A stretch of 64,000 bases of DNA from Oryzisolibacter propanilivorax (GTDB taxonomy: Bacteria > Pseudomonadota > Gammaproteobacteria > Burkholderiales > Burkholderiaceae_C). The stretch covers positions 434,001-498,000 of the forward strand of contig NZ_FNHP01000002.1 of the NCBI RefSeq assembly GCF_900103645.1, in the 5' to 3' direction. Of this stretch, positions 1 to 64,000 are shown piece by piece (the stretch's first letter is position 1; each line of letters begins with the position of its first letter). The position numbers were made by a program, and so were the translations under genes. The notes under the pieces were generated by a model. The model was not told where the DNA came from. It worked only from the letters and a program-made list of their open reading frames with translations, and ran no database searches.

Positions 1-341
1 TGGTGGTGCCGATGCAGTGCGAGTACTTCGCGCTGGAAGGCCTCACGGACCTGGTCAACACCATCAAGCAAGTGCATGCCAACTTAAACCCGGACCTGCA
101 GATCATCGGCCTGCTGCGCGTCATGTTCGATCCGCGCATCACGCTGCAGGCGCAGGTCAGCGCGCAGCTCAAGGAGCACTTCGGCGACAAAGTCTTCGAC
201 TCGGTCATCCCGCGCAACGTGCGCCTGGCCGAGGCGCCCAGCTACGGCCTGCCGGGCGTGGTGTTCGACGCCAATGCGCGTGGCAGCCGGGCGTTCGTCG
301 AGTTCGCCAGGGAAATGGTGCAGCGCGTCCAGCGCATGTGA
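1..341 (+). CDS. parA: ParA chromosome-partitioning ATPase, C-terminal part (partial)
   Basis: This is the 3' end of a gene cut by the window start; about 113 residues remain of a family usually near 260. ParA is the Walker-type ATPase that, with ParB, segregates newly replicated origins. The visible part has the family's C-terminal signature: the stretch VIPRNVRLAEAPSYGLPG near residues 69-86 of the fragment, preceded by a region resembling LLRVMFDPRITLQAQV. The Walker A and B motifs lie upstream, outside the window. parB follows after one intervening gene, the normal close pairing. The call rests on the C-terminal signature and the parB neighbour. Confidence 0.93.
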   Translation, partial: VVPMQCEYFALEGLTDLVNTIKQVHANLNPDLQIIGLLRVMFDPRITLQAQVSAQLKEHFGDKVFDSVIPRNVRLAEAPSYGLPGVVFDANARGSRAFVEFAREMVQRVQRM

Positions 342-352
342 CAACCGGTTTT

Positions 353-416
353 TTGAATGAAAAGTGCCTGGAGCCCATATGGTGCCCTGGCCTCCAGCTA
401 TCAATATGGGAGCGAA
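353..416 (+). repeat. Dispersed repeat A, degenerate copy 1
   Basis: This lies between parA and the hydrolase gene. It fits the order of repeat A: an A/T-rich start, GCC, a GCCC...arm, then CCAGCTATCAATATGG. It is more diverged than most copies. The true start of the downstream gene (423) lies just beyond it, which argues against the longer reading frame that begins at 357 inside the repeat. Confidence 0.5.
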
Positions 417-422
417 AAGCGC

Positions 423-998
423 ATGCGCCCGTCCAGCGTCCTGACCCTGCCCGGGTGGCAGAACTCCACCGAAGGCCATTGGCAGACCGAGTGGGAACAG
501 GCTTATGGCTATCGCCGCGTCGAGCAGCACGACTGGCTGCACCCCAAACGCGGCGACTGGTGCGCACGGCTGCAGGACGTGGTCGCCGACCAGGAAGGCC
601 CGCTGCTGCTGGCCGCGCACAGCCTGGGCTGCATCCTCGTCGCCTGGTGGGCTGCGCACTCGCCCGACGCGCACAAAGTGCGTGGCGCGCTGCTGGTGGC
701 CCCAGGCGACGTCGAGCAGCCCGGCGTGTCCGAACTGATCCCGGGCTGGACGCCGATCGCGCGCCAGCGCCTGCCTTTCCCTTCCATCGTCGTCTCCAGC
801 AGCGACGACCCGTACTGCAGCCCGGCGCGGGCGCGCGAACTGGCACAGGGCTGGGGCGCGCGCTGGGTCGATGCCGGCGCGCACGGGCACCTGAACGCCG
901 CCTCTGGCTTAGGCGTGTGGCCCCACGGCCACGACCTGCTGCGCTCGCTGATGCCGCCCGCCGGCTCTGCCGCGCCCGACCACTCTTCCAGGACATAA
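423..998 (+). CDS. RBBP9/YdeN-family serine hydrolase
   Basis: A 191-residue cytoplasmic alpha/beta hydrolase of the RBBP9/YdeN family, whose natural substrates are mostly unknown. The visible triad is Ser67 in AAHSLGC, an Asp at 129 in SSDDPYC, and His156 in GHLNA; the family's SGLG..P tail follows the His. I chose ATG 423 because the protein then starts just before the conserved LPGWQNS motif; an in-frame ATG at 357 would begin inside a dispersed repeat. It lies between parA and parB and ends 7 bases before parB, so it is probably co-transcribed with the partition genes. No functional link to partitioning is implied. Confidence 0.85.
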   Translation: MRPSSVLTLPGWQNSTEGHWQTEWEQAYGYRRVEQHDWLHPKRGDWCARLQDVVADQEGPLLLAAHSLGCILVAWWAAHSPDAHKVRGALLVAPGDVEQPGVSELIPGWTPIARQRLPFPSIVVSSSDDPYCSPARARELAQGWGARWVDAGAHGHLNAASGLGVWPHGHDLLRSLMPPAGSAAPDHSSRT

Positions 999-1005
999 CA
1001 CTTCC

Positions 1006-1938
1006 ATGGCGACCAAGAAACCCAAGGGCCTGGGCCGCGGCCTGGAAGCCCTGCTCGGCCCCAAGGTGGCCGAACCAGTGGCGGGCGCGCAAGGCGCTGC
1101 CGGCGGCGCTCCGTCCACCCTGGCGCTGGACCAGCTGGTGCCCGGCCAGTACCAGCCGCGCACGCGCATGGACGAGGGCGCGCTGTACGAGTTGGCCGAG
1201 AGCATCCGCGCGCAGGGCATCATGCAGCCCATCCTGGTGCGCCGGCTGGCTGCGGGCGAGCACGCCGGCAAGTACGAAATCATCGCCGGCGAGCGGCGCT
1301 TCCGTGCCGCCCGTATCGCCGCGCTGGCCGAGGTGCCGGTGCTGGTGCGCGACGTGCCCGACGAGGCCGCCGCCGCCATGGCCCTCATCGAGAACATCCA
1401 GCGCGAGGACCTGAACCCGCTGGAGGAAGCCCAGGGCCTGCAGCGCCTGACGCGCGAGTTCGGCCTGACGCACGAGCAGGCGGCGCAGGCCGTGGGCCGC
1501 TCGCGCAGCGCCGCCAGCAACCTGCTGCGCCTGCTGCAGCTGGCCGAGCCGGTGCAGACCATGCTCATGGCCGGCGACCTGGACATGGGCCACGCGCGCG
1601 CGCTGCTGGCGCTCGAGCGTGCTGGCCAGATCACCGCCGCGCACCAGATCGCCGCGCGCCAGCTGTCGGTGCGCGAAGCCGAAGGCCTGGTGAAGAAGCT
1701 GGGCGCCGAGGGCGACGGCGCCCCGGCACGGCCCACGCGCAGCGACAAGCCGCGCGACGTGCGCCGGCTGGAGGAAGAGCTGTCCGACCTGCTCATGGCC
1801 GAGGTCGAGATCCGCGTCAAAAAGCGCGTCAGGCGCGGCGGCCGCAGCGACGAGCTGGGCGAGCTGGCGATTCAGTTCGGCTCGCGCGATGCGCTGCACG
1901 GCCTGATCGAGCGCCTGCGCGGCGGCGCCGGGGAATAG
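1006..1938 (+). CDS. parB: ParB chromosome-partitioning protein
   Basis: A 310-residue ParB, a normal length. It binds parS sites near the origin, spreads as a CTP-dependent clamp and is moved by ParA. Visible parts are an N-terminal Lys/Arg-rich ParA-interacting segment (KKPKGLGRGLEALLG, residues 4-18), the CTP-binding motif GERRFR (95-100), the second motif ENIQREDLNP (129-138), a central helix-turn-helix (LTHEQAAQAVGRSRSAASNL, about 155-175), and a C-terminal dimerisation region. I did not find a convincing parS site (TGTTNCACGTGNAACA type) in the window. Confidence 0.97.
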   Translation: MATKKPKGLGRGLEALLGPKVAEPVAGAQGAAGGAPSTLALDQLVPGQYQPRTRMDEGALYELAESIRAQGIMQPILVRRLAAGEHAGKYEIIAGERRFRAARIAALAEVPVLVRDVPDEAAAAMALIENIQREDLNPLEEAQGLQRLTREFGLTHEQAAQAVGRSRSAASNLLRLLQLAEPVQTMLMAGDLDMGHARALLALERAGQITAAHQIAARQLSVREAEGLVKKLGAEGDGAPARPTRSDKPRDVRRLEEELSDLLMAEVEIRVKKRVRRGGRSDELGELAIQFGSRDALHGLIERLRGGAGE

Positions 1939-2036
1939 CCGGACACCCGGCCGCAGTTCCTGTCGCCCGCGGCCCCGGCGCGACCCCGTGCGCATGGGGC
2001 GGCCGGCCCGCCAACGCTCCACCCAAACCCTCCACC

Positions 2037-2801
2037 ATGTCCCGGCTGCTGCGCTGGCCCCTGCCTGCCCTGCTGGCGTGGGGCGGCGCGTGGCTGCTGT
2101 ACCTGGCGCTGCTGCCCCGGCTGGGGCCCGTGGGGGCGCTGCTGGCAGCCGGCAGCTGCGGCGCGCTGGCCAGCCTGCTGGCCGATCGCTGGTGGCGCCG
2201 GGCGATGGTGGCGCTGGGTTTTCCGCTGTCGCTGGCGCTCACCGGCGCGGCGGCGGTGCCGGCCTGGGCCTGGCTGGCGCCGCTGGCCGTGCTGCTGCTC
2301 CTGTACCCGGTGCATGCCTGGCGCGACGCGCCGCTGTTCCCCACGCCGGCCGGCGCGCTGCTGGGGCTGGCGCAGGCCGCGCCGCTGCCGCCCGGCGCCC
2401 GGGTGCTGGATGCCGGCTGCGGCCTGGGCGACGGCCTGCGTGCGCTGCACGCGGCCTATCCGCAGGCACGGCTGGAAGGCGTGGAGTGGAGCTGGCCGCT
2501 GGTGCTGCTGTGCCGCCTGCGCTGCCGGCGCCTGGCGCGCGTGCGCCGCGGCGACCTATGGGCCGACGACTGGCGCGGCTACCAGCTGGTGTACGTGTTC
2601 CAGCGGCCCGAATCCATGGCGCGCGTGGCCGACAAGGCGCGGCGCGAGCTGACTCCGGGCAGCTGGCTGGTCAGTCTGGCCTTCGAGGTGCCGGGATGGG
2701 TGCCCACCGCCCGGCTGCCTGCGCCGGCACCGCAATCGGCGCTGTGGCTCTACCGCATTCCGGACGATGCAGGCGGGGCAAATGGCAACAGGAGGCAATA
2801 G
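2037..2801 (+). CDS. Membrane-anchored class I SAM-dependent methyltransferase
   Basis: A 254-residue protein. The first roughly 95 residues are strongly hydrophobic and look like three or four membrane-spanning helices (about 10-27, 31-50, 57-75 and 77-92). A cytoplasmic methyltransferase-like Rossmann fold follows, with motif I VLDAGCGLGDG at about 123-133 and an acidic post-I segment (LEGVEWSWPL). Substrate unknown. A membrane-bound acceptor such as a lipid, quinone or envelope component is plausible from the architecture only. It follows parB by about 100 bases on the same strand. Many Comamonadaceae carry proteins of this layout, annotated only as methyltransferase. Confidence 0.75.
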   Translation: MSRLLRWPLPALLAWGGAWLLYLALLPRLGPVGALLAAGSCGALASLLADRWWRRAMVALGFPLSLALTGAAAVPAWAWLAPLAVLLLLYPVHAWRDAPLFPTPAGALLGLAQAAPLPPGARVLDAGCGLGDGLRALHAAYPQARLEGVEWSWPLVLLCRLRCRRLARVRRGDLWADDWRGYQLVYVFQRPESMARVADKARRELTPGSWLVSLAFEVPGWVPTARLPAPAPQSALWLYRIPDDAGGANGNRRQ

Positions 2802-2897
2802 AAGGTAGCAAAACGCGCCGGATGGCTATGATTTTGGCCTCCCGCCGGCACGACGCTGCGTGTACGGCAATCCCATCCAACAGACCGACATCCAAGG

Positions 2898-2927
2898 AGA
2901 GAGAGCCATGTCAGAGAGAGCCATGTC
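2898..2927 (+). repeat. Perfect 15-base tandem duplication at a translation start
   Basis: The unit AGAGAGAGCCATGTC occurs twice in direct succession (2898-2912 and 2913-2927). It duplicates the ribosome-binding region together with the start codon of the CsgG-like gene, giving in-frame ATGs at 2908 and 2923. The first copy is preceded by AAGGAG, so 2908 is the better start. Confidence 0.9.
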
Positions 2928-3963
2928 CCGTATTACCCTGAGCGTGCTCGCCGCCGCCTGCGCCGCACTGGCCCTGGCCGGCTGCGAGACCACCAACATG
3001 AAAATGGGCAGCGCCGAGTCCAAGACCGTGGCCACCGGCGCTGCCGGCGGCGCCAACGCCGCCGGCGAGAGCAGCCAGCTGCAGCGCTGCCAAGCGCCGC
3101 TGGGCACGGTGTCGCTGGTGGAGAACCAGGACGCCGGCTGGTACACCATCCTGCGCAACGAATACAAGCTGCCGCCCACGGCCAACCTGCTGCGCCTGCT
3201 GATCCAGCAGTCCAACTGCTTCGTGGTGGTCGAGCGCGGCGCCGCCGGCATGCGCGCCATGGACCGCGAGCGCCAGCTCATGGGCTCGGGCGAGATGCGC
3301 GGCGGCAGCAACTTCGGCAAGGGCCAGATGGTCGCCTCCGACTACGGCCTGTCGCCCGAGATCGTGTTCTCCAACAACGACGCCGGCGGCATGGGCGCGG
3401 CGCTGGGCGGGCTGATCGGCGGCGGCCGCGGCCGGGCCGTGGCGGCCATCGGCGGCGGCCTGCAGACCAAGGAAGCCAACGTCATGCTGACGCTGGTGGA
3501 CAACCGCTCGGGCGTGCAGGTCTCGGCCTCCGAGGGCAGCGCCTCCAAGAGCGACTTCGCCGGCTTCGGCGGGCTGTTCGGCGGCGTCGCCGGCGCCGGC
3601 CTGGGCGGCTACCAGAACACCGCGCAGGGCAAGGTCATCACCGCCGCCTTCATGGACGCCTACAACCAGATGGTTGTGGCGCTGCGCAACTACAAGGCGC
3701 AGAGCGTGCAGGGCCAGGGCCTGGGCGGCGGTGGCCGGCTCGGCGTGGACGGCGGTTCTGCCCCGTCGCAGACGCGCGCCGGCGCCAGCATGAGCGCGCG
3801 CGAGGCGCAGGAGCGCCTGAACGCGCTGGGCTACAACGTCGGCACGCCCGACGGCGCCCTGGGCCCGCGCAGCAAGGCCGCCATCCGCGCCTTCCAGGCC
3901 GACAAGGGCCTGCGCGCCACCGGCCAACTGGACGCGCCGACGCTGGACGCGCTGTCGCGCTGA
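2908..3963 (+). CDS. CsgG/HfaB-like lipoprotein with C-terminal peptidoglycan-binding domain
   Basis: A 351-residue predicted outer-membrane lipoprotein. The signal peptide ends in lipobox LAGC with the lipidated Cys at about residue 26. The middle region, with LLRLLIQQSNCFVVVERG, MVASDYGLSPEIVFS and a Gly-rich stretch near GGMGAALGGLIGGGRG, resembles the CsgG/HfaB secretion-channel and anchor family. The last roughly 60 residues form a PG_binding_1 domain (AQERLNALGYNVGTPDGALG, then AIRAFQ). The combination suggests a lipoprotein anchored in the outer membrane that also contacts the cell wall. No curli subunit gene is present, so a curli role is not supported. Two start codons 15 bases apart come from a tandem duplication. 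Confidence 0.75.
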   Translation: MSERAMSRITLSVLAAACAALALAGCETTNMKMGSAESKTVATGAAGGANAAGESSQLQRCQAPLGTVSLVENQDAGWYTILRNEYKLPPTANLLRLLIQQSNCFVVVERGAAGMRAMDRERQLMGSGEMRGGSNFGKGQMVASDYGLSPEIVFSNNDAGGMGAALGGLIGGGRGRAVAAIGGGLQTKEANVMLTLVDNRSGVQVSASEGSASKSDFAGFGGLFGGVAGAGLGGYQNTAQGKVITAAFMDAYNQMVVALRNYKAQSVQGQGLGGGGRLGVDGGSAPSQTRAGASMSAREAQERLNALGYNVGTPDGALGPRSKAAIRAFQADKGLRATGQLDAPTLDALSR

Positions 3964-4073
3964 AGTGCCGTGCCGCGCCGCCGCAACCCTGCGGCGGCCG
4001 GCCTGCCGCAGCTGTGGCGCGGCCCGGCGCCCGGCAGCGGCCCGCTGCTCCCGTGGCCGGCACAGCCGGCCAG

Positions 4074-4131
4074 AGCTATAAATTCTATAGCGACAGGTCT
4101 TTTATCGATCGAGGCCTGCGGGCTTTCTGGC
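4074..4131 (+). repeat. Dispersed repeat A, copy 2, in the 3964-4247 gap
   Basis: The first arm is a near-perfect palindrome AGCTATAAATTCTATAGC, followed by a second, weaker palindromic arm (AGGTCTTTTATCGATCGAGG) and a C/T-rich end. It occupies the middle of a 284-base gap between two convergent gene groups. Apart from this repeat and the terminator at 4182-4206 I see nothing coding in that gap. Confidence 0.7.
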
Positions 4132-4181
4132 CTGATGGACGGGTAGCCCGGCCCGGCTGCCCCTGTCGCACCCCGCCCATG

Positions 4182-4206
4182 AAAAAGCCGCCCCTTGGGG
4201 CAGCTT
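4182..4206 (-). terminator. Rho-independent terminator of the lipoprotein operon
   Basis: Read on the minus strand, the stem is GCTGCCCC / GGGGCGGC with a two-base AA apex and a TTTTTC run directly after it. It lies about 40 bases beyond the stop of the FlgO-like gene, the right place to end that operon. Confidence 0.85.
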
Positions 4207-4247
4207 TGCGTTGCCAGGCCATAGGCTGGCCGTCGCGCCGGGGTGCT

Positions 4248-4823
4248 TCAGCGCGGCAGCGCCAGCAGCCGGTTCACGTCGCGGTCGTTGGGCAGGGCGT
4301 AGTCGTGGCCGCGGATGATGCGGCTGTCCTCGGTGCGCACCAGCTTCAGGCTGATGTAGGTGTAGTTGGCGGCGGGCGAGAAGGTGCCCACCAGCACCAT
4401 CGAGGCGTTCTGCTGGCGCGCCAGGTCGCGCACCTCGCGCGACAGCAGCAGCTCGCCGGCACCTTCTTTGACGAAGACCTCGCCACGCAGCTTGATCTCC
4501 TTGACGTTGAAGCCGGTCATGGCCATGGCCGTGGCGTACTGCTCGGACAGCGTGCGCCCCAGCGGCGCCGACGTGCCCAGGTCGTTCACGTTGACCACCG
4601 TGGCCACCAGCACCGGGCCGTCGCCAGTGACCACCGTGTCCAGGCCCTGCAGCAGCTGGGCGACGGCCTCGCGGCTGCTGGCCAGCAGCGGCGCGCGCGC
4701 CGCGTCCTGGTAGCTGGGCTCGACGCGCAGGGGCGCCGGGGGCTGCTGCGCGCAGCCGCCGGCCAGCACGGCGGCGCCCAGCGCGGCCAGGGAGGCGAGA
4801 GTCGTCATGCGGCGGCCCGTCAT
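4248..4823 (-). CDS. FlgO-like outer-membrane lipoprotein
   Basis: A 191-residue predicted lipoprotein with lipobox AGGC (Cys24). The mature part matches the FlgO family (known in Vibrio as a flagellar-associated outer-membrane protein, but widespread in non-flagellar contexts). Features include an N-terminal region LLQGL.. with VLVATVVNVNDLGTSAPLGR, a middle SEQYATAM..GFNVKEIKLRG, and a C-terminal VLVGTFSPAANYTYISLKLV. The start ATG overlaps the stop of the upstream lipoprotein gene by four bases (ATGA), so the two are translationally coupled. There are no flagellar genes nearby, so the flagellar link is by family only. Confidence 0.8.
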   Translation of the reverse strand: MTGRRMTTLASLAALGAAVLAGGCAQQPPAPLRVEPSYQDAARAPLLASSREAVAQLLQGLDTVVTGDGPVLVATVVNVNDLGTSAPLGRTLSEQYATAMAMTGFNVKEIKLRGEVFVKEGAGELLLSREVRDLARQQNASMVLVGTFSPAANYTYISLKLVRTEDSRIIRGHDYALPNDRDVNRLLALPR

Positions 4824-5518
4824 TGCGACACCACCTGCATGGTCATCGGGCGGTACGGCTGTGGCAGCGGCAGGGGGCGCAGGAACAGCGGCACGTCGGC
4901 GTTCTCCAGGTAGTACACGTCGGTCTTGCGGGCGATGTACTGACCGCCGCGCGTCACGGTGGTGGTCAGCACCATCTCGGTGTTGGTGGGGCCGCCGGAG
5001 TTGATGCTGGAGGCATAGTCGGCGGCCGCGGTCAGGCCCAGGGTGGCCAGCAGCTGCGCGTCGATGTGCTGGTGGCGCAGGCCGTAGGCGGCCATCAGGC
5101 CGGCGGCGATCATGGTGTACTGGCCGGGGATGAAGTGCGGCCGGTCGCTGTTGTGGCGCACCAGCTGGGCGTGGTAGTTCACCTCCAGCCCGGCGCCCGG
5201 CTGCTGGTGCACGATGGAGCCGCCCTGGACCATCTCGGTGATCAGGAAGTCGCGGAACGCCAGGTCGAACGCGCTGGGATTGTGCGGCAGCGCCACGTGC
5301 AGCGGCGCCTCCTGGCCGTAGCCGACCTGCGCCAGCGTGGCGCGGGTCTGCGCCACCACGTCGCGCGAAACCAGCTCCCAGTGCCCGGCCGAGCGCACCT
5401 TGTGCTGGCTGGTCTGCTCGAAGTTCTTGGCCAGCGGAATCGGCGCGCTGCCGCAGCCGGCCAGTGCCAGCGCGGCCAGTGCCACGGCCGGCAGGCCGAT
5501 CGCCTTGATCAAAGACAT
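4820..5518 (-). CDS. Lipoprotein of unknown function, partner of the FlgO-like gene
   Basis: A 232-residue predicted lipoprotein: the signal peptide ends in lipobox LAGC, with Cys22 followed by GSAP. I do not recognise a named domain in the mature part, which is rich in His/Gln/Thr and ends PLPLPQPYRPMTMQVVSQ. I chose ATG 5518 because it is preceded by a good ribosome-binding site (AGGAGGGA) and puts the signal peptide at the N terminus; an upstream in-frame start at 5629 would bury it. It is first in a two-gene operon with the FlgO-like gene (4-base overlap), and a 12-base palindrome lies 70 bases upstream. FlgO proteins often travel with another lipoprotein of this kind, so a joint envelope role is likely. 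Confidence 0.7.
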   Translation of the reverse strand: MSLIKAIGLPAVALAALALAGCGSAPIPLAKNFEQTSQHKVRSAGHWELVSRDVVAQTRATLAQVGYGQEAPLHVALPHNPSAFDLAFRDFLITEMVQGGSIVHQQPGAGLEVNYHAQLVRHNSDRPHFIPGQYTMIAAGLMAAYGLRHQHIDAQLLATLGLTAAADYASSINSGGPTNTEMVLTTTVTRGGQYIARKTDVYYLENADVPLFLRPLPLPQPYRPMTMQVVSQ

Positions 5519-5588
5519 GGGTCCCTCCTGAATCTGGAATTGCGTGCCGCCCGCAGGCAGCAAAACGCCCCGGCAGGAGCGGGGCACA

Positions 5589-5600
5589 CGTTTGCAAACG
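5589..5600. promoter_or_regulatory. Perfect 12-base palindrome upstream of the lipoprotein operon
   Basis: CGTTTGCAAACG is its own reverse complement. It lies 71-82 bases upstream of the lipoprotein start (5518), in an otherwise GC-rich stretch between that operon and pgk. The form suits a dimeric repressor or activator. No regulator can be assigned from the sequence. Confidence 0.4.
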
Positions 5601-5680
5601 ATTCTGATGGCTGGCAACACCAAAAACAAGCGCAGCGGGGCCCTGGGCGGGCCAGGCGCGCCGCGGATGTTGTTTGCCGG

Positions 5681-6874
5681 TCAGCCGGCGGCGCGCTTTT
5701 GCAGGATTTCCAGGGCCGGCAGCTGCTTGCCTTCCAGTACTTCCAGGAATGCGCCGCCACCGGTGGAGATGTAGCCCACCCGGTCCTGGATGCCGAAGCG
5801 GGCGATGGCCGCCAGCGTGTCGCCGCCGCCGGCGATGCTGAAGGCGTCGGACTCGGCGATGGCCTCGGCGATCACCCGGGTGCCGCCGGCGAACGGGTCC
5901 ATCTCGAACACGCCTACCGGGCCGTTCCAGACGATGGTGCCGGCGGCCTTGAGCTGCGCGGCCAGGCGCGCGGCGGTCTCGGGGCCGATGTCCAGGATCA
6001 GGTCGTCGTCCTGCACCTCGGTGGCCGGCTTCACGCTGGCCGGCGCGTCGGCGGCAAAGGCCTTGGCGGTGACCACGTCGGTCGGGATCGGCACCTGCGC
6101 GCCACGCGCGGCCATGGCGTCCATCACCGCGCGCGCCTCGGCCACCAGGTCAGGCTCGGCCAGGCTCTTGCCGATCGGCAGGCCGGCGGCCAGCAGGAAG
6201 GTGTTGGCGATGCCGCCGCCGACGATCAGCTGGTCCACCTTGTCCGCCAGGCTGCGCAGGATGGTCAGCTTGGTGCTGACCTTGGAGCCGCCGACGATGG
6301 CCACCAGCGGGCGCTTCGGGTCGGTCAGCGCCTGGGTCAGCGCGTCGATCTCGGCGGCCAGCAGCGGGCCGGCGCAGGCCACCTTGGCGTATTCGGCCAT
6401 GCCGTAGGTGGTGGCTTCGGCGCGGTGCGCGGTGCCGAAGGCGTCGTTCACATAGATGTCGCACAGCTGCGCCATCTTCCTGGCCAGAGCCGGATCGTTC
6501 TTCTTCTCGCCGACGTTGGCGCGGCAGTTCTCCAGCAGCACCACCTCGCCGGGCTGCACGCTCACGCCGTCCACCCAGTCGGCGATCAGCGGCACCGGCC
6601 GGCCCAGCAACTCGGCCAGGCGCGCGGCCACCGGCGCCAGCGAGTCCTCGGGCCGGAACTGCCCCTCGGTCGGCCGGCCCAGGTGGCTGCAGACCATGAC
6701 GGCGGCGTCGGCGGCCAGCGCCATGCGGATGCAGGGCACCGAGGCGCGGATGCGCGTGTCCTCGGTGATGTGGCCGGCCTGGTCCAGCGGCGTGTTCAGG
6801 TCGGCGCGGATGAACACACGCTGGCCCCGGGCCTGGCCTTGGTCGCAGAGATCGGAAAAGCGAAGGATGTGCAT
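5681..6874 (-). CDS. pgk: Phosphoglycerate kinase
   Basis: A 397-residue glycolytic enzyme that makes ATP and 3-phosphoglycerate from 1,3-bisphosphoglycerate. Length and motifs are normal: [12 protein letters not shown] near the N terminus, CSHLGRP, the inter-domain region [16 protein letters not shown], the hinge region [15 protein letters not shown], and the C-terminal nucleotide-binding stretch [12 protein letters not shown] followed by [19 protein letters not shown] 6874 is followed by MHILRFSDL, typical of beta-proteobacterial PGK, and is preceded by a purine-rich tract. It is monocistronic here as far as can be seen. Confidence 0.98.
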
Positions 6875-6963
6875 GGGAGAGGGAGGGGAAGGAGGGGGAA
6901 AGCGGTTTTCTTGGCGCGCGATTGTAGGAAACGCTCGCCGCTGCCCCTTGCAGCCTCGCCGCG

Positions 6964-7308
6964 CTACCAGCCCAGCCCGATGTGCAGCGGCAGGTACACC
7001 GCCATGCCGACCACGATGGTGCCCAGGATGCCGCGGCGCCAGAAGTAGTAGCCGCCGGCCAGCAGCACCGCCGGCAGGCGCGCGTCGGCCAGGGTGCGGA
7101 TCAGCGCGCCGCCGCTCATAGCGATCTCCGGCGCGATGACGGCCGCCAGCGCCGCCAGCGGCGCGTATTTCAGGCCCCGGCGCAGCCAGTCGGGCATGGG
7201 CAGCTCGCGCTCGGGGATCATGAAGAAGGTGCGCGTGATCAGGGTGATCACCGCCAGGCCGGCGATGGCCAGCACCGGCCACAGCCAAGTGTCCAGCAGG
7301 TCGCTCAC
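6964..7308 (-). CDS. azlD: AzlD-family branched-chain amino-acid exporter small subunit
   Basis: A 114-residue protein of three or four hydrophobic helices, matching the AzlD family: residues [20 protein letters not shown], then [17 protein letters not shown] and a C-terminal hydrophobic pair. AzlD works with AzlC to export branched-chain amino acids or analogues. It starts at GTG 7308, overlapping the azlC stop by four bases (GTGA). It is the last gene of the def-fmt-azlC-azlD run. Confidence 0.88.
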
Positions 7309-8081
7309 GCCGCGCCCTCGCTGCGCGGCGCACGGCGCAGCGCGCGCTCGGCGGCCTCGGCGCCCAGGCCCGCGGCCACCGCCGCGGCGATCGCCACCAG
7401 GATGTTCAGCTTCAGGGGCAGGGCGAAGGTGGCAATCGCCGCCGTGCAGGCCACGCCGGTGGCCAGCCAGCTGGCGCGGTCGCGCAGCATGGACAGCAAA
7501 ATGCCCAGCAGCGCCAGCACCCCGGCGAAGCCCAGGCCCCAGGACAGCGGAATCGCGTTGGCGGCCAGGATGCCGATGATGGAGGGCACCTGCCAGGCCA
7601 GCCAGTTGGCCGCCGCCGCGCCCCAGAAGTAGGGCACCTGTTCGGGCACCGGCTCGGCGCGCGGGAAGCGCTTCATGAAGGCCACGAAGATCACGTCGCC
7701 GCTGAAGTAGCCCATCCACAGGCGCTGGCGCCGCGGCAGGTGCGCGAAGTAGCCGCGCCACATGCTGCTGAAGATGACGAAGCGCAGGTTCACGCAGGTG
7801 GCGGTGAGCCACACCACCCACAGCGGCGCGCCCGCCGCCATCAGCGGCAACACCGCCAGTTGGGCGCTGCCGGCGTACACCAGCAGCGACATCAGGATGG
7901 CCAGCTCCACGGACAGCCCGGTCTTGACCATGGCCACGCCGGTCACCAGGCCCCAGGCGGCAATGCCGACGCAGGTGGCCAGCATGTCGCTCAGCCCCAG
8001 GCGCACCCAGGGGTCGGCCAGCCCGCGGCGCAGCGCCCGCAGCGTACGGACACCGCCCTTCGGGCCGGCTCCGGTCGTCAC
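7305..8081 (-). CDS. azlC: AzlC-family branched-chain amino-acid exporter large subunit
   Basis: A 258-residue inner-membrane protein with repeated hydrophobic segments. It matches AzlC, the large subunit of the AzlCD (YgaZH/BrnFE) exporter: [20 protein letters not shown], a middle [17 protein letters not shown] and [10 protein letters not shown], and later [19 protein letters not shown]. The start is GTG 8081, overlapping the fmt stop by four bases; azlD follows with the same kind of overlap. The residues after about 240 are charged and Ala-rich, forming a short cytoplasmic tail. Confidence 0.9.
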
Positions 8082-9160
8082 GCGCCGCCGCCGCTGCCCA
8101 GCACCTGGCCCGGCGCCAGCGCGAAGCCGCGCAGGAAGTCACGCGCCGCCAGGCGCCGGCCGCCGGCGCGCTGCAGCTCGGTCAGGCGCAGCGCCGTGCC
8201 GTCGCCGCAGGCCACGGTCACGCCTGCATCGCTTGCCAACAAAATATGGCCCGGTCCCTTGTCCTTCAACGGCGTACAGCTATCGATTTCGCAGCGCCAA
8301 AGCTTCAGCGCCTCGCCATCCAGGGTGGTGCTGGCGCCGGGAAACGGGTCGAAGGCGCGCACCCGCCGGGCGATCACCGCGGCCGGTTCGCGCCAGTCGA
8401 TGGCGGCCTCGGCCTTGTCGATCTTGTGCGCGTAGGTGATGCCCTCGGCGGGCTGCGGCACGGGCCGCAGCCGGCCCTGGCGCGCGTCCTGCAGCGCCTG
8501 CACGATCAGCCGTCCGCCCAGGGCGGCCAGCCGGTCGTGCAGCGCGGCGGTGGTGTCCTGCGCGCCGATCGGCAGGCGCGCCTCCAGCAGCATGTCGCCG
8601 GTGTCCAGGCCCGCGTCCATCTGCATGATGGTCACGCCGGTCTCGGCATCGCCGGCCTCGATGGCGCGGTGGATGGGCGCCGCGCCGCGCCAGCGCGGCA
8701 GCAGGCTGGCGTGGATGTTCAGGCACCCCAGCCCTTGCCAGGCCTCCACGCTCCCCGCTGCGCGTGGTTTGCTGCCCCCGCGGGGGGCGCTCGCGCCTTC
8801 GGGCGGCCGTGCGGCGCTCAGGTCGTCCAGCACCCACTGCGGCAGGATCAGGCCGTAGGCGGCGACCACCAGCACGTCCAGGCGCGCGTCGGCCAGGGCC
8901 TGCCGGGCGGCGGCAGCGTCATCGGGGTACTTGCCGTCCAGGCGCAGGCTGCGCGGCTGGGCCACGGCGATGCTGCGCTCCAGTGCCAGCTGCTTGACCG
9001 GCGAGGCCTGCAGCTTCATGCCGCGCCCGGCCGGGCGGTCGGGCTGGGTCAGCACCAGCGGCACCGGGAAACCGGCGTCCAGCAGCGCGGCCAGCGCCAC
9101 GCGCGCGAACTCGGGGGTGCCGGCGAAGCCGACGCGCAGCGCGGCAGCAGCGCCGCTCAT
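8078..9160 (-). CDS. fmt: Methionyl-tRNA formyltransferase with two repeat-derived segments
   Basis: Formylates initiator Met-tRNA using 10-formyl-THF; it pairs with def, which overlaps it by four bases. Core motifs are present: [14 protein letters not shown] (10-23), [14 protein letters not shown] (37-50), [20 protein letters not shown] (148-167, with catalytic Asn148/His150) and [10 protein letters not shown]. At 360 residues it is about 45 longer than E. coli Fmt. A 31-residue Ser/Pro/Gly-rich stretch at 113-143, before GCLNIHASL, is encoded by a GC-rich palindromic repeat. A second unusual stretch ([17 protein letters not shown]) near the C-terminal domain coincides with a dispersed repeat A copy. 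Both stay in frame, and all catalytic motifs are intact, so the enzyme is probably active. Confidence 0.95.
8238..8294 (+). repeat. Dispersed repeat A, copy 3, inside fmt
   Basis: Within the coding sequence of fmt, written on the plus strand, it runs ACAAAATATGGCCC, then CCCTTGTCCTTCAACGGCG, then CAGCTATCGATTTCG, the same order as intergenic copies at 44520 and 61661. It is visibly more A/T-rich than the surrounding gene and keeps the frame. Confidence 0.75.
8732..8824. repeat. GC-rich palindromic repeat C inserted in frame in fmt
   Basis: This 93-base stretch contains CCCCCGCGGGGGGCG and GCGCTCGCGCCTTCGGGC, which can fold into strong stems, plus CCACGC...GCGTGG. It encodes the 31 extra residues of Fmt ([15 protein letters not shown] and beyond), absent from typical family members. 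Related GC-rich hairpins with GAAGGCGC / GCGCCTTC arms are common in Comamonadaceae intergenic regions; one also sits inside rnpA at 36475-36511. Confidence 0.7.
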
Positions 9161-9675
9161 GCGCGCTCTGCCTGCTGGGCCTTGTGCTGCTTCAGCAGCT
9201 TGGTCTTGATGCGCCCGCGCTTCAGGGGTGAGAGGTATTCCACGAACACCTTGCCCTGCAGGTGGTCCAGCTCGTGCTGGATGCACACCGCTAGCAGGCC
9301 CTCGGCCTCGATGGTGCGCTCGACCCCGTCGGCGTCCTGGGCGCGCACGCGCACCGCCAGCGAGCGTTCGACGCCATCGTAGATGCCGGGCACGGACAGG
9401 CAGCCTTCCTCGCCCACGCGCGTCTCGGGGCTGGACCAGGTGATCTCGGGGTTGACCAGCACCAGAGGCTCGTCGCGCTCCTCGGACACGTCGATGACCA
9501 CGATGCGCTCGTGCACGTCCACCTGCGTGGCGGCCAGGCCGATGCCCTTGGCGTCGTACATGGTCTCGAACATGTCGGCGACGATGGCGCGCACGCGGTC
9601 ATCGACGGCAGCAACGGGCTGGGCGACCTGGTGCAGGCGCGGATCGGGAAAGCAGAGGATGGGAAGAAGGGCCAT
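9157..9675 (-). CDS. def: Peptide deformylase
   Basis: A 172-residue metallo-enzyme that removes the N-formyl group from nascent proteins. The three family motifs are intact: GIGLAATQV (GxGxAAxQ), EEGCLSVPG (EGCLS, with the Cys metal ligand) and CIQHELDHL (QHExDHL, two His ligands and catalytic Glu). I chose ATG 9675 because it gives the classical [13 protein letters not shown] beginning; an in-frame ATG at 9708 adds 11 residues without family support. It heads the def-fmt-azlC-azlD operon. Confidence 0.97.
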
Positions 9676-9842
9676 GACAACAGACGGGTATTGCGACATT
9701 TTCGCCACTTCCAGCTGGGGCGGCGGCGGGGCGCCGCAATAATCGTTGCTGGTTCAAGGGCTTGCAACCAGAATCGCCGCGGCGTCTGGCACGTGGCGGC
9801 GGGCTGCGGCCGCAACGCTTGGGCGAGAGGGTCAATTTTCCG

Positions 9843-11042
9843 ATGCATCACCACCGTCACCACCTTGGCGCCGCGCTGGCGCTGGCCGCGCTGCTGGCCG
9901 CACCGGCCGCCGGTGCGCAGGCCCAGGCCCATCCCGTCACCGCGCAGCAGCGCTCCACGGCGCAGCAGGTGGCCGCGCAGGGCGTGCCGCTGGCCGATCT
10001 CAGCCCCGCGGCGCCCGACACCTACGTGGTGCGCCCGGGCGACACGCTGTGGGCGATCTCGGCGCTGTACCTGCAGCAGCCCTGGCGCTGGCCCGAGCTG
10101 TGGGGCATGAACCTGCAGCACATCGTCAACCCGCACCTGATCTACCCCGGCCAGATGCTCTATCTGGAGCGCCTGGACGGCCGCGCCCGCCTGCGCACCA
10201 CCCCGCCCGGCAGCGCCGGCGCGCTGGAAACCGTGCGCGTGTCGCCGCGCACGCGCAGTGAAAGCCTGTCGGCCAGCGCCGTGCCGACGCTGCAGCCGCA
10301 CCTGATCGAGCCCTTCCTGGCCGAGCCGCTGGTGGTCGACGAGCTGACGCTGGCGCAGGCGCCGCGCATCGTCGCCGCGCGCGATGAGCGCGTCATCATG
10401 GCCAGCGGCGACCGGGTCTATGCGCGTGGCCCGCAGGGCAGCCCGCTGGAGCCGGGCGCGCCGCGCCAGTGGCGCATCTTCCGCAACGCCACGGCGCTGA
10501 AGGACCCGGTGACCGGCGCCGTGCTGGGCTGGGAGGCGCAGTACGTCGGCCAGGCCACGCTGGTGCGCGGCGAGGCCGTCGAGCTGCCGCCGAACGCGCG
10601 CCAGGGCGACCAGCCCGAGCCGGTGCCGGCCACGGTGCAACTGCTGCGCACCAAGGAAGAGGCGCGCGTGGGCGACCGGCTGCTGCCCGCGCCCGAGCGC
10701 ACCTTCACCAACTACGCGCCGCACGCGCCGCGGGACGAGGTCGAGGCGGCGGTGGTCTCGCTGTACGGCAGCGCCGCGGTGCGCTATGCCGGGCAGAACT
10801 CGGTCGTCGCCATCAACCGCGGCAGCGACGACGGCATGGAGCCCGGACATGTGCTGCGGCTGCTCACGCGCGGGCGCCGCGTGGTCGACAAGACCGACGA
10901 GGACCGCGCCACGTTGCGCCTGCCCAGCGAGGCCAACGGCCTGGCGATGGTGTTCCGCACCTTCGAGCGCGTGTCCTATGCGCTGGTGCTGCAGGCGCAG
11001 GAGCCGGTGGTCATCGGCGACCGGCTGGTCAACCCGGACTGA
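9843..11042 (+). CDS. LysM-domain cell-wall protein
   Basis: A 399-residue secreted protein. After a short His-rich start (MHHHRHH) comes a signal peptide (ALALAALLAAPAAGAQA, about 11-27). A LysM peptidoglycan-binding domain follows at 60-110 (TYVVRPGDTLWAISALYLQQ...NPHLIYPGQMLYL). The rest, about 290 residues, is a conserved uncharacterised region, with no catalytic motif that I can see. The gene diverges from def and precedes dprA, an arrangement conserved in many beta-proteobacteria. Such proteins are presumed envelope or wall-associated; a specific role is not known. Confidence 0.85.
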   Translation: MHHHRHHLGAALALAALLAAPAAGAQAQAHPVTAQQRSTAQQVAAQGVPLADLSPAAPDTYVVRPGDTLWAISALYLQQPWRWPELWGMNLQHIVNPHLIYPGQMLYLERLDGRARLRTTPPGSAGALETVRVSPRTRSESLSASAVPTLQPHLIEPFLAEPLVVDELTLAQAPRIVAARDERVIMASGDRVYARGPQGSPLEPGAPRQWRIFRNATALKDPVTGAVLGWEAQYVGQATLVRGEAVELPPNARQGDQPEPVPATVQLLRTKEEARVGDRLLPAPERTFTNYAPHAPRDEVEAAVVSLYGSAAVRYAGQNSVVAINRGSDDGMEPGHVLRLLTRGRRVVDKTDEDRATLRLPSEANGLAMVFRTFERVSYALVLQAQEPVVIGDRLVNPD

Positions 11043-11169
11043 CGCGGCATGCGTGCCGCCCGCTGCGCCGGGTGCTGCCGGCCCAACCGCCGGCTGTGCG
11101 CCGGACCCGCGCGCCGCGCGCTGCCGGGTGGCCGCGTGTCTGCGGCGCCATCCGCGGGCGCGTGACGCC

Positions 11170-12342
11170 ATGCAGCACGACGAACTCGCCGCCTGGCTGC
11201 GCCTGACGACCACGCCCGGCGTGGGCCGCACCAGCGCGCGGCGCCTGCTGGCCGCCTTCGGCCTGCCGCAGGCGGTGTTCGCGCAGGACCTAGACGCCTG
11301 GCGCGCCTGCATCGGCGGCGCGCCGGCGCAGGCGCTGGCCCGACCACCGGAAGGCCTGCCGGCGCTGCTGGCGCAGACCTGGGACTGGCTGCATCCGGGC
11401 GGCAGCGCGGCGCCCGAGGACGATGCGCGCGCCATCGTCACCCTGGGCGACGCCGCCTATCCGCCGGCCTTGCTGGACACCGCCGATCCGCCGCTGCTGC
11501 TGTATGTGCGCGGCCCGGCGGCGCTGCTGCACGGCGGCGGCGCGCGGCCGTTCGCGCCGGCGCGCTGCCTGGCCATCGTCGGCAGCCGCAACCCCACGGC
11601 GCAGGGCGCCGAGCATGCGCGCCGCTTCGCCCAGGCGCTGCGCGCGCAGGGGCTGTGCATCGTCTCCGGGCTGGCGCTGGGCGTGGACGCGGCGGCGCAC
11701 GAGGGCGCGCTGGCCGCCGCTGCCGGCCCGGGCGACGCAGACACCGCGGCCACCATCGCCGTCGTCGGCACCGGGCTGGACCGGGTCTATCCGCGCGCTC
11801 ACCACGCGCTGGCGCGGCGCATCGTGCAGCGCGGCCTGCTGGTCAGCGAATACCCGCTGGGCACGCCGCCGCTGCCGGCGCACTTTCCGCAGCGCAACCG
11901 CATCATCTCCGGGCTGTCGCAGGGCACGCTGGTGGTCGAGGCGGCGCTGGCCTCGGGCTCGCTGATCACCGCGCGCCTGGCGGCCGAGCAGGGGCGCGAG
12001 GTGTTCGCCATCCCCGGCTCGGTGCACGCGCCGCAGTCGCGCGGCTGCCATGCGCTGATCCGCGACGGCGCCAAGCTGGTGGAGTCGGCGCAGGACGTGC
12101 TGGAAGAGCTGCGCCTGCCCGCCGCGCCCGCTCCGCAGCCGCCGGCCGGGGCGGCCGCGGCCTCTGGCGCCGACGACCCGGTGCTGGACGCCCTGGGCCA
12201 TGACCCCACCGGCCTGGACGCGCTGACGGCGCGCACCGGCCTGGACGCCGCGCACCTGCAGGCGCGGCTGCTGGAGCTGGAGCTGGACGGGCAGGTGGCG
12301 CGCCTGCCGGGCGGACTGTTCCAGCGCATCGGCCTGGGATGA
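11170..12342 (+). CDS. dprA: DNA-processing protein DprA (Smf)
   Basis: A 390-residue protein that loads RecA onto incoming single-stranded DNA during natural transformation. The Rossmann-fold DprA domain is complete: IVGSRNPTAQG, VSGLALGVDAAAH, VVGTGLDRVYP, SEYPLGTPPLPAHFPQRNR, VVEAALASGSLITA and GREVFAIPGS. A C-terminal winged-helix domain (LDALGHDPTGLDALTARTGL...) follows an Ala/Pro-rich linker. ATG 11170 starts MQHDELAAWLRL, the usual DprA N terminus. It is 127 bases beyond the LysM gene on the same strand. Confidence 0.96.
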   Translation: MQHDELAAWLRLTTTPGVGRTSARRLLAAFGLPQAVFAQDLDAWRACIGGAPAQALARPPEGLPALLAQTWDWLHPGGSAAPEDDARAIVTLGDAAYPPALLDTADPPLLLYVRGPAALLHGGGARPFAPARCLAIVGSRNPTAQGAEHARRFAQALRAQGLCIVSGLALGVDAAAHEGALAAAAGPGDADTAATIAVVGTGLDRVYPRAHHALARRIVQRGLLVSEYPLGTPPLPAHFPQRNRIISGLSQGTLVVEAALASGSLITARLAAEQGREVFAIPGSVHAPQSRGCHALIRDGAKLVESAQDVLEELRLPAAPAPQPPAGAAAASGADDPVLDALGHDPTGLDALTARTGLDAAHLQARLLELELDGQVARLPGGLFQRIGLG

Positions 12343-12365
12343 GACCGGCACGCGGTTACCTGCCT

Positions 12366-12425
12366 GAAACTATTGTTTTGATAGCTTCAGGTCCTTGATC
12401 TACAAGGGTTTGAGTTATTTTTCAT
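12366..12425 (+). repeat. Dispersed repeat A, copy 4
   Basis: Between the convergent dprA and diguanylate cyclase genes. Reverse orientation: ACTATTGTTTTGATAGC, then GGTCCTTGATCTACAAGGG, then an A/T-rich end that includes the last codons of the cyclase gene. Its two hairpins may serve as a bidirectional stop signal; no separate terminator is visible here. Confidence 0.75.
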
Positions 12426-14022
12426 CCACATCCAGCGTCGTGGCGCATAACCGGTTGCGGCCGCCGTGCTTGGCGGCATACAGCTGCGCGTCGGCTGCGG
12501 CCAGCAGCTCGGGCGCGGCGTGCTCGCCGCCTTGCAGCGTGACCACGCCGATGCTGACGCTCAGCCGCGGCCAGGGCGCCAGGGCGTTGGGCAGCGCCAG
12601 TTCCTGCACCGCGGCGCGGATGCGCTCGGCCATGTCGCGGGCATCGCCTGCGCCGGTGCCGGGCAGCAGGCAGACGAATTCTTCGCCGCCGTAGCGCGCC
12701 GCCAGGTCGGTGCTGCGCCCGGCATGGCGCGCCAGCAGCCGTGCCACGGCGCGCAGGTAGTCGTCGCCGGTGGCATGGCCGTAGTGGTCGTTGACGTGCT
12801 TGAAGTGGTCCAGGTCGACAAACAGCAGCGACAGCGCCTCGCCGCTGCGCAGCGCGCGCGCGTGCTCGCGCGCCAGGACGTGGTCGAAATGGCGCCGGTT
12901 CGCCAAGCGCGTCAGGCCGTCGGTGCGGCTTTGCTGCGCCAGCTCGTCATGCGCCGTCTGCAGCGCCTGCTGCTGCTGTGCCATCAGGGCATGGCTGTCG
13001 GCCAGCTGGCGCAGCAGCCGGCGGTGGTGGCGCAGCGCGGCGAATGCCGCCAGCGCCAGCAGTCCCGCGGTTGCGCTGGCGGCCTGCAGCAGCGTGCGCT
13101 GGCTGCGCTGGCTGACGTAGCGCTCGATCAGCTGGCGCTCGCCGTCCAGGTGCTGCTGCAGCGAGGGCGCGATGTCGATGACACGCAGGTAGCGGTCGAA
13201 GGCGGCGACCACGCGCTGGTGCTGCGGCGTGGGGCTGAAATAGAACCGGTAGCCATTGGCGTGCTCGTACAGCGTGTGCACGGCGTGCAGGTCGAACAGC
13301 CGGTGGCGGTAGCGCTGCTCGGAGAAGAAGTCGCCGTTGAACACCGCCGCGTCGATGGCGCCGTCGCGCAGTGCATCGAACAGGCCGCCGCGCGCAAAGC
13401 TTTGCCGGTAAGTCACCAGCTGCCCCTCGGGAACGATCTGGCGCAGCAGCGGCACCAGCGCCACGCCTTCCACCACGCCCACGCGCAGCCGCGCCAGATC
13501 GGCGGTGGTCTTGAGGTCCAACCGCCGGCCCTTGCGCGCAATGACCGCGTAGTGGCTGTCGTAGAACGGCGCGCTGAACAGGCCCAGCTGCTCTCGCTCG
13601 GGCAGGTGGCTGAGCGGCATGAAGACATCGATGTGGCCCTGCTGCACCTGCTCGATCTTCTGCGGCACGCTTAGCTCGTGCGCCGGCACGAACTCGATGC
13701 GCAGGCCGAGCTGGCCGGAGATGAAGCACAGCACGTCGGCGGCGATGCCGGTGTAGGTGTTCTGGCCGGCATCGAAGCTGGCCAGCGGCGGCGCATTCAC
13801 CGCCGTCACGCGCAGCGGCGGCAGGGCGTGCAGCGCCTCCAGCTCCTCAAGGTCGATGGGCACCGGCTCGAGCAGCCGGATGCGTTCGGCGCCGTTGCAT
13901 TGCACCGCCGTCGCCATGGCACCGGCGGGCAGCAGCGCCAGCGCCAGCAGCCAAGTCCACAGGTTCCACCATGCGCACATGCTCCGGCGCGCAGCACAGG
14001 TCGGGCAGGCGAGGGTGGTCAT
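12415..14022 (-). CDS. Diguanylate cyclase with periplasmic solute-binding sensor domain
   Basis: A 535-residue membrane sensor that should make cyclic di-GMP. Domains in order: signal or anchor helix (LWTWLLALALLPAG, about 20-35); a periplasmic SBP_bac_3-like domain (about 65-295; GIAADVLCFISGQLGLRIEF, DVFMPLSHLPE); a membrane helix (LLALAAFAAL); a short coiled segment; and a GGDEF domain. The active-site motif is GGEEF at 445-449, and an RxxD product-inhibition site (RSTD, 436-439) sits five residues before it, so it should be active and feedback-inhibited. An ATG at 13980 is an alternative start. It diverges from crtX, sharing the 14023-14265 gap; its ligand is unknown. Confidence 0.92.
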   Translation of the reverse strand: MTTLACPTCAARRSMCAWWNLWTWLLALALLPAGAMATAVQCNGAERIRLLEPVPIDLEELEALHALPPLRVTAVNAPPLASFDAGQNTYTGIAADVLCFISGQLGLRIEFVPAHELSVPQKIEQVQQGHIDVFMPLSHLPEREQLGLFSAPFYDSHYAVIARKGRRLDLKTTADLARLRVGVVEGVALVPLLRQIVPEGQLVTYRQSFARGGLFDALRDGAIDAAVFNGDFFSEQRYRHRLFDLHAVHTLYEHANGYRFYFSPTPQHQRVVAAFDRYLRVIDIAPSLQQHLDGERQLIERYVSQRSQRTLLQAASATAGLLALAAFAALRHHRRLLRQLADSHALMAQQQQALQTAHDELAQQSRTDGLTRLANRRHFDHVLAREHARALRSGEALSLLFVDLDHFKHVNDHYGHATGDDYLRAVARLLARHAGRSTDLAARYGGEEFVCLLPGTGAGDARDMAERIRAAVQELALPNALAPWPRLSVSIGVVTLQGGEHAAPELLAAADAQLYAAKHGGRNRLCATTLDVDEK

Positions 14023-14265
14023 GGAACAGGAAAGCAGGAAAAAGGCGCAGATGTGTCCAGCACGCATCATCGTCGGTAAACGGCGCACAACCGTCTTCCA
14101 ACAGTCAACAAGCTTCAATCTTGCAAGACCAAGTGCGGCGTGTCCTGGCCGCCGCAGGCAGCGCCGCATGGGGGGCAACTCGACCAGCGCCAGGACGGCC
14201 GTGTCCGGGCCGTCGCACGCCCGACACGGGCTTGGGCCAGAATGGCCTGGACCGACCTTGCGACC
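14023..14265. promoter_or_regulatory. Divergent intergenic region between the diguanylate cyclase and crtX
   Basis: This 243-base gap must hold the promoters for the cyclase (minus) and the carotenoid operon (plus). I see a 10-base perfect palindrome TCTTGCAAGA at 14119-14128 in a locally A/T-richer stretch. No clear -35/-10 pair stands out, and I see no binding site for a known carotenoid regulator. In-frame ATGs at 14140 and 14242 upstream of crtX make the exact leader length uncertain. Confidence 0.4.
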
Positions 14266-15756
14266 ATGACCCATTTCGCCGTCATTGCCCCTGTCTTTCC
14301 CAGCCACGTGCGCGCCCTGGAGGCGCTGGCTGGCGCGCTGCTGGCGCGCGGCCACCGCGTGAGCTGGCTGGCGCCGGCCGATGTGGGCGGGCTGCTGCGC
14401 ACGCCGGGCATCGAACTCCACGCGCTGGGCGCCGCCACGCACCCGCCGGGCAGCCTGGCTGGCATGGTGGCGCGCGCCGCGCGCCCGGGCGGGCCGCTGG
14501 GCCTGCGCCGCGTCATCCAGGACATGGCCGGCGCCACCGACATGCTGTGCCGCGAGGCGCCGCCGCTGCTGTCGCGCCTGGGCGTGCAGGCGGTGCTGGC
14601 CGACCAGATGGAGGCGGCCGGCGGCCTGGTGGCCGAGCACCTGGGACTGCCGTGGGTGTCGGTGGCCTGCGCGCTGCCCGTGAACCGCGAACCCGCGCTG
14701 CCGCTGCCGGTGATGCACTGGGGCCATGCGGACCACGAGATGGGCCTGCGCATGAACGAAGGCAGCGCGCAGGTCTATGACCGGCTGATGGCGCCGCACG
14801 CCCGCGTGGTGGCGCACTGGGCGGCTGCGTGGGGCCTGGCGCCGCGCACGCGCATCGACCAGTGCCTGTCGCCCCGGCTGCAGCTGTCGCAGACCGTGGC
14901 GGGGTTCGACTTCCCGCGCCGTGACGGGGCGCTGCAGCACGTCGGGCCGCTGCGCGCGCCCGAGGCCACGCACGCCGCCGAGGACGACTCGGCCCTGGCT
15001 GCGCATGCGCCGGGACTGACGCGCACGCGGCCGTTCGTCTTCGCCTCGCTGGGCACGCTGCAGGGCGGGCGCATGGGGCTGTTCACACGCATCGCCCGCG
15101 CCTGCCGCGCGCTCGACGTGCAGCTGCTGGTGGCGCACTGCGACGCACTGAATACGCACCAGGCCGAAGCGCTGCGCCGCGCCGGCGCCACCTGGGTGAC
15201 GGGTTTCGCGCCGCAGGCGGCGGCGGTAGCGCGTGCCGACGTGGTGGTGACGCACGGCGGGTTGAACACGGTGATGGACGCGCTGGCCGCCGGCACGCCG
15301 ATGCTGGTGCTGCCCATCGCCTTCGACCAGCCCGGCTGCGCGGCGCGCGTGCTGCGCAGCGGCGCCGGGCTGCGCGTGTTGCCGGCGCTGGCGACCACCG
15401 GCGCACTGCGCCGCGCGCTGGCGCGGCTGCTGGCCGAGCCGTCGTTCCGCACCGCGGCGCGGGCGCTGGCTCCGCAGGTGCGCGCCGCTGGCGGCGCCGA
15501 GCGCGCGGCGGATCTGATCGAGGAGCTGCTTGGCGCGGGCTTTGCCGCCAAATGCGCGGCCACCGTACCGGCAATGCCAACGCCGGCAACGTGCGCCGCG
15601 GCATTGGCTCAAAGCCACGTGGCAGGGCGCGCCGTGCCAGCGCGCACAACGCATGCAATGCCTGCATCCGCACCAGCCGATAAGGCACACACGCCGGCGG
15701 GTGCCGCAGCGGCATCGCTGGGTCCACCCTCGCCCACTCCGGGCGCCGTCTCATGA
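14266..15756 (+). CDS. crtX: CrtX-type carotenoid (zeaxanthin) glycosyltransferase
   Basis: A 496-residue GT1-family glycosyltransferase, expected to glucosylate the hydroxyl groups of zeaxanthin using UDP-glucose. The N terminus has the acceptor-side start FAVIAPVFPSHVRALEALA, and the C-terminal domain has the nucleotide-sugar signature THGGLNTVMDALAAGTPMLV followed by the FDQPGCAARV motif. The assignment as CrtX relies strongly on context: it heads a crtX-crtY-crtI-crtB run. The last roughly 70 residues (after about 425) are a low-complexity Ala/Pro/Thr tail beyond the usual CrtX end. The stop overlaps the crtY start (ATGA). ATG 14266 gives the family-like N terminus. Confidence 0.88.
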   Translation: MTHFAVIAPVFPSHVRALEALAGALLARGHRVSWLAPADVGGLLRTPGIELHALGAATHPPGSLAGMVARAARPGGPLGLRRVIQDMAGATDMLCREAPPLLSRLGVQAVLADQMEAAGGLVAEHLGLPWVSVACALPVNREPALPLPVMHWGHADHEMGLRMNEGSAQVYDRLMAPHARVVAHWAAAWGLAPRTRIDQCLSPRLQLSQTVAGFDFPRRDGALQHVGPLRAPEATHAAEDDSALAAHAPGLTRTRPFVFASLGTLQGGRMGLFTRIARACRALDVQLLVAHCDALNTHQAEALRRAGATWVTGFAPQAAAVARADVVVTHGGLNTVMDALAAGTPMLVLPIAFDQPGCAARVLRSGAGLRVLPALATTGALRRALARLLAEPSFRTAARALAPQVRAAGGAERAADLIEELLGAGFAAKCAATVPAMPTPATCAAALAQSHVAGRAVPARTTHAMPASAPADKAHTPAGAAAASLGPPSPTPGAVS

Positions 15757-16961
15757 ACCCCGTTGCCAACCCTGCTGAGCCGCTGGACCTGCTGCTGGTC
15801 GGCGCCGGCCTGGCCAACGGGCTGATCGCGCTGCACCTGGCCGCGCACCGCCCGGACGTACGCTTCGCGCTGCTGGAGGTGGGCGACGCGCCCGGCGGCA
15901 ACCACACCTGGTCGTTCCACGACAGCGACCTGGACGCCGCCGGCCACGCACTGCTGGTGCCCTGCGTGGCGCACCGCTGGCCAGGCTATGGCGTGCGCTT
16001 TCCGCAGCGCACGCGGCGCCTGGCGGGAGGCTATGCCTCGGTGACGTCCGAACGCTTCGCCGCCGTGCTGCGCGAGCGCCTGGGGCCTCGGCTGCACTGC
16101 AGCGCCCCGTCCGCGCAGGTCGAGGCCACGCGCGTCGTGCTGCAGGATGGCCGCACGCTGCATGCGCGCTGCGTGCTGGACGGGCGCGGCGCGCGCGCCA
16201 GCGCGCACCTGGCGCTGGGCTTTCAATCGTTCGTCGGCCAGGAGGTGCGCACGCAGGCGCCGCACGGCCTGGCCGAGCCGGTCCTGATGGACGCCACCGT
16301 GGCGCAGCACGGCGCTTACCGCTTCGTCTACGTGCTGCCGCTGGCCGCCGACCGGCTGCTGGTAGAGGACACCTACTACGCCGACGGCGACGCGCTGGAC
16401 GCCGCCGCGCTGCGCGCGCGCATCGGCGCCTACGTGCAGCAGCAGGGCTGGGCCATCGCCGAGGTGCTGCGCGAGGAGCGCGGCGTGCTGCCCATCGTGC
16501 TGGCCGGCGACGCGCAGGACTTCTGGGCCGAGTCGGAGGGCGGCGCAGTGCCGGTGGGCTTGGCGGCCGGACTGTTCCACCCCACCACCGGCTACTCGCT
16601 GCCCGATGCGGCGCGGCTGGCCGCGCGTATCGGCACGCTGCAGGACTGGTCTCACGCGCAGGTGCGCGCGGCAGTGCGCGCGCACGCGCTGGCCGCGTGG
16701 GACGATCGCGGCTTTTTCCGGATGCTGAACCGCATGCTGTTCCTGGCGGCCGAGCCCACCGAGCGCTGGCGCGTGATGCAGCGCTTTTATGGCCTGCCGG
16801 CGCCGCTGATCGAGCGCTTCTATGCCGCGCGCCTGACCTGGGCCGACCGGCTGCGCCTGGTCAGCGGCCGCCCGCCCGTGCCGCTGCTGGCCGCCGCGCG
16901 CGCCGCCAGCGCCACCGGACTGCGTGGCGCCCCGGCCACCCCACGGAGACACCCGGCATGA
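15753..16961 (+). CDS. crtY: Lycopene beta-cyclase
   Basis: A 402-residue FAD/NAD(P)-binding enzyme that closes both ends of lycopene to give beta-carotene. The dinucleotide fold is LLLVGAGLANGLIALHL (14-30), followed by family motifs GGNHTWSFHDSDL and, late in the protein, FHPTTGYSLPDAARLA, typical of the CrtY type found in proteobacteria such as Pantoea. It overlaps crtX upstream and crtI downstream by four bases each. Confidence 0.95.
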   Translation: MNPVANPAEPLDLLLVGAGLANGLIALHLAAHRPDVRFALLEVGDAPGGNHTWSFHDSDLDAAGHALLVPCVAHRWPGYGVRFPQRTRRLAGGYASVTSERFAAVLRERLGPRLHCSAPSAQVEATRVVLQDGRTLHARCVLDGRGARASAHLALGFQSFVGQEVRTQAPHGLAEPVLMDATVAQHGAYRFVYVLPLAADRLLVEDTYYADGDALDAAALRARIGAYVQQQGWAIAEVLREERGVLPIVLAGDAQDFWAESEGGAVPVGLAAGLFHPTTGYSLPDAARLAARIGTLQDWSHAQVRAAVRAHALAAWDDRGFFRMLNRMLFLAAEPTERWRVMQRFYGLPAPLIERFYAARLTWADRLRLVSGRPPVPLLAAARAASATGLRGAPATPRRHPA

Positions 16962-18469
16962 CGACCCTTCCCCCCCACGCCCGGCGTGCCGTGGTCATCG
17001 GCGCCGGCTTTGGCGGGCTGGCGCTGGCCATCCGGCTGCAGTCCGCCGGCATCGCCACCACGCTGCTCGAAGCGCGCGACAAGCCCGGCGGGCGCGCCTA
17101 CGTGTACCACGACGAAGGCTTCACCTTCGACGCCGGCCCCACCGTCATCACCGACCCGTCGGCGCTGGAAGAACTCTTCGCCCTGTCGGGCCGGCGGCTG
17201 GCGGACTATGTGGAACTGCTGCCGGTGGCGCCGTTCTATCGCCTGTGCTGGGAGGACGGCAGCCACTTCGACTACGCCAACGACCAGGCGGCGCTGGACG
17301 CGCAGATCGCCGCGCGCTGCCCGGCCGACGTGGCGGGCTACCAGCGCTTCCTGGCGTACTCGCGCGCGGTGTTCGACGAGGGGTATCTGAAACTGGGCAC
17401 CGTGCCGTTTCTCACCTTCCGCAGCATGGTGCAGGTGGCGCCGCAGCTGGCGCGCCTGCAGGCCTGGCGCAGCGTGTACGGCACGGTAGCGCAGTTCATC
17501 CAGGACGAGCACCTGCGCCAGGTGTTTTCCTTTCACTCGCTGCTGGTGGGCGGCAACCCGTTCGCCACCTCGTCCATCTACGCGCTGATCCACGCGCTGG
17601 AGCGCGAGTGGGGCGTGTGGTTCCCGCGCGGCGGCACGGGCGCGCTGGTGCAGGGCATGGTGCGGCTGTTCCAGGACTTAGGTGGCACGCTGCGCCTGAA
17701 CGCCCCCGTGGCGCGCATCGAGGTCGAGGGCCAGCGCGCCACTGGCGTGGTGCTGCAAAGCGGCGAGCGCATCGCGGCAACCCAAGTGGCGTCCAACGCC
17801 GACGTGGTGCACACCTACGAGCGCCTGCTGGGCCACGCGCCGCGCGGGCGGCAGGCGGCGGTGCAGCTCAAGCGCCGGCGCTTTTCCATGTCGCTGTTCG
17901 TGGTGCACTTCGGCTTGAAGTGCCCGCAGCCGCAGTTGCGCCACCACACGGTGTGCTTCGGGCCGCGCTACCGCGAGCTGATCCGGGACATCTTCCATGG
18001 CAACGCGCTGCCCGACGACTTTTCGCTCTACCTGCACGCGCCCTGCGCCACCGACCCGTCGATGGCGCCGCCCGGCTGCTCCAGCCACTACGTGCTGGCG
18101 CCGGTGCCGCACCTGGGCCAGGCGCCGATCGACTGGGCGGTGGAAGGCCCGCGCTTTCGCGACCGCATCCTGCAGTACCTGGAGGCGCGCTACATCCCGA
18201 ACCTGCGCGCCGACCTGGTCACCTGCCGCATCTTCACGCCCGAGGATTTCCGCGACGAGCTGGGCGCGCACCTGGGCTCGGCGTTCTCGCTGGAGCCGCT
18301 GCTGACGCAAAGCGCGTGGTTCCGCACGCACAACCGTGACCGCGCCATTGGCAACCTGTATTTTGCCGGCGCGGGCACGCACCCGGGCGCCGGCGTGCCG
18401 GGCGTGGTCGGCTCGGCCAAGGCCACGGCGCGGCTGATGCTCGAAGATGTGGAAGGCGCGCCCGCATGA
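16958..18469 (+). CDS. crtI: Phytoene desaturase
   Basis: A 503-residue FAD enzyme that converts phytoene to lycopene by successive desaturations. The FAD-binding fold is VVIGAGFGGLALAIRLQSAG (about 12-31), with KPGGRAYVY and DAGPTVITDP after it. The C-terminal FAD motif is NLYFAGAGTHPGAGVPGVVG. A normal length for CrtI. ATG 16958 overlaps the crtY stop and gives MTTLPPHARRAVVIG; a longer in-frame reading into crtY is not needed. It overlaps crtB by four bases. Confidence 0.97.
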   Translation: MTTLPPHARRAVVIGAGFGGLALAIRLQSAGIATTLLEARDKPGGRAYVYHDEGFTFDAGPTVITDPSALEELFALSGRRLADYVELLPVAPFYRLCWEDGSHFDYANDQAALDAQIAARCPADVAGYQRFLAYSRAVFDEGYLKLGTVPFLTFRSMVQVAPQLARLQAWRSVYGTVAQFIQDEHLRQVFSFHSLLVGGNPFATSSIYALIHALEREWGVWFPRGGTGALVQGMVRLFQDLGGTLRLNAPVARIEVEGQRATGVVLQSGERIAATQVASNADVVHTYERLLGHAPRGRQAAVQLKRRRFSMSLFVVHFGLKCPQPQLRHHTVCFGPRYRELIRDIFHGNALPDDFSLYLHAPCATDPSMAPPGCSSHYVLAPVPHLGQAPIDWAVEGPRFRDRILQYLEARYIPNLRADLVTCRIFTPEDFRDELGAHLGSAFSLEPLLTQSAWFRTHNRDRAIGNLYFAGAGTHPGAGVPGVVGSAKATARLMLEDVEGAPA

Positions 18470-19452
18470 CCGACGCCATCCAGCACCACGCCACCGAGGC
18501 CATCCGCCAGGGCTCGCAGAGCTTTGCTGCCGCCGCGCGCCTGCTGGAGCCTGCCGCGCGCGCCGGCACCGTGCGGCTGTACGCCTGGTGCCGGCACTGC
18601 GACGACGTGATCGACGGCCAGCAACTGGGCCATGGCGGGCGGCAGCAGGGGGTGGACAAGGACGACCTGCAGGCGGGCCTGGCGCGCATCGCCGCGCTGC
18701 GCGACCTGACGCGCCGCGCCTGCGCGGGCGAGCCCGTGGCGCACCCGGCGTTCGCCGGCCTGCAGCAGGCCGTGCGCGCGCACGGCATCCCGCTGCAGCT
18801 GCTGGAAGAGCACCTGGCCGGCTTTGCCATGGACGTGGACCCGGCCACGCGCTACGAGCGCATCGAGGACACGCTGCACTACGCCTGGCGCGTGGCCGGC
18901 GTGGTGGGCGTGATGATGGCGCTGGTCATGGGCACGAAGGAGGGCGCCCGCGTACCGCCCGAGGTGCTGGACCGGGCCTGCGACCTGGGGGTGGCCTTTC
19001 AGCTCACCAACATCGCGCGCGACGTGGCCGACGACGCGCGCGCCGGCCGCGTCTATCTGCCCGCGCAGTGGCTGCGCGAGGCCGGGCTGCCGGTGGACGA
19101 CCCGCAGGCGCTGCTGCTGCCACGCCACCGCGCGGCGCTGGCCGGCGTGGCCGCGCGCTTGGTGGCGCTGGCCGAGCCGTACTACCGCTCGTCGCTGGCC
19201 GGCATCGGCGCGCTGCCGCTGCGCTCGGCCTGGTCGATCGCCACCGCGCGTGGCGTGTACCGCGAGATCGGCCGGCGCGTGCAGGCCCTGGGGCCGGCGG
19301 CGTGGGACACGCGCGTGGCCACCTCGCGCGCGGACAAGCTGCGCTTCATCGCCCGTGGCGGCGCGCTGGCGCTGCTGTCGCGCACCTGGCTACCGCCGGT
19401 GAGCGCGCCGCTGTCGTCGTGGCAGGCGCCGGCGCGGCCTTGCGCCGGCTGA
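18466..19452 (+). CDS. crtB: Phytoene synthase
   Basis: A 328-residue squalene/phytoene synthase-family enzyme that joins two geranylgeranyl diphosphates to phytoene. The first Asp-rich site is YAWCRHCDDVID (about 44-55) and the second is NIARDVADDARAGRVYLP. GLQQAVRAHGIPL and the helix bundle between are typical. It is the last gene of the plus-strand crt operon. The expected upstream enzyme, GGPP synthase (CrtE), is not in this window, so the substrate must come from elsewhere in the genome. Confidence 0.96.
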   Translation: MTDAIQHHATEAIRQGSQSFAAAARLLEPAARAGTVRLYAWCRHCDDVIDGQQLGHGGRQQGVDKDDLQAGLARIAALRDLTRRACAGEPVAHPAFAGLQQAVRAHGIPLQLLEEHLAGFAMDVDPATRYERIEDTLHYAWRVAGVVGVMMALVMGTKEGARVPPEVLDRACDLGVAFQLTNIARDVADDARAGRVYLPAQWLREAGLPVDDPQALLLPRHRAALAGVAARLVALAEPYYRSSLAGIGALPLRSAWSIATARGVYREIGRRVQALGPAAWDTRVATSRADKLRFIARGGALALLSRTWLPPVSAPLSSWQAPARPCAG

Positions 19453-19519
19453 TCCATCGGCTCACGGACAGGTGGCATCTGCCGACGCGCCGGCGGGCTG
19501 CACGCCGGCGGTGCCGGCG

Positions 19520-20050
19520 TCAACGGCCGCGCGTGTCGGCCTGCGGCGGCCGCTGGGGTGGGGCCTGCCGCGGCTGCGCCCGGCGCTGCGCCTGCGCCGC
19601 CTGCAGTTGCGCGCGCAGCCGGGTGGGCGAGGGTGCCCACAGAAAGCCGAACGACACGCAGCCCTCGCGCCCGTGCACCGCGTGGTGCAGCCGGTGCGCC
19701 TGGTACAGGCGCTTCAAGTAGCCGCTGCGCGGCACCCAGCGCCACGGCCAGCGCTGGTGCACCAGCCCGTCGTGCGCGACGAAGTACAGCGCGCCGTACA
19801 GCGTCATGCCGGCGCCGATCCACTGCAGCGGCCAGCGCCCCGAGGTGCCCAGCGCGATCAGCACGATGGCCAGCGCGGCGAACACGAGGGCGTACAGGTC
19901 GTTGGCCTCGAACCAGCCGCTGCGCGGCGCATGGTGCGACGCATGCCAGCCCCAGCCCCAGCCGTGCATGACGTACTTGTGCGCCAGCCACGCGAAGGCC
20001 TCCATGCCGGCGACGGTGGCGAGGACGATGAGGGTGTTGGTGAGGAACAC
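19520..20050 (-). CDS. crtZ: Beta-carotene hydroxylase
   Basis: A non-heme di-iron membrane hydroxylase that adds the 3 and 3' hydroxyls to beta-carotene, giving zeaxanthin, the substrate of CrtX. The His clusters are HKYVMHG, HASHH, HDGLVHQRW and HRLHH, within hydrophobic helices. From GTG 20050 it is 176 residues, matching known CrtZ (about 175); a TTG-started longer frame to 20128 is possible but less family-like. No strong ribosome-binding site is visible, so the start is uncertain. It faces crtB, as in Pantoea. A decayed second copy of its N-terminal part lies at 22753-22872. Confidence 0.92.
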   Translation of the reverse strand: MFLTNTLIVLATVAGMEAFAWLAHKYVMHGWGWGWHASHHAPRSGWFEANDLYALVFAALAIVLIALGTSGRWPLQWIGAGMTLYGALYFVAHDGLVHQRWPWRWVPRSGYLKRLYQAHRLHHAVHGREGCVSFGFLWAPSPTRLRAQLQAAQAQRRAQPRQAPPQRPPQADTRGR

Positions 20051-20135
20051 GGGCAGGGCAGGAAAGAGCCAGGCGCCATCGTACGCTGCGGCCGCAACGC
20101 CCTCGCTCGCCAGAGGCGCTGCCCCCAAGGCGCGG

Positions 20136-21101
20136 TCAGAGCTGCCGGTGCATCGCCGATGCGGCCATCGCGCCGCCGGCCATCGCCACGGTGATCTGGT
20201 TCAGACCCTGCGACACGTCGCCGGCCGCCCACAGGCCGGGCACGGTGGTGGCATGGTGGCGGTCGATCACCAGGTACCCATCGTCGTCGACCTGCGCGCC
20301 CAACTGCTGCGCCAGCGCGGTATGGATGTCCAGCCCGAGCGCGCAGTAGAGCGAATCGCACACCGTCTCGCGCGCGCCATGGCGCACCGTGATGCGGTCC
20401 TCCCAGTGACGGATGCCGTCGATCGGCTCGTCGGCGCAGGCGATGCCGGCTTCCGTCAGCCGGCGGCGCGCGGCGGCATCCAGCGCGGCGGCGCCTTGCT
20501 CCATGAACAGCGTAACGTGCGGCGTGAAGTGCCGCAGATACAGCGCCTCGCCCACGCCGGCCTCGCCGTCGGCAATGACGCCCACGGCCTGGTCGATCAC
20601 CTCGTAGCCGTCGCACACCGGGCAGTAGCGCAGCACGCCGGCGCGCAGCGCCTCGAGCACGTACGGCATCGCCGGCGGGATGTCGGTCACGCCGGTGGCC
20701 AGCAGCACCTGGCGCGCACGCACCGACCCATCGGCCCAGCCGACCTCGAAGCCGCTTCCGTGCCGCTGCACCGTGCGCACCTGGGCCGTGACGCTATGCA
20801 CGGGGTAGCGCAGCGTCTGCTCGCGCAGCATCGCCAGCAGACTGGTGCCGGTGACGCCCTCGGCAAACCCAGGATAGTTGTGCGTGCGCGGAATCTTGGA
20901 CAGCCGGCTCTGCGCCGCGTCGAGCAGCACCACCGAGCGGCGAAAGCGCGCGAGGTACAGCGCTGCCGTCAGCCCGGCCGGGCCGCCGCCGATGACGATG
21001 GCATCGACTTCGGCGGGCAGGGCGGCGGCAGGCGCCGCTGTCGCCGCAGACGCCTCTGCGCCGTCGGCGCTGGGGATGGAGGGGGCAGAGTCGGTTGTCA
21101 T
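20136..21101 (-). CDS. Thioredoxin reductase-like FAD/NAD(P) oxidoreductase
   Basis: A 321-residue protein of the thioredoxin-reductase fold. The FAD site is AIVIGGGPAGLTAALYLA (34-51), and the redox-active pair is Cys160/Cys163 in YCPVCDGYE. The C-terminal FAD motif is GLWAAGDVSQGLNQITVAMA. The CPVC centre, rather than CATC, places it with stand-alone TrxR-like oxidoreductases whose partner is often unknown. The first 30 residues are a low-complexity Ala/Ser extension. It lies 32 bases after the GNAT gene and 85 bases before crtZ on the same strand, so a GNAT-TrxR-crtZ transcript is possible. Confidence 0.88.
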   Translation of the reverse strand: MTTDSAPSIPSADGAEASAATAAPAAALPAEVDAIVIGGGPAGLTAALYLARFRRSVVLLDAAQSRLSKIPRTHNYPGFAEGVTGTSLLAMLREQTLRYPVHSVTAQVRTVQRHGSGFEVGWADGSVRARQVLLATGVTDIPPAMPYVLEALRAGVLRYCPVCDGYEVIDQAVGVIADGEAGVGEALYLRHFTPHVTLFMEQGAAALDAAARRRLTEAGIACADEPIDGIRHWEDRITVRHGARETVCDSLYCALGLDIHTALAQQLGAQVDDDGYLVIDRHHATTVPGLWAAGDVSQGLNQITVAMAGGAMAASAMHRQL

Positions 21102-21133
21102 GGCGGTTCCCGCTGCGAACGGCTTGCAGGGCG

Positions 21134-21424
21134 CTAGGCGCGCTGCAGCAGGTCCTGCACTTCCGGGTGCCGCTCGGCCCAGCGGGCCATGAAACTGCAC
21201 ACCGGCTCGACCCGCAGGCCTTCGCGCCGGGCCGTATCGAAGGCGTGGCGCGCCAGTTGGGAGCCCACGCCGCGCCCCTCGAATGCGGGCTGAACCACCG
21301 TATGCGGCAGCGTGAGGGTGCCGCCCGTGCACCGGTAGTCGGCAAACCCGGCGAGCACGCCGTCGTCGCTGCGGGCTTCGAAACGCCCCTGCTGTGGGTG
21401 GTCGGATACGGTGTAGTGGCGCAT
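21134..21424 (-). CDS. Small GNAT-like N-acetyltransferase (YjdJ type)
   Basis: A 96-residue protein of the short GCN5-related class. The acetyl-CoA loop is GRGVGSQLARHAFDTARR, preceded by the strand LTLPHTVVQPAFEG and followed by VEPVCSFMARW, matching the YjdJ/GCN5-like single-domain family. Substrate unknown. ATG 21424 gives MRHYTVSDHP and a full-length small domain. Confidence 0.85.
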   Translation of the reverse strand: MRHYTVSDHPQQGRFEARSDDGVLAGFADYRCTGGTLTLPHTVVQPAFEGRGVGSQLARHAFDTARREGLRVEPVCSFMARWAERHPEVQDLLQRA

Positions 21425-21826
21425 GGCGGTCCGTGGAGAGGTCGGGTCAGGGCAGGCGAGACTATGCGAGTGTTCTACGCTGGCCGTGTGGGATGACAGC
21501 GCAATCCGCTGGAAACCGGCCCGATCAGTTTCCAGGCCCAGAGAGCAGTGCCGGGTCATCACGCTGAACCACTGAAACCGCCGTGGTGTTGCGCGTGAAC
21601 GAAACCACATGGGAAAGTCGAACCGTGGCGCGGCTTTCCCCGGAACTCAGCGGCTTCTTACCGCACGTGCGACCGTTCGGTGCGGCAAGCAACCCATGCC
21701 ATGAAAGTTGCAAGCCCATCGCTGCACCCATCTTCCACAGTTGCCCACCTCTGGCCCAATGGCGGCATGCGCCGCCGCGCCGCCATCGCCGCGCCACGCG
21801 CGCCAAGAACTACCCAATACCCTCTC
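21425..21826. other. 402-base non-coding gap with two inverted repeats
   Basis: No convincing gene. It holds an 8-base inverted repeat CTGGAAAC / GTTTCCAG with 11 bases between (21509-21535). Further along, CCGCAC / GTGCGG arms (21661-21666 and 21680-21685) overlap an internal palindrome CGCACGTGCG (21662-21671). The gap is less GC-rich than its surroundings and may mark the edge of acquired DNA that continues to 30.2 kb. Confidence 0.5.
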
Positions 21827-22042
21827 ATGAAAACCATCGACGAGATGCTGCACCTGGCCTTGCTGACCTCCGACCAGCACCACCAGATCAGCGCCTGGAT
21901 CGCCCACGCCGATTCGCCCGAAGACATCCTGAACATGCCCCCGCTGCTGTGGCAGGCGCTGGAGCGCGCCAGCGCTGTCATGGGGATCGACAAGGACCTG
22001 CTGCGGCCGCCGACCTTCGAGGCGGGCGACGGGGCCGCTTGA
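21827..22042 (+). CDS. Small conserved-looking hypothetical protein
   Basis: A 71-residue, mostly helical, acidic protein starting MKTIDEMLHLALLTSDQHHQ. I do not recognise a family. The codon pattern (high third-position GC, no rare run) and a compact acidic composition suggest a real gene. There is no strong ribosome-binding site; an in-frame longer start at 21680 would add 49 unusual residues. The neighbours give no clear functional hint. Confidence 0.55.
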   Translation: MKTIDEMLHLALLTSDQHHQISAWIAHADSPEDILNMPPLLWQALERASAVMGIDKDLLRPPTFEAGDGAA

Positions 22043-22116
22043 CCGGCCTTTCGGCCACCGGGCCTGGGCCGGCCGGTGGACAGTGTCCTGACAGGCTGCG
22101 CAGGACCAGCGCCAGC

Positions 22117-22743
22117 CTACGGGCACCCAGGCACGTTGCGGCGAAAGACAAGCAGGCGGTTGTTGGCGGGCATGGCGTGGTCGTCCTCCAGGCGCAGGCC
22201 GTGTTGCGAGGCCAGGGCCACGACGTCTTCGGCATCGCGCAGGCCACTCTCGGGATCACGCGAACGCAGCCAGGCATCGAAGGCGCGGTTGCTGTCGCTG
22301 GTGAACGCGCCGCCGTAGTTGAAGGGGCCGTACATCGCCAGCACCCCGCCCTCGGGCAAATGCCCTCCCACCAGAGCAAACAAACGCTGCACCAGCGGCC
22401 ACGCCACGATGTGCGCGGTGTTGCTGGTGAACACCGCATCGAACGCACCCTGCGGCCAGTCACTGGCGCGCAGGTCCAGCAGCACGGGTGGCAGCAGGTT
22501 GGGCGCCGGGCGGTGGGCCTGCCAGGCGCGGATGCCTGCGTGGTGCTCGGCCAGGTCGCTGGTCTGCCACATGAGGTGCGGCAGGCGCCGCGCGAAGTAC
22601 ACCCCGTGCTGGCCCGTGCCGGAGCCGATTTCCAGCACCCGGCGGCGGTCTGCGAATGCCTGCGCGAGGACGGAAAGGATGGGCGCCTGGTTGTTTTCGC
22701 AGGCTTGGGAGAAGGGCAGGTCGGGTGGCTGAATGGCGGGCAT
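22117..22743 (-). CDS. DUF938 SAM-dependent methyltransferase
   Basis: A 208-residue protein matching the DUF938 family of putative methyltransferases. It has FSQACENNQAPILSVLAQAF, motif I RVLEIGSGTGQHGVYFARRL, WQTSDLAEHHAGIRAW, and AVFTSNTAHIVAWPLVQRLF with GGVLAMYGPFNYGGAFTSDS. The function is unknown; the fold is clear. I chose ATG 22743 (MPAIQPPDLPFS). Immediately upstream the same reading frame runs on into a relic of crtZ, so the promoter region of this gene has been rearranged. Confidence 0.88.
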   Translation of the reverse strand: MPAIQPPDLPFSQACENNQAPILSVLAQAFADRRRVLEIGSGTGQHGVYFARRLPHLMWQTSDLAEHHAGIRAWQAHRPAPNLLPPVLLDLRASDWPQGAFDAVFTSNTAHIVAWPLVQRLFALVGGHLPEGGVLAMYGPFNYGGAFTSDSNRAFDAWLRSRDPESGLRDAEDVVALASQHGLRLEDDHAMPANNRLLVFRRNVPGCP

Positions 22744-22752
22744 GGGGCAACG

Positions 22753-22872
22753 GTTGTTGGCTTCGAACCAGCCTTGGTTCGGCGGGTGGCGCGCTGCGCG
22801 GCAGACCCATCTGTGCGTGACCTCCTGATACGCCAGCCAAGCGGTAGCCATCATGGTGAAGGTGATGGCCAA
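22753..22872 (-). pseudogene. Decayed fragment of a second crtZ (beta-carotene hydroxylase)
   Basis: In the frame upstream of the DUF938 gene the translation reads ATAWLAYQEVTHRW, then NQGWFEANN. The intact CrtZ at 19520-20050 has AFAWLAHKYVMHGW and RSGWFEAND at the same spacing. At the DNA level GTTGGCTTCGAACCAGCC matches the intact gene's GTTGGCCTCGAACCAGCC, and the similarity continues across about 120 bases with one short gap. The His cluster is largely destroyed and the 3' two thirds of the gene are missing, so it is a remnant. Confidence 0.75.
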
Positions 22873-23029
22873 GCCAGGAGGAGGTAAGCGCGGAACACGG
22901 CAGGTACGAGACCGCAGGCGGCCAAGTTTATGCTTCACCTTCCAATACAAGACATGCAAATCCGCACCGCAGTACCAGGCGTTGCCGCTGCGTGGGTTTT
23001 CCCAAAACACAACACCAGGGAGGGGCGCG

Positions 23030-25479
23030 ATGGCCGCCGGTATCCGCCAGCTCAGCGAAACCGACATCTGCGACCGCTTCATCACGCCCGCGCTGCAGCG
23101 CGCCGGCTGGAGCGTGCAGCAGCACATCCTGCGCGAATACACGCTGCGCCCCGGCCGCATGGTGGTGCGTGGCCAGCAGGCACAGCGCGACAGGGCCACC
23201 ATCCTGCGTGCCGACTATGTGCTGCTGCACAAGCCCAACCTGCCCCTGGCCGTGCTGGAGGCCAAGGATGCCGGCCATGCCCCGGGCGCCGGAATGCCGC
23301 AGGCGCTGCGCTATGCCGAACTGCTGGACGTGCCGTTTTGCTTTTCCAGCAATGGCGCAGGCTTCGTCTTCCGCGATGCCACGCTGGCCGATGGCGTGCT
23401 GGAGCGCACGCTCAGTGCCGACGAGCTGCCCTCGCCCGCGCAGCTGTGGGCCCGCTACTGCGCCTGGAAAGGCTGGACGGCGCCCGAGCAGCAGATCGCC
23501 GCCAGCGACTACGCGCCCAGCAAGACACCGCGTTACTACCAGCTCAACGCCATCAACCGCACCGTGCAGGCCATCGCCCAAGGCCAAAAGCGCGTGCTGC
23601 TGGTCATGGCCACCGGCACGGGCAAGACCTACACCGCGTTCCAGATCATCTGGCGGCTGTGGAAGAGCGGCGCCAGGAAGCGCATCCTGTTCCTGGCCGA
23701 CCGCAACATCCTCATCGACCAGACCATGGTCAACGACTTTCGTCCGTTCAAGGGCGCCATGGCCAAGCTCAGCCCGCATGCCAAGGGGATCGAGCGCGTC
23801 GGTGCCCAGGGCCAACCGGCGGTCGAGGACGTGGCCCTGCCGTGCACAAGACCACCAAGCAGGTGGACAAGAGCTACGAGATCTACCTGTCGCTCTACCA
23901 GGCCGTCACCGGCACCGAGGAAGAGCGCGACATCTACAAACAATTCAGCCCCGACTTCTTCGACCTCATCGTCGTCGACGAATGCCACCGGGACAGCGCC
24001 GCCGAGGACTCGGCCTGGCGCGACATCCTGACCTACTTTGCCAGCGCCACGCAGATCGGCCTGACGGCCACGCCCAAGGAGACTGAAGCAGTCTCCAACA
24101 GCGACTACTTCGGTGTGCCGCTCTACACCTACAGCCTCAAGCAGGGCATCGAGGACGGTTACCTGGCGCCCTACAAGGTGGTGCGCGTGGACCTGGACCG
24201 CGACACCTTCGGCTGGCGCCCGCACGAGGGCATGCGCGACAAGTTCGGCCACCTGATCGAGGACCGCATCTACACCGGCGCCGACATGAACCGCAAGCTG
24301 GTCATGGAGCAGCGCGACGCCGTGGTCGCCGGCAAGATCACCGAATACCTCAAGGCCACCGACCGCTACGCCAAGACCATCGTCTTCTGCGAGGACATCG
24401 AGCACGCCGCCCGCATGCGCCAGGCGCTGTCCAACGCCAATGCCGACCTGTGCGCGGCCCAGCCCAAATACGTGGTGCAGATCACCGGCGACAACGCCGA
24501 GGGCAAGCGCGAACTGGACAACTTCATCGACCCGGAGAAAACCTACCCGGTCATCGCCGTCACCTCCAAGCTCATGAGCACCGGCGTGGACGCGCAGACC
24601 TGCAAACTCATCGTGCTGGACCAGACCATTAAGTCCATGACGCTGTTCAAGCAGATCATCGGCCGCGGCACCCGGCTGCGCGAAGACCTGGGCAAGCGCT
24701 GGTTCACCATCCTGGACTTCAAGCGCGCCACCGAACTGTTTGCCGACCCACAATTCGACGGCGAGCCGGTGCAGGTGCATGAGCCCCGCCCTGACCAGCC
24801 GCTGGCGCCGCCCCCACCGGCCGAGCTGCCCGGCGCCAGCCCGCCCGCCAGCGGCTGGCCCGACGACCCGGCGGCCACCGTGGGCCTGCTGCCGGCCGAT
24901 GACGAGGCGCCGCGCAAATACACCGTGGATGGGGTTGCGGTTGGCGTGGCGCGCGAGCGCGTGCAATACCTGAACGCCGAAGGCAAGCTCGTCACCGAGA
25001 GCCTGCGCGACTACACCCGCATCAACCTGCGCAAACAATACGATTCGCTCGACCAGTTCCTGCAGACCTAGCAGCAGGCTGACCGCAAGGCCGCCTTGCT
25101 GCACGAGCTGGAGGGCCAGGGCGTGCTGCTGGACGCCCTGGCCGCCGAGGTCGGCAAGGAGCTGGACCCGTTCGACCTGCTGCTGCACGTCGCCTACGAC
25201 CAGCCGGCGCTGACCCGCCGCGAGCGCGCCCAGCGCGTGCGCAAGCGCAACGTCTTCACCCAGTACGGCCCGGTGGCGCGCAAGGTGCTCGACGCCCTGC
25301 TCGACAAATACGCCGACCAGGGCATCACCACCCTGGAGAGCGACGACGTGCTGCGCCTGCAGCCGATCAGCCAGCTGGGCAGCCCCGCCGAGCTGGTGCG
25401 CAGCTTCGGCGGGCGCCCGCAATACCGGGGCGCGCTGCAGGCCCTGGCCCGCGAGCTGTACGCCCCGCCTGCTGCGTAA
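23030..25479 (+). pseudogene. hsdR: Type I restriction enzyme R subunit, broken by a frameshift and an amber codon
   Basis: HsdR supplies DNA translocation and cleavage for a type I restriction system. From ATG 23030 (after GGGAGGGG) come a PD-(D/E)xK nuclease region (ADYVLLH...[10 protein letters not shown]), Walker [11 protein letters not shown] and motif Ia [11 protein letters not shown]. At about 23839-23840 the frame shifts: one base appears lost from a CTGGCC-like sequence. The rest of the helicase continues in the next frame: [40 protein letters not shown] at 25069-25071 then interrupts that frame where relatives have Trp (FLQT-stop-QQADRKAAL); the last 136 residues follow in frame to 25479. 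Restriction is probably lost unless these are sequencing errors. Confidence 0.88.
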
Positions 25480-25480
25480 A

Positions 25481-25540
25481 CTATCAATTCAATAGCTGGA
25501 GGCCCTTATGGAATAAGGGCTGAGGCCCGATTTGGCTTAA
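25481..25540 (+). repeat. Dispersed repeat A, copy 5, between hsdR and hsdM
   Basis: Reverse orientation: CTATCAATTCAATAGCTGG, then CCCTTATGGAATAAGGG, then GGCCCGATTTGGC. It fills the 64 bases between the hsdR stop and the hsdM start and supplies the A/T-rich leader of hsdM. Confidence 0.85.
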
Positions 25541-25543
25541 AAA

Positions 25544-27025
25544 ATGTCCAACCTCACCCCTGTCATCAAATCCATTCAGGACGTCATGCGCCAGGACTCC
25601 GGCGTCGATGGCGACGCCCAGCGCATCGGCCAGCTCACCTGGCTGCTGTTCCTGAAAGTCTTCGATGCGCTGGAAGAGGAACTCGAACTCACCCGCGACC
25701 ACTACGCCAGCCCGCTGCCCGAAGCACTGCGCTGGCGCGCCTGGGCCGCCGACGCCGAAGGCATGACCGGCGACGCACTGCTCGACTTCGTGGACCAGCA
25801 GCTCTTCCCCGCGCTCAAGAACCTGCCCGCCGACCCGCAGCGCAACCCGCGCGGCTACGTGCTGCGCAGCGTGTTCGAAGACGCCTACAACTACATGAAG
25901 AGCGGCCACCTGCTGCGCCAGGTGGTCAACAAGCTCAACGCCATCGACTTCAACCGCCAGGCCGAGCGCCACCAGTTCAACGACCTGTACGAGAAAATCC
26001 TGCGCGACCTGCAAAGCGCCGGCAACGCCGGCGAGTTCTACACGCCGCGCGCCGTCACCCAGTTCATGGTGGACATGACCAACCCGCAGTTGGGCGAAAG
26101 CGTCATGGACCCCGCCACCGGCACCGGCGGCTTCCTGGTCTGCGCCATCGAGCACCTGCGCAAACAGGTGCACAACGCCGAACAGGAAGCCGTGCTGCAG
26201 AACAGCATCCGCGGCGTCGAGAAAAAACAGCTGCCGCACATGCTGTGCGTCACCAACCTGCTGCTGCACGGCATAGAGGTGCCCAGCCAGATTGCGCACG
26301 ACAACACCCTGGCGCGCCCGCTGCGCGACTATTCCAACGCCGACCGCGTGGACGTCATCCTCACCAACCCGCCGTTTGGCGGCATCGAGGAGCCGGGCAT
26401 CGAGCAGGGCTTTCCCGCCGACGTGCGCACCAAGGAAACCGCCGACCTGTTCCTGGTGCTCATCCAGCACCTGCTCAAGCCCGGCGGCCGCGCTGCCGTG
26501 GTGCTGCCCGATGGCTTCTTGTTCGGCGAGGGCGTCAAGGCGCGCATCAAGGAGCAGCTGCTGCAGCACTGCAACCTGCACACCATCGTGCGCCTGCCCA
26601 ACGGCGTGTTTGCGCCCTACACCGGCATCAAGACCAACCTGCTGTTCTTCACCAAGGGCCAGCCGACCCAGCACATCTGGTACTACGAGCACCCGTACCC
26701 CCAGGGCGTCAAAACCTACAACAAGACCAAACCCATCCGCATCGACGAGTTCGACGCCGAGAAAGCCTGGTGGGGCAACGAGGCCGACGGATTCGCCGCC
26801 CGAGTGGAAAACGAGCGCGCGTGGAAGGTCGGCATCGACGCCATCCGCGCCGCCAACTGGAACCTCGACCAGAAGAATCCGCATGTCGGCGAACAGCAAA
26901 GCCACGACCCCGAAGTGCTGCTGGCCGACTATGCCCGCCTGCAGGCCGAAGCCCAGGCCCTGCGCGACGAGCTCAAGGGCATCCTGGCGGAGTGTTTGAA
27001 TGCCAAAACGGCCGCTGGCGCTTGA
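25544..27025 (+). CDS. hsdM: Type I restriction-modification system DNA methyltransferase M subunit
   Basis: A 493-residue N6-adenine methyltransferase subunit. The N-terminal HsdM helical domain (SIQDVMRQDSGVDGDAQR, LTWLLFLKVFDA) is followed by the catalytic domain. SAM motif I is MDPATGTGGFLVCAIE, and catalytic motif IV is NPPFGG within ILTNPPFGGIEEPGIEQGF. Unlike hsdR it is intact. With HsdS it would methylate the recognition sequence even if restriction is lost. The end of the gene and the start of hsdS overlap a dispersed repeat (27003-27058). Confidence 0.96.
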   Translation: MSNLTPVIKSIQDVMRQDSGVDGDAQRIGQLTWLLFLKVFDALEEELELTRDHYASPLPEALRWRAWAADAEGMTGDALLDFVDQQLFPALKNLPADPQRNPRGYVLRSVFEDAYNYMKSGHLLRQVVNKLNAIDFNRQAERHQFNDLYEKILRDLQSAGNAGEFYTPRAVTQFMVDMTNPQLGESVMDPATGTGGFLVCAIEHLRKQVHNAEQEAVLQNSIRGVEKKQLPHMLCVTNLLLHGIEVPSQIAHDNTLARPLRDYSNADRVDVILTNPPFGGIEEPGIEQGFPADVRTKETADLFLVLIQHLLKPGGRAAVVLPDGFLFGEGVKARIKEQLLQHCNLHTIVRLPNGVFAPYTGIKTNLLFFTKGQPTQHIWYYEHPYPQGVKTYNKTKPIRIDEFDAEKAWWGNEADGFAARVENERAWKVGIDAIRAANWNLDQKNPHVGEQQSHDPEVLLADYARLQAEAQALRDELKGILAECLNAKTAAGA

Positions 27026-27058
27026 AGGGCAAGGGCATGCTGCTATCAAATTTGGATG
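27003..27058 (+). repeat. Dispersed repeat A, copy 6, spanning the hsdM/hsdS junction
   Basis: Forward orientation: CCAAAACGGCCGCTGGCGC, GGGCAAGGGC, then GCTGCTATCAAATTTGGATG. It supplies the last codons of hsdM, the 11-base gap and the first codons of hsdS (MLLSNLD). The GGGCAAGGGC arm also sits where the hsdS ribosome-binding site should be. Confidence 0.7.
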
Positions 27059-28755
27059 TGCTGGCTACTGCGCCCGGTGGCGTCGCCAAGCTGCGCGAAC
27101 TCATCTTGACCCTGGCCGTGCAAGGCAAGCTGGTGCCACAGGACCCGGCCGATGAACCGGCGGGTGTGCTGCTGCAGAAGATTCGGGCGGAGAAGGATCG
27201 GCTGATTGCCGAAGGCAGGATCAAGCGGGACAAGCCGCTGGCGGAGATAGCGGAGGAGGAGAAGCCGTTTGAGTTGCCGCAGGGGTGGGAGTGGGCGCGG
27301 CTTGGAGCGGTGGTTAACGCCAGTGAAGCGGGCTGGAGTCCTACCTGTATTGGGTCTCCCCGTCGCCCCGGCCATTGGGGTGTTTTGAAGGTCAGCGCAG
27401 TCTCTTGGGGGAGGTTTGACCCGACAGCCAATAAGGAACTCCCCTCGGAGCTGGCACCCAAGCCTGAATGCGAGGTCAAGGATGGCGATTTCCTTTTGTC
27501 TCGGGCGAACACTGCTGAACTCGTTGCGCGATCAGTGGTGGTCGGAGTGGCGGAGCCTCAGCTCATGTTGAGCGACAAGATCATTCGGTTGGCGGTTTCC
27601 AGCCAGATGAGTCGTGCCTTTCTCAATATGGTGAACAACGCAAGCTATTCGCGTAAGCACTACGCGGCGAATGCGTCTGGCACCAGCAGCTCAATGAAAA
27701 ACGTATCGCGTGAGGTGGTGCTGGCTTTGCCGGCCCCGCTCCCACCCCTCTCCGAACAATCCCGCATCGTCACCCGCGTCGAAGCCCTCATGCGCCTGTG
27801 CGATGCGCTGGAGGCCAAGGGCCAGCTGGAGGCCACGGAACACGCCCAACTGGTCAGCACCCTGCTGGGCACGCTCACCGCCAGCGCCACGCCCGAGGAG
27901 CTGGCTGACAACTGGCAGCGCGTGGCCCAGCACTTCGACCTGCTGCTGGACCGCCCCGAAGCCATCGACACCCTGGAGCAAACCCTGCTGCAATTGGCCG
28001 TGCGCGGCCTGCTCGTGCCCCAAGACCCCACCGACGAACCCGCCAGCGCCCTGCTGCAAAAAATCCGCGCCGAAAAAGACCGCCTCATCGCCACCGGCCA
28101 GATCAAACGCGACAAACCCCTGCCGCCCATCACCGACGAGGAAGAGCCGTTTGAGTTGCCGGTGGGGTGGGAGTGGGTGCGCGTCGGTGACGTTGTAGAG
28201 CTACTCAACGGTTACGCGTTTAAGAGCGAGTGGTTCAAACCAGCCGGAGTTCGGCTTTTGCGCAACGTGAACATCAGTCATGGTCACGTTGATTGGTCTG
28301 CGCCGGTCATGCTTGATGCAGTTGCCGCGCAGAGTTATGAGCAGTTCGCTCTACACGTGGGGAACATCGTTCTTTCGCTAGATCGTCCCATTATCTCCAC
28401 GGGCCTGAAGTACGCAGTCATTCGAGAATCTGACTTGCCGTGCCTACTGCTCCAGCGGGTAGCTCGACTCACCGCATCTGCCTGTTTATCGCCCGAGTTT
28501 CTGCAGCTTTGGCTCCAGTCGGATTTGTTCGTGGGCACTATCGACCCCGGTCGAAGCAACGGGGTGCCACACATATCGACGAAGCAGGTGGCGGGGCTGG
28601 CTTTCGCCCTCCCTCCCCTTGCCGAACAATCCCGCATCGTCACCCGCGTCACCGCCCTGCGCCGCCTGTGCGCCGACCTGCGCCAGCGTCTGGCCGAACG
28701 CCAGTCCGTACAGGTTCGCCTGGCAGATGCGCTGGTGGCGTCCGTGGCACGATAG
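27037..28755 (+). CDS. hsdS: Type I restriction-modification system specificity S subunit
   Basis: A 572-residue DNA-recognition subunit with two target-recognition domains (TRDs), each bracketed by near-identical conserved segments. QGKLVPQDPADEPAGVLLQK recurs later as RGLLVPQDPTDEPASALLQK, and both lead to IRAEKDRLIA, a FELP..GWEW motif and the TRD. Each TRD ends in LPPLSEQSRIVTRVEAL or LPPLAEQSRIVTRVTAL. Both TRDs (about nt 27300-27720 and 28190-28600) are visibly poorer in GC than the conserved blocks, as expected if they are exchanged by recombination. ATG 27037 lies in a dispersed repeat; its ribosome-binding site is weak. Confidence 0.93.
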   Translation: MLLSNLDVLATAPGGVAKLRELILTLAVQGKLVPQDPADEPAGVLLQKIRAEKDRLIAEGRIKRDKPLAEIAEEEKPFELPQGWEWARLGAVVNASEAGWSPTCIGSPRRPGHWGVLKVSAVSWGRFDPTANKELPSELAPKPECEVKDGDFLLSRANTAELVARSVVVGVAEPQLMLSDKIIRLAVSSQMSRAFLNMVNNASYSRKHYAANASGTSSSMKNVSREVVLALPAPLPPLSEQSRIVTRVEALMRLCDALEAKGQLEATEHAQLVSTLLGTLTASATPEELADNWQRVAQHFDLLLDRPEAIDTLEQTLLQLAVRGLLVPQDPTDEPASALLQKIRAEKDRLIATGQIKRDKPLPPITDEEEPFELPVGWEWVRVGDVVELLNGYAFKSEWFKPAGVRLLRNVNISHGHVDWSAPVMLDAVAAQSYEQFALHVGNIVLSLDRPIISTGLKYAVIRESDLPCLLLQRVARLTASACLSPEFLQLWLQSDLFVGTIDPGRSNGVPHISTKQVAGLAFALPPLAEQSRIVTRVTALRRLCADLRQRLAERQSVQVRLADALVASVAR

Positions 28756-28773
28756 CCCGTTCTCTCTAAAAAA

Positions 28774-28788
28774 TTACCACCATGGTAA
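28774..28788. promoter_or_regulatory. Candidate operator of the TAC locus
   Basis: TTACC-ACCAT-GGTAA is a 5-5-5 inverted repeat that covers the first possible start codon (ATG 28782) of the toxin gene. MqsA antitoxins are known to bind short palindromes with ACCT/AGGT-like arms at their own promoters; this site has the right form and place. Assignment to the MqsA-like protein is inference. Confidence 0.5.
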
Positions 28789-29195
28789 ATATGGTCGTCG
28801 TCTCAGAGTACAGTCTGAATCCTCCAGCGGATGCCCAGGGACGCACCAAGATCGCCCAGGGCCCCCTCTACGCACTGGCGCGGGTTCAGCAGCTTGCAGC
28901 GGCTGGAAGCCTGAATACCTGGACCAGCCGTTGCGACAAGACGGTGTATGAGTTGTTCGCAGGGGATCTCGAAGCTGTGGCCGATCTCTTAGGGCATCTG
29001 CGCTCCACCGACTACCGTGACTCCGAGTGGTGCACCAATGGACGCAATGCCTGGGCAGCCTGTGACGCCTATGCGCTGCGCCGTGTGGAATGGGTGGCCA
29101 CCGCGAGCAAGGAGATGGGCGTTGAATATTTTGTGAAGTTTGCAGTGGGCAAGACGGGGCAACTGTTGTTGCTGGTGTCGTGCCATCTGTCTTGA
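28782..29195 (+). CDS. MqsR-like toxin of a toxin-antitoxin-chaperone locus
   Basis: A 137-residue protein (134 if ATG 28791 is used). The pattern resembles MqsR ribonucleases: helix LARVQQLAAAG, central LLGHLRSTDYRDSEWC, and a C-terminal strand pair VEYFVKFAVGKTGQLLLLVS like MqsR's xYVKFxxxxxxLLLSF. MqsR cleaves mRNA and belongs to the RelE fold. Identification is strengthened by order: the next gene encodes an MqsA-like antitoxin, giving the unusual toxin-first arrangement of mqsRA, and a SecB-like gene follows. It begins 26 bases after hsdS. The base composition is less GC-rich than housekeeping genes here. There is no clear ribosome-binding site at either start. Confidence 0.68.
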   Translation: MVNMVVVSEYSLNPPADAQGRTKIAQGPLYALARVQQLAAAGSLNTWTSRCDKTVYELFAGDLEAVADLLGHLRSTDYRDSEWCTNGRNAWAACDAYALRRVEWVATASKEMGVEYFVKFAVGKTGQLLLLVSCHLS

Positions 29196-29207
29196 AGGAG
29201 AGCCGAC

Positions 29208-29789
29208 ATGGAAAACAAGGCGCTGTGCGCCATTTGTGGCGAAGGCCACGTCACCGCGCTCACCCGGGCGGTGGAAACGCAATACAAAGGCGCCAAGGCC
29301 CTGCTGCCCATGCACTACCAGCAGTGCGACACCTGCACCTCGGACTACGCGGGCATGGCGGAATCCAAGCTGAACAAGCGCATCGTGATGGCGTTCCGCA
29401 AGCAGATCGACGGTTTGCTGACCGGCGATGAGATCGCGGCGCTGCGCAAGCAATACCGGCTCACCCAGGCGCAGGCCGCCCAGCTGTTTGGTGGTGGGCC
29501 GGTGGCGTTCAGCAAGTACGAAAACGACGATGTGGCCCAGTCCGAGGCGATGGACACCTTGCTGCGCCTGGTGCGCCGCAGCGCCGAGGCATTCTGGGCG
29601 CTGGTGGAAGAAAAGGGCCTGCAGGCCGAGTTCACCCAGCAGCGTGCAAGCGTGCGTTCCAGCATGCAGGTTGCTGCAAACGTGGTGGCGTTCAAGAGGG
29701 TGCCAGTGCATCCCGGCGCGCCTGACCCGCACTACCGCCCCCGGGAGTTCCGCAGGTTCGACCAAGGAGCCGTTTCATGTCCGCGTTGA
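29208..29789 (+). CDS. MqsA-like antitoxin with C-terminal extension
   Basis: A 193-residue antitoxin and probable self-regulator. The N-terminal zinc-ribbon Cys are at 7, 10, 40 and 43 (CAIC, CDTC), a helical linker follows, and an HTH-Xre-type domain lies at about 70-122 (LTGDEIAALRKQYRLTQAQA, VAFSKYENDDVAQSEAMDTL). These match MqsA. Beyond about residue 130, where E. coli MqsA would end, there is an extension of about 60 residues ending HYRPREFRRFDQ. In known TAC systems such an extension is the chaperone-addiction region bound by the SecB-like partner. A good ribosome-binding site (AAGGAG) precedes ATG 29208. The 3' end overlaps the chaperone gene by 13 bases. Confidence 0.85.
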   Translation: MENKALCAICGEGHVTALTRAVETQYKGAKALLPMHYQQCDTCTSDYAGMAESKLNKRIVMAFRKQIDGLLTGDEIAALRKQYRLTQAQAAQLFGGGPVAFSKYENDDVAQSEAMDTLLRLVRRSAEAFWALVEEKGLQAEFTQQRASVRSSMQVAANVVAFKRVPVHPGAPDPHYRPREFRRFDQGAVSCPR

Positions 29790-30202
29790 CCGTTCATCGC
29801 CCGGTGCTTCGCAGCTTCCGTGTGCTCGCCTGCCAGGGCGACAACCGGGGCGAAGCCGCTGGCGTGGCGATGCGGCTGGATTTTCAGCAAGAGATCGAAT
29901 TTGGCTTGGCCGTTCCCGAGGTTGCAGGGGCGCCGCTGATGGTGGGCGTCAAGATCAAGCTGGAGACAGTGGCCACCAACCACAACGATGCCAGCGACGT
30001 CGCCCGCTACAGCAGTGAGTACGAGGCGCGGTTTTATTACCCGGCAGGCGTGACAGAGGATGCCGTTGCGCCGCTGCTGGATGACCACGACTACCAGTAC
30101 GCCCTCATCGCACAGGCTTACCCTTTGGCCATGACGCACCTACGCCGTGAGCTCCAGGCCATGGGGCTGGACGCGCGCGAATTGCCCCTGGGCTTGCCCT
30201 AG
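29777..30202 (+). CDS. SecB-like chaperone of the TAC locus
   Basis: A 141-residue protein resembling solitary SecB-like chaperones. It has beta-strand-rich N-terminal two thirds (VAMRLDFQQEIEFGLAV, LMVGVKIKLETVATN, YSSEYEARFYYPAG) and a C-terminal helix pair (YALIAQAYPLAMTHLRREL) ending DARELPLGLP. Similarity is by fold pattern; I cannot run a profile search. Position is the strongest support: third gene after an MqsR/MqsA pair, overlapping the antitoxin by 13 bases with its own AAGGAG site. In TAC systems this chaperone folds and protects the antitoxin; loss or hijack of the chaperone frees the toxin. Confidence 0.72.
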   Translation: MSALTVHRPVLRSFRVLACQGDNRGEAAGVAMRLDFQQEIEFGLAVPEVAGAPLMVGVKIKLETVATNHNDASDVARYSSEYEARFYYPAGVTEDAVAPLLDDHDYQYALIAQAYPLAMTHLRRELQAMGLDARELPLGLP

Positions 30203-30250
30203 CACTGATGCAGGGCGCCGGTGCTTGCCGCGCGCATGATCCGCCAAAGA

Positions 30251-30283
30251 AACGGGCCAGCAAGTGTGTCTTGCTGGCCCGTT
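30251..30283. terminator. Bidirectional terminator between the TAC locus and gyrB
   Basis: A 14-base perfect stem (AACGGGCCAGCAAG / CTTGCTGGCCCGTT) with a 5-base loop. It lies 48 bases after the chaperone stop and 24 bases after the gyrB stop, in convergent orientation. The minus-strand side continues TCTTTGG, the plus-strand side CTGTTGG. Confidence 0.82.
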
Positions 30284-30307
30284 CTGTTGGATGCGGCAGG
30301 TGAACGC

Positions 30308-32941
<2,634 letters not shown>

Positions 32942-32946
32942 CTAGC

Positions 32947-33002
32947 CAAAATGGCCGCTAGCCCATGTGGAACACAGGCTCGCAGCTATCAAAAAAATAG
33001 CA
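32947..33002 (+). repeat. Dispersed repeat A, copy 7, upstream of gyrB
   Basis: Forward orientation: CAAAATGGCCGCTAGCCC, a variable middle, then GCAGCTATCAAAAAAATAGC. It lies directly upstream of the gyrB start, in the dnaN-gyrB gap of 231 bases, which is filled by this copy and a repeat B copy. Confidence 0.85.
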
Positions 33003-33052
33003 ATCTCTCACAAGGACAGCCCTGGCAGATCCGCTGCGCACCAGGCGCGACC

Positions 33053-33166
33053 ACAGCCAGTGGCCGCCGTGCAAGAGCCGCCCCGCAGCGCTGGCGGCGT
33101 CCCCCTTCCGCCGCGCCACGCGCGGCGAGAGAAGGGGGAAGGAACGCAGCGACACAGAGGGATGTC
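33053..33166 (-). repeat. Dispersed repeat B, copy 1, abutting the dnaN stop
   Basis: Read on the minus strand it starts at the dnaN stop and runs GACATCCCTCTG, CCTTCCCCCTTCTCTCGCC, GCGGAAGGGGGACGCCGCC, GCTCTTGCACGGCGGCC. CCCCCTTC and GAAGGGGG can form a stem. The same order occurs at 46163 and 50076. Confidence 0.85.
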
Positions 33167-34273
33167 CTAGATCCTCATCGGCATCACCACGTACTTGAAC
33201 GCATCGTTGCCGGGGATGGTCATCAGCACTGAGCTGTTGCCGTCGGCCAGGTCCATGGTGACCATGTCCTGGCCCATGTTGGCCAGTGCGTCGATCAGGT
33301 AGGTGACGTTGAAGCCGATCTCGATGGTCGGGCCGCCGTAGTCGATGTCCAGCTCGTCCACGGCTTCCTCCTGCTCGGCGTTGTTGCTCGACACGCGCAA
33401 GCTGCCCGGCTCGATGTTCAGGCGCACGCCCTTGAACTTGTCGCTGGTCATGATGGCCGTGCGCTGCAGGCTGGCCAAGAGCGGCGCGCGCCCCAGCGTG
33501 ATGCTGTTGGGGTGGTTGCGCGGGATGACGCGGTTGTAGTCGGGGAACTTGCCCTCGACCAGCTTGGTGACGAACTCCATGCCGCCGAAGGTGAAGCGCG
33601 CCTGGTTGTTGGCGAACTGCATCTCGATGGCGCCGTCGGCGTCCGACAGCAGGCGCTGCAGCTCCAGCACCGTCTTGCGCGGCAGGATGACCTCCTGCTT
33701 GGGCACTTCCACCTCCAGCTGGCTGCTGGCGAACGCCAGGCGGTGGCCGTCGGTGGCCACCAGCGACAGGGTGTTGCCCTCGGCCACGAACAGGATGCCG
33801 TTCAGGTAGTAGCGGATGTCCTGCACCGCCATGGCGAACGAGACCTGCTGCATCAGGCTCTTGAGCACCTTCTGCGGCACGCTGAAGGCCGGGCCGAACG
33901 CGGCCGACTCCTGCACCAGCGGGAAGTCCTCGGCCGGCAGGCTGGTCAGGGTGAAGCGGCTCTTGCCGCCCTTGAGGATCAGCTTGGCCTGGCTCGATTC
34001 CAGCGCCACGGTCTGGTCGGACGGCATGGTCTTGAGGATGTCGATCAGCTTGCGCGCGCCCACGGTGGTGGTGAAGTCCCCCGCGTCGCCGCCCAGCTCG
34101 GCGGTGGTGCGGATCTGGATCTCCAGGTCGCTGGTGGTGAATTGCAGCGCGTTGCCGGTCTTCCTGATCAGCACGTTGGCCAGGATGGGCAGCGTGTGGC
34201 GGCGCTCGACGATGCCGGCCACCGCCTGCAGGACGGCCAGGACCTCGTTTTGGGGAGCCTTCAGGACGATCAT
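33167..34273 (-). CDS. dnaN: DNA polymerase III beta sliding clamp
   Basis: A 368-residue ring clamp that tethers the replicative polymerase. Length and motifs are typical: the N terminus MIVLKAPQNEVLAVLQAVAG, RHTLPILANVL, LPAEDFPL, and the C-terminal PGNDAFKYVVMPMRI. It follows dnaA by 100 bases on the same strand. The stop codon abuts a repeat B copy. Confidence 0.98.
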   Translation of the reverse strand: MIVLKAPQNEVLAVLQAVAGIVERRHTLPILANVLIRKTGNALQFTTSDLEIQIRTTAELGGDAGDFTTTVGARKLIDILKTMPSDQTVALESSQAKLILKGGKSRFTLTSLPAEDFPLVQESAAFGPAFSVPQKVLKSLMQQVSFAMAVQDIRYYLNGILFVAEGNTLSLVATDGHRLAFASSQLEVEVPKQEVILPRKTVLELQRLLSDADGAIEMQFANNQARFTFGGMEFVTKLVEGKFPDYNRVIPRNHPNSITLGRAPLLASLQRTAIMTSDKFKGVRLNIEPGSLRVSSNNAEQEEAVDELDIDYGGPTIEIGFNVTYLIDALANMGQDMVTMDLADGNSSVLMTIPGNDAFKYVVMPMRI

Positions 34274-34373
34274 GACAAGTCAACCTCGGTGTGGGTGGGA
34301 AGGGGGTGCGCGGGGCCCGCTCCAGGGGCCGAAGGCAACGGGGGATTTTGCCTGCGAAGCATGGCGTTTCGGG

Positions 34374-35795
34374 TCAGCCCTTGAGGGTCTGTTCCAGCAC
34401 GTGCAGCTGCTGGTTCAACTCGGTCAGCTGCTGGCGCTCGGCGCCGATCTTGCGCACCGCGTGCAGCACCGTGGTGTGGTCGCGGCCGCCGAACAGCTCG
34501 CCGATTTCGGGCAGGCTTTTCTGCGTCAGCTCCTTGGCCAGGTACATGGCGATCTGGCGCGGGCGGGCGATGCTCGCCGGGCGCTTCTTGCTGTACATGT
34601 CGGCGACCTTGATCTTGTAGTAGTCGGCCACCGTCTTCTGGATGTTCTCGACGCTGATCTGGCGGTTCTGGATGGACAGCAGGTCGCGCAGCGCCTCGCG
34701 CGCCAGCTGGATGGACACTTCCTTCTGGTTGAAGCGGCTGTACGCCAGGATCTTGCGCAGCGCGCCTTCGAGCTCGCGCACGTTGGAGCGCACGTTCTTG
34801 GCGACGAAGAAGGCCACCTCCTCGGGCATCTCCGAGCCCTCGCTGCGCGCCTTGTTGATCAGGATCGCCACGCGCATCTCCAGCTCGGGCGGCTCGATGG
34901 CCACCGTCAGGCCCGAATCGAAGCGCGAGACCAGCCGCTCGTGGATGTTCGCCAGGCCCTTCGGATAGGTATCCGAGGTCATGACGATGTGGCTCTTCTT
35001 GGCGAGCAGCGCCTCGAAGGCGTTGAAGAACTCCTCCTGCGTGCGGTCCTTGTTGGCGAAGAACTGCACGTCGTCGATCAGCAGCAGATCCAGCGAGTGG
35101 TAGCGCGCCTTGAAATCGTCGAAGGTGCGCCTTTGGTACGACTTGACCACATCCGAGACGAACTGCTCGGCGTGGATGTAGAGAACTCGCGCGTCGGCAC
35201 GGTCCTGCAGCAGCCGGTTGCCCACGGCGTGCACCAGGTGCGTCTTGCCCAGGCCGACGCCGCCGTAGATGAACAGCGGGTTGTACAGATGCCCGGGCGA
35301 GCCGGCCACGTGCATCGCCGCCGACCGGGCCATGCGGTTGGCCGTGCCCTCGACCAGGGTCTCGAAGGTCAGTGCCGGGTTCAGCCGGGTGCGAAAGGCG
35401 CCAGCCGCGCTGTCTTCTGCCGGGGCGGGGGGCGCGATCAGGTCGGGGGCGGTCGGTGCGGGCGCCGCGGCGGGGCGCACATAGGTGCGCACCACGCTCT
35501 CGCGCTGCGCTAGTGCCAGCTCCAGCGTCACCGGCTGGCCGTACAGGTCCTGCAGCAGCGCGGTGATGCGGCCGGCGTACTGCGCGCGGATCCAGTCGAG
35601 CTTGAAGCGGTTGGCCACCAACAGGGTGACCTTGGAAAAATCGGGCGCGACCTGGGCCGCGAGCGGCTTGATCCAGGTGTTGAACTGCTGTTCGGGCAGC
35701 TCCTGCGCCAGCAGCTCGGCGCAAGCCTGCCACAGGCCCTGGCCTGCGCTGGCGCCGTCGAAATCGTCAGGGGAGGACAAGGGTTCCTCGTGCAT
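34374..35795 (-). CDS. dnaA: Chromosomal replication initiator DnaA
   Basis: A 473-residue AAA+ initiator that opens the origin. Domain I ([20 protein letters not shown]) is followed by a Pro/Ala-rich linker (about 110-135). The AAA+ domain has Walker [18 protein letters not shown] and Walker [11 protein letters not shown]. The C-terminal DNA-binding domain carries the DnaA signature [18 protein letters not shown] 35795 is the start; the codon before it is TTG, so a one-codon-longer start is possible. It is probably autoregulated: a DnaA box overlaps the predicted -35 region and a second lies in the leader. Confidence 0.98.
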
Positions 35796-35814
35796 CAAAA
35801 ATGGCCGTTGTAGT

Positions 35815-35823
35815 TGTGGATAG
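35815..35823 (-). promoter_or_regulatory. DnaA box in the dnaA leader
   Basis: TGTGGATAG on the plus strand, that is CTATCCACA on the minus strand, one base from the TTATCCACA consensus. It lies 20 bases upstream of the dnaA start codon. Confidence 0.7.
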
Positions 35824-35844
35824 AGGAACGCAAGGGAACGGGAA

Positions 35845-35873
35845 ATTCTACCTTGTCAATAAGTTATCCACAA
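35845..35873 (-). promoter_or_regulatory. Predicted sigma-70 promoter of dnaA with overlapping DnaA box
   Basis: On the minus strand TTGTGG, 17 bases, TAGAAT. The consensus DnaA box TTATCCACA (35864-35872) overlaps the -35 hexamer, a layout consistent with repression of dnaA by its own product. The start of transcription would be about 40 bases upstream of the dnaA ATG. Confidence 0.6.
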
Positions 35874-35915
35874 CGCGGCGGGACTTGTCCAAAGCACCCG
35901 CGGCGCCCACGGGCA

Positions 35916-35944
35916 TTGCCAGCGCCGCGCGCGCCTGCAATAAT
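35916..35944 (+). promoter_or_regulatory. Predicted sigma-70 promoter of rpmH
   Basis: TTGCCA at 35916-35921, a 17-base spacer, then AATAAT at 35939-35944; each hexamer is one base from consensus. It would give a leader of about 190 bases before rpmH, and could drive rpmH-rnpA-yidD-yidC. Confidence 0.55.
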
Positions 35945-36139
35945 CGCCGGTTTCCCTGAAATGCGTTCAGGGTAGCTATAGGCCTGGGTGAGCGGTTTTC
36001 CTTGCGGTGCGGTGTTGCGCCAAGGGGTGCGCCGGCCCGGCTTTTCGCGCTTTCCCGGCCGATGTGCCCTGCCGCCTCGTCGCGGCAGCCCAGGCCGGCG
36101 GCAGCGCCCCATCACTGCACCCTTTCAAGGACCGAGATC

Positions 36140-36274
36140 ATGAAACGTACCTACCAGCCCTCCAAGACGCGCCGCGCCCGCACCCACGGTTTCCTGGTGC
36201 GCATGAAGACCCGCGGCGGCCGCGCCGTCATCAACGCCCGCCGCGCCAAGGGCCGCAAGCGCCTGGCCGTCTGA
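36140..36274 (+). CDS. rpmH: 50S ribosomal protein L34
   Basis: A 44-residue, highly basic protein: [20 protein letters not shown], then [20 protein letters not shown] and a short end RLAV. This is the invariant L34 sequence. It is first in the rpmH-rnpA-yidD-yidC run next to the origin. Confidence 0.98.
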
Positions 36275-36336
36275 GGCCGGCGCCCGCTGCCCCGGTGTGC
36301 GCCGTGCCGGCTGCCGCGCGCGGTGATGCCGTTGCC

Positions 36337-36804
36337 ATGCACCGGCTGAAGACCCGCCCCCAGTTCCAGTCAACCCTGGCCGGGGGCACCGTCGCGCGCA
36401 CGGCGCACTTCGCGCTGCATCGGCTCGTGTTGCCGGTGCCGGGCGAGGCGCCACCCGCATTCGCATCCGCTTCCACAGGGCCCGAAGGCGCAGCGCCTTC
36501 GCCGGCCCTGTTCGCGTTGCCGGCGGGCGCTGCCCAGGCTCCCTGGCTGGGCGCCATGGTGCCCAAGCGCTGGGCGCGCCGCGCCGTCACGCGCAACGCC
36601 ATCAAGCGGCAGATCTACACCGTCGCGCGCGAGCACGCGCAGCGTCTGCCACATGCCGCGCATGTGGTGCGCCTGCGCGCTACGTTCGACCGCAAGCAGT
36701 TCATCAGTGCGTCCTCCGATCTGCTCAAGCAGGCGGTGCGCGCCGAGCTGCAGCAGCTGTTCGCGCGCGCCGTGCGTGGCCCTGGTCCCTCGGGCGCGGC
36801 ATGA
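36337..36804 (+). CDS. rnpA: Ribonuclease P protein component
   Basis: A 155-residue basic protein that binds the RNase P RNA for tRNA 5' maturation. The N terminus is MHRLKTRPQFQSTLAGGTVA; the RNR-type motif is KRWARRAVTRNAIKRQIY; and VVRLRATFDRKQF follows. It is longer than E. coli RnpA (119) because of a Pro/Ala/Ser-rich stretch at about 34-72. Part of this is encoded by a GC-rich hairpin (36475-36511). ATG 36337 is the only sensible in-frame start. It overlaps yidD by four bases. Confidence 0.93.
   Translation: MHRLKTRPQFQSTLAGGTVARTAHFALHRLVLPVPGEAPPAFASASTGPEGAAPSPALFALPAGAAQAPWLGAMVPKRWARRAVTRNAIKRQIYTVAREHAQRLPHAAHVVRLRATFDRKQFISASSDLLKQAVRAELQQLFARAVRGPGPSGAA
36475..36511. repeat. 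GC-rich palindrome inside rnpA
   Basis: ACAGGGCC..GAAGGCG / CGCCTTC..GGCCCTGT arms form a hairpin of about 15 pairs within the non-conserved segment of RnpA (residues 47-59). The GAAGGCGC / GCGCCTTC core resembles part of repeat C in fmt. Confidence 0.6.
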
Positions 36805-37103
36805 TGCGCCGGCTGCTGATCGCGCTGGTGCGCGGCTACCGCCTGCTGCTCAGCCCCTGGCTGGGCTCGGCCTGCCGCTTCGAGCCGACCTGCTCGGTGT
36901 ACGCACTGGGCGTGCTGGAGCGCCACGGCGCCGCCGCCGGCAGCTGGCTGACCCTGGGTCGCCTGGCGCGCTGCCATCCCTGGTGCGCCGGCGGGCATGA
37001 TCCCGTGCCGCAGCAGCTGCCGCGCCACCTGCACCTGTTCTCGCGGCTGGTCCCGCCCGGCCATCCACCTTCCTCGGACAACCAGACCTCCTCCTCTCCA
37101 TGA
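36801..37103 (+). CDS. yidD: Membrane protein insertion efficiency factor YidD
   Basis: A 100-residue member of the YidD family (UPF0161), thought to assist YidC. Hallmarks are LIALVRGYRLLLSPWLGSAC, RFEPTCSVYALGVLERHGA and a later RCHPWCAGGHDPVP. The start ATG overlaps the rnpA stop and the stop overlaps the yidC start, both by four bases, so the three are translationally coupled. A second ATG at 36804 is equally possible. Confidence 0.95.
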   Translation: MMRRLLIALVRGYRLLLSPWLGSACRFEPTCSVYALGVLERHGAAAGSWLTLGRLARCHPWCAGGHDPVPQQLPRHLHLFSRLVPPGHPPSSDNQTSSSP

Positions 37104-38797
37104 ACGACATCCGCCGCACCATCCTGTGGGTGATCTTTGGCTTTTCCATGGTGTTGCTGTGGGACAAGTGGCAGATCCACAACGGCCACAAAGCCACCTT
37201 CTTCCCCTCCGCGCCGAGCCAGACGGCCCCCGTCGCGCCGGCCGCGCCGGCTGCCACTACCGCCGATGTGCCGGCGGCCAGCAGCAGCGGCGCCGTGGCG
37301 GCGCCGCCCACCGGCGTGCCGGGCGATGCCCCGATGGCGGCGCCTGCGACACCGCGCGAGCGCGTCACCGTGAGCACCGACGTGCTGCGCCTGGCCTTCG
37401 ACAGCGAGGGCGGCTCGCTGGTGCATGGCGAGATGCTGCAGTACGCCGACATGCAGGACAAGTCGCGCCCGTTCGTGCTGCTCGACCAGAGCGCGCAGCG
37501 CGTGTACGTGGCGCAGACCGGCCTGATCGGCGGCGCCTGGCCGACGCACAAGACGACCATGACCGTCGTGCCCGGCCCGCGCGAACTGCAGCCCGGCCAG
37601 GACACGCTGGCCGTGCGCTTCGAGTCCCCGGACCTGGGCGGGGTGAAGCTGGTCAAGACCTGGACGCTCCAGCGCGGCTCCTATGACATCGCCGTGCAGC
37701 ACGAGGTGGTCAACACCGGCAGCACCCCGGTGTCGCCGCAGCTGTACCTGCAACTGGTGCGCGACGGCAACAAGCCCGAGGGCGAGTCGTCGTTCTACTC
37801 GACCTTCACCGGCCCGGCCGTCTACACCGAGGCCAAGAAGTACCACAAGGTGGACTTCAAGGACATCGAGAACGGCAAGGCCGAGATCGACAGGAACGCC
37901 GACAACGGCTATGTCGCCATGGTGCAGCACTACTTCGCCACCGCTTGGTTGTTGGCCCAGGGGCAGCAACGCGAGCTGTTCGTGCGCAAGGTCGACAGCA
38001 ACCTGTACGCCGTGGGCATGATCACGCCGCTGGGCGAGATCGCCCCCGGCCAGGCCAAGACGCTGCAGGCGCAGCTGTACGCCGGCCCGCAGATCGAGAC
38101 GCAGCTGGAAAAGCTCGCCCCCGGCCTGGAGCTGGTCAAGGACTACGGCTGGCTGACCATCCTGGCCAAGCCGCTGTACTGGCTGCTGGACCAACTGCAC
38201 AAGGTGCTGGGCAACTGGGGCTGGTCCATCGTGGCGCTGGTGGTGCTGCTGAAGATCGCCTTCTACTGGCTGAACGCCAAGGCCTACTCCAGCATGGCCA
38301 AGATGAAGGCCATCAACCCCCGCATCCAGGAAATGCGCGAGCGCCTGAAGGACAAGCCGCAGCAGATGCAGATGGAGATGATGCGCATCTACCGCGAGGA
38401 AAAAGTGAACCCCATGGGTGGCTGCCTGCCCATCATGATCCAGATCCCGGTGTTCATCGCGCTGTACTGGGTGCTGCTGTCCAGCGTCGAGATGCGCAAC
38501 GCGCCCTGGATCGGCTGGATCCACGACCTGTCCTCGCCCGATCCGTTCTTCATCCTGCCCATCCTGATGGCGATGTCGTCGCTCCTGCAGACCGCGCTGA
38601 ACCCGGCGCCGCCGGACCCGATGCAGGCCAAGATGATGTGGTTCATGCCGCTGATCTTCAGCGTGATGTTCTTCTTCTTCCCGGCCGGCCTGGTGCTGTA
38701 CTGGCTGACGAACAACCTGCTGTCGATCGCGCAGCAGTGGATCATCAACCGCCGCATGGGTGTGCCGCCGCAGTTCAACCTGCCGAAGTTCCGCTGA
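37100..38797 (+). CDS. yidC: Membrane protein insertase YidC
   Basis: A 565-residue inner-membrane insertase (Oxa1 family). An N-terminal anchor (TILWVIFGFSMVLLWDKWQI) is followed by an Ala/Pro-rich linker and a large periplasmic domain (about 85-345). Five C-terminal helices include GNWGWSIVALVVLLKIAFYW, MNPMGGCLPIMIQIPVFIAL-type residues and FFFPAGLVLYWLTNNLLSIA. The usual proteobacterial length. mnmE, normally next, lies 17 kb downstream here. Confidence 0.98.
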   Translation: MNDIRRTILWVIFGFSMVLLWDKWQIHNGHKATFFPSAPSQTAPVAPAAPAATTADVPAASSSGAVAAPPTGVPGDAPMAAPATPRERVTVSTDVLRLAFDSEGGSLVHGEMLQYADMQDKSRPFVLLDQSAQRVYVAQTGLIGGAWPTHKTTMTVVPGPRELQPGQDTLAVRFESPDLGGVKLVKTWTLQRGSYDIAVQHEVVNTGSTPVSPQLYLQLVRDGNKPEGESSFYSTFTGPAVYTEAKKYHKVDFKDIENGKAEIDRNADNGYVAMVQHYFATAWLLAQGQQRELFVRKVDSNLYAVGMITPLGEIAPGQAKTLQAQLYAGPQIETQLEKLAPGLELVKDYGWLTILAKPLYWLLDQLHKVLGNWGWSIVALVVLLKIAFYWLNAKAYSSMAKMKAINPRIQEMRERLKDKPQQMQMEMMRIYREEKVNPMGGCLPIMIQIPVFIALYWVLLSSVEMRNAPWIGWIHDLSSPDPFFILPILMAMSSLLQTALNPAPPDPMQAKMMWFMPLIFSVMFFFFPAGLVLYWLTNNLLSIAQQWIINRRMGVPPQFNLPKFR

Positions 38798-38836
38798 TGC
38801 CGCGCCCGGGCGCGCTGCGCGTCCGGCTGCTCCCTG

Positions 38837-38868
38837 CCACGGCCGCCCTTGGGCGGCCGTGGTCGTTT
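38837..38868 (+). terminator. Terminator after yidC
   Basis: The stem CCACGGCCGCCC / GGGCGGCCGTGG is followed by TCGTTTTG, 40 bases after the yidC stop. The T-run is short and interrupted, so termination may be partial. Confidence 0.7.
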
Positions 38869-38913
38869 TGGTTAGGATGCGCCACCAACCAACCCAACGA
38901 GGAGACCGATCTG

Positions 38914-40500
38914 ATGACGCACCGCAAGACGTTCCGCCTGGCCCTGCTGGCCGGCACCGCGCTGCTGGCCCTGGGCAGCGCCCAGGCCGCCACCCTGCGC
39001 TGGGCCGGCGCCAATGACATTCTCACCGTCGACCCGCACGCGCAGAACCACCAGACCACGCACGCCTTCCTGCAGCAGGTCTACGAGAGCCTGGTGCGCT
39101 ACGACGAGAAGTTTCAGATCGAGCCGGCCCTGGCCACCAAGTGGGAGCAGATCAGCCCGACCCAGGTGCGCTTCACGCTGCGCCAGGGCGTGAAATTTCA
39201 TGATGGCGCACCCTTCACTGCCGACGACGTGGTGTTCTCGCTCACCCGGGCGATGACGCCGCCGTCCAACATGCAAAGCGCCACGCAGAGCATCAAGGAA
39301 GTCAAGAAGGTCGACGACCACACGGTGGACCTGATCTTGAAGGGCCCGAACCCCATCCTGCTGCGCGAGATCACCGAGGCGCGCATCATGAACAAGGCCT
39401 GGGCCGAGAAGAACAACTCGGTCAAGTCGCAGGACTACGGCGGCAAGGAAGAAAACTACGCCTCGCGCAACGCCAACGGAACGGGGCCCTTCAAGCTGGT
39501 CGGCTGGCAGCCCGACGTGAAGGTGCAGCTGACCAAGAACCCGGACTGGTGGGACAAGCCGCGCGGCAACGTCGACGAGGTAGTGTTCACGCCCATCAAG
39601 TCGGCCGCCACGCGCACCGCGGCGCTGATCTCGGGGCAGGTGGACTTCGTCGTCGACCCACCGCCACAGGACCTGGCGCGCATGAAGTCCAACCCCGACA
39701 TCAAGCTGATCGAAGGCGCTGAGAACCGCACCATCTACTTGGGCCTGGACCAGTTCCGCGACGAGCTGCCCGGTGCCGGCACACCGGGCAAGAACCCGCT
39801 CAAGGACAAGCGCGTGCGCCAGGCGCTGTACCAGGCGATCGACTCTGCCGGCCTGCACAAGAACACCATGCGCGGCCTGTCGGTGCCCGCCGGCGCGATG
39901 GTTGCGCCCATGGTGCATGGCTGGACCAAGCAGCTGGACGAGCGCGCCGCCAAGTACGACGTGGAAGCGGCCAAGAAGCTGTTGGCCGACGCGGGCTATC
40001 CCAACGGCTTCGCGTTGAAGCTGGAATGCCCGAACGACCGCTACGTGAACGACGAAGCCATCTGCCAGGCAGTCACCGCCATGTGGACGCGCATCGGCGT
40101 CAAGACCTCGCTGTCGGCAGCGCCCATGGCGCAGTTCGTCACCCGCGTCATGAACAACGACGTCAACGCCTACCTCTTCGGCTGGGGCGTGGCAACGTTC
40201 GATGCGCTGTACACGCTGGACTCGCTCATGGCCACCAAGCAGGGCAAGACGGCGGCCGGCGTGTACAACGGCGGGCGCATCAGCGACCCGAAGCTGGACG
40301 CCATGATCCAGCAGATCAAGACCGAGATGGACCAGCCCAAGCGCGACGCGCTGCTGCACGATGCGCTGAAGCTGACCAAGGACGAGTACTACTACCTGCC
40401 GCTGCACCACCAGATCCGCCCCTGGGCGATGCGCAAGGGCGTGGACACGGTACACCGCGCCGACGACCGGCCGATGCCGATCTGGACGACCATCAAGTAA
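38914..40500 (+). CDS. Peptide ABC transporter substrate-binding protein (SBP_bac_5), orphan
   Basis: A 528-residue periplasmic binding protein for peptides or related compounds. The signal peptide is LALLAGTALLALGSAQA with cleavage before ATLRW. The SBP_bac_5 signature region has DPHAQNHQTTHAFLQQVYES and [20 protein letters not shown]. It has its own ribosome-binding site (CGAGGAGA) and a strong terminator 40 bases beyond the stop, so it is a single-gene unit. No permease or ATPase genes adjoin it, though the GsiACD components 2-9 kb downstream could serve it. Confidence 0.93.
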   Translation: MTHRKTFRLALLAGTALLALGSAQAATLRWAGANDILTVDPHAQNHQTTHAFLQQVYESLVRYDEKFQIEPALATKWEQISPTQVRFTLRQGVKFHDGAPFTADDVVFSLTRAMTPPSNMQSATQSIKEVKKVDDHTVDLILKGPNPILLREITEARIMNKAWAEKNNSVKSQDYGGKEENYASRNANGTGPFKLVGWQPDVKVQLTKNPDWWDKPRGNVDEVVFTPIKSAATRTAALISGQVDFVVDPPPQDLARMKSNPDIKLIEGAENRTIYLGLDQFRDELPGAGTPGKNPLKDKRVRQALYQAIDSAGLHKNTMRGLSVPAGAMVAPMVHGWTKQLDERAAKYDVEAAKKLLADAGYPNGFALKLECPNDRYVNDEAICQAVTAMWTRIGVKTSLSAAPMAQFVTRVMNNDVNAYLFGWGVATFDALYTLDSLMATKQGKTAAGVYNGGRISDPKLDAMIQQIKTEMDQPKRDALLHDALKLTKDEYYYLPLHHQIRPWAMRKGVDTVHRADDRPMPIWTTIK

Positions 40501-40539
40501 CCATAGCGCGCGGGCTACAAGGCCTGTGACCTATCCAAG

Positions 40540-40564
40540 AAGCCCGCCATGTGCGGGCTTTTTT
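40540..40564 (+). terminator. Rho-independent terminator
   Basis: Stem AAGCCCGC / GCGGGCTT with a 5-base loop and a run of six T, directly after the SBP_bac_5 gene. Confidence 0.95.
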
Positions 40565-40686
40565 CATGTGGCGGTGTAGGCGTTAACCCTGATAAAAAAC
40601 GTGTCATGTCTTGTTGTTTGATGAAATTTTCTTCTTAACATGGATGCGGGAAAATTTTTGATCATTGCGCAGTTGCCGTGCCCACT

Positions 40687-41610
40687 ATGTCCTCCATACT
40701 TGAGGTCGACACCATTTCCATCGCTGCCCGCATCGCTCGTGCCAAGCCCTCGCTGACCCGCTCGCATCAGCAGATGGCCGAATACGTGCTGCGCCATCCG
40801 CTACAGGCCGCGACCATGCCGATCGACGAGCTGGCTGCCGCAGTCGGGGTGTCGGTGGCCACGGCCAACCGGTTCGCGCGTGCCATCGGGCTGTCGGGCT
40901 ATCCCATGTTGCGCGCGGAGCTGGTCAAGGGCTTTGAAGCCATGCTCGCGCCGGTCGAAAAAATGCGCGCACGGCTGCAGCAGCCTGGTTCGGTCTTCGA
41001 CGCATTTCTGGCGGCGCTGGATGAGAACCAGCGCAACATCGCCGCTACGCGCGCCGCCCTGCAGGCCCAGGAATGCGAAGCAGCCGTGCAGGCCATTGTC
41101 CAGGCCCACCGTGTCTATGTGCTGGGCTTTGGCGCATCAGGCTGGTTGGCTGGCCTGTTGCAGCGTGGATTGGAAACGTACTGCGAGAACGTGCACCTGA
41201 TGAGCAGCGTCGGCGGTGCCTCGCAGGGGGCGCGCCAGTTGCCGCGCATGGGTGCGCGCGACTTGGTCATTGCCATCGCCTTCCCGCGCTACCTGTCCGA
41301 TACCGTGTTGCTGGCTCAGGCAGCGCATGAGCGTGGAGTGGGCGTGCTGGCGTTGACCGATGGGCCGCATTCGCCTCTGGTGCCGGTCGCACACCACTGC
41401 CTGTACGCGCATGCCGAGAGCTACCACGCGGCCAACTCCGAATCCACGGTCCTGGCGCTCATCGAGGCGCTATGCAGTGCCGTGGCGCTGCGCAGACGCG
41501 GTTCCGTGCAGGACGCCGCGCGCGTCACCGAGGCCGTTCTGCCCTGGTTGCACGACAGCGCCCGCGCGAGCCTGCGCGTTCGCGCGCCTGCGGCCAATGT
41601 CTCTGAATGA
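40687..41610 (+). CDS. MurR/RpiR-family transcriptional regulator
   Basis: A 307-residue regulator with an N-terminal HTH-RpiR domain (SLTRSHQQMAEYVLRHPLQA, then VGVSVATANRFARAIG) and a C-terminal SIS domain that would bind a phosphosugar or similar ligand (VYVLGFGASGWLAGLLQRGL; ARDLVIAIAFPRYLSDTV). It heads the isoaspartyl peptidase/peptide transporter operon, overlapping the next gene by four bases, so it probably controls it. MurR relatives control N-acetylmuramate use, which fits a wall-derived ligand, but that is inference. ATG 40687 is preferred over GTG 40678. The 120 bases upstream are unusually A/T-rich. Confidence 0.9.
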   Translation: MSSILEVDTISIAARIARAKPSLTRSHQQMAEYVLRHPLQAATMPIDELAAAVGVSVATANRFARAIGLSGYPMLRAELVKGFEAMLAPVEKMRARLQQPGSVFDAFLAALDENQRNIAATRAALQAQECEAAVQAIVQAHRVYVLGFGASGWLAGLLQRGLETYCENVHLMSSVGGASQGARQLPRMGARDLVIAIAFPRYLSDTVLLAQAAHERGVGVLALTDGPHSPLVPVAHHCLYAHAESYHAANSESTVLALIEALCSAVALRRRGSVQDAARVTEAVLPWLHDSARASLRVRAPAANVSE

Positions 41611-42608
41611 ACCCCATGCCTCCGACACCTGCTTTGCCCTCCATCCCTGTCATCGTTCTCCACGGCGGCGCAGGCACTCTCTTGCGCAGCCTCATCAGCG
41701 CTGAACAGGAGCAGGCCTACCATGCCGCACTGCACTCTGCGCTTGTGGCCGGGCAGGGGGTGCTGGCGCGCGGCGGCGCGTCGCTGGAGGCCGTGTGCGT
41801 GGCCGTGCAGGCCATGGAGGACTGTCCCCTGTTCAATGCGGGCCATGGTGCCGTCTTCACTGCCGAAGACACGCACGAACTTGATGCCGCCGTGATGGAG
41901 GGCACACACCTTGCCGCAGGTGCAGTTGCCGGTATCACGCGCATTCGCAACCCCGTGCTGGCCGCACGCGCCGTGCTGCAGCACGGCCAGCACGTACTGA
42001 TGGCAGGCGAGGGCGCCGAGCAGCTGGCGCGGGATGCGGGGCTGCCTGTGGTGGAGCCGGAGTATTTCTCCACCGAGGCACGCCGCGCGCAGCTGCGCGA
42101 TGCGCAGGCGCGTGCCAGCGGCGCAGTGCTCGACCATGACGGTGCGGCGGCCCTGGCCGCCCGCCCGCCCGGTGGGCCGTTGCACGAGGGCAGCAAGATG
42201 GGCACGGTAGGAGCCGTGGCGCTGGACGCGCATGGCCACCTGGCGGCCGCCACCTCCACCGGTGGCATGACCAATAAACGCCCCGGACGTGTGGGCGACA
42301 GCCCGTTGATCGGCGCCGGCACCTACGCCGACGACCGCACTGCCGCCGTTTCCTGTACCGGACACGGCGAGAGTTTCATCCGTGTGGCGGCCGCGCACGA
42401 CGTTTGCGCGCGCATGGCCTATGGCGGCTTTTCGCTGCAGCAGGCCTGCGACGCCGTGGTGCACCAGGCGCTGCCGGCCATTCACGGCACTGGCGGGCTG
42501 GTGGCCGTGGACGCGCGCGGCAACGTCTGTCTGTCTTTCAACACCGAAGGCATGTACCGCGGCCTGGCGCGTGTCGGTCAGGCGCCTGAAACCTTCATCT
42601 ACCGTTGA
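41607..42608 (+). CDS. iaaA: Isoaspartyl peptidase / L-asparaginase (Ntn hydrolase)
   Basis: A 333-residue plant-type asparaginase that cleaves beta-aspartyl dipeptides and asparagine. It should self-cleave before the nucleophile Thr200 in [20 protein letters not shown] at the N terminus and [20 protein letters not shown] (77-96) are family signatures, and [20 protein letters not shown] forms the second substrate loop. In E. coli, iaaA precedes gsiABCD, the glutathione/peptide importer; the same association is seen here. ATGA overlap with the regulator gene. Confidence 0.95.
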
Positions 42609-42640
42609 GCAGCCACGACTGTGGCGCCCGAATACGTCCG

Positions 42641-44515
<1,875 letters not shown>

Positions 44516-44519
44516 ATTT

Positions 44520-44577
44520 GAATGAAATCGGCCTTCAGCCCTCATAAAACAAGGGCAGAAAGCTATCTTTTTTGTAG
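44520..44577 (+). repeat. Dispersed repeat A, copy 8, between gsiA and gsiB
   Basis: Forward orientation: GAATGAAATCGGCC, CAGCCCTCATAAAACAAGGGC, AAGCTATCTTTTTTGTAG. It occupies most of the 96-base gap in the operon, ending 35 bases before the gsiB start. Confidence 0.85.
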
Positions 44578-44611
44578 TCGTCCCGTTTCCTTCTCACTGG
44601 AGAGTTCACCC

Positions 44612-46162
44612 ATGAAGACAACCGCTTCCACCCGCCGCACGGCCCAGGCCCTGATGGCCCTGGCCGCCTTCGCTGCATCCGGCTCCGTGCTGGCCGCGGG
44701 CAATGCCGTGCTGGCCATTTACCAGCAGCCCGAGACGCTGGACCCGTACAACACCAACACCACCATCACCACGGCCGTCACCAAGACCTTCTATGAAGGG
44801 CTGTTTGCGTTCGACAAGGACCTGAAGATCAAGAACGTGTTGGCCGAGAGCTACGACGTGTCCGGTGACGGCCTGGTCTACACCTTCAAGCTGCGCCAAG
44901 GCGTGAAGTTCCACGACGGCACCGACTTCAACGCCGCCGCGGCCAAGGCCAACCTCGACCGTGTGATGGACCCCGCCAACCGCCTGCTGCGTGCCAACCA
45001 GTTCAATCGCGTTGCCAAGGTCGAGGCCGTGAACCCGCAGACCCTGCGCATCACGCTCAAGGAACCCTTCGGCCCCTTCATCAATGCTTTGGCCCACGCC
45101 TCGGCCGCGATCATCTCGCCCGCCGCGCTGCAAAAATGGGGCAGCAAGGACATCGCCTTCCACCCCGTGGGGACCGGCCCGTTCGAGTTCGTCGAGTGGA
45201 AGCAGACCGAAGCCATCGTCGGCAAGAAGTTCGCCGGCTACTGGAAGCAGGGCTACCCCAAGGTCGACCAAGTGACCTGGAAGCCCGTGACCGAGAACAA
45301 CACCCGCGCCGCCATGCTGCAGACGGGCGAGGCCGATTTCGCGTTCACGCTGCCCTATGAGCAGATCGCCACGCTCAAGAAGAGCGACAAGGTGGAGGTC
45401 GTGTCCCGACCGTCCATCATCCAGCGCTTCCTGACGTTCAACCTGCTGCAAAAGCCCTTCGACAACGTGAAGGTGCGCGAGGCCATCGGCTACGCCATCA
45501 ACAAGGACGCGCTGGCCAAGGTGGCCTTCAGCGGCCATGCTTTCCCCGCCCAGGGCTTCGTGCCGCAGGGCGTGGAGTACGCGCTGAAGATGCCGCCCGT
45601 TCCCTACAACGTGGCCAAGGCCAAGGAGCTGCTCAAGGAAGCGGGCTTCCCCAACGGCTTCGAGACCACGCTGTGGAGCGGCTACAACAACACCACCAGC
45701 CAGAAGGTGATCCAGTTCATCCAGCAGCAGCTGCAGCAGGTCGGCATCAAGGTGTCGGTGGAGGCGCTGGAGCCCGGCAAGCGCGTGGAGCTGGTCGATT
45801 CCTGGCCCGACCCGAAGACCGCCAAGGCGCGCCTGTACTACATCGGCTGGTCGTCCTCCACCGGCGAGGCCGACTGGGCGCTGCGACCGCTGTTCGCCAC
45901 CGAGTCCTGGTCGCCCAAGCTGGCGAACTACGCCTTCTACAGCAACCCCGTGGTCGATGACGCCATCGCCAAGGCCTTGATCACCACCGACAGCGGCGAG
46001 CGCGCCGCCCTGTACAAGACCGTGCAGGAACAGCTTGGCAAGGACCTGCCGCGCATTCCGCTGGTGACGGAGGACGTGCTGTATGCCCACTCCAAGCGCC
46101 TGTCGGGTGTCTACGTGATGCCCGACGGCAACATCAACAGCGACGAGATCGCCATCAAGTGA
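44612..46162 (+). CDS. gsiB: Peptide/glutathione ABC importer substrate-binding protein GsiB
   Basis: A 516-residue periplasmic SBP_bac_5 protein. The signal peptide is [14 protein letters not shown] with cleavage near AAGN; then come [19 protein letters not shown] and [20 protein letters not shown]. It captures the substrate for GsiACD. In E. coli GsiB binds glutathione; here the neighbouring peptidases point rather to isoaspartyl or D-amino-acid peptides. ATG 44612 is preceded by CTGGAGAG. Confidence 0.93.
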
Positions 46163-46290
46163 GGCACCCCCCTGCGGCATTGCGCGCCTTCCCCCCGCTC
46201 TCGCAGCGCTGCACGCTGCGGGCAGGGGGACGCCGCCGGTGCTGCGGGACGGTCCTTGCACGGCGGCCCTGGCCTGGGGCGCGCCGGTTT
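46163..46290 (+). repeat. Dispersed repeat B, copy 2, between gsiB and gsiC
   Basis: It begins directly after the gsiB stop: GGCACCCCCCTGCGGC, CCTTCCCCCCGCTCTCGC, GGGCAGGGGGACGCCGCC, GTCCTTGCACGGCGGCC. It matches copy 1 at 33053-33166 read on the minus strand. The 169-base gap holds nothing else that I can see. Confidence 0.85.
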
Positions 46291-46331
46291 CTTGCCCTGA
46301 CCCCAAAGCGGGATTGGTACCCCGCACTGCC

Positions 46332-47252
46332 ATGCTGAATTACTTTTTCAAACGCCTGCTGGGGCTGCTGCCCACGCTGCTGATCGTGGCGGTGCTGGTG
46401 TTCCTGTTCGTGCACCTGCTGCCCGGCGACCCGGCGCGGCTGGCCGCCGGGCAGGACGCCGACGAGGCCACGGTGCAGCTGGTGCGCCAGGAGCTGGGCC
46501 TGGACCGGCCGCTGCCCGAGCAGTTCGTGCACTTCTTCTCGCGCATGGTGCAGGGCGACTTCGGCCTGTCGATGCGCACACGCCGCCCGGTGGCGGCCGA
46601 GATCGGCGAGCGCTTCATGCCCACGCTGCTGCTCACCCTGAGCAGCATGGCCTGGTCGGTCGTCTTCGGCATGGCCATCGGCATCGTCTCGGCCGTGTAC
46701 CGCAACCGCTGGCCCGACCGACTGGGCATGACGCTGGCGGTCTCGGGCATCTCGTTCCCAGCGTTCGCGCTGGGCATGATGCTGATGCAGGTGTTCTCGG
46801 TGCAGCTCGGCTGGCTGCCCACCGTGGGCGCCGATTCGTGGCGCCACTACATCCTGCCGTCCATCACGCTGGGCGCGGCCGTCGCCGCGGTGATGGCGCG
46901 CTTCACCCGCGCCTCCTTCGTCGAGGTGGTGCAGGAGGACTTCGTGCGCACCGCGCGCGCCAAGGGCCTGAACGAGCGCGTGGTGATCCTCAAGCACTGC
47001 CTGCGCAACGCCCTGATCCCGGTGGTCACCATGATGGGCCTGCAGTTCGGCTTCCTGCTGGGCGGCTCCATCGTGGTCGAGGCGGTGTTCAACTGGCCGG
47101 GCCTGGGCCGCCTGCTGGTGGACGCGGTGACCATGCGCGACTACCCCGTCATCCAGACGCTGGTGCTGCTGTTCTCGCTGGAATTCATCCTCATCAACCT
47201 GGTGGTGGACATGGCCTATGGCTTCATCAACCCCACCATCCGCTACAAGTGA
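46332..47252 (+). CDS. gsiC: Peptide/glutathione ABC importer permease GsiC
   Basis: A 306-residue inner-membrane permease of the DppB/OppB type. The N-terminal helix is [20 protein letters not shown], followed by GDPARL. The ATPase-contact EAA loop lies around [20 protein letters not shown], and the last helix is [20 protein letters not shown]. The length equals that of E. coli GsiC (306). ATG 46332 starts [11 protein letters not shown], the family beginning. Confidence 0.96.
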
Positions 47253-47268
47253 AAGAAGAGGACCGGCG

Positions 47269-48174
47269 ATGAGCGCACCCTCCGTTTCCTCCCCGGCCGC
47301 TGCGGCCCCGGCCGCCGAGGCGGTCCGCACCCCCTGGCGCGAGTTCTGGCGCAAGTTCAAGCGCCAGCACGTGGCCGTGGCCGCGCTGGTGTTCGTGCTG
47401 CTCTTGGTGCTGGTGGCCGTGCTGGCGCCGTACCTGGCGCCGTTCGACGCCGAGAACTACTTCGACTACGACCGGCTGAACGAGGGCCCTTCGGCGCTGC
47501 ACTGGTTCGGCGTCGATCCGCTGGGGCGCGACATCTTCAGCCGCATCCTGATGGGCGCGCGCATCTCGCTGGCGGCGGGCTTCTTCTCGGTGGCCATCGG
47601 CTGCCTGATCGGCACCGCGCTCGGGCTGCTGGCCGGCTACTACGAGGGCTGGTGGGACCGCATCGTGATGCGCATCTCGGACGTGCTGTTCGCCTTTCCC
47701 GGCATCCTGCTGGCGCTGGGCGTGGTGGCCATCCTGGGCTCCAGCATGACCAACGTGGTGGTCGCCGTGGCCGTGTTCAGCGTGCCGGCCTTCGCGCGGC
47801 TGGTACGCGGCAACACGCTGGTGCTCAAGCACCAGACCTACATCGAGTCGGCGCAGAGCATCGGCGCCAGCGACTGGACCATCATCACGCGCCACATCCT
47901 GCCGGGCACCATCTCGTCCATCGTCGTGTACTTCACGATGCGCGTCGGCACGTCGATCATCACCGCGGCCAGCCTGTCCTTCCTGGGCATGGGCGCGCAG
48001 CCGCCCACGCCCGAGTGGGGCGCCATGCTCAATGAAGCGCGCGCCGACATGGTGAATGCGCCGCACGTGGCGCTGTTCCCGAGCCTGGCCATCTTCCTCA
48101 CGGTGCTGGCCTTCAACCTGCTGGGCGACGGCCTGCGCGACGCGCTCGATCCGAAGATCGACCGGCAGACATGA
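47269..48174 (+). CDS. gsiD: Peptide/glutathione ABC importer permease GsiD
   Basis: A 301-residue inner-membrane permease of the DppC/OppC type. A cytoplasmic N-terminal stretch is followed by [20 protein letters not shown], the OppC-type segment [20 protein letters not shown], and the EAA loop near [21 protein letters not shown] 47269 follows a purine-rich site. The stop overlaps the P1 peptidase start by four bases. Confidence 0.96.
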
Positions 48175-49190
48175 GCATGCAGCCCCCCCGCATCGGCGGC
48201 CTGCCGGCCGGGCCGCGCGACGCGATCAGCGACGTGGCCGGCGTCACCGTCGGCCACCTGACGCTGGCCGAGGGCGATGTGCAGACCGGCGTCACGGTCA
48301 TCCGCCCGCATGCGCAGGATCCCTTCCGCCACAAAGTGCCCGCGGCGGCCGCCGTCATCAACGGTTTCGGCAAGAGCGTGGGCCTCACGCAGTTGGCCGA
48401 GCTGGGCCAGCTGGAGACGCCGATCGCGCTGACCAACACCTTCTCGGTGCCGGCCGTGGCGCAGGCGCAGATCGCGCAGTGCGTGCGCGCCAACCCCGAA
48501 ACCGGCCGCGCCCTGCCCACGGTGAACCCGCTGGTGCTGGAGTGCAACGACGGCTACCTGAACGACATCCAGCGCATGGCTGTCACGGCTGCGCACTACG
48601 AGGCGGCCTGTGCCTGCGCGAGCGCCGACGTGGCCCAGGGCGCAGTGGGCGCGGGGCGCGGCATGTCCAGCTTCCAGCTCAAGGGCGGCATCGGCACTGC
48701 GTCACGGCGTACGGGTGAGGGCTACACGGTGGGCGCGCTGGTGCTGGCCAACTACGGCATACAGGCCAACCTGGTCTGGGGCGGCCAGCCTCTTGGGCAG
48801 CGGCTGGCCGCGCGGCAGGGCGCCCCGGCGGCTGCCACGGAAAAGGGCTCCATCATCATGCTGCTGGCCACCGACGCGCCGCTGGACGCGCGCCAGCTCG
48901 GGCGCCTGGCGCTGCGCGCAGCGGCGGGGCTGGCGCGCACCGGCTCGGTCTACGGTCACGGCAGCGGAGACATTGCCGTGGCGTTTTCCACCGCCTACAC
49001 GCTGCCCGACCTGCCGGATGCACCCATGCCCGCCGTGGCGATGGTGCACGAGACCCGGCTGGACGCGCTGTTCCAGGCCGCCGCCGACAGCGTGGAGCAG
49101 GCCATCGTGCACGCGCTGTGGCATGCCGAGCCGGTGATGGGCCGCAGCGGCCACCATCGGCAGGCGCTGCGTCAACTCCTGAATCAATAG
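48171..49190 (+). CDS. P1-family aminopeptidase (DmpA-like)
   Basis: A 339-residue peptidase of the DmpA/BapA family. These Ntn-type enzymes cleave themselves into two chains before a Ser nucleophile; here the cleavage pair is Gly226-Ser227 in [26 protein letters not shown] and [15 protein letters not shown] are further family stretches. Members release N-terminal D- or L-residues, or beta-amino acids, from peptides. It overlaps gsiD by four bases, so it is co-expressed with the importer. The stop codon lies inside a dispersed repeat A copy. Confidence 0.93.
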
Positions 49191-49240
49191 CTTTCAGCGC
49201 ATGTAAGACAAGGGCTGGAGGCCGATTTGACCTCTAAAAC
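49183..49240 (+). repeat. Dispersed repeat A, copy 9
   Basis: Reverse orientation: ATCAATAGCTTTCAGC, GCATGTAAGACAAGGGC, TGGAGGCCGATTTG. It begins within the last codons of the P1 peptidase gene (the TAG stop is part of AATAGC) and fills the gap to dppA. Confidence 0.85.
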
Positions 49241-49256
49241 ATCTTCGGATCTGTCC

Positions 49257-50075
49257 ATGAAAATTCTGATCTCCGTCGACATCGAGGGTGTGGCTGGCGT
49301 CTACCACGCCGAGCAGGTGCGGGCGGGCAACCCCGAATACGAGCGCGCCCGCCGCCTGATGGTTGCCGAGGCCAACGCCGCCATCGCTGGCGCCTTCGAC
49401 GGCGGCGCGCGCGAGGTCTACGTGAACGACTCGCACGGGGGCTTTCGCAACATGCCGCCGGACCTGCTCGACGAGCGCGCCCAGGTGATCCAGGGCAAGC
49501 CGCGCTACCTGGGCATGGTGGCCGGCGTGGAGCTGGGTGTGCAGGGGGTGTGCATGATCGGCTACCACTCGCGTGCCCAGGGGCGTGGCATCCTGGCGCA
49601 CACCATCAACAGCTTCGCGTTCGCGCGCATCCGCCTGAACGGGCAGGAGCTGGGCGAGATGGGCCTGTACGGGCTGCTTGCCGGCAGCTACGGCGCGCCG
49701 GTGATCGCGGCCTCGGGCGACGATGTGTTCATCGAAGAGCACCAGGCGATGTTTCCGCAGACCCGTTTTGTGCAGGTCAAGCGTGCCACGGGCTTTTCCA
49801 GCGGCATCAGCCTATCGCCGCAGCAGGCCTGCGCCGCCATCCGCGAAGGCGTGGCCCAGGCCGCATCGCAGGCCCGGGGCGTGGCGCCGCTGCGCATCCA
49901 AGGCCCAGTCACTGTCGATCTGTTGGCGCAAAGCCCGGCGCTGGCCGAGCTGTTTTGCCAGTGGCCAATGCTGGAACGCACCGACGGCGATGCGCTGCGC
50001 TTCACCGCGCCGGACGTGGAAGGCGCGGTGCGCATGCTCAACTGCCTGTCGGCGATGTCGACGATGTTGAAATGA
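49257..50075 (+). CDS. dppA: M55-family D-aminopeptidase (DppA-like)
   Basis: A 272-residue zinc D-aminopeptidase of the DppA family. Likely metal ligands are visible: Asp8 and Glu10 in ISVDIEGVAG, His60 in NDSHGG, His104 in GYHSRAQ; His115 in AHTINS is the conserved active-site His. Bacillus DppA releases D-Ala from short D-peptides, such as those from wall turnover. ATG 49257 gives the exact family N terminus. It follows the P1 peptidase gene in the same operon. Confidence 0.95.
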   Translation: MKILISVDIEGVAGVYHAEQVRAGNPEYERARRLMVAEANAAIAGAFDGGAREVYVNDSHGGFRNMPPDLLDERAQVIQGKPRYLGMVAGVELGVQGVCMIGYHSRAQGRGILAHTINSFAFARIRLNGQELGEMGLYGLLAGSYGAPVIAASGDDVFIEEHQAMFPQTRFVQVKRATGFSSGISLSPQQACAAIREGVAQAASQARGVAPLRIQGPVTVDLLAQSPALAELFCQWPMLERTDGDALRFTAPDVEGAVRMLNCLSAMSTMLK

Positions 50076-50215
50076 AGGGCATCCCCCTGAACGGCTGCGC
50101 CGCTTCCCCCCTTCTCTCGCCCTGCTGCGCAGTGCGGGAAGGGGGACAACGCTGGTGGACTGGCGAAGCCAGATACACGGCGTCTGCTGGCGTGGGTGCG
50201 CCCTTTGCGTATGCC
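50076..50215 (+). repeat. Dispersed repeat B, copy 3, between dppA and the racemase gene
   Basis: It begins directly after the dppA stop: AGGGCATCCCCCTGAACGGC, GCTTCCCCCCTTCTCTCGCC, GCGGGAAGGGGGACAACGC. CCCCCTTC and GAAGGGGG form a stem. Its 3' half is more diverged than in copies 1 and 2. Confidence 0.8.
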
Positions 50216-50244
50216 GCGGTGGTGCCGCGCGGCGGGGAGTTGAG

Positions 50245-50985
50245 ATGACACATGTTGCAAGCCGCACGGTCGGCATCCTGGCCGGCATGGGGCCGGCCGC
50301 AGGGGCGGACTTCGCCCGGTTGTTTGTCCTGGCCTGCGAGGACTGGCTGCGCACGCACGGCCATGCCGTGGTTGACCAGGCCTATCCCGCGCACTGGATG
50401 GCGCAGCTGCCCATCGCCGACCGCACGCGTGCGCTGGCCGACCCGCAGGCGCCGCAACCGCTGGCAGCCATGGCGCAAGGCCTGGCGCAGCTTGCAGGCC
50501 TGGGCGCGCATGCCGTGGCCATGCCCTGCAATACCGCGCACGCCTGGCACGCTGCCCTGCAGCGGCAGGTGCCGCAGGTCGAGCTGCTGCACATGCCTCA
50601 GGAGACGGCGGCCGAGCTGCGCCGCCGTGGTCTGGACCGCGTGGCGCTGCTGGCCACCGAGGGGAGCTACCGCATCGGCCTGTACGAGCAGGCTTTCGCC
50701 GCCCAGGGCATCGCCTGCGTGCTGCCGTGCGAAGCAGCGCGGCGGTGGTTGATGGAAGGCATCTACGACGGCGTGAAGGCCGGTGACCTGCCGCTGGCGC
50801 AGCAGCGCTTCGTGCAGGCCGGCACGCAGCTGCGCGCGCAGCACGGCGACATTCCCCTGGCCATGGCCTGCACCGAGATCCCGCTGGCGCTGCCCCAGGC
50901 GCCCGAGGCGCAGGGCTGGACGCTGGTCGACCCCACCGCCATCCTGGCCGCCAGCCTGGCGCGGCGCGCCTACGCAGGCTCCTGA
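50245..50985 (+). CDS. Aspartate/glutamate racemase family protein
   Basis: A 246-residue cofactor-independent racemase. The two catalytic Cys are present: Cys95 in AMPCNTAHAW and Cys209 in MACTEIPLAL, on either side of the pseudo-dimer. The N terminus VGILAGMGPAAGADF is the aspartate-racemase signature. It would interconvert L- and D-Asp or Glu. Placed after the peptidases, it could handle D-residues they release. ATG 50245 follows GGGGAGTTGAG. Confidence 0.92.
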   Translation: MTHVASRTVGILAGMGPAAGADFARLFVLACEDWLRTHGHAVVDQAYPAHWMAQLPIADRTRALADPQAPQPLAAMAQGLAQLAGLGAHAVAMPCNTAHAWHAALQRQVPQVELLHMPQETAAELRRRGLDRVALLATEGSYRIGLYEQAFAAQGIACVLPCEAARRWLMEGIYDGVKAGDLPLAQQRFVQAGTQLRAQHGDIPLAMACTEIPLALPQAPEAQGWTLVDPTAILAASLARRAYAGS

Positions 50986-51036
50986 TGCGCTCCTGAGCCT
51001 CTTGCGCGCGCCCGGCGCCGCAGGCATGGTGAGCGC

Positions 51037-51951
51037 ATGCGATTGCGCCACATCGAAGTCTTCCACGCCGTCATGCTCACCGGCAGCGTCAGCGCCGCGG
51101 CGCGGCTGATCAACGTCACCCAGCCTGCCGTCAGCCGCATCCTGGCCCATGCCGAGCTGCAGCTGGGTTTCGCGCTGTTCCAGCGCATGCGTGGGCGCCT
51201 GGTGCCCACGCGCGAGGCGCAGATCCTGCATCCCCATGTCGAGCAGCTGTTCGCCCAGCTGGGCGACGTGCAGCGCCTGGCGGCGCGCCTGCGCCAGGAA
51301 GAGCGCCAGGACGAACTGCGCATCCTGACGGTGTTCGCCTTGAGTTTCGAGGTGCTGCCGCGCGCGCTGCGGGCATTTCGTGCCCAGTACCCGGGTGTGG
51401 CGGTGACCATCGACGCGCTGCACTCGCCGCAGATCGTCGCCGCGCTGGTGCGCCAGGAGGCAGATCTGGGCTTTGTTTTCACTGGTGTGGCGCACCCCCT
51501 GCTGGCGCAGGAACACTTGGCAGACGGCGCCGTACTGTGCGTGGCGCCGCGCGGCCTGCTGGCGCCCGACGTGCTGTCGCGCGGCAGCGTGCAGCTGGCC
51601 GACCTGGACCAGCTGCCTTTCGTGCAGTTGGCCGCCAGCGACCCGGTCGGCACCATGGTCGACCGTGCCTGCCGTGAAGCCGGCGCGCGTCCGCAAGTCC
51701 TGTACACGGTGCAAACCTACCACGCCGCACTGGCGCTGGCCCAGCACGGCCAGGCGGCGGCGCTCATCGACGCCTGTACGGCGGCATCGGCCGACCGCGC
51801 CAAGGTTGACGTGCTGCCACTGCTGCCGCGCATCGCCGTGCCGGTGCAATCGCTGCGCCTGGTCGAGGGGCCGGGCTCGCTGTTGGCCAACGCCATGGCG
51901 CGCTGCATGCGCGAGGCGCTGGCGCAGACGCTGGCGGCGTCCGACTCCTGA
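51037..51951 (+). CDS. LysR-family transcriptional regulator
   Basis: A 304-residue regulator. The N-terminal winged HTH is MRLRHIEVFHAVMLTGSVSA and AARLINVTQPAVSRIL; the effector-binding domain covers about 92-295 (RILTVFALSFEVLPRALRAF). It follows the racemase gene by 51 bases on the same strand and converges exactly with the D-amino-acid dehydrogenase-like gene. Its target could be that oxidoreductase or the divergent SBP gene beyond it, whose shared promoter region carries long inverted repeats. Confidence 0.92.
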   Translation: MRLRHIEVFHAVMLTGSVSAAARLINVTQPAVSRILAHAELQLGFALFQRMRGRLVPTREAQILHPHVEQLFAQLGDVQRLAARLRQEERQDELRILTVFALSFEVLPRALRAFRAQYPGVAVTIDALHSPQIVAALVRQEADLGFVFTGVAHPLLAQEHLADGAVLCVAPRGLLAPDVLSRGSVQLADLDQLPFVQLAASDPVGTMVDRACREAGARPQVLYTVQTYHAALALAQHGQAAALIDACTAASADRAKVDVLPLLPRIAVPVQSLRLVEGPGSLLANAMARCMREALAQTLAASDS

Positions 51952-53163
51952 TCAGCGGGCGGCCTGCTGCGCCACCTCGGCGGCGGTGCCAAAGGCCAGG
52001 GTGAAGCCCAGGGCGCCATGTCCAGTGTTGACCAGCAGATTGCGTGGACCGCCGGCTTGCACGCCCACGATGGGCACGCCGGTGGGTGTGGCCGGGCGCA
52101 GGCCCGCCCAGGGGTGCGCGACCTGCTGCGTGTCGCTGCGCGGGAAAACGGCGCGCGTGGCCTGGCGCAGGGTGTCGATGCGTTCCGGCGGAATGTCCAG
52201 TCCATGGCCCACCAGCTCGGCCATCCCGGCCACGCGCAGCTGGTCCCCCAGGCGGGCGAAGACCACCTTGCGTGCGGCATCGGTCACGCTTACCTGGGGG
52301 GCTGAGTCGGCCTGACGGTCCACGTCGAGGGTGATGCTGTAACCCTTGAGCGGATACACCGGAAGGGACAGGCCCACGCTGCGCGCCAGCGCCGGGCTGG
52401 CGCTGCCCAGGGCCAGCACGAAGCGGTCGGCCTCGATGGCGCCCGCGCCGGTCTGCACGGCCGCCAGCCGGCCGGCGGACTGCACCAGGGCCGTGATGCG
52501 CGTGCCCAGCACGAAACGCACGCCGCGCGCTGCCAGCAGCCGGTGCAGGCCCTGGCAGACCTTCAGGCAGTCGGCCGCGCACTCGCTGGGCGTGTGGACG
52601 GCGCCGGCGATGTGCGGGCGGTAGTCAGCCAGCGCGGGCTCGATCTCCACGCAGCGCTGTGGGCTCACGGTCTGCTGCTCGCTGCCCCAGGCGCGCTGCA
52701 ACTCCAACTGGCGCCGGGCGGCCTCCAGCGCGCTGGGCGTGGCATACAGGACCAGTTTGCCGGTACGCGAGAAGTCGCACTCCAGCCGCTCGGCGACGAG
52801 CATGCGCTCGAAACCCTCGCGGCTGCGCGCAGCCAGTGCCAGCAGTTGTGCGGTGCTGCGGCGGGAGGTCTCGGTGTTGCAGGCTCGCAGGAATTGCAGC
52901 GCCCAGCGCCACTGTTGCGGGTCGAGCTGCGGGCGCAGCTTCAAAGGCGAGTCAGGCGACAGCAGCAGCTTGGGCAGCTGCGCCCAGATACCCGGGTCAG
53001 CCAGTGGCTGGACATAGCTGTAGCTCAGCTGCGCGCCGTTGCCGCCGCTGGCGCCGCTGCCGGGCTGCGCCTGGTCGACCACAGTGACGCGCAGGCCCTG
53101 GCGCTGGAGTTCGTAGGCAGTGGCCAGGCCCACGATGCCTGCGCCCATGACACACACATGCAT
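51952..53163 (-). CDS. FAD-dependent D-amino-acid dehydrogenase (DadA-like)
   Basis: A 403-residue DAO-family flavoenzyme. The FAD fold is VMGAGIVGLATAYELQRQGL (5-24), followed by VVDQAQPGSGASGGNGAQLS; near the end GLRPATPTGVPIVG and GHGALGFTLAFGTA are the typical C-terminal motifs. The E. coli relative DadA oxidises D-Ala and other D-amino acids to keto acids. Start ATG 53163. It converges with lysR with no spacer and diverges from the glutamate-type SBP gene. Confidence 0.92.
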   Translation of the reverse strand: MHVCVMGAGIVGLATAYELQRQGLRVTVVDQAQPGSGASGGNGAQLSYSYVQPLADPGIWAQLPKLLLSPDSPLKLRPQLDPQQWRWALQFLRACNTETSRRSTAQLLALAARSREGFERMLVAERLECDFSRTGKLVLYATPSALEAARRQLELQRAWGSEQQTVSPQRCVEIEPALADYRPHIAGAVHTPSECAADCLKVCQGLHRLLAARGVRFVLGTRITALVQSAGRLAAVQTGAGAIEADRFVLALGSASPALARSVGLSLPVYPLKGYSITLDVDRQADSAPQVSVTDAARKVVFARLGDQLRVAGMAELVGHGLDIPPERIDTLRQATRAVFPRSDTQQVAHPWAGLRPATPTGVPIVGVQAGGPRNLLVNTGHGALGFTLAFGTAAEVAQQAAR

Positions 53164-53219
53164 AACTGGAATGGTTGAAGCCGGTTGGCGAAAGCGGCAC
53201 TGTAGATCCGCGCACCGGT

Positions 53220-53355
53220 GCTTGAACAATGCCAAGCGCGCGCGTGGGCATGCCGGCAGGTTATGGCTTGCGGGTGTTTGTCTCCATGGCCGTGCCCTGC
53301 TCTGGGCCACATAATTTTTGGTAATGCCATCCGCCGTGAATGGCATTGTTCAAGC
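53220..53355. promoter_or_regulatory. Long-range and local inverted repeats in the dadA-like/SBP promoter region
   Basis: GCTTGAACAATGCCA (53220-53234) has its perfect 15-base inverse TGGCATTGTTCAAGC at 53341-53355, 106 bases away. A third half-site gives AATGCCAT (53323-53330) facing ATGGCATT (53340-53347) over 9 bases. The three AATGCCA half-sites lie in the 256-base gap shared by divergent genes. This looks like a regulator that binds two places and may loop the DNA. A CATAAT hexamer lies nearby at about 53310. Confidence 0.65.
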
Positions 53356-53419
53356 GAGCTGCAGCCTCTCTACAGTGCCGCTGCACCGCACCACAACCAT
53401 GAAAGAAGGAGACGACAGC

Positions 53420-54307
53420 ATGCAACCCACCACCTCTTTGGCGCTGGCCGCCGCCATCGCCGCCTGCACCCTGGCCACCGCCCACGCGGACACGCTGAAG
53501 AAGGTCGCCGACTCGGGCAAGATCACCGTGGCCTACCGCGAGTCCTCGGTGCCGTTCAGCTACTTGGCCGGTTCGGGCGGGCCGGTGGGCTTTTCGGTGG
53601 AGGTCACCAACGCCATCGTGGACGCCGTCAAGAAGCAGGTGAACAACCCCGGCCTGAAGGTGGAGATGCAGGCCGTGACCTCGCAGAACCGCATCCCGCT
53701 GCTGCAAAACGGCACCGTCGACATCGAGTGCGGCTCCACCACCAACAACGCCACGCGCGGCAAGGACGTGCAGTTCGCCATCAACTACTTCTACACCGGC
53801 ACCCGGCTGCTGGTGAAGAAGTCCTCGGGCATCAAGAACTACGCCGACCTGGCCAAAAAGAAGGTGTCCAGCACCACCGGTACCACCAACGCCCAGGTCA
53901 TCCGCAAGTACAGCCGTGACAACAATCTGGATTTCGACATCGTCATGGGCAAGGACCATGACGACGCCATGCTGCTGGTCGACGCCGGCCGGGCCGAGGC
54001 CTTCGCCATGGACGATATCCTGCTGTTCGGCTTGAAGAACAACGCCCGCAACCCGGCCGAATGGGAGGTGGTGGGCGATTCGCTGCAGGTCGAGCCCTAC
54101 GCCTGCATGATGCGCAAGGACGATCCACAGTTCCAGACCCTGGTCAATGGCGTCATTGGCGGAATGATGAAGTCGGGCGCGTTCGAGAAGCTCTACGACA
54201 AGTGGTTCCTGTCGCCCATACCGCCCAAGAATCAGGTCATCGGCCTGCCCATGAGCAAGGAACTGCGCGACAACCTCACCGCGCAAAGCGACAAGCCGGC
54301 TTCCTAA
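53420..54307 (+). CDS. Amino-acid ABC transporter substrate-binding protein (SBP_bac_3, glutamate/aspartate type), orphan
   Basis: A 295-residue periplasmic protein. The signal peptide is LALAAAIAACTLATAHA with cleavage near DTLKK. ADSGKITVAYRESSVPFSYL and IECGSTTNNATRGKDVQFAI are signatures of the GltI (glutamate/aspartate) subgroup. The ribosome-binding site AAGGAGA precedes ATG 53420. No permease or ATPase genes follow, so partners must be encoded elsewhere. The divergent DadA-like gene suggests linked control of acidic or D-amino-acid use. Confidence 0.93.
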   Translation: MQPTTSLALAAAIAACTLATAHADTLKKVADSGKITVAYRESSVPFSYLAGSGGPVGFSVEVTNAIVDAVKKQVNNPGLKVEMQAVTSQNRIPLLQNGTVDIECGSTTNNATRGKDVQFAINYFYTGTRLLVKKSSGIKNYADLAKKKVSSTTGTTNAQVIRKYSRDNNLDFDIVMGKDHDDAMLLVDAGRAEAFAMDDILLFGLKNNARNPAEWEVVGDSLQVEPYACMMRKDDPQFQTLVNGVIGGMMKSGAFEKLYDKWFLSPIPPKNQVIGLPMSKELRDNLTAQSDKPAS

Positions 54308-54371
54308 GGCCAGCCAGGGGCGTCGTTCCGCTCCACTCTCGCGCTCTTAGTCCGTGTGAACGATGAGCGCC

Positions 54372-54400
54372 CGGCCCGGCATTCACAGAATGCCGGGCCG
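54372..54400. terminator. Strong hairpin after the glutamate-type SBP gene
   Basis: A 13-base perfect stem (CGGCCCGGCATTC / GAATGCCGGGCCG) with a 3-base loop, 65 bases after the stop. There is no T-run, so if it ends transcription it needs help, or it stabilises the mRNA end. Confidence 0.65.
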
Positions 54401-54458
54401 CTTGCGGTACCGCGTAGCCAGGTTGCAGCCGCGCGAGGTCCGTACAGGAGGGGTAATC

Positions 54459-55340
54459 ATGACGAGCGAATCTTCCCGGCCCGGCGTGGCCGTCGTCACC
54501 GGTGCCAGCCGCGGTGTGGGCCGTGGTGTGGCCGAGGCGCTGGGCGCCGCCGGCATGACCGTCTACGTCACCGGGCGCAGCACTGAGCCTGGCATGGCGC
54601 ACCTCGGCGACGTGCCGCTGGCCGGCACCATCGGCGAGGCGGCGCAGGCCGTCACCGACGCCGGCGGCCAGGGCATCGCCGTGCATTGCGACCATGCCGA
54701 CGACGCGCAAGTGCAGGCGCTGTTCGAGCGCATCAGGCGCGAGCAGGGCCGCCTGGACATCCTGGTGAACAACGCGATCTGCATCGACGACAGCCTGATC
54801 GAGCCTGGTCCGTTCTGGTCCAAGCCGCTGGCGCAGGCCGACATGTTCGGCGTCGGGCTGCGCTCCAACTACGTCGCCGCGCACTGCGCAGCGCCACTGC
54901 TGCTGCAAGGCGGGCAGGGCCTGGTGGTGTTCACCTCGTCGTATGGCGCCGGCTGCTACATGCATGGCCCGGCCTACGGCGCGCAGAAGGCCGGCTGCGA
55001 CAAGATGGCCGCCGACATGGCGGTGGACTTCGGGGGCACGGGCGTGGCCGCGCTGTCGCTGTGGCTGGGCGTGCAGCGCACCGAGCGCACCCATATCGCC
55101 GCGCAGCGCACGCCGGCCTACAGCGATTTCCTCGCGCGCAGCGAGGGGCCATGCTTCGTCGGCGAGGTCATCCACGCGCTGTGGCGCGACCCGGAGCTGG
55201 CGCAGCTGTCGGGCCAGACCCTGATCGCCGCCGAGCTGGGCCAGCGCTACGGCATCCGCGACGAGGGCGGGCGCGAGCCGCCGACCTGGCGCGCCATGCT
55301 GGGCGCGCCGCGCCCGTTCCACCCCGCGCGCGTGGGTTGA
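54459..55340 (+). CDS. Short-chain dehydrogenase/reductase
   Basis: A 293-residue SDR oxidoreductase. The cofactor site is VVTGASRGVGRGVAEALG (about 13-30), the structural motif is NNAIC in place of NNAG, and the active-site residues are Ser in FTSSYGAG and YGAQK. It has a longer C-terminal part than classical 250-residue SDRs (WLGVQRTERTHIA onward). Substrate unknown. ATG 54459 follows CAGGAGGGG. It ends 10 bases before the SnoaL-like gene, forming a two-gene unit. Confidence 0.9.
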   Translation: MTSESSRPGVAVVTGASRGVGRGVAEALGAAGMTVYVTGRSTEPGMAHLGDVPLAGTIGEAAQAVTDAGGQGIAVHCDHADDAQVQALFERIRREQGRLDILVNNAICIDDSLIEPGPFWSKPLAQADMFGVGLRSNYVAAHCAAPLLLQGGQGLVVFTSSYGAGCYMHGPAYGAQKAGCDKMAADMAVDFGGTGVAALSLWLGVQRTERTHIAAQRTPAYSDFLARSEGPCFVGEVIHALWRDPELAQLSGQTLIAAELGQRYGIRDEGGREPPTWRAMLGAPRPFHPARVG

Positions 55341-55350
55341 AGGAGCTGCC

Positions 55351-55821
55351 ATGACCACCGACATCGAACAGCGCCTGGCGCGCCTGGAGGCGCTGGAGGC
55401 CATCCGCCAGCTCAAGGCCCGCTACCTGAACGCCTGCGACCTGAAGGAAGTCGAGACCATCCGCGACTGCTTCGCCACCGGCCCGGTGGAGATCGACTAC
55501 GAGGCCGTGGGCCGTTTCGAGGACCGCGACAGCTTCGTCGCGCTGTACGCGTCGCTGGCCTGCCAGCCGCGCGTGCGCGACAGCCACCACGGCGCCAACC
55601 CCGAGATCGAGCTGCTGGACGGCGGCCAGCGCGCGCGCGGGCGCTGGGCGCTGGCCTACTTCAATCTGGACACCGAGACTGGCGCCACGCGCCAGTTGGG
55701 CGTGGTGTACGACGACGAATACCGCTGCGACGGCGGTGTGTGGAAGATCGTCACCACGCGCTCGCGCATCCTCTCGGCGGTGGGCGGACAGAGCAGCCTG
55801 CCGGTCGCGGCACCGGCCTGA
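55351..55821 (+). CDS. SnoaL-like (nuclear transport factor 2 fold) protein
   Basis: A 156-residue protein of the SnoaL_4 type: an N-terminal helix pair (RLARLEALEAIRQLKARYLN), then an alpha+beta cone (VEIDYEAVGRFEDRDSFVAL, GRWALAYFNLDTE) and VWKIVTTRSRI. Such proteins act as small isomerases, hydrolases or binding proteins, often beside an SDR as here. Substrate unknown. Confidence 0.85.
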   Translation: MTTDIEQRLARLEALEAIRQLKARYLNACDLKEVETIRDCFATGPVEIDYEAVGRFEDRDSFVALYASLACQPRVRDSHHGANPEIELLDGGQRARGRWALAYFNLDTETGATRQLGVVYDDEYRCDGGVWKIVTTRSRILSAVGGQSSLPVAAPA

Positions 55822-55998
55822 GCGTTCGGCTGGCGGAGCCGGCCTGCGCACTGCGGATCTGCAGTGCGCGCAAGGCCGCAGGAAGGCCGGCAGCTGGCTG
55901 CTTCTGTCCTGGACTGGCGGGCGCCCGCCGCGCCGTGCGGTGCGTCCCGGCGCGAGGGCAATAATCGGCGCTGCTTTTTTGAACTTCGCCCGCCCGCC

Positions 55999-57384
55999 AT
56001 GCTTGCCCGCCGCCACCAGCCCATCGCCGCCATCGCCACTGCTCCGGGGCGCGGCGCCGTGGGCATCGTGCGCGTGTCGGGCGCCGGCCTGGGCGCCTTC
56101 GTGCAGGCCCTGCTGGGACGCGCGCTCACGCCGCGCCACGCGCACTACCTGCCGTTCCCGGACGCCCAGGGCCAGCCCATCGACCACGGCCTGGCGCTGC
56201 ATTTTCCCGCCCCACACAGCTACACCGGCGAGGACGTGCTGGAGCTGCAGGCGCACGGCGGCCCGGTGGTGCTGCAGCTGCTGCTGGCGCGCTGCCTGCA
56301 GGTGGCGCAGGCCGGCAGCCTGCCCGGGCTGCGCCTGGCCGAGCCGGGCGAGTTCACCGAGCGCGCCTTCCTGAACGACAAGCTGGACTTGGCGCAGGCC
56401 GAGGCCGTGGCCGACCTGATCGACGCCAGCACCGAGGCGGCGGCGCGCAGCGCCGGGCGCTCCATGGCCGGCGCGTTCTCGGCCGAGGTGCATGGCCTGC
56501 GCGACGCGCTGGTGCACCTGCGCATGCTGGTCGAGGCGACGCTGGACTTCCCCGAGGAAGAAATCGACTTCCTGCGCAAGGCCGACGCCGAGGGGCAGCT
56601 ATCCAAACTGCAGCAAATGCTGGCCGGCGTACAGCAGCGCGCGGCGCAGGGCGCGCTGCTGCGCGAGGGGCTGAAGGTGGTGATCGCCGGCCAGCCCAAC
56701 GCCGGCAAGAGCTCGCTGCTGAACGCGCTGGCCGGCGCCGAGCTGGCCATCGTCACCCCGATCGCCGGCACCACGCGCGACAAGGTGCAGCAGACCATCC
56801 AGATCGACGGCGTGCCGCTGCACATCATCGACACCGCCGGCCTGCGCGAGAGCCATGACGAGGTCGAACGCATCGGCGTGGCGCGCGCCTGGGACGAGAT
56901 CGCGGGCGCCGACGCGGTGCTGTTCCTGCACGACCTGACGCGCCAGGACGCTATTGAATACGTAGCGGCGGACGCAGACATCACGAGGACTTTGGGGCAA
57001 AAACTGCCGCAAAACGTGCCGGTGATCCACGTCTGGAACAAGAGCGACGCCGCGCCGCAGGCGGCGTCTGCAGGCGGGGTACGCCTGTCCGCGCGCACCC
57101 GCCAGGGGCTGGACGCGCTGCGCGCCGCGCTGCTGCAGACCGCCGGCGTGCAAGCCATGCCCGAGGGTCTGTACATCGCGCGCGAGCGCCATCTGCAGGC
57201 GCTGCGCGCCACCGACGCGCACCTGATGCAGGCGGCGGCGCAGCTGCTCGACCCCGCGCCGGCGCTGGACCTGCTGGCCGAGGAGCTGCGCCTGGCGCAG
57301 AACGCGCTGAATGCCATCACCGGCGAGTTCGGCGCCGACGACCTGCTGGGCGTCATCTTCTCGCGCTTTTGCATCGGGAAATAA
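55999..57384 (+). CDS. mnmE: tRNA modification GTPase MnmE
   Basis: A 461-residue GTPase that, with MnmG, makes 5-carboxymethylaminomethyl modifications at wobble U34. The N-terminal THF-binding domain ([40 protein letters not shown]) is followed by the G domain with G1 [13 protein letters not shown]2/G3 [10 protein letters not shown] and DTAGLRE, and G4 WNKSD. The terminal Cys motif is FCIGK. Normally it follows yidC; here it lies 17 kb away. A short A/T-richer stretch at 56949-57004 resembles repeat A. ATG 55999 gives [14 protein letters not shown]. Confidence 0.97.
56949..57004 (+). repeat. Possible dispersed repeat A, copy 10, inside mnmE
   Basis: CGCTATTGAATACGTAGCG, then GACGCAGACATCACGAGGAC and TTTGGGGCAAAAAC, follows the reverse-orientation order of repeat A, in frame and between conserved GTPase motifs. 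It is the most tentative copy: the second arm matches poorly. Confidence 0.4.
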
Positions 57385-57458
57385 GCGCGCGACATCGCGG
57401 TAAGTGGATGTAAGTGTCGCTTGTGCAGCCCAGGGCGCGCGGTTACCTTCGCCGCTCC

Positions 57459-57959
57459 ATGACCACGTCCCTGATGCCCTCCGCCCACCCGCCCCGTGCC
57501 GACCTGGGCGCGCTGGTGGCCGCCATCGGCCAATCGGTGGCCGAGGACGGGCTGGTCAATAGACTGAGCCCTGAGCAGTGGGACGTGCTGTCGGGCTACC
57601 TGCTGCCGATGTCGCTCGACGCCGGGCAGGTGCTGTTCGCCCAGGGCAGCCTGGACCGATCGCTGTACCTGGTGGAAAGCGGCAGCCTGAGCGTGCACTA
57701 CGAGGACCACAAGCAGCGCCTGCGCCTGGCCATCGTCGGGCCGGGCGGCGTGGTGGGCGAGGGCGGCTTTTTCTCGCACCGCCCGCGCAGCGCCACCGTG
57801 CAGGCCGGCACCGCGTCGCGGTTGTGGAGCCTGTCGGCGCTGCGCCACGCCGAGCTGGCCAACCGCCAGCCGGCCGTCGCCCTGCAGCTGGCCATGGCCG
57901 CGGGCGCGGTGCTGGCCAAGCGCCTGGCCGACCGGCGCCGTCGCATCGCCGCGACGTGA
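57459..57959 (+). CDS. Cyclic-nucleotide-binding-domain protein lacking a DNA-binding domain
   Basis: A 166-residue protein consisting of a CRP-type sensor fold: LPMSLDAGQVLFAQGSLDRS, LYLVESGSLSVHYE, LAIVGPGGVVGEGGFFSHRP and RSATVQAGTASRLWSL. It stops after the dimerisation helix (ALQLAMAAGAVLAKRLADRR), with no HTH, whereas CRP proteins are about 210-230 residues. It may bind a nucleotide and act through another protein. ATG 57459 is chosen; the frame is open upstream to 57414. Confidence 0.82.
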   Translation: MTTSLMPSAHPPRADLGALVAAIGQSVAEDGLVNRLSPEQWDVLSGYLLPMSLDAGQVLFAQGSLDRSLYLVESGSLSVHYEDHKQRLRLAIVGPGGVVGEGGFFSHRPRSATVQAGTASRLWSLSALRHAELANRQPAVALQLAMAAGAVLAKRLADRRRRIAAT

Positions 57960-58024
57960 TCCGCCGGCGTGGCGCAGCACGCGCGAACCGCTAGACTGGC
58001 AGCGCCGCACCCTGCCTGCGGCGC

Positions 58025-58059
58025 CGAACCCGAACCTGAATCCGAACCTGAATCCGAAC
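58025..58059 (+). repeat. Short tandem repeat before the 58065 gene
   Basis: The 12-base unit CCGAACCTGAAT is repeated about two and a half times, with CCGAACCCG flanks. If the frame is read through from 57969 it would encode a Glu/Pro/Ser repeat, so it could be coding or leader. Confidence 0.75.
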
Positions 58060-58064
58060 CCGCC

Positions 58065-58838
58065 ATGTCGCTGCTGAGCTGGCTTTTCCCATCGTCCCGG
58101 CGCGCTGCCACGCCGGCGCGCGCCGCGCCCCCCGCCGGCGCCGTGCCGGCGCAGGCGCCTGCCGTTTCGGCCGAGCGCATGCAGCGGCGCGAGCAGCTGT
58201 ATGCCGTGGTGCGTGACGTGATGGTGCGCGTGGGAGTGCTGTCGGCCGGCTACAAGTTCAAGGTGCTGTCGCTGGACCAGCGCGGCGCGCAGTTCCTGGT
58301 GCTGGTGGACACGGCGCCCGAATACGTCGGCGACCCGGCGCGTGGCGCCGAGATCGAGGCGCTGATCGTGCAGACCGCCCAGGTGCGCTGCGACATCCTG
58401 GTGACCTCGGTGTACTGGCGCGTCAACCCGCAGCTGGGGCGCCAGCCGGCGGCGCGCGCCGCCGGGGCGCCGTTGCCGGCGGCTGACGGCGCCAGCCCCG
58501 CCGCGCCCTCGGCCGAGGCGGCGCCACCCGTCCCCCAGGCTGCGCCGGCGCCGCCGCTGGTGGCTCCTGCCCCCGCTGCGCCGCTGGTGCCGCCCGCGCA
58601 GCCGGTGCCACTGGTGGCCGGGCGCGCGCCCGGGCGTTTCGAGCCCATCGAGGACGACGAGGTCGAGGCCTTCCGCCAGGCTGTGGCCCGGGCCGCCGCC
58701 ACGCGCCCGGCGCCTGCGGCTGGCCCCGTGCGCAGTGGCCCGCTGCTGCCGCCGGCGCCCGGGTTCGAGGACACGCTGATGCCCGGCCAGGAGCCGCGCA
58801 AGGACGACCTGAGCGCCACCCAGTACGGCGACCTGTAG
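58065..58838 (+). CDS. Conserved-looking hypothetical protein with Pro/Ala-rich linker
   Basis: A 257-residue protein of unknown function. A globular N-terminal half (about 35-125; REQLYAVVRDVMVRVGVLSA, KVLSLDQRGAQFLVLVD, DILVTSVYWRVNPQL) is followed by a low-complexity Pro/Ala region (about 127-195). A short acidic conserved-looking end contains EPIEDDEVEAFRQAVARAA and LMPGQEPRKDDLSATQYG. No membrane segment or enzyme motif is visible. ATG 58065 is preferred; a longer frame from 57969 includes the tandem repeat. Confidence 0.72.
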   Translation: MSLLSWLFPSSRRAATPARAAPPAGAVPAQAPAVSAERMQRREQLYAVVRDVMVRVGVLSAGYKFKVLSLDQRGAQFLVLVDTAPEYVGDPARGAEIEALIVQTAQVRCDILVTSVYWRVNPQLGRQPAARAAGAPLPAADGASPAAPSAEAAPPVPQAAPAPPLVAPAPAAPLVPPAQPVPLVAGRAPGRFEPIEDDEVEAFRQAVARAAATRPAPAAGPVRSGPLLPPAPGFEDTLMPGQEPRKDDLSATQYGDL

Positions 58839-58862
58839 CGCCGGCGGCGGCCAGGCCGGCGG

Positions 58863-59417
58863 TCAGTGCCCGGCGAAATCCACCAGCGTGTGCAGCGCCA
58901 GCCCACTGGCGCGCAGCCGGCTGGAGCCGCCCAGCTCGGGCAGGTCGACGATGGCGGCGCCCTCCATGACCTGCGCGCCCAGCTTTTCCAGCAGGCGCTT
59001 GCCGGCCATCATGGTGCCGCCGGTGGCGATCAGGTCGTCCACCAGCAGCACCCGGTCGCCGGCGCGCACGGCGTCGGCATGCAGCTCGACGGTGGCGCTG
59101 CCGTATTCCAGCTCGTAGGTTTCCTCCACGGTGGTGAAGGGCAGCTTGCCTTTCTTGCGGATCGGCACGAAGCCCACGCCCAGTTCATAGGCAACCACCG
59201 CGCCGATGATGAAGCCGCGCGCATCCAGCCCGGCGACCACGTCTGGGCGGTGCTCGCGCGCCCTGTAGCGGTGCACGAAAGCGTCGATCATCACGCGGAA
59301 CACCTGCGGGTCCTGCAGCAGCGGCGTGATGTCGCGGAACTGCACGCCCGGCGCGGGCCAGTCGGGCACGGTGCGGATGTGCTGGCGCAGGTAGTCGTTG
59401 ACGCTCAGGTCGTGCAT
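58863..59417 (-). CDS. apt: Adenine phosphoribosyltransferase
   Basis: A 184-residue purine-salvage enzyme that makes AMP from adenine and PRPP. The PRPP-binding motif is [15 protein letters not shown], with the substrate region [20 protein letters not shown] and [10 protein letters not shown] before it. The start ATG 59417 gives [15 protein letters not shown] single-gene unit; a repeat A copy lies about 100 bases upstream. Confidence 0.97.
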
Positions 59418-59518
59418 GGTCGGTCCGGGGAGGGCAAGGGAAGTGGAAAAGCCGCCGGCGCCGCCGGGGGGCGAGCCGGCAGTGTACGGAAAAGCCAGGA
59501 ACGTCTTTTGCTGCTTTT

Positions 59519-59572
59519 TCGATAGCTTGCGGCCCTTGTATTACAAGGGCTGGGGGCGCTTTTGGCGGAAAA
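59519..59572 (+). repeat. Dispersed repeat A, copy 11
   Basis: Reverse orientation: CGATAGCTTGC, then the perfect 19-base palindrome GCCCTTGTATTACAAGGGC (59532-59550), then GGGGGCGCTTTTGG. It lies between the apt start and the end of the antiporter gene. Confidence 0.9.
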
Positions 59573-59611
59573 CCCTGGCTGGCGCGCCGGATCCGCCTGG
59601 TGCGGCGCCGG

Positions 59612-61597
59612 TCAGCCCTTGAGCAGCTGCTCCTCGGCCAGCGCCAGCGCCGTCGGGTGGCCGCTGAGCACCAGCGTGTCACCGGCTGCCAGCGGCCGCG
59701 GGCTGTCGGGCGCGCCCAGGTGTCCGTTGGCGGTGCGCACGCTCACCAGCCGCGCGCCCAGCGGACGCAGCACCAGGTCGGCCGGGGCCTGGCCCAGGGC
59801 GGCCGCGCCGTCCGGCAGCGTCACCGAGGCCAGCCGCTCCTGGTCGCGCTCGGCGACGGTGTCGTCGTCGGCGCCGTGGAAATGCCCGCGCAGCAGGCCG
59901 TAGCGCGCATCGCGCTGGTCGCGCACCAGGCGCAGCACGCGACGCATCGGCACGCCCAGCAGCGCCAGCGCGTGGTTGGCCAGCATCAGCGAGCCCTCGA
60001 TGGCCTCGGGCACCACGGCGGTGGCGCCGGCGGCCTGCAGCTGGTCCAGGTGGGTGTCGTCCTGCGTGCGCACCACCACCGGCACGTGCGGCGCGTGCTC
60101 GCGCGCGCTGGCCAGCACCTTCAGCGCCGCCGGCGTGTCCAGGTAGGTGACGACCACGGCGGCGGCGCGCGCCAGGCCGGCCGCCATCAGCGCCTGCAGC
60201 CGCGTGGCGTCGCCGAACACCACCGAGTTGCCGGCGGCGGCCGCCTGGCGCACGCGGTCCGGGTCCAGGTCCAGCGCCATGTAGGCGATGCCTTCGTGCT
60301 CGAGCATGCGCGCCAGGTTCTGGCCGCTGCGGCCGTAGCCGCAGATCAGCACGTGCCCGCTGGCGTTGATCGACTGGCGCGCGATGGACGTCACTTGCAG
60401 CGACTGCTGCAGCCAGTCGCTGGCCACCAGCTTCATGACGATGCGGTTGCTGTGCTGCAGCAGGAACGGCGTGGCCAGCATGGACAGCACCATCGCCGCC
60501 AGCACCGGGTTCATCAGCGCCGGCTCGATCAGCGCGTGCGTCTGCATCAGGCTGAGCAGCACGAAGCCGAACTCGCCGGCCTGCGCCACGTACAGCGCGG
60601 TGCGCAGCGACACCCCGGCGGTGGCGCCCTGCCAGCGCGCCAGCGCGACGATCACCGCCATCTTGATCAGCAGCGGCCCGAGCAGCAGCAGCAGCACCAG
60701 CGCCCAGTGCTCCAGCAGGATGTGCCAGTCCAGCATCATCCCGACGGTGATGAAGAACAGCCCCAGCAGCACGTCGTGGAACGGCCGGATGTCGATGCCC
60801 ACTTGGTGGCGGTACTGGGTTTCCGAAACCAGCACCCCAGCGATGAATGCCCCCAGCGCCAGCGACAGCCCGGCCTGCTCGGTCAGCCAGGCCAGGCCGA
60901 GCGTGACCAGCAGCAGGTTCAGCATGAACAGCTCGTCGCTCTTTCGGCGCGCCACCAGGGTCAGCCACCAGCGCATGAAGCGCTGCCCGCCCACCAGCAG
61001 CACCGCCACCAGCACCGCCGCCTTGAGCAGCGCCAGGCCCAGCGCCAGCAGCAGCTTGTCCGGCGACGAGCCCAGTGCCGGGATCAGCACCAGGAGCGGC
61101 ACCACCGCCAAGTCCTGGAACAGCAAGATGCCCAGCACCCGCTGGCCGTGCTCGCTCTCCAGCTCGGCGCGCTCGGCCAGCAGCCGGGCGACGATGGCGG
61201 TGCTGCTCATGGCCAGCGTGCCGGCCAGCGCCAGCGCCGACTGCCAGCCCATCTGCCACACCGTCGGCCCCCAGCGCGACAGCACCAGGAAGGTGGCGAT
61301 GAACACCAGCATCGAGCCGACGACCTGCGCCAGCCCCAGGCCGAACACGTGCCGGCGCATGGCGCGCAGCTTGGGCAGGTTGAATTCCAGCCCGATGGTG
61401 AACATCAGGAACACCACGCCGAACTCGCCCAGGTGCCGCACGCCCTCGGAGTTGCGCGTCAGCGCCAGCGCGTGCGGCCCGATCAGGATGCCGGCCGCCA
61501 GGTAGCCCATCATCGGCGGCAGGCGCAGGCTGCGGCAGGCCACCACGCCCAGCACGGCGGCCAGCAGGTACAGCAGCGTCAGGGCGAGCGAGGACAT
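59612..61597 (-). CDS. Kef-type cation:proton antiporter (CPA2 family)
   Basis: A 661-residue inner-membrane antiporter resembling KefB/KefC and YbaL. The first roughly 385 residues form about a dozen helices (SSLALTLLYLLAAVLGVVAC; PMMGYLAAGILIGPHALAL). A TrkA-N Rossmann domain (HVLICGYGRSGQNLARML) and a TrkA-C domain (LVLRPLGARLVSVRTANG; DTLVLSGHPTALALAEEQL) follow. It is expected to exchange K+ for H+. Ion specificity and any glutathione control cannot be read from sequence alone. It diverges from kdsD. Confidence 0.93.
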   Translation of the reverse strand: MSSLALTLLYLLAAVLGVVACRSLRLPPMMGYLAAGILIGPHALALTRNSEGVRHLGEFGVVFLMFTIGLEFNLPKLRAMRRHVFGLGLAQVVGSMLVFIATFLVLSRWGPTVWQMGWQSALALAGTLAMSSTAIVARLLAERAELESEHGQRVLGILLFQDLAVVPLLVLIPALGSSPDKLLLALGLALLKAAVLVAVLLVGGQRFMRWWLTLVARRKSDELFMLNLLLVTLGLAWLTEQAGLSLALGAFIAGVLVSETQYRHQVGIDIRPFHDVLLGLFFITVGMMLDWHILLEHWALVLLLLLGPLLIKMAVIVALARWQGATAGVSLRTALYVAQAGEFGFVLLSLMQTHALIEPALMNPVLAAMVLSMLATPFLLQHSNRIVMKLVASDWLQQSLQVTSIARQSINASGHVLICGYGRSGQNLARMLEHEGIAYMALDLDPDRVRQAAAAGNSVVFGDATRLQALMAAGLARAAAVVVTYLDTPAALKVLASAREHAPHVPVVVRTQDDTHLDQLQAAGATAVVPEAIEGSLMLANHALALLGVPMRRVLRLVRDQRDARYGLLRGHFHGADDDTVAERDQERLASVTLPDGAAALGQAPADLVLRPLGARLVSVRTANGHLGAPDSPRPLAAGDTLVLSGHPTALALAEEQLLKG

Positions 61598-61660
61598 GGC
61601 CGGATCGTAGCGGCAGCACAGGGCGCGGCCGTTCGCCGGCAGGTCGGTAAAAATTCAGGA

Positions 61661-61715
61661 AAATCGGCCCTTGGCCCTTGTATATCAATAACCTATAGCT
61701 ATTGAAAAAATAGCA
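61661..61715 (+). repeat. Dispersed repeat A, copy 12
   Basis: Forward orientation: AAATCGGCCC, GGCCCTTGTATATCAATAAC, TATAGCTATTGAAAAAATAGC. It fills part of the divergent antiporter/kdsD gap (61598-61805). A TAGAAT hexamer at 61793-61798 near the kdsD start may be a -10 element, but I see no matching -35. Confidence 0.9.
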
Positions 61716-61805
61716 AATTTTTCGTATTCCATGTGGGGTGAAGGGCGCGCCGGCGCTCATGGGTAGGGGCGGCCGGGGCATGCGGCCGTCGATAGAATCG
61801 GCGCC

Positions 61806-62810
61806 ATGTCCGCTGCCCACACCGTCCGCCCCCTGTCATCGCCCGACGACCGCATCCTGCAGCTGGCGCGCGACACCCTGGCGATCGAGGCCCAGGCCCT
61901 GCAGGGCGTGGCCGCGCGCCTGGACGCGCCCTTCGTGCAGGCGGTGCGGCTGATGCTGGCCACCACCGGGCGGGTCATCGTCATGGGCATGGGCAAGAGC
62001 GGGCATGTCGGGCGCAAGCTGGCGGCCACGCTGGCCTCCACCGGCACGCCGGCGTTCTTCGTGCACCCGGCCGAAGCCAGCCACGGCGACCTCGGCATGG
62101 TCGCCGCTGGAGACCTGGTGCTGGCGCTGTCCAACAGCGGCGAGAGCGGCGAGCTGAACGTGCTGCTGCCGGTCCTCAAGCGCCAGGGCGTGCCGCTGGT
62201 GGCGCTGACCGGCGGCGCGCAGTCGACCCTGGCGCGGCACGCCGATGTGGTGCTGGACTGCGCCGTCGAGCGCGAGGCCTGCCCGCTGAACCTGGCGCCC
62301 ACCGCCAGCACCACCGCGCAGCTGGCGCTGGGCGATGCGTTGGCCGTGGCGCTGCTGGACGCGCGCGGCTTCCGCGCCGAGGACTTCGCCCGCTCGCACC
62401 CCGGCGGCGCCCTGGGCCGGCGCCTGCTGACCCACGTGCGCGACGTGATGCGCAGCGGCGCCGACGTGCCGCGCGTGCTGCCCGACGCGGATTTCAGCAC
62501 CCTGATGCGCGAGATGAGCGCCAAGGGCGTGGGCGCCACGGCCATCGTGGACGAGGGCGGCCGGCCGCTGGGCATCTTCACCGACGGCGACCTGCGCCGG
62601 CGCATCGAGGCCGGCGCCGACCTGCGCGCGCTGCGCGCCGACAACCTGATGCACCCGGCGCCACGCACCATCGCCGCCGACGCCCTGGCCGCCGACGCGG
62701 CGCAGCTGATGGAGCGCCACGCCATCACCAGCGTGCTGGTCACCGACGCGGACGGCCGGCTGGCCGGCATCGTGCACATCGGCGACCTGATGCGCGCCAA
62801 GGTCATCTGA
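61806..62810 (+). CDS. kdsD: D-arabinose 5-phosphate isomerase
   Basis: A 334-residue enzyme that makes arabinose 5-phosphate for Kdo synthesis in lipopolysaccharide. The SIS domain has VIVMGMGKSGHVGRKLAATL, FVHPAEASHGDLGM and SNSGESGELN; two CBS domains follow from about 215 (DVMRSGADVPRV; TDGDLRRRIEAGA). The usual length. The stop and the kdsC start share one base (TGATG), starting the kdsD-kdsC-lptC run. Confidence 0.97.
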   Translation: MSAAHTVRPLSSPDDRILQLARDTLAIEAQALQGVAARLDAPFVQAVRLMLATTGRVIVMGMGKSGHVGRKLAATLASTGTPAFFVHPAEASHGDLGMVAAGDLVLALSNSGESGELNVLLPVLKRQGVPLVALTGGAQSTLARHADVVLDCAVEREACPLNLAPTASTTAQLALGDALAVALLDARGFRAEDFARSHPGGALGRRLLTHVRDVMRSGADVPRVLPDADFSTLMREMSAKGVGATAIVDEGGRPLGIFTDGDLRRRIEAGADLRALRADNLMHPAPRTIAADALAADAAQLMERHAITSVLVTDADGRLAGIVHIGDLMRAKVI

Positions 62811-63385
62811 TGGACCACGCCGCCACGCCCCTGCCGCCCCTGGCCCCGGCACTGTCCTTCGCGCCCGAGCTGCTGCTGCGCGCGCAGGGCGTGCGCGTGG
62901 CGTTCTTCGACGTCGACGGCGTGCTGACCGACGGCGGGCTGTACTTTTCCGGCGAGGGCGAGGTGCTCAAGCGCTTCAACACCCTGGACGGCCACGGCCT
63001 GAAGCTGCTGCAGCACGGCGGCATCGTGCCGGCGGTCATCACCGGGCGCGACGCTCCGGCGCTGCGCGCGCGCCTGCAGGCGCTGGGCGTGGTGCACGCC
63101 CGCTTCGGCACTGAGGACAAGCGCCCGGCGGCCGAGTCCATCCTGGCCGAACTGGGCCTGGGCTGGCACCAGGCCGCCGCCATGGGCGACGACTGGCCGG
63201 ACCTGCCCATGCTGCGCCGCGCCGCGCTGGCCTGCGCGCCGCCCCAGGCGCACGCCGAGGTGCGCGCCGTGGCGCACCACCTGACGGCCGCCGACCCCGG
63301 CCACGGCGCGGCGCGCGAGCTGTGCGACCTGCTGCTCACCGCCCACGGGCGCTACGCCGCGCTGCTGGAGCGCTACGCCGCATGA
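62810..63385 (+). CDS. kdsC: 3-deoxy-D-manno-octulosonate 8-phosphate phosphatase
   Basis: A 191-residue HAD-family phosphatase that releases free Kdo. Motif I is FFDVDGVLTDGGLYFS (Asp nucleophile and acid/base), motif II is AVITGRDAPA and the acidic motif IV is GDDWPDLPML, with FNTLDGHGLKLL typical of KdsC. It overlaps kdsD by one base and lptC by four. Confidence 0.97.
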   Translation: MDHAATPLPPLAPALSFAPELLLRAQGVRVAFFDVDGVLTDGGLYFSGEGEVLKRFNTLDGHGLKLLQHGGIVPAVITGRDAPALRARLQALGVVHARFGTEDKRPAAESILAELGLGWHQAAAMGDDWPDLPMLRRAALACAPPQAHAEVRAVAHHLTAADPGHGAARELCDLLLTAHGRYAALLERYAA

Positions 63386-64000
63386 CGCCGGCGCCCGCCG
63401 CCGCCCGCACGCCCCGGCCACGCCGCTCGGCGCTGCGCCGCGCCTGGGACCGGGCCACGCTGTACCTGCCGGTGCTGCTGATGGGCCTGCTGGCGCTGGC
63501 CACCCTGTGGCTGGTGCGCAATGCGCCGCGCCCGCAGCTGCCCGAGGCCGAGCGCCCGGTGCAGCACCAGCCCGACTACTACATGCGCGATTTTTCGGTG
63601 AAGAACTTCGAGGGCGACGGCCGCCTGGGCAGCGAGTTGCGCGGCGCATTGCTGCAGCACTATCCCGACACCGACACCCTGGAGGTGGACCAGGCGCGCA
63701 TGCGTTCGCTGGGCGTGGACGGGCGCGTGACCACCGCGCGCGCCAACCGGGCGCTGAGCAATGCCGACGGCTCGGAGGTGCAGCTGTTCGGCGAGGCGCA
63801 GGTGGTGCGCGAGCCCCTGGCGCGCCCGGGCGGCGAGTCCCTGCCGCGGCTGGAGTTCGCCGGCGAGTTCCTGCACGTGTGGACGCGCGAGGAGCGCGTG
63901 CGCTCCAACCAGCCGGTCACCCTGCGCCGCGGCGCCGACACCTTTACCGCCGACGGCATGAGCTACGACCATCTGGCGCAGGTGCTGGAGCTGCACGGGC
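63382..64000 (+). CDS. lptC: LPS export protein LptC (partial, cut by window end)
   Basis: The first 206 residues of the bitopic inner-membrane protein that passes lipopolysaccharide from LptBFG to LptA. A basic N terminus and a single helix (YLPVLLMGLLALATLWLV) are followed by the periplasmic beta-jellyroll (YYMRDFSVKNFEGDGRLGSE; EFLHVWTREERVRSNQPVTL; GADTFTADGM). It overlaps kdsC by four bases. lptA and lptB would be expected next. Confidence 0.95.
   Translation, partial: MTPAPAAARTPRPRRSALRRAWDRATLYLPVLLMGLLALATLWLVRNAPRPQLPEAERPVQHQPDYYMRDFSVKNFEGDGRLGSELRGALLQHYPDTDTLEVDQARMRSLGVDGRVTTARANRALSNADGSEVQLFGEAQVVREPLARPGGESLPRLEFAGEFLHVWTREERVRSNQPVTLRRGADTFTADGMSYDHLAQVLELHG

What the first reader, a model, noticed from the sequence alone, without database searches (positions are those of the whole stretch)
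28756..30202. Three-gene toxin-antitoxin-chaperone (TAC) locus: MqsR-like, extended MqsA-like, SecB-like
Seen: three overlapping or tightly spaced genes in the order toxin, zinc-ribbon/HTH antitoxin, SecB-like protein. The antitoxin has about 60 residues beyond the usual MqsA end. Known: TAC systems use a SecB-like chaperone that binds a C-terminal extension of the antitoxin, and some TAC systems act against phages. Inference: this is an MqsRAC-type system in a beta-proteobacterium, placed beside a restriction-modification locus. The toxin is diverged from E. coli MqsR, so its RNA target may differ.
Basis: partly seen in the sequence, partly recalled or inferred. Interest (0 to 1): 0.87.

Follow-up and report, generated by a model that had tools for sequence, protein, structure and literature searches.

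The report
MqsR-like toxin-antitoxin-chaperone operon beside restriction genes
Three small genes in a bacterium related to Acidovorax probably encode a self-poisoning toxin, its antidote and a helper that keeps the antidote folded; such sets are known and some stop viruses, but this one has an altered toxin active site and a likely on/off DNA site right on the toxin's start codon.

Summary
Toxin (28782-29195), MqsA-type antitoxin (29208-29789, about 58 residues longer than ordinary MqsA) and third gene (29777-30202) form a tight operon, found as a triad in 17 loci counting the window. The third protein has no sequence-level SecB match, but its predicted structure is SecB-like (best match: the M. 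tuberculosis TAC chaperone Rv1957). The toxin model best matches E. coli MqsR, yet the four residues needed for MqsR toxicity are replaced (K56>D, Q68>C, Y81>F, K96>H); the His is invariant in 22 of 22 aligned toxins. One close relative lost the restriction genes at this locus but kept the TAC under purifying selection, so the TAC is not simply a restriction accessory. Related cassettes sit in phage immunity regions, some with a non-SecB third gene. Toxicity and phage defence are inferred, not shown.

The parts
28774..28788 (+). inverted repeat TTACC-ACCAT-GGTAA overlapping the toxin start codon; proposed antitoxin operator
   Evidence: Only match in the 64 kb window, 0.00 expected in 100 shuffles; present in 28 of 37 toxin loci; 52 of 55 matches in all sequence held lie within 700 nt of a toxin
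28782..29195 (+). toxin, MqsR-like (137 aa)
   Evidence: Structure model to MqsR 3hi2_D Z 11.3, rmsd 2.6, 91 aligned; PF15723 15.2 bits, below cut-off; 8 of 10 aligned family members match PF15723 at E <= 1, best 1.3e-4
29208..29789 (+). antitoxin, MqsA family with C-terminal extension (193 aa)
   Evidence: PF15731 E 1.1e-21; TIGR03830 above cut-off; PDB 3gn5 E 2.1e-11
29613..29786 (+). antitoxin residues 136-193: extension beyond the usual MqsA end, candidate chaperone-addiction (ChAD) segment with HYRPREFRRF
   Evidence: Tail comparison; ordinary MqsA length
29777..30202 (+). SecB-fold chaperone-like protein (141 aa)
   Evidence: AlphaFold2 pLDDT 84; Foldseek top hits 5mtw Rv1957 and SecB chains; Z 11.6 to 5mtw_D; no SecB match by sequence
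25544..27025 (+). neighbour: type I R-M methyltransferase HsdM
   Evidence: PF02384 E 2.7e-71
27031..28755 (+). neighbour: type I specificity subunit HsdS (start approximate); ends 26 bp before the toxin
   Evidence: PF01420, two stretches, in ORF 26245-28755
22930..25071 (+). neighbour: HsdR (EcoAI family), cut short by an in-frame TAG after 713 codons
   Evidence: NF046051 599.8 bits over cut-off 550; the frame after the stop matches 9 of 11 stretches searched

Best explanation
A toxin-antitoxin-chaperone (TAC) operon of MqsRAC type. Shown: gene order, MqsA homology, MqsR-like and SecB-like predicted folds, extended antitoxin, conserved start-codon repeat, weak predicted ribosome pairing for the toxin and strong for antitoxin and chaperone, purifying selection on all three genes. 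Inferred: the antitoxin binds TTACC-N5-GGTAA over the toxin start and represses the operon while it is plentiful. Its tail makes it unstable unless the SecB-like protein holds it. When the chaperone is lost or drawn away (by analogy, by an abundant phage structural protein), the antitoxin is degraded, the toxin is freed and cleaves RNA, and growth or phage production stops. The toxin probably cuts RNA with a different residue set from E. coli MqsR, centred on invariant His135 with Glu82, Asp95, Tyr97 and Lys119.
For: Fold matches; profile link to MqsR; MqsA identity; triad in 17 loci; SecB-annotated or weakly SecB-matching third genes in more distant relatives; extended tails with TAC and none in ordinary MqsA; start-codon repeat; predicted ribosome pairing dG <= -5 (my threshold) in 1 of 20 toxins, 17 of 20 antitoxins, 16 of 20 third genes; dN/dS 0.16, 0.08, 0.12 against the nearest relative; defence-type genes adjacent to 8 of 15 loci of this type (hsdS in 5, HsdM-like in L012, AAA ATPase in L023, Shedu-like in L013). 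By others: chaperone dependence of an MqsRA TAC of Vibrio cholerae (PMC5105189, passages) and phage triggering of CmdTAC (PMC11618068, passages).
Against: No sequence-level SecB match for the third protein, even with an 11-sequence profile. The window toxin is below the PF15723 cut-off and has lost all four residues needed in E. coli MqsR. Two proteins of unknown function (2o2a, 2hng) also match the chaperone model at Z 9.7-10.1. The toxin model has modest confidence (pLDDT 73.7), Foldseek alone put no MqsR in its 50 listed rows, and the 10-row toxin profile gave only 9% probability. Nine of 37 toxin loci lack the repeat, two of them cut by their contig. Nothing here tests toxicity, binding or defence.
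Confidence: 0.85

Rival explanations
1. Guard of the restriction system: the TAC is a suicide back-up for the adjacent type I R-M, fired when a phage disables HsdRMS, as PrrC is for EcoprrI (analogy recalled).
For: hsdS directly upstream in 5 of the 15 loci of this TAC type whose upstream side I examined: window, L006, L007, L008 and a Polaromonas plasmid L019; the wider surroundings differ, so the pair may travel together.
Against: At this locus relative G004 has only hsdR remnants but keeps an intact TAC at dN/dS 0.08-0.16; 0 of 18 stretches around related hsdM genes carry a TAC, though five of them reach less than 400 nt past hsdS or do not pass it, and hsdS was not recognised in three others; 10 of the 15 loci have no hsdS upstream; the window's own hsdR has a premature stop.
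Confidence: 0.1
2. Ordinary two-gene mqsRA addiction module; the third gene is only a neighbour.
For: Two related loci, in Mitsuaria (L021) and G755 (L048), have toxin and extended antitoxin but no third gene that the profile recognises.
Against: This third gene type stays next to the pair in 17 loci, overlaps the antitoxin by 13 bp in the window, and is SecB-like by fold.
Confidence: 0.04
3. Inactive or repurposed toxin: with its MqsR catalytic residues gone, the first protein is now a regulator or a binding partner rather than a nuclease.
For: K56, Q68, Y81 and K96 equivalents are D80, C94, F117 and H135.
Against: Six positions (W83, C84, D95, Y97, K119, H135) are invariant in the 22 toxins aligned, window included, down to 25% identity, which suggests an active site; dN/dS 0.16; the tested V. 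cholerae TAC toxin appears, from primer-encoded residues, to be of this branch, and that TAC worked as a toxin system in E. coli (PMC5105189, passages; inference).
Confidence: 0.07

Closest known systems
Vcho-TAC (MqsRA + SecB-like) of Vibrio cholerae RC385, Bordes et al. 2016, PMC5105189
   Same: Gene order toxin-MqsA-SecB-like, MqsA C-terminal extension acting as ChAD, similar gene sizes; the toxin primer encodes MVNN as in the Vibrio crassostreae relative L020, which has the start-codon repeat
   Different: The window chaperone belongs to a branch whose profile does not match the L020 third protein; the ChAD differs; the repeat and active-site change are not in the passages I read
HigBA1-SecB(TA) of Mycobacterium tuberculosis (HigA1 Rv1956, chaperone Rv1957)
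   Same: Its chaperone (5mtw) is the best Foldseek match to the window chaperone model
   Different: HigB/HigA toxin and antitoxin, not MqsR/MqsA
MqsR/MqsA of E. coli K-12
   Same: Predicted toxin fold, MqsA N-terminal zinc domain and HTH, operator core ACC-N5-GGT
   Different: No tail, no chaperone, operator in the promoter, different catalytic residues
MqsRAC of E. coli C496_10 (PMC9519451, PMC10783111); a 2025 review speaks of higBAC of E. coli C496 (PMC11980606)
   Same: Three-gene TAC reported to block phage T2 and, in the second paper, to act together with McrBC restriction
   Different: Toxin family named differently by different authors; relation to the window toxin not established here
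CmdTAC (PMC11618068)
   Same: SecB-like chaperone whose titration by a phage capsid protein frees the toxin
   Different: ADP-ribosyltransferase toxin and unrelated antitoxin

Membership tests
TAC (toxin-antitoxin-chaperone) | three genes in one operon: toxin, antitoxin, SecB-like chaperone | tested here: met
   ORFs with 12 bp gap and 13 bp overlap; conserved together in 17 loci; co-transcription itself not tested
TAC (toxin-antitoxin-chaperone) | chaperone of SecB fold | tested here: met
   (predicted structure)
TAC (toxin-antitoxin-chaperone) | antitoxin with C-terminal extension absent from two-gene relatives | tested here: met
   193 aa against 133-135 aa in 8 of 10 two-gene relatives; against: L021 and L048 have the extension without a recognised third gene
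TAC (toxin-antitoxin-chaperone) | extension binds chaperone and makes the antitoxin chaperone-dependent | not testable with these tools
   needs binding and rescue assays
TAC (toxin-antitoxin-chaperone) | toxicity relieved only by antitoxin plus chaperone | not testable with these tools
   needs growth assays
MqsA antitoxin (PF15731 / TIGR03830) | score over curated cut-off | tested here: met
   77.8 over 30 bits; 116.2 over 61.8
MqsR toxin (PF15723) | score over curated cut-off | tested here: not met
   15.2 against 26.2 bits; relative L018 reaches 27.7
MqsR toxin (PF15723) | MqsR fold | tested here: met
   Z 11.3 to 3hi2_D; hhalign E 4e-7 for the 22-row family, probability only 9% for the 10-row one
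MqsR toxin (PF15723) | functional residues K56, Q68, Y81, K96 (PMC2791442, PMC9636575, passages) | tested here: not met
   D80, C94, F117, H135; the K96-H135 pairing extends the hhalign alignment, which ends at Ser133, by two residues
SecB (PF02556) | sequence profile match | tested here: not met
   no SecB match at E <= 1 for the window protein or the 10 aligned homologues; a separate true SecB in the same genome, 187.7 bits
Anti-phage defence system | reduces phage plating | not testable with these tools
   only neighbourhood evidence

The most novel reading that the evidence does not exclude
The window operon represents a distinct branch of MqsR-type TACs with a rewired Glu/His-type RNase active site, whose toxin is translated without a Shine-Dalgarno site (possibly from a leaderless message) from a start codon buried in the antitoxin's own operator, so that one protein may block both transcription and translation of the toxin; and in which the third, phage-sensing slot is exchangeable, filled by SecB-like proteins in most lineages but by unrelated small proteins in some phages that carry the cassette beside their repressor gene.
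Probability: 0.3. Interest if true: 0.75.

Novelty: new variant of a known kind. Interest (0 to 1): 0.5.

Why it matters
TACs are thought to sense phage proteins through the chaperone, but few are characterised, and the best-known example named MqsRAC seems to go by two names. This branch gives a test set in which toxin chemistry, operator position and third protein vary. The start-codon repeat is a 15-bp signature that could help to find such cassettes where toxin and chaperone are annotated only as hypothetical proteins. The altered active site, if functional, would show that the MqsR scaffold supports a second catalytic solution.

Tried and rejected
PDB sequence searches with the single chaperone, its 11-row profile, the single toxin, its 10-row profile and the phage Hali toxin found no SecB or MqsR. 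NCBIfam, PADLOC and PHROGs do not name the window toxin or chaperone. A class-wide search with the chaperone profile matched 2 of 369 genomes: the window's own and a partial match (profile positions 12-66) inside a 509-residue frame of G354, not followed. hhalign of the 10-row toxin alignment against canonical MqsR gave 9%; only the 22-row one gave 93%. Obligate R-M linkage was considered and dropped. A sigma-70 promoter scan over 28600-30350 found none, so 'leaderless' is only a possibility. A pattern scan of viral contigs with the repeat plus spaced bases gave one locus without a toxin.

Rows dropped: the toxin of L003/L023 (frame broken) is not in A3 or A4; L005/L025 is in A4 but not in A1-A3; L006 antitoxin (masked bases) is not in A2; L011 (contig cut) is in none. 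The 22 rows of A4 were chosen by me from the toxins then held. In one search the 20 loci are part of the 28 with the repeat, and the antitoxin start given for L046 is misplaced, so its row counts as a miss. The weak toxin match in G042 was not followed. Of 24 other genomes with an hsdM match I fetched 17 (18 stretches); the seven left out are at 48-51% identity. The dN/dS values are from my own Nei-Gojobori script, without confidence limits.

Full report
WHAT IS THERE. The window holds three genes on the + strand: toxin 28782-29195 (137 aa), antitoxin 29208-29789 (193 aa), third gene 29777-30202 (141 aa). Spacing is 12 bp and then a 13 bp overlap; hsdS ends 26 bp upstream and gyrB (minus strand, named by eye) ends 105 bp downstream. 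The antitoxin is MqsA (PF15731 E 1.1e-21; TIGR03830 over its cut-off). The toxin scores 15.2 bits against PF15723, below the 26.2 cut-off. The third protein matches no family above a cut-off and no PDB sequence.

RELATIVES. The chaperone was found in 5 of 100 genomes near the window, its own included, in 2 of 369 genomes class-wide with the profile (own plus one partial match), and at 8 loci in one scan of the genome collection: Acidovorax, Malikia, Hydrogenophaga and an unnamed Burkholderiales bin. Toxin, MqsA and this type of third gene lie together in 17 distinct loci counting the window; the toxin frame is broken in L023, cut by the contig in L050 and split by the record origin in L060. 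The toxin profile matched 15 of 399 family genomes. tblastn of the toxin found 16 plasmid records and 3 phage records; the chaperone found 2 plasmid records. In the 10 plasmid regions opened, the gene after MqsA is annotated SecB in 5 (Shewanella, Cupriavidus, Vibrio harveyi, Thiodictyon, Acinetobacter), hypothetical in 4 (Polaromonas, Vibrio crassostreae, Acinetobacter bereziniae, Shinella) and absent in 1 (Mitsuaria). Third genes of several more distant relatives match Pfam SecB weakly, all below its cut-off (E 3.6e-5 to 0.07); those of L020, L025 and L054 do not match it.

FOLDS. The chaperone model (pLDDT 84, pTM 0.76) has four strands and two helices. Its best Foldseek match is 5mtw, the M. 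tuberculosis TAC chaperone Rv1957, then SecB chains. VIA-align gives Z 11.6 (rmsd 2.8, 125 aligned) to 5mtw_D and 11.2-11.3 to SecB; two streptococcal proteins of unknown function reach 9.7-10.1, and everything else outside SecB is at or below 5.8. The toxin model is less sure (pLDDT 73.7). Foldseek alone did not list MqsR among its 50 rows, but realignment of its 1000 candidates gave MqsR 3hi2_D Z 11.3 (rmsd 2.6, 91 aligned), with the next entry at 4.3. A 22-sequence toxin profile aligns to 9 canonical MqsRs with hhalign E 4e-7, probability 93%; the 10-sequence profile alone gave 9%.

TOXIN ACTIVE SITE. In E. coli MqsR, K56A, Q68A, Y81A and K96A lose toxicity (PMC2791442, passages), and K56 and Y81 are needed for RNA cleavage, with no catalytic Glu/His (PMC9636575, passages). 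By the profile alignment the window has D80 for K56, C94 for Q68, F117 for Y81 and, two residues beyond the alignment's end, H135 for K96. Counts in the 22 aligned toxins, window included: position 80 is D in 11, N 4, G 3, K 2, E 1, S 1; position 94 is C in 19, A in 3; position 117 is Y in 12, F in 10; W83, C84, D95, Y97, K119 and H135 are invariant; E82 is in 20. The 9 aligned canonical MqsRs keep K56, Q68 and K96 in 9 of 9 and Y81 in 8. So this branch has a different, conserved residue set. That it is catalytic is inference.

ANTITOXIN TAIL. Ordinary MqsA beside canonical MqsR, which occurs in 10 of 120 family genomes, is 133-135 aa in 8 of the 10 loci. The extended antitoxins run 85-159 residues from the conserved GGG motif of the HTH to the end, against 42 in the two ordinary ones measured; the 133 of L006 is inflated by masked bases. 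Tails differ between lineages; the Acidovorax/Malikia type mostly shares Y.PR.FR.F. The DNA-recognition segment differs too: mostly FGGGPVAFSKYE in the extended antitoxins (PK, PS or SV variants occur, and IGGGGNAFAKYE in phage Hali) against FGGGVNAFSRYE.

OPERATOR ON THE START CODON. A perfect inverted repeat TTACC-N5-GGTAA lies at 28774-28788, around the toxin ATG at 28782. It is the only match in the window (0.00 expected). It is present in 28 of 37 toxin loci: 27 by direct count and the Shinella plasmid through its other end, L041; some are near-identical pairs. It is absent from L018, L021, L048, L051, L052, L053 and L057, and not seen in L050 and L121, which are cut by their contigs; in L057 a transposase gene precedes a shortened toxin. 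In all sequence held, 52 of 55 matches lie within 700 nt of a toxin (loci overlap, so these are not independent); two of the other three lie in the phage regulatory region of L120 and one came from a pattern scan. Canonical mqsRA loci carry a related repeat, AACC-N5-GGTT, 20 to 37 bases before the position I took as the start, in 7 of 10; this agrees with the published MqsA site AACCT-N3-AGGTT (PMC4894380, abstract in the listing). Predicted ribosome pairing is at or below -5 kcal/mol, a threshold I chose, in 1 of 20 toxins, 17 of 20 antitoxins (one start misplaced) and 16 of 20 third genes. I infer that the antitoxin represses here, that the toxin is translated poorly, and that this keeps the antitoxin in excess.

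RESTRICTION NEIGHBOUR. hsdS is directly upstream in 5 of the 15 loci of this type whose upstream side I examined: window, L006, L007, L008, L019. In the sister genome G004 only parts of hsdR remain at this locus (with a few bases like the hsdS end, my reading), and homology to the window resumes three bases before the repeat. Its TAC is intact, with dN/dS 0.16 (toxin), 0.08 (antitoxin) and 0.12 (chaperone) against the window. Around related hsdM genes, 0 of 18 fetched stretches hold a TAC; five reach less than 400 nt past hsdS or do not pass it, and in three no hsdS was recognised. The two systems probably travel together at times without depending on each other. One study reports E. coli MqsRAC acting together with McrBC restriction against T2 (PMC10783111, passages), so cooperation is possible.

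PHAGES. Escherichia phage PhiR70_1 and Klebsiella phage 2b carry the cassette after a repressor-type gene. In the first it lies between cI and kil/gam, the place that rexAB holds in lambda (recalled). Scans of viral contigs gave five near copies of the PhiR70_1 toxin and five more distant ones. A PhiR70_1-like cassette covers at least 80% of the query in 18 of 5426 E. coli genomes; in strain 442/2 it is in a prophage, with the third gene called SecB. In three viral contigs (L120, L123, L124) the third gene is a different small protein family, and in Pseudomonas phage Hali it resembles DUF6941 weakly (E 1.7e-4, under the cut-off). The third position may therefore be exchangeable; this is the boldest lead.

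MECHANISM AND PRIOR ART. TACs with MqsA antitoxins are known: the V. cholerae RC385 MqsRA-SecB system was shown to depend on its chaperone through the antitoxin tail (PMC5105189, passages). Translating primers printed there by eye, its toxin begins MVNNAIN and its tail AGVERNI, close to MVNNQRN and AGVKRQI of the Vibrio crassostreae relative L020, so it is probably of this branch (inference). Titration of the chaperone by a phage capsid protein frees CmdT in CmdTAC (PMC11618068, passages). MqsRAC of E. coli C496_10 blocks T2 (PMC9519451, passages), but a 2025 review speaks of higBAC of E. coli C496 (PMC11980606, passages); I could not settle which name is right. My searches for a start-codon operator or for this locus type found nothing relevant in the held library, which lacks most subscription journals.

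VERDICT. It meets every TAC feature that could be tested here; the toxin is MqsR-like rather than a strict PF15723 member. Toxicity, chaperone dependence and phage defence remain untested.

Noticed in passing
window 25069-25071: hsdR (EcoAI family) has an in-frame TAG after 713 codons; the frame goes on with homology to the end of intact relatives, so the restriction subunit may be truncated, or the base call wrong.
   Followed up: partly
L120, L123, L124 (viral contigs), gene after MqsA: In the SecB position lies a small protein of unknown family, with the toxin start-codon repeat kept.
   Followed up: partly
L018 5025-5423 (Pseudomonas phage Hali) and L125: MqsR-like toxin, extended MqsA and a DUF6941-like third gene after an integrase gene.
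   Followed up: partly
L016 4001-5523, L129 6114-7624: TAC in a lambda-like phage between repressor and kil/gam, the usual rexAB place (recalled); 18 of 5426 E. coli genomes hold a close copy.
   Followed up: partly
L120 3035 and 5798: Two further TTACC-N5-GGTAA sites (ATATTACCTTTTAGGTAATAT) in the phage regulatory region; phage repressor and TAC antitoxin may share site preference.
   Followed up: no
L009 and L010 (Malikia), window 30202-30308: The TAC lies at the 3' end of gyrB (named by eye) in Malikia on the same strand and in the window on the opposite strand, suggesting an insertion hot spot.
   Followed up: no
L022 7263-7824 (genome G004): Remnants of hsdR next to an intact TAC: the restriction genes were lost here and the TAC kept.
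   Followed up: yes
L008 4261-4713: A second hsdS-like stretch follows the TAC in Acidovorax soli, as if the cassette lay between hsdS copies.
   Followed up: no
L021 and L048: Toxin plus extended antitoxin with a YEPRQFR tail but no recognised third gene and no start-codon repeat.
   Followed up: partly
L057 5001-6544: MqsR-like TAC directly upstream of a DISARM drmA gene on a Thiodictyon plasmid.
   Followed up: no
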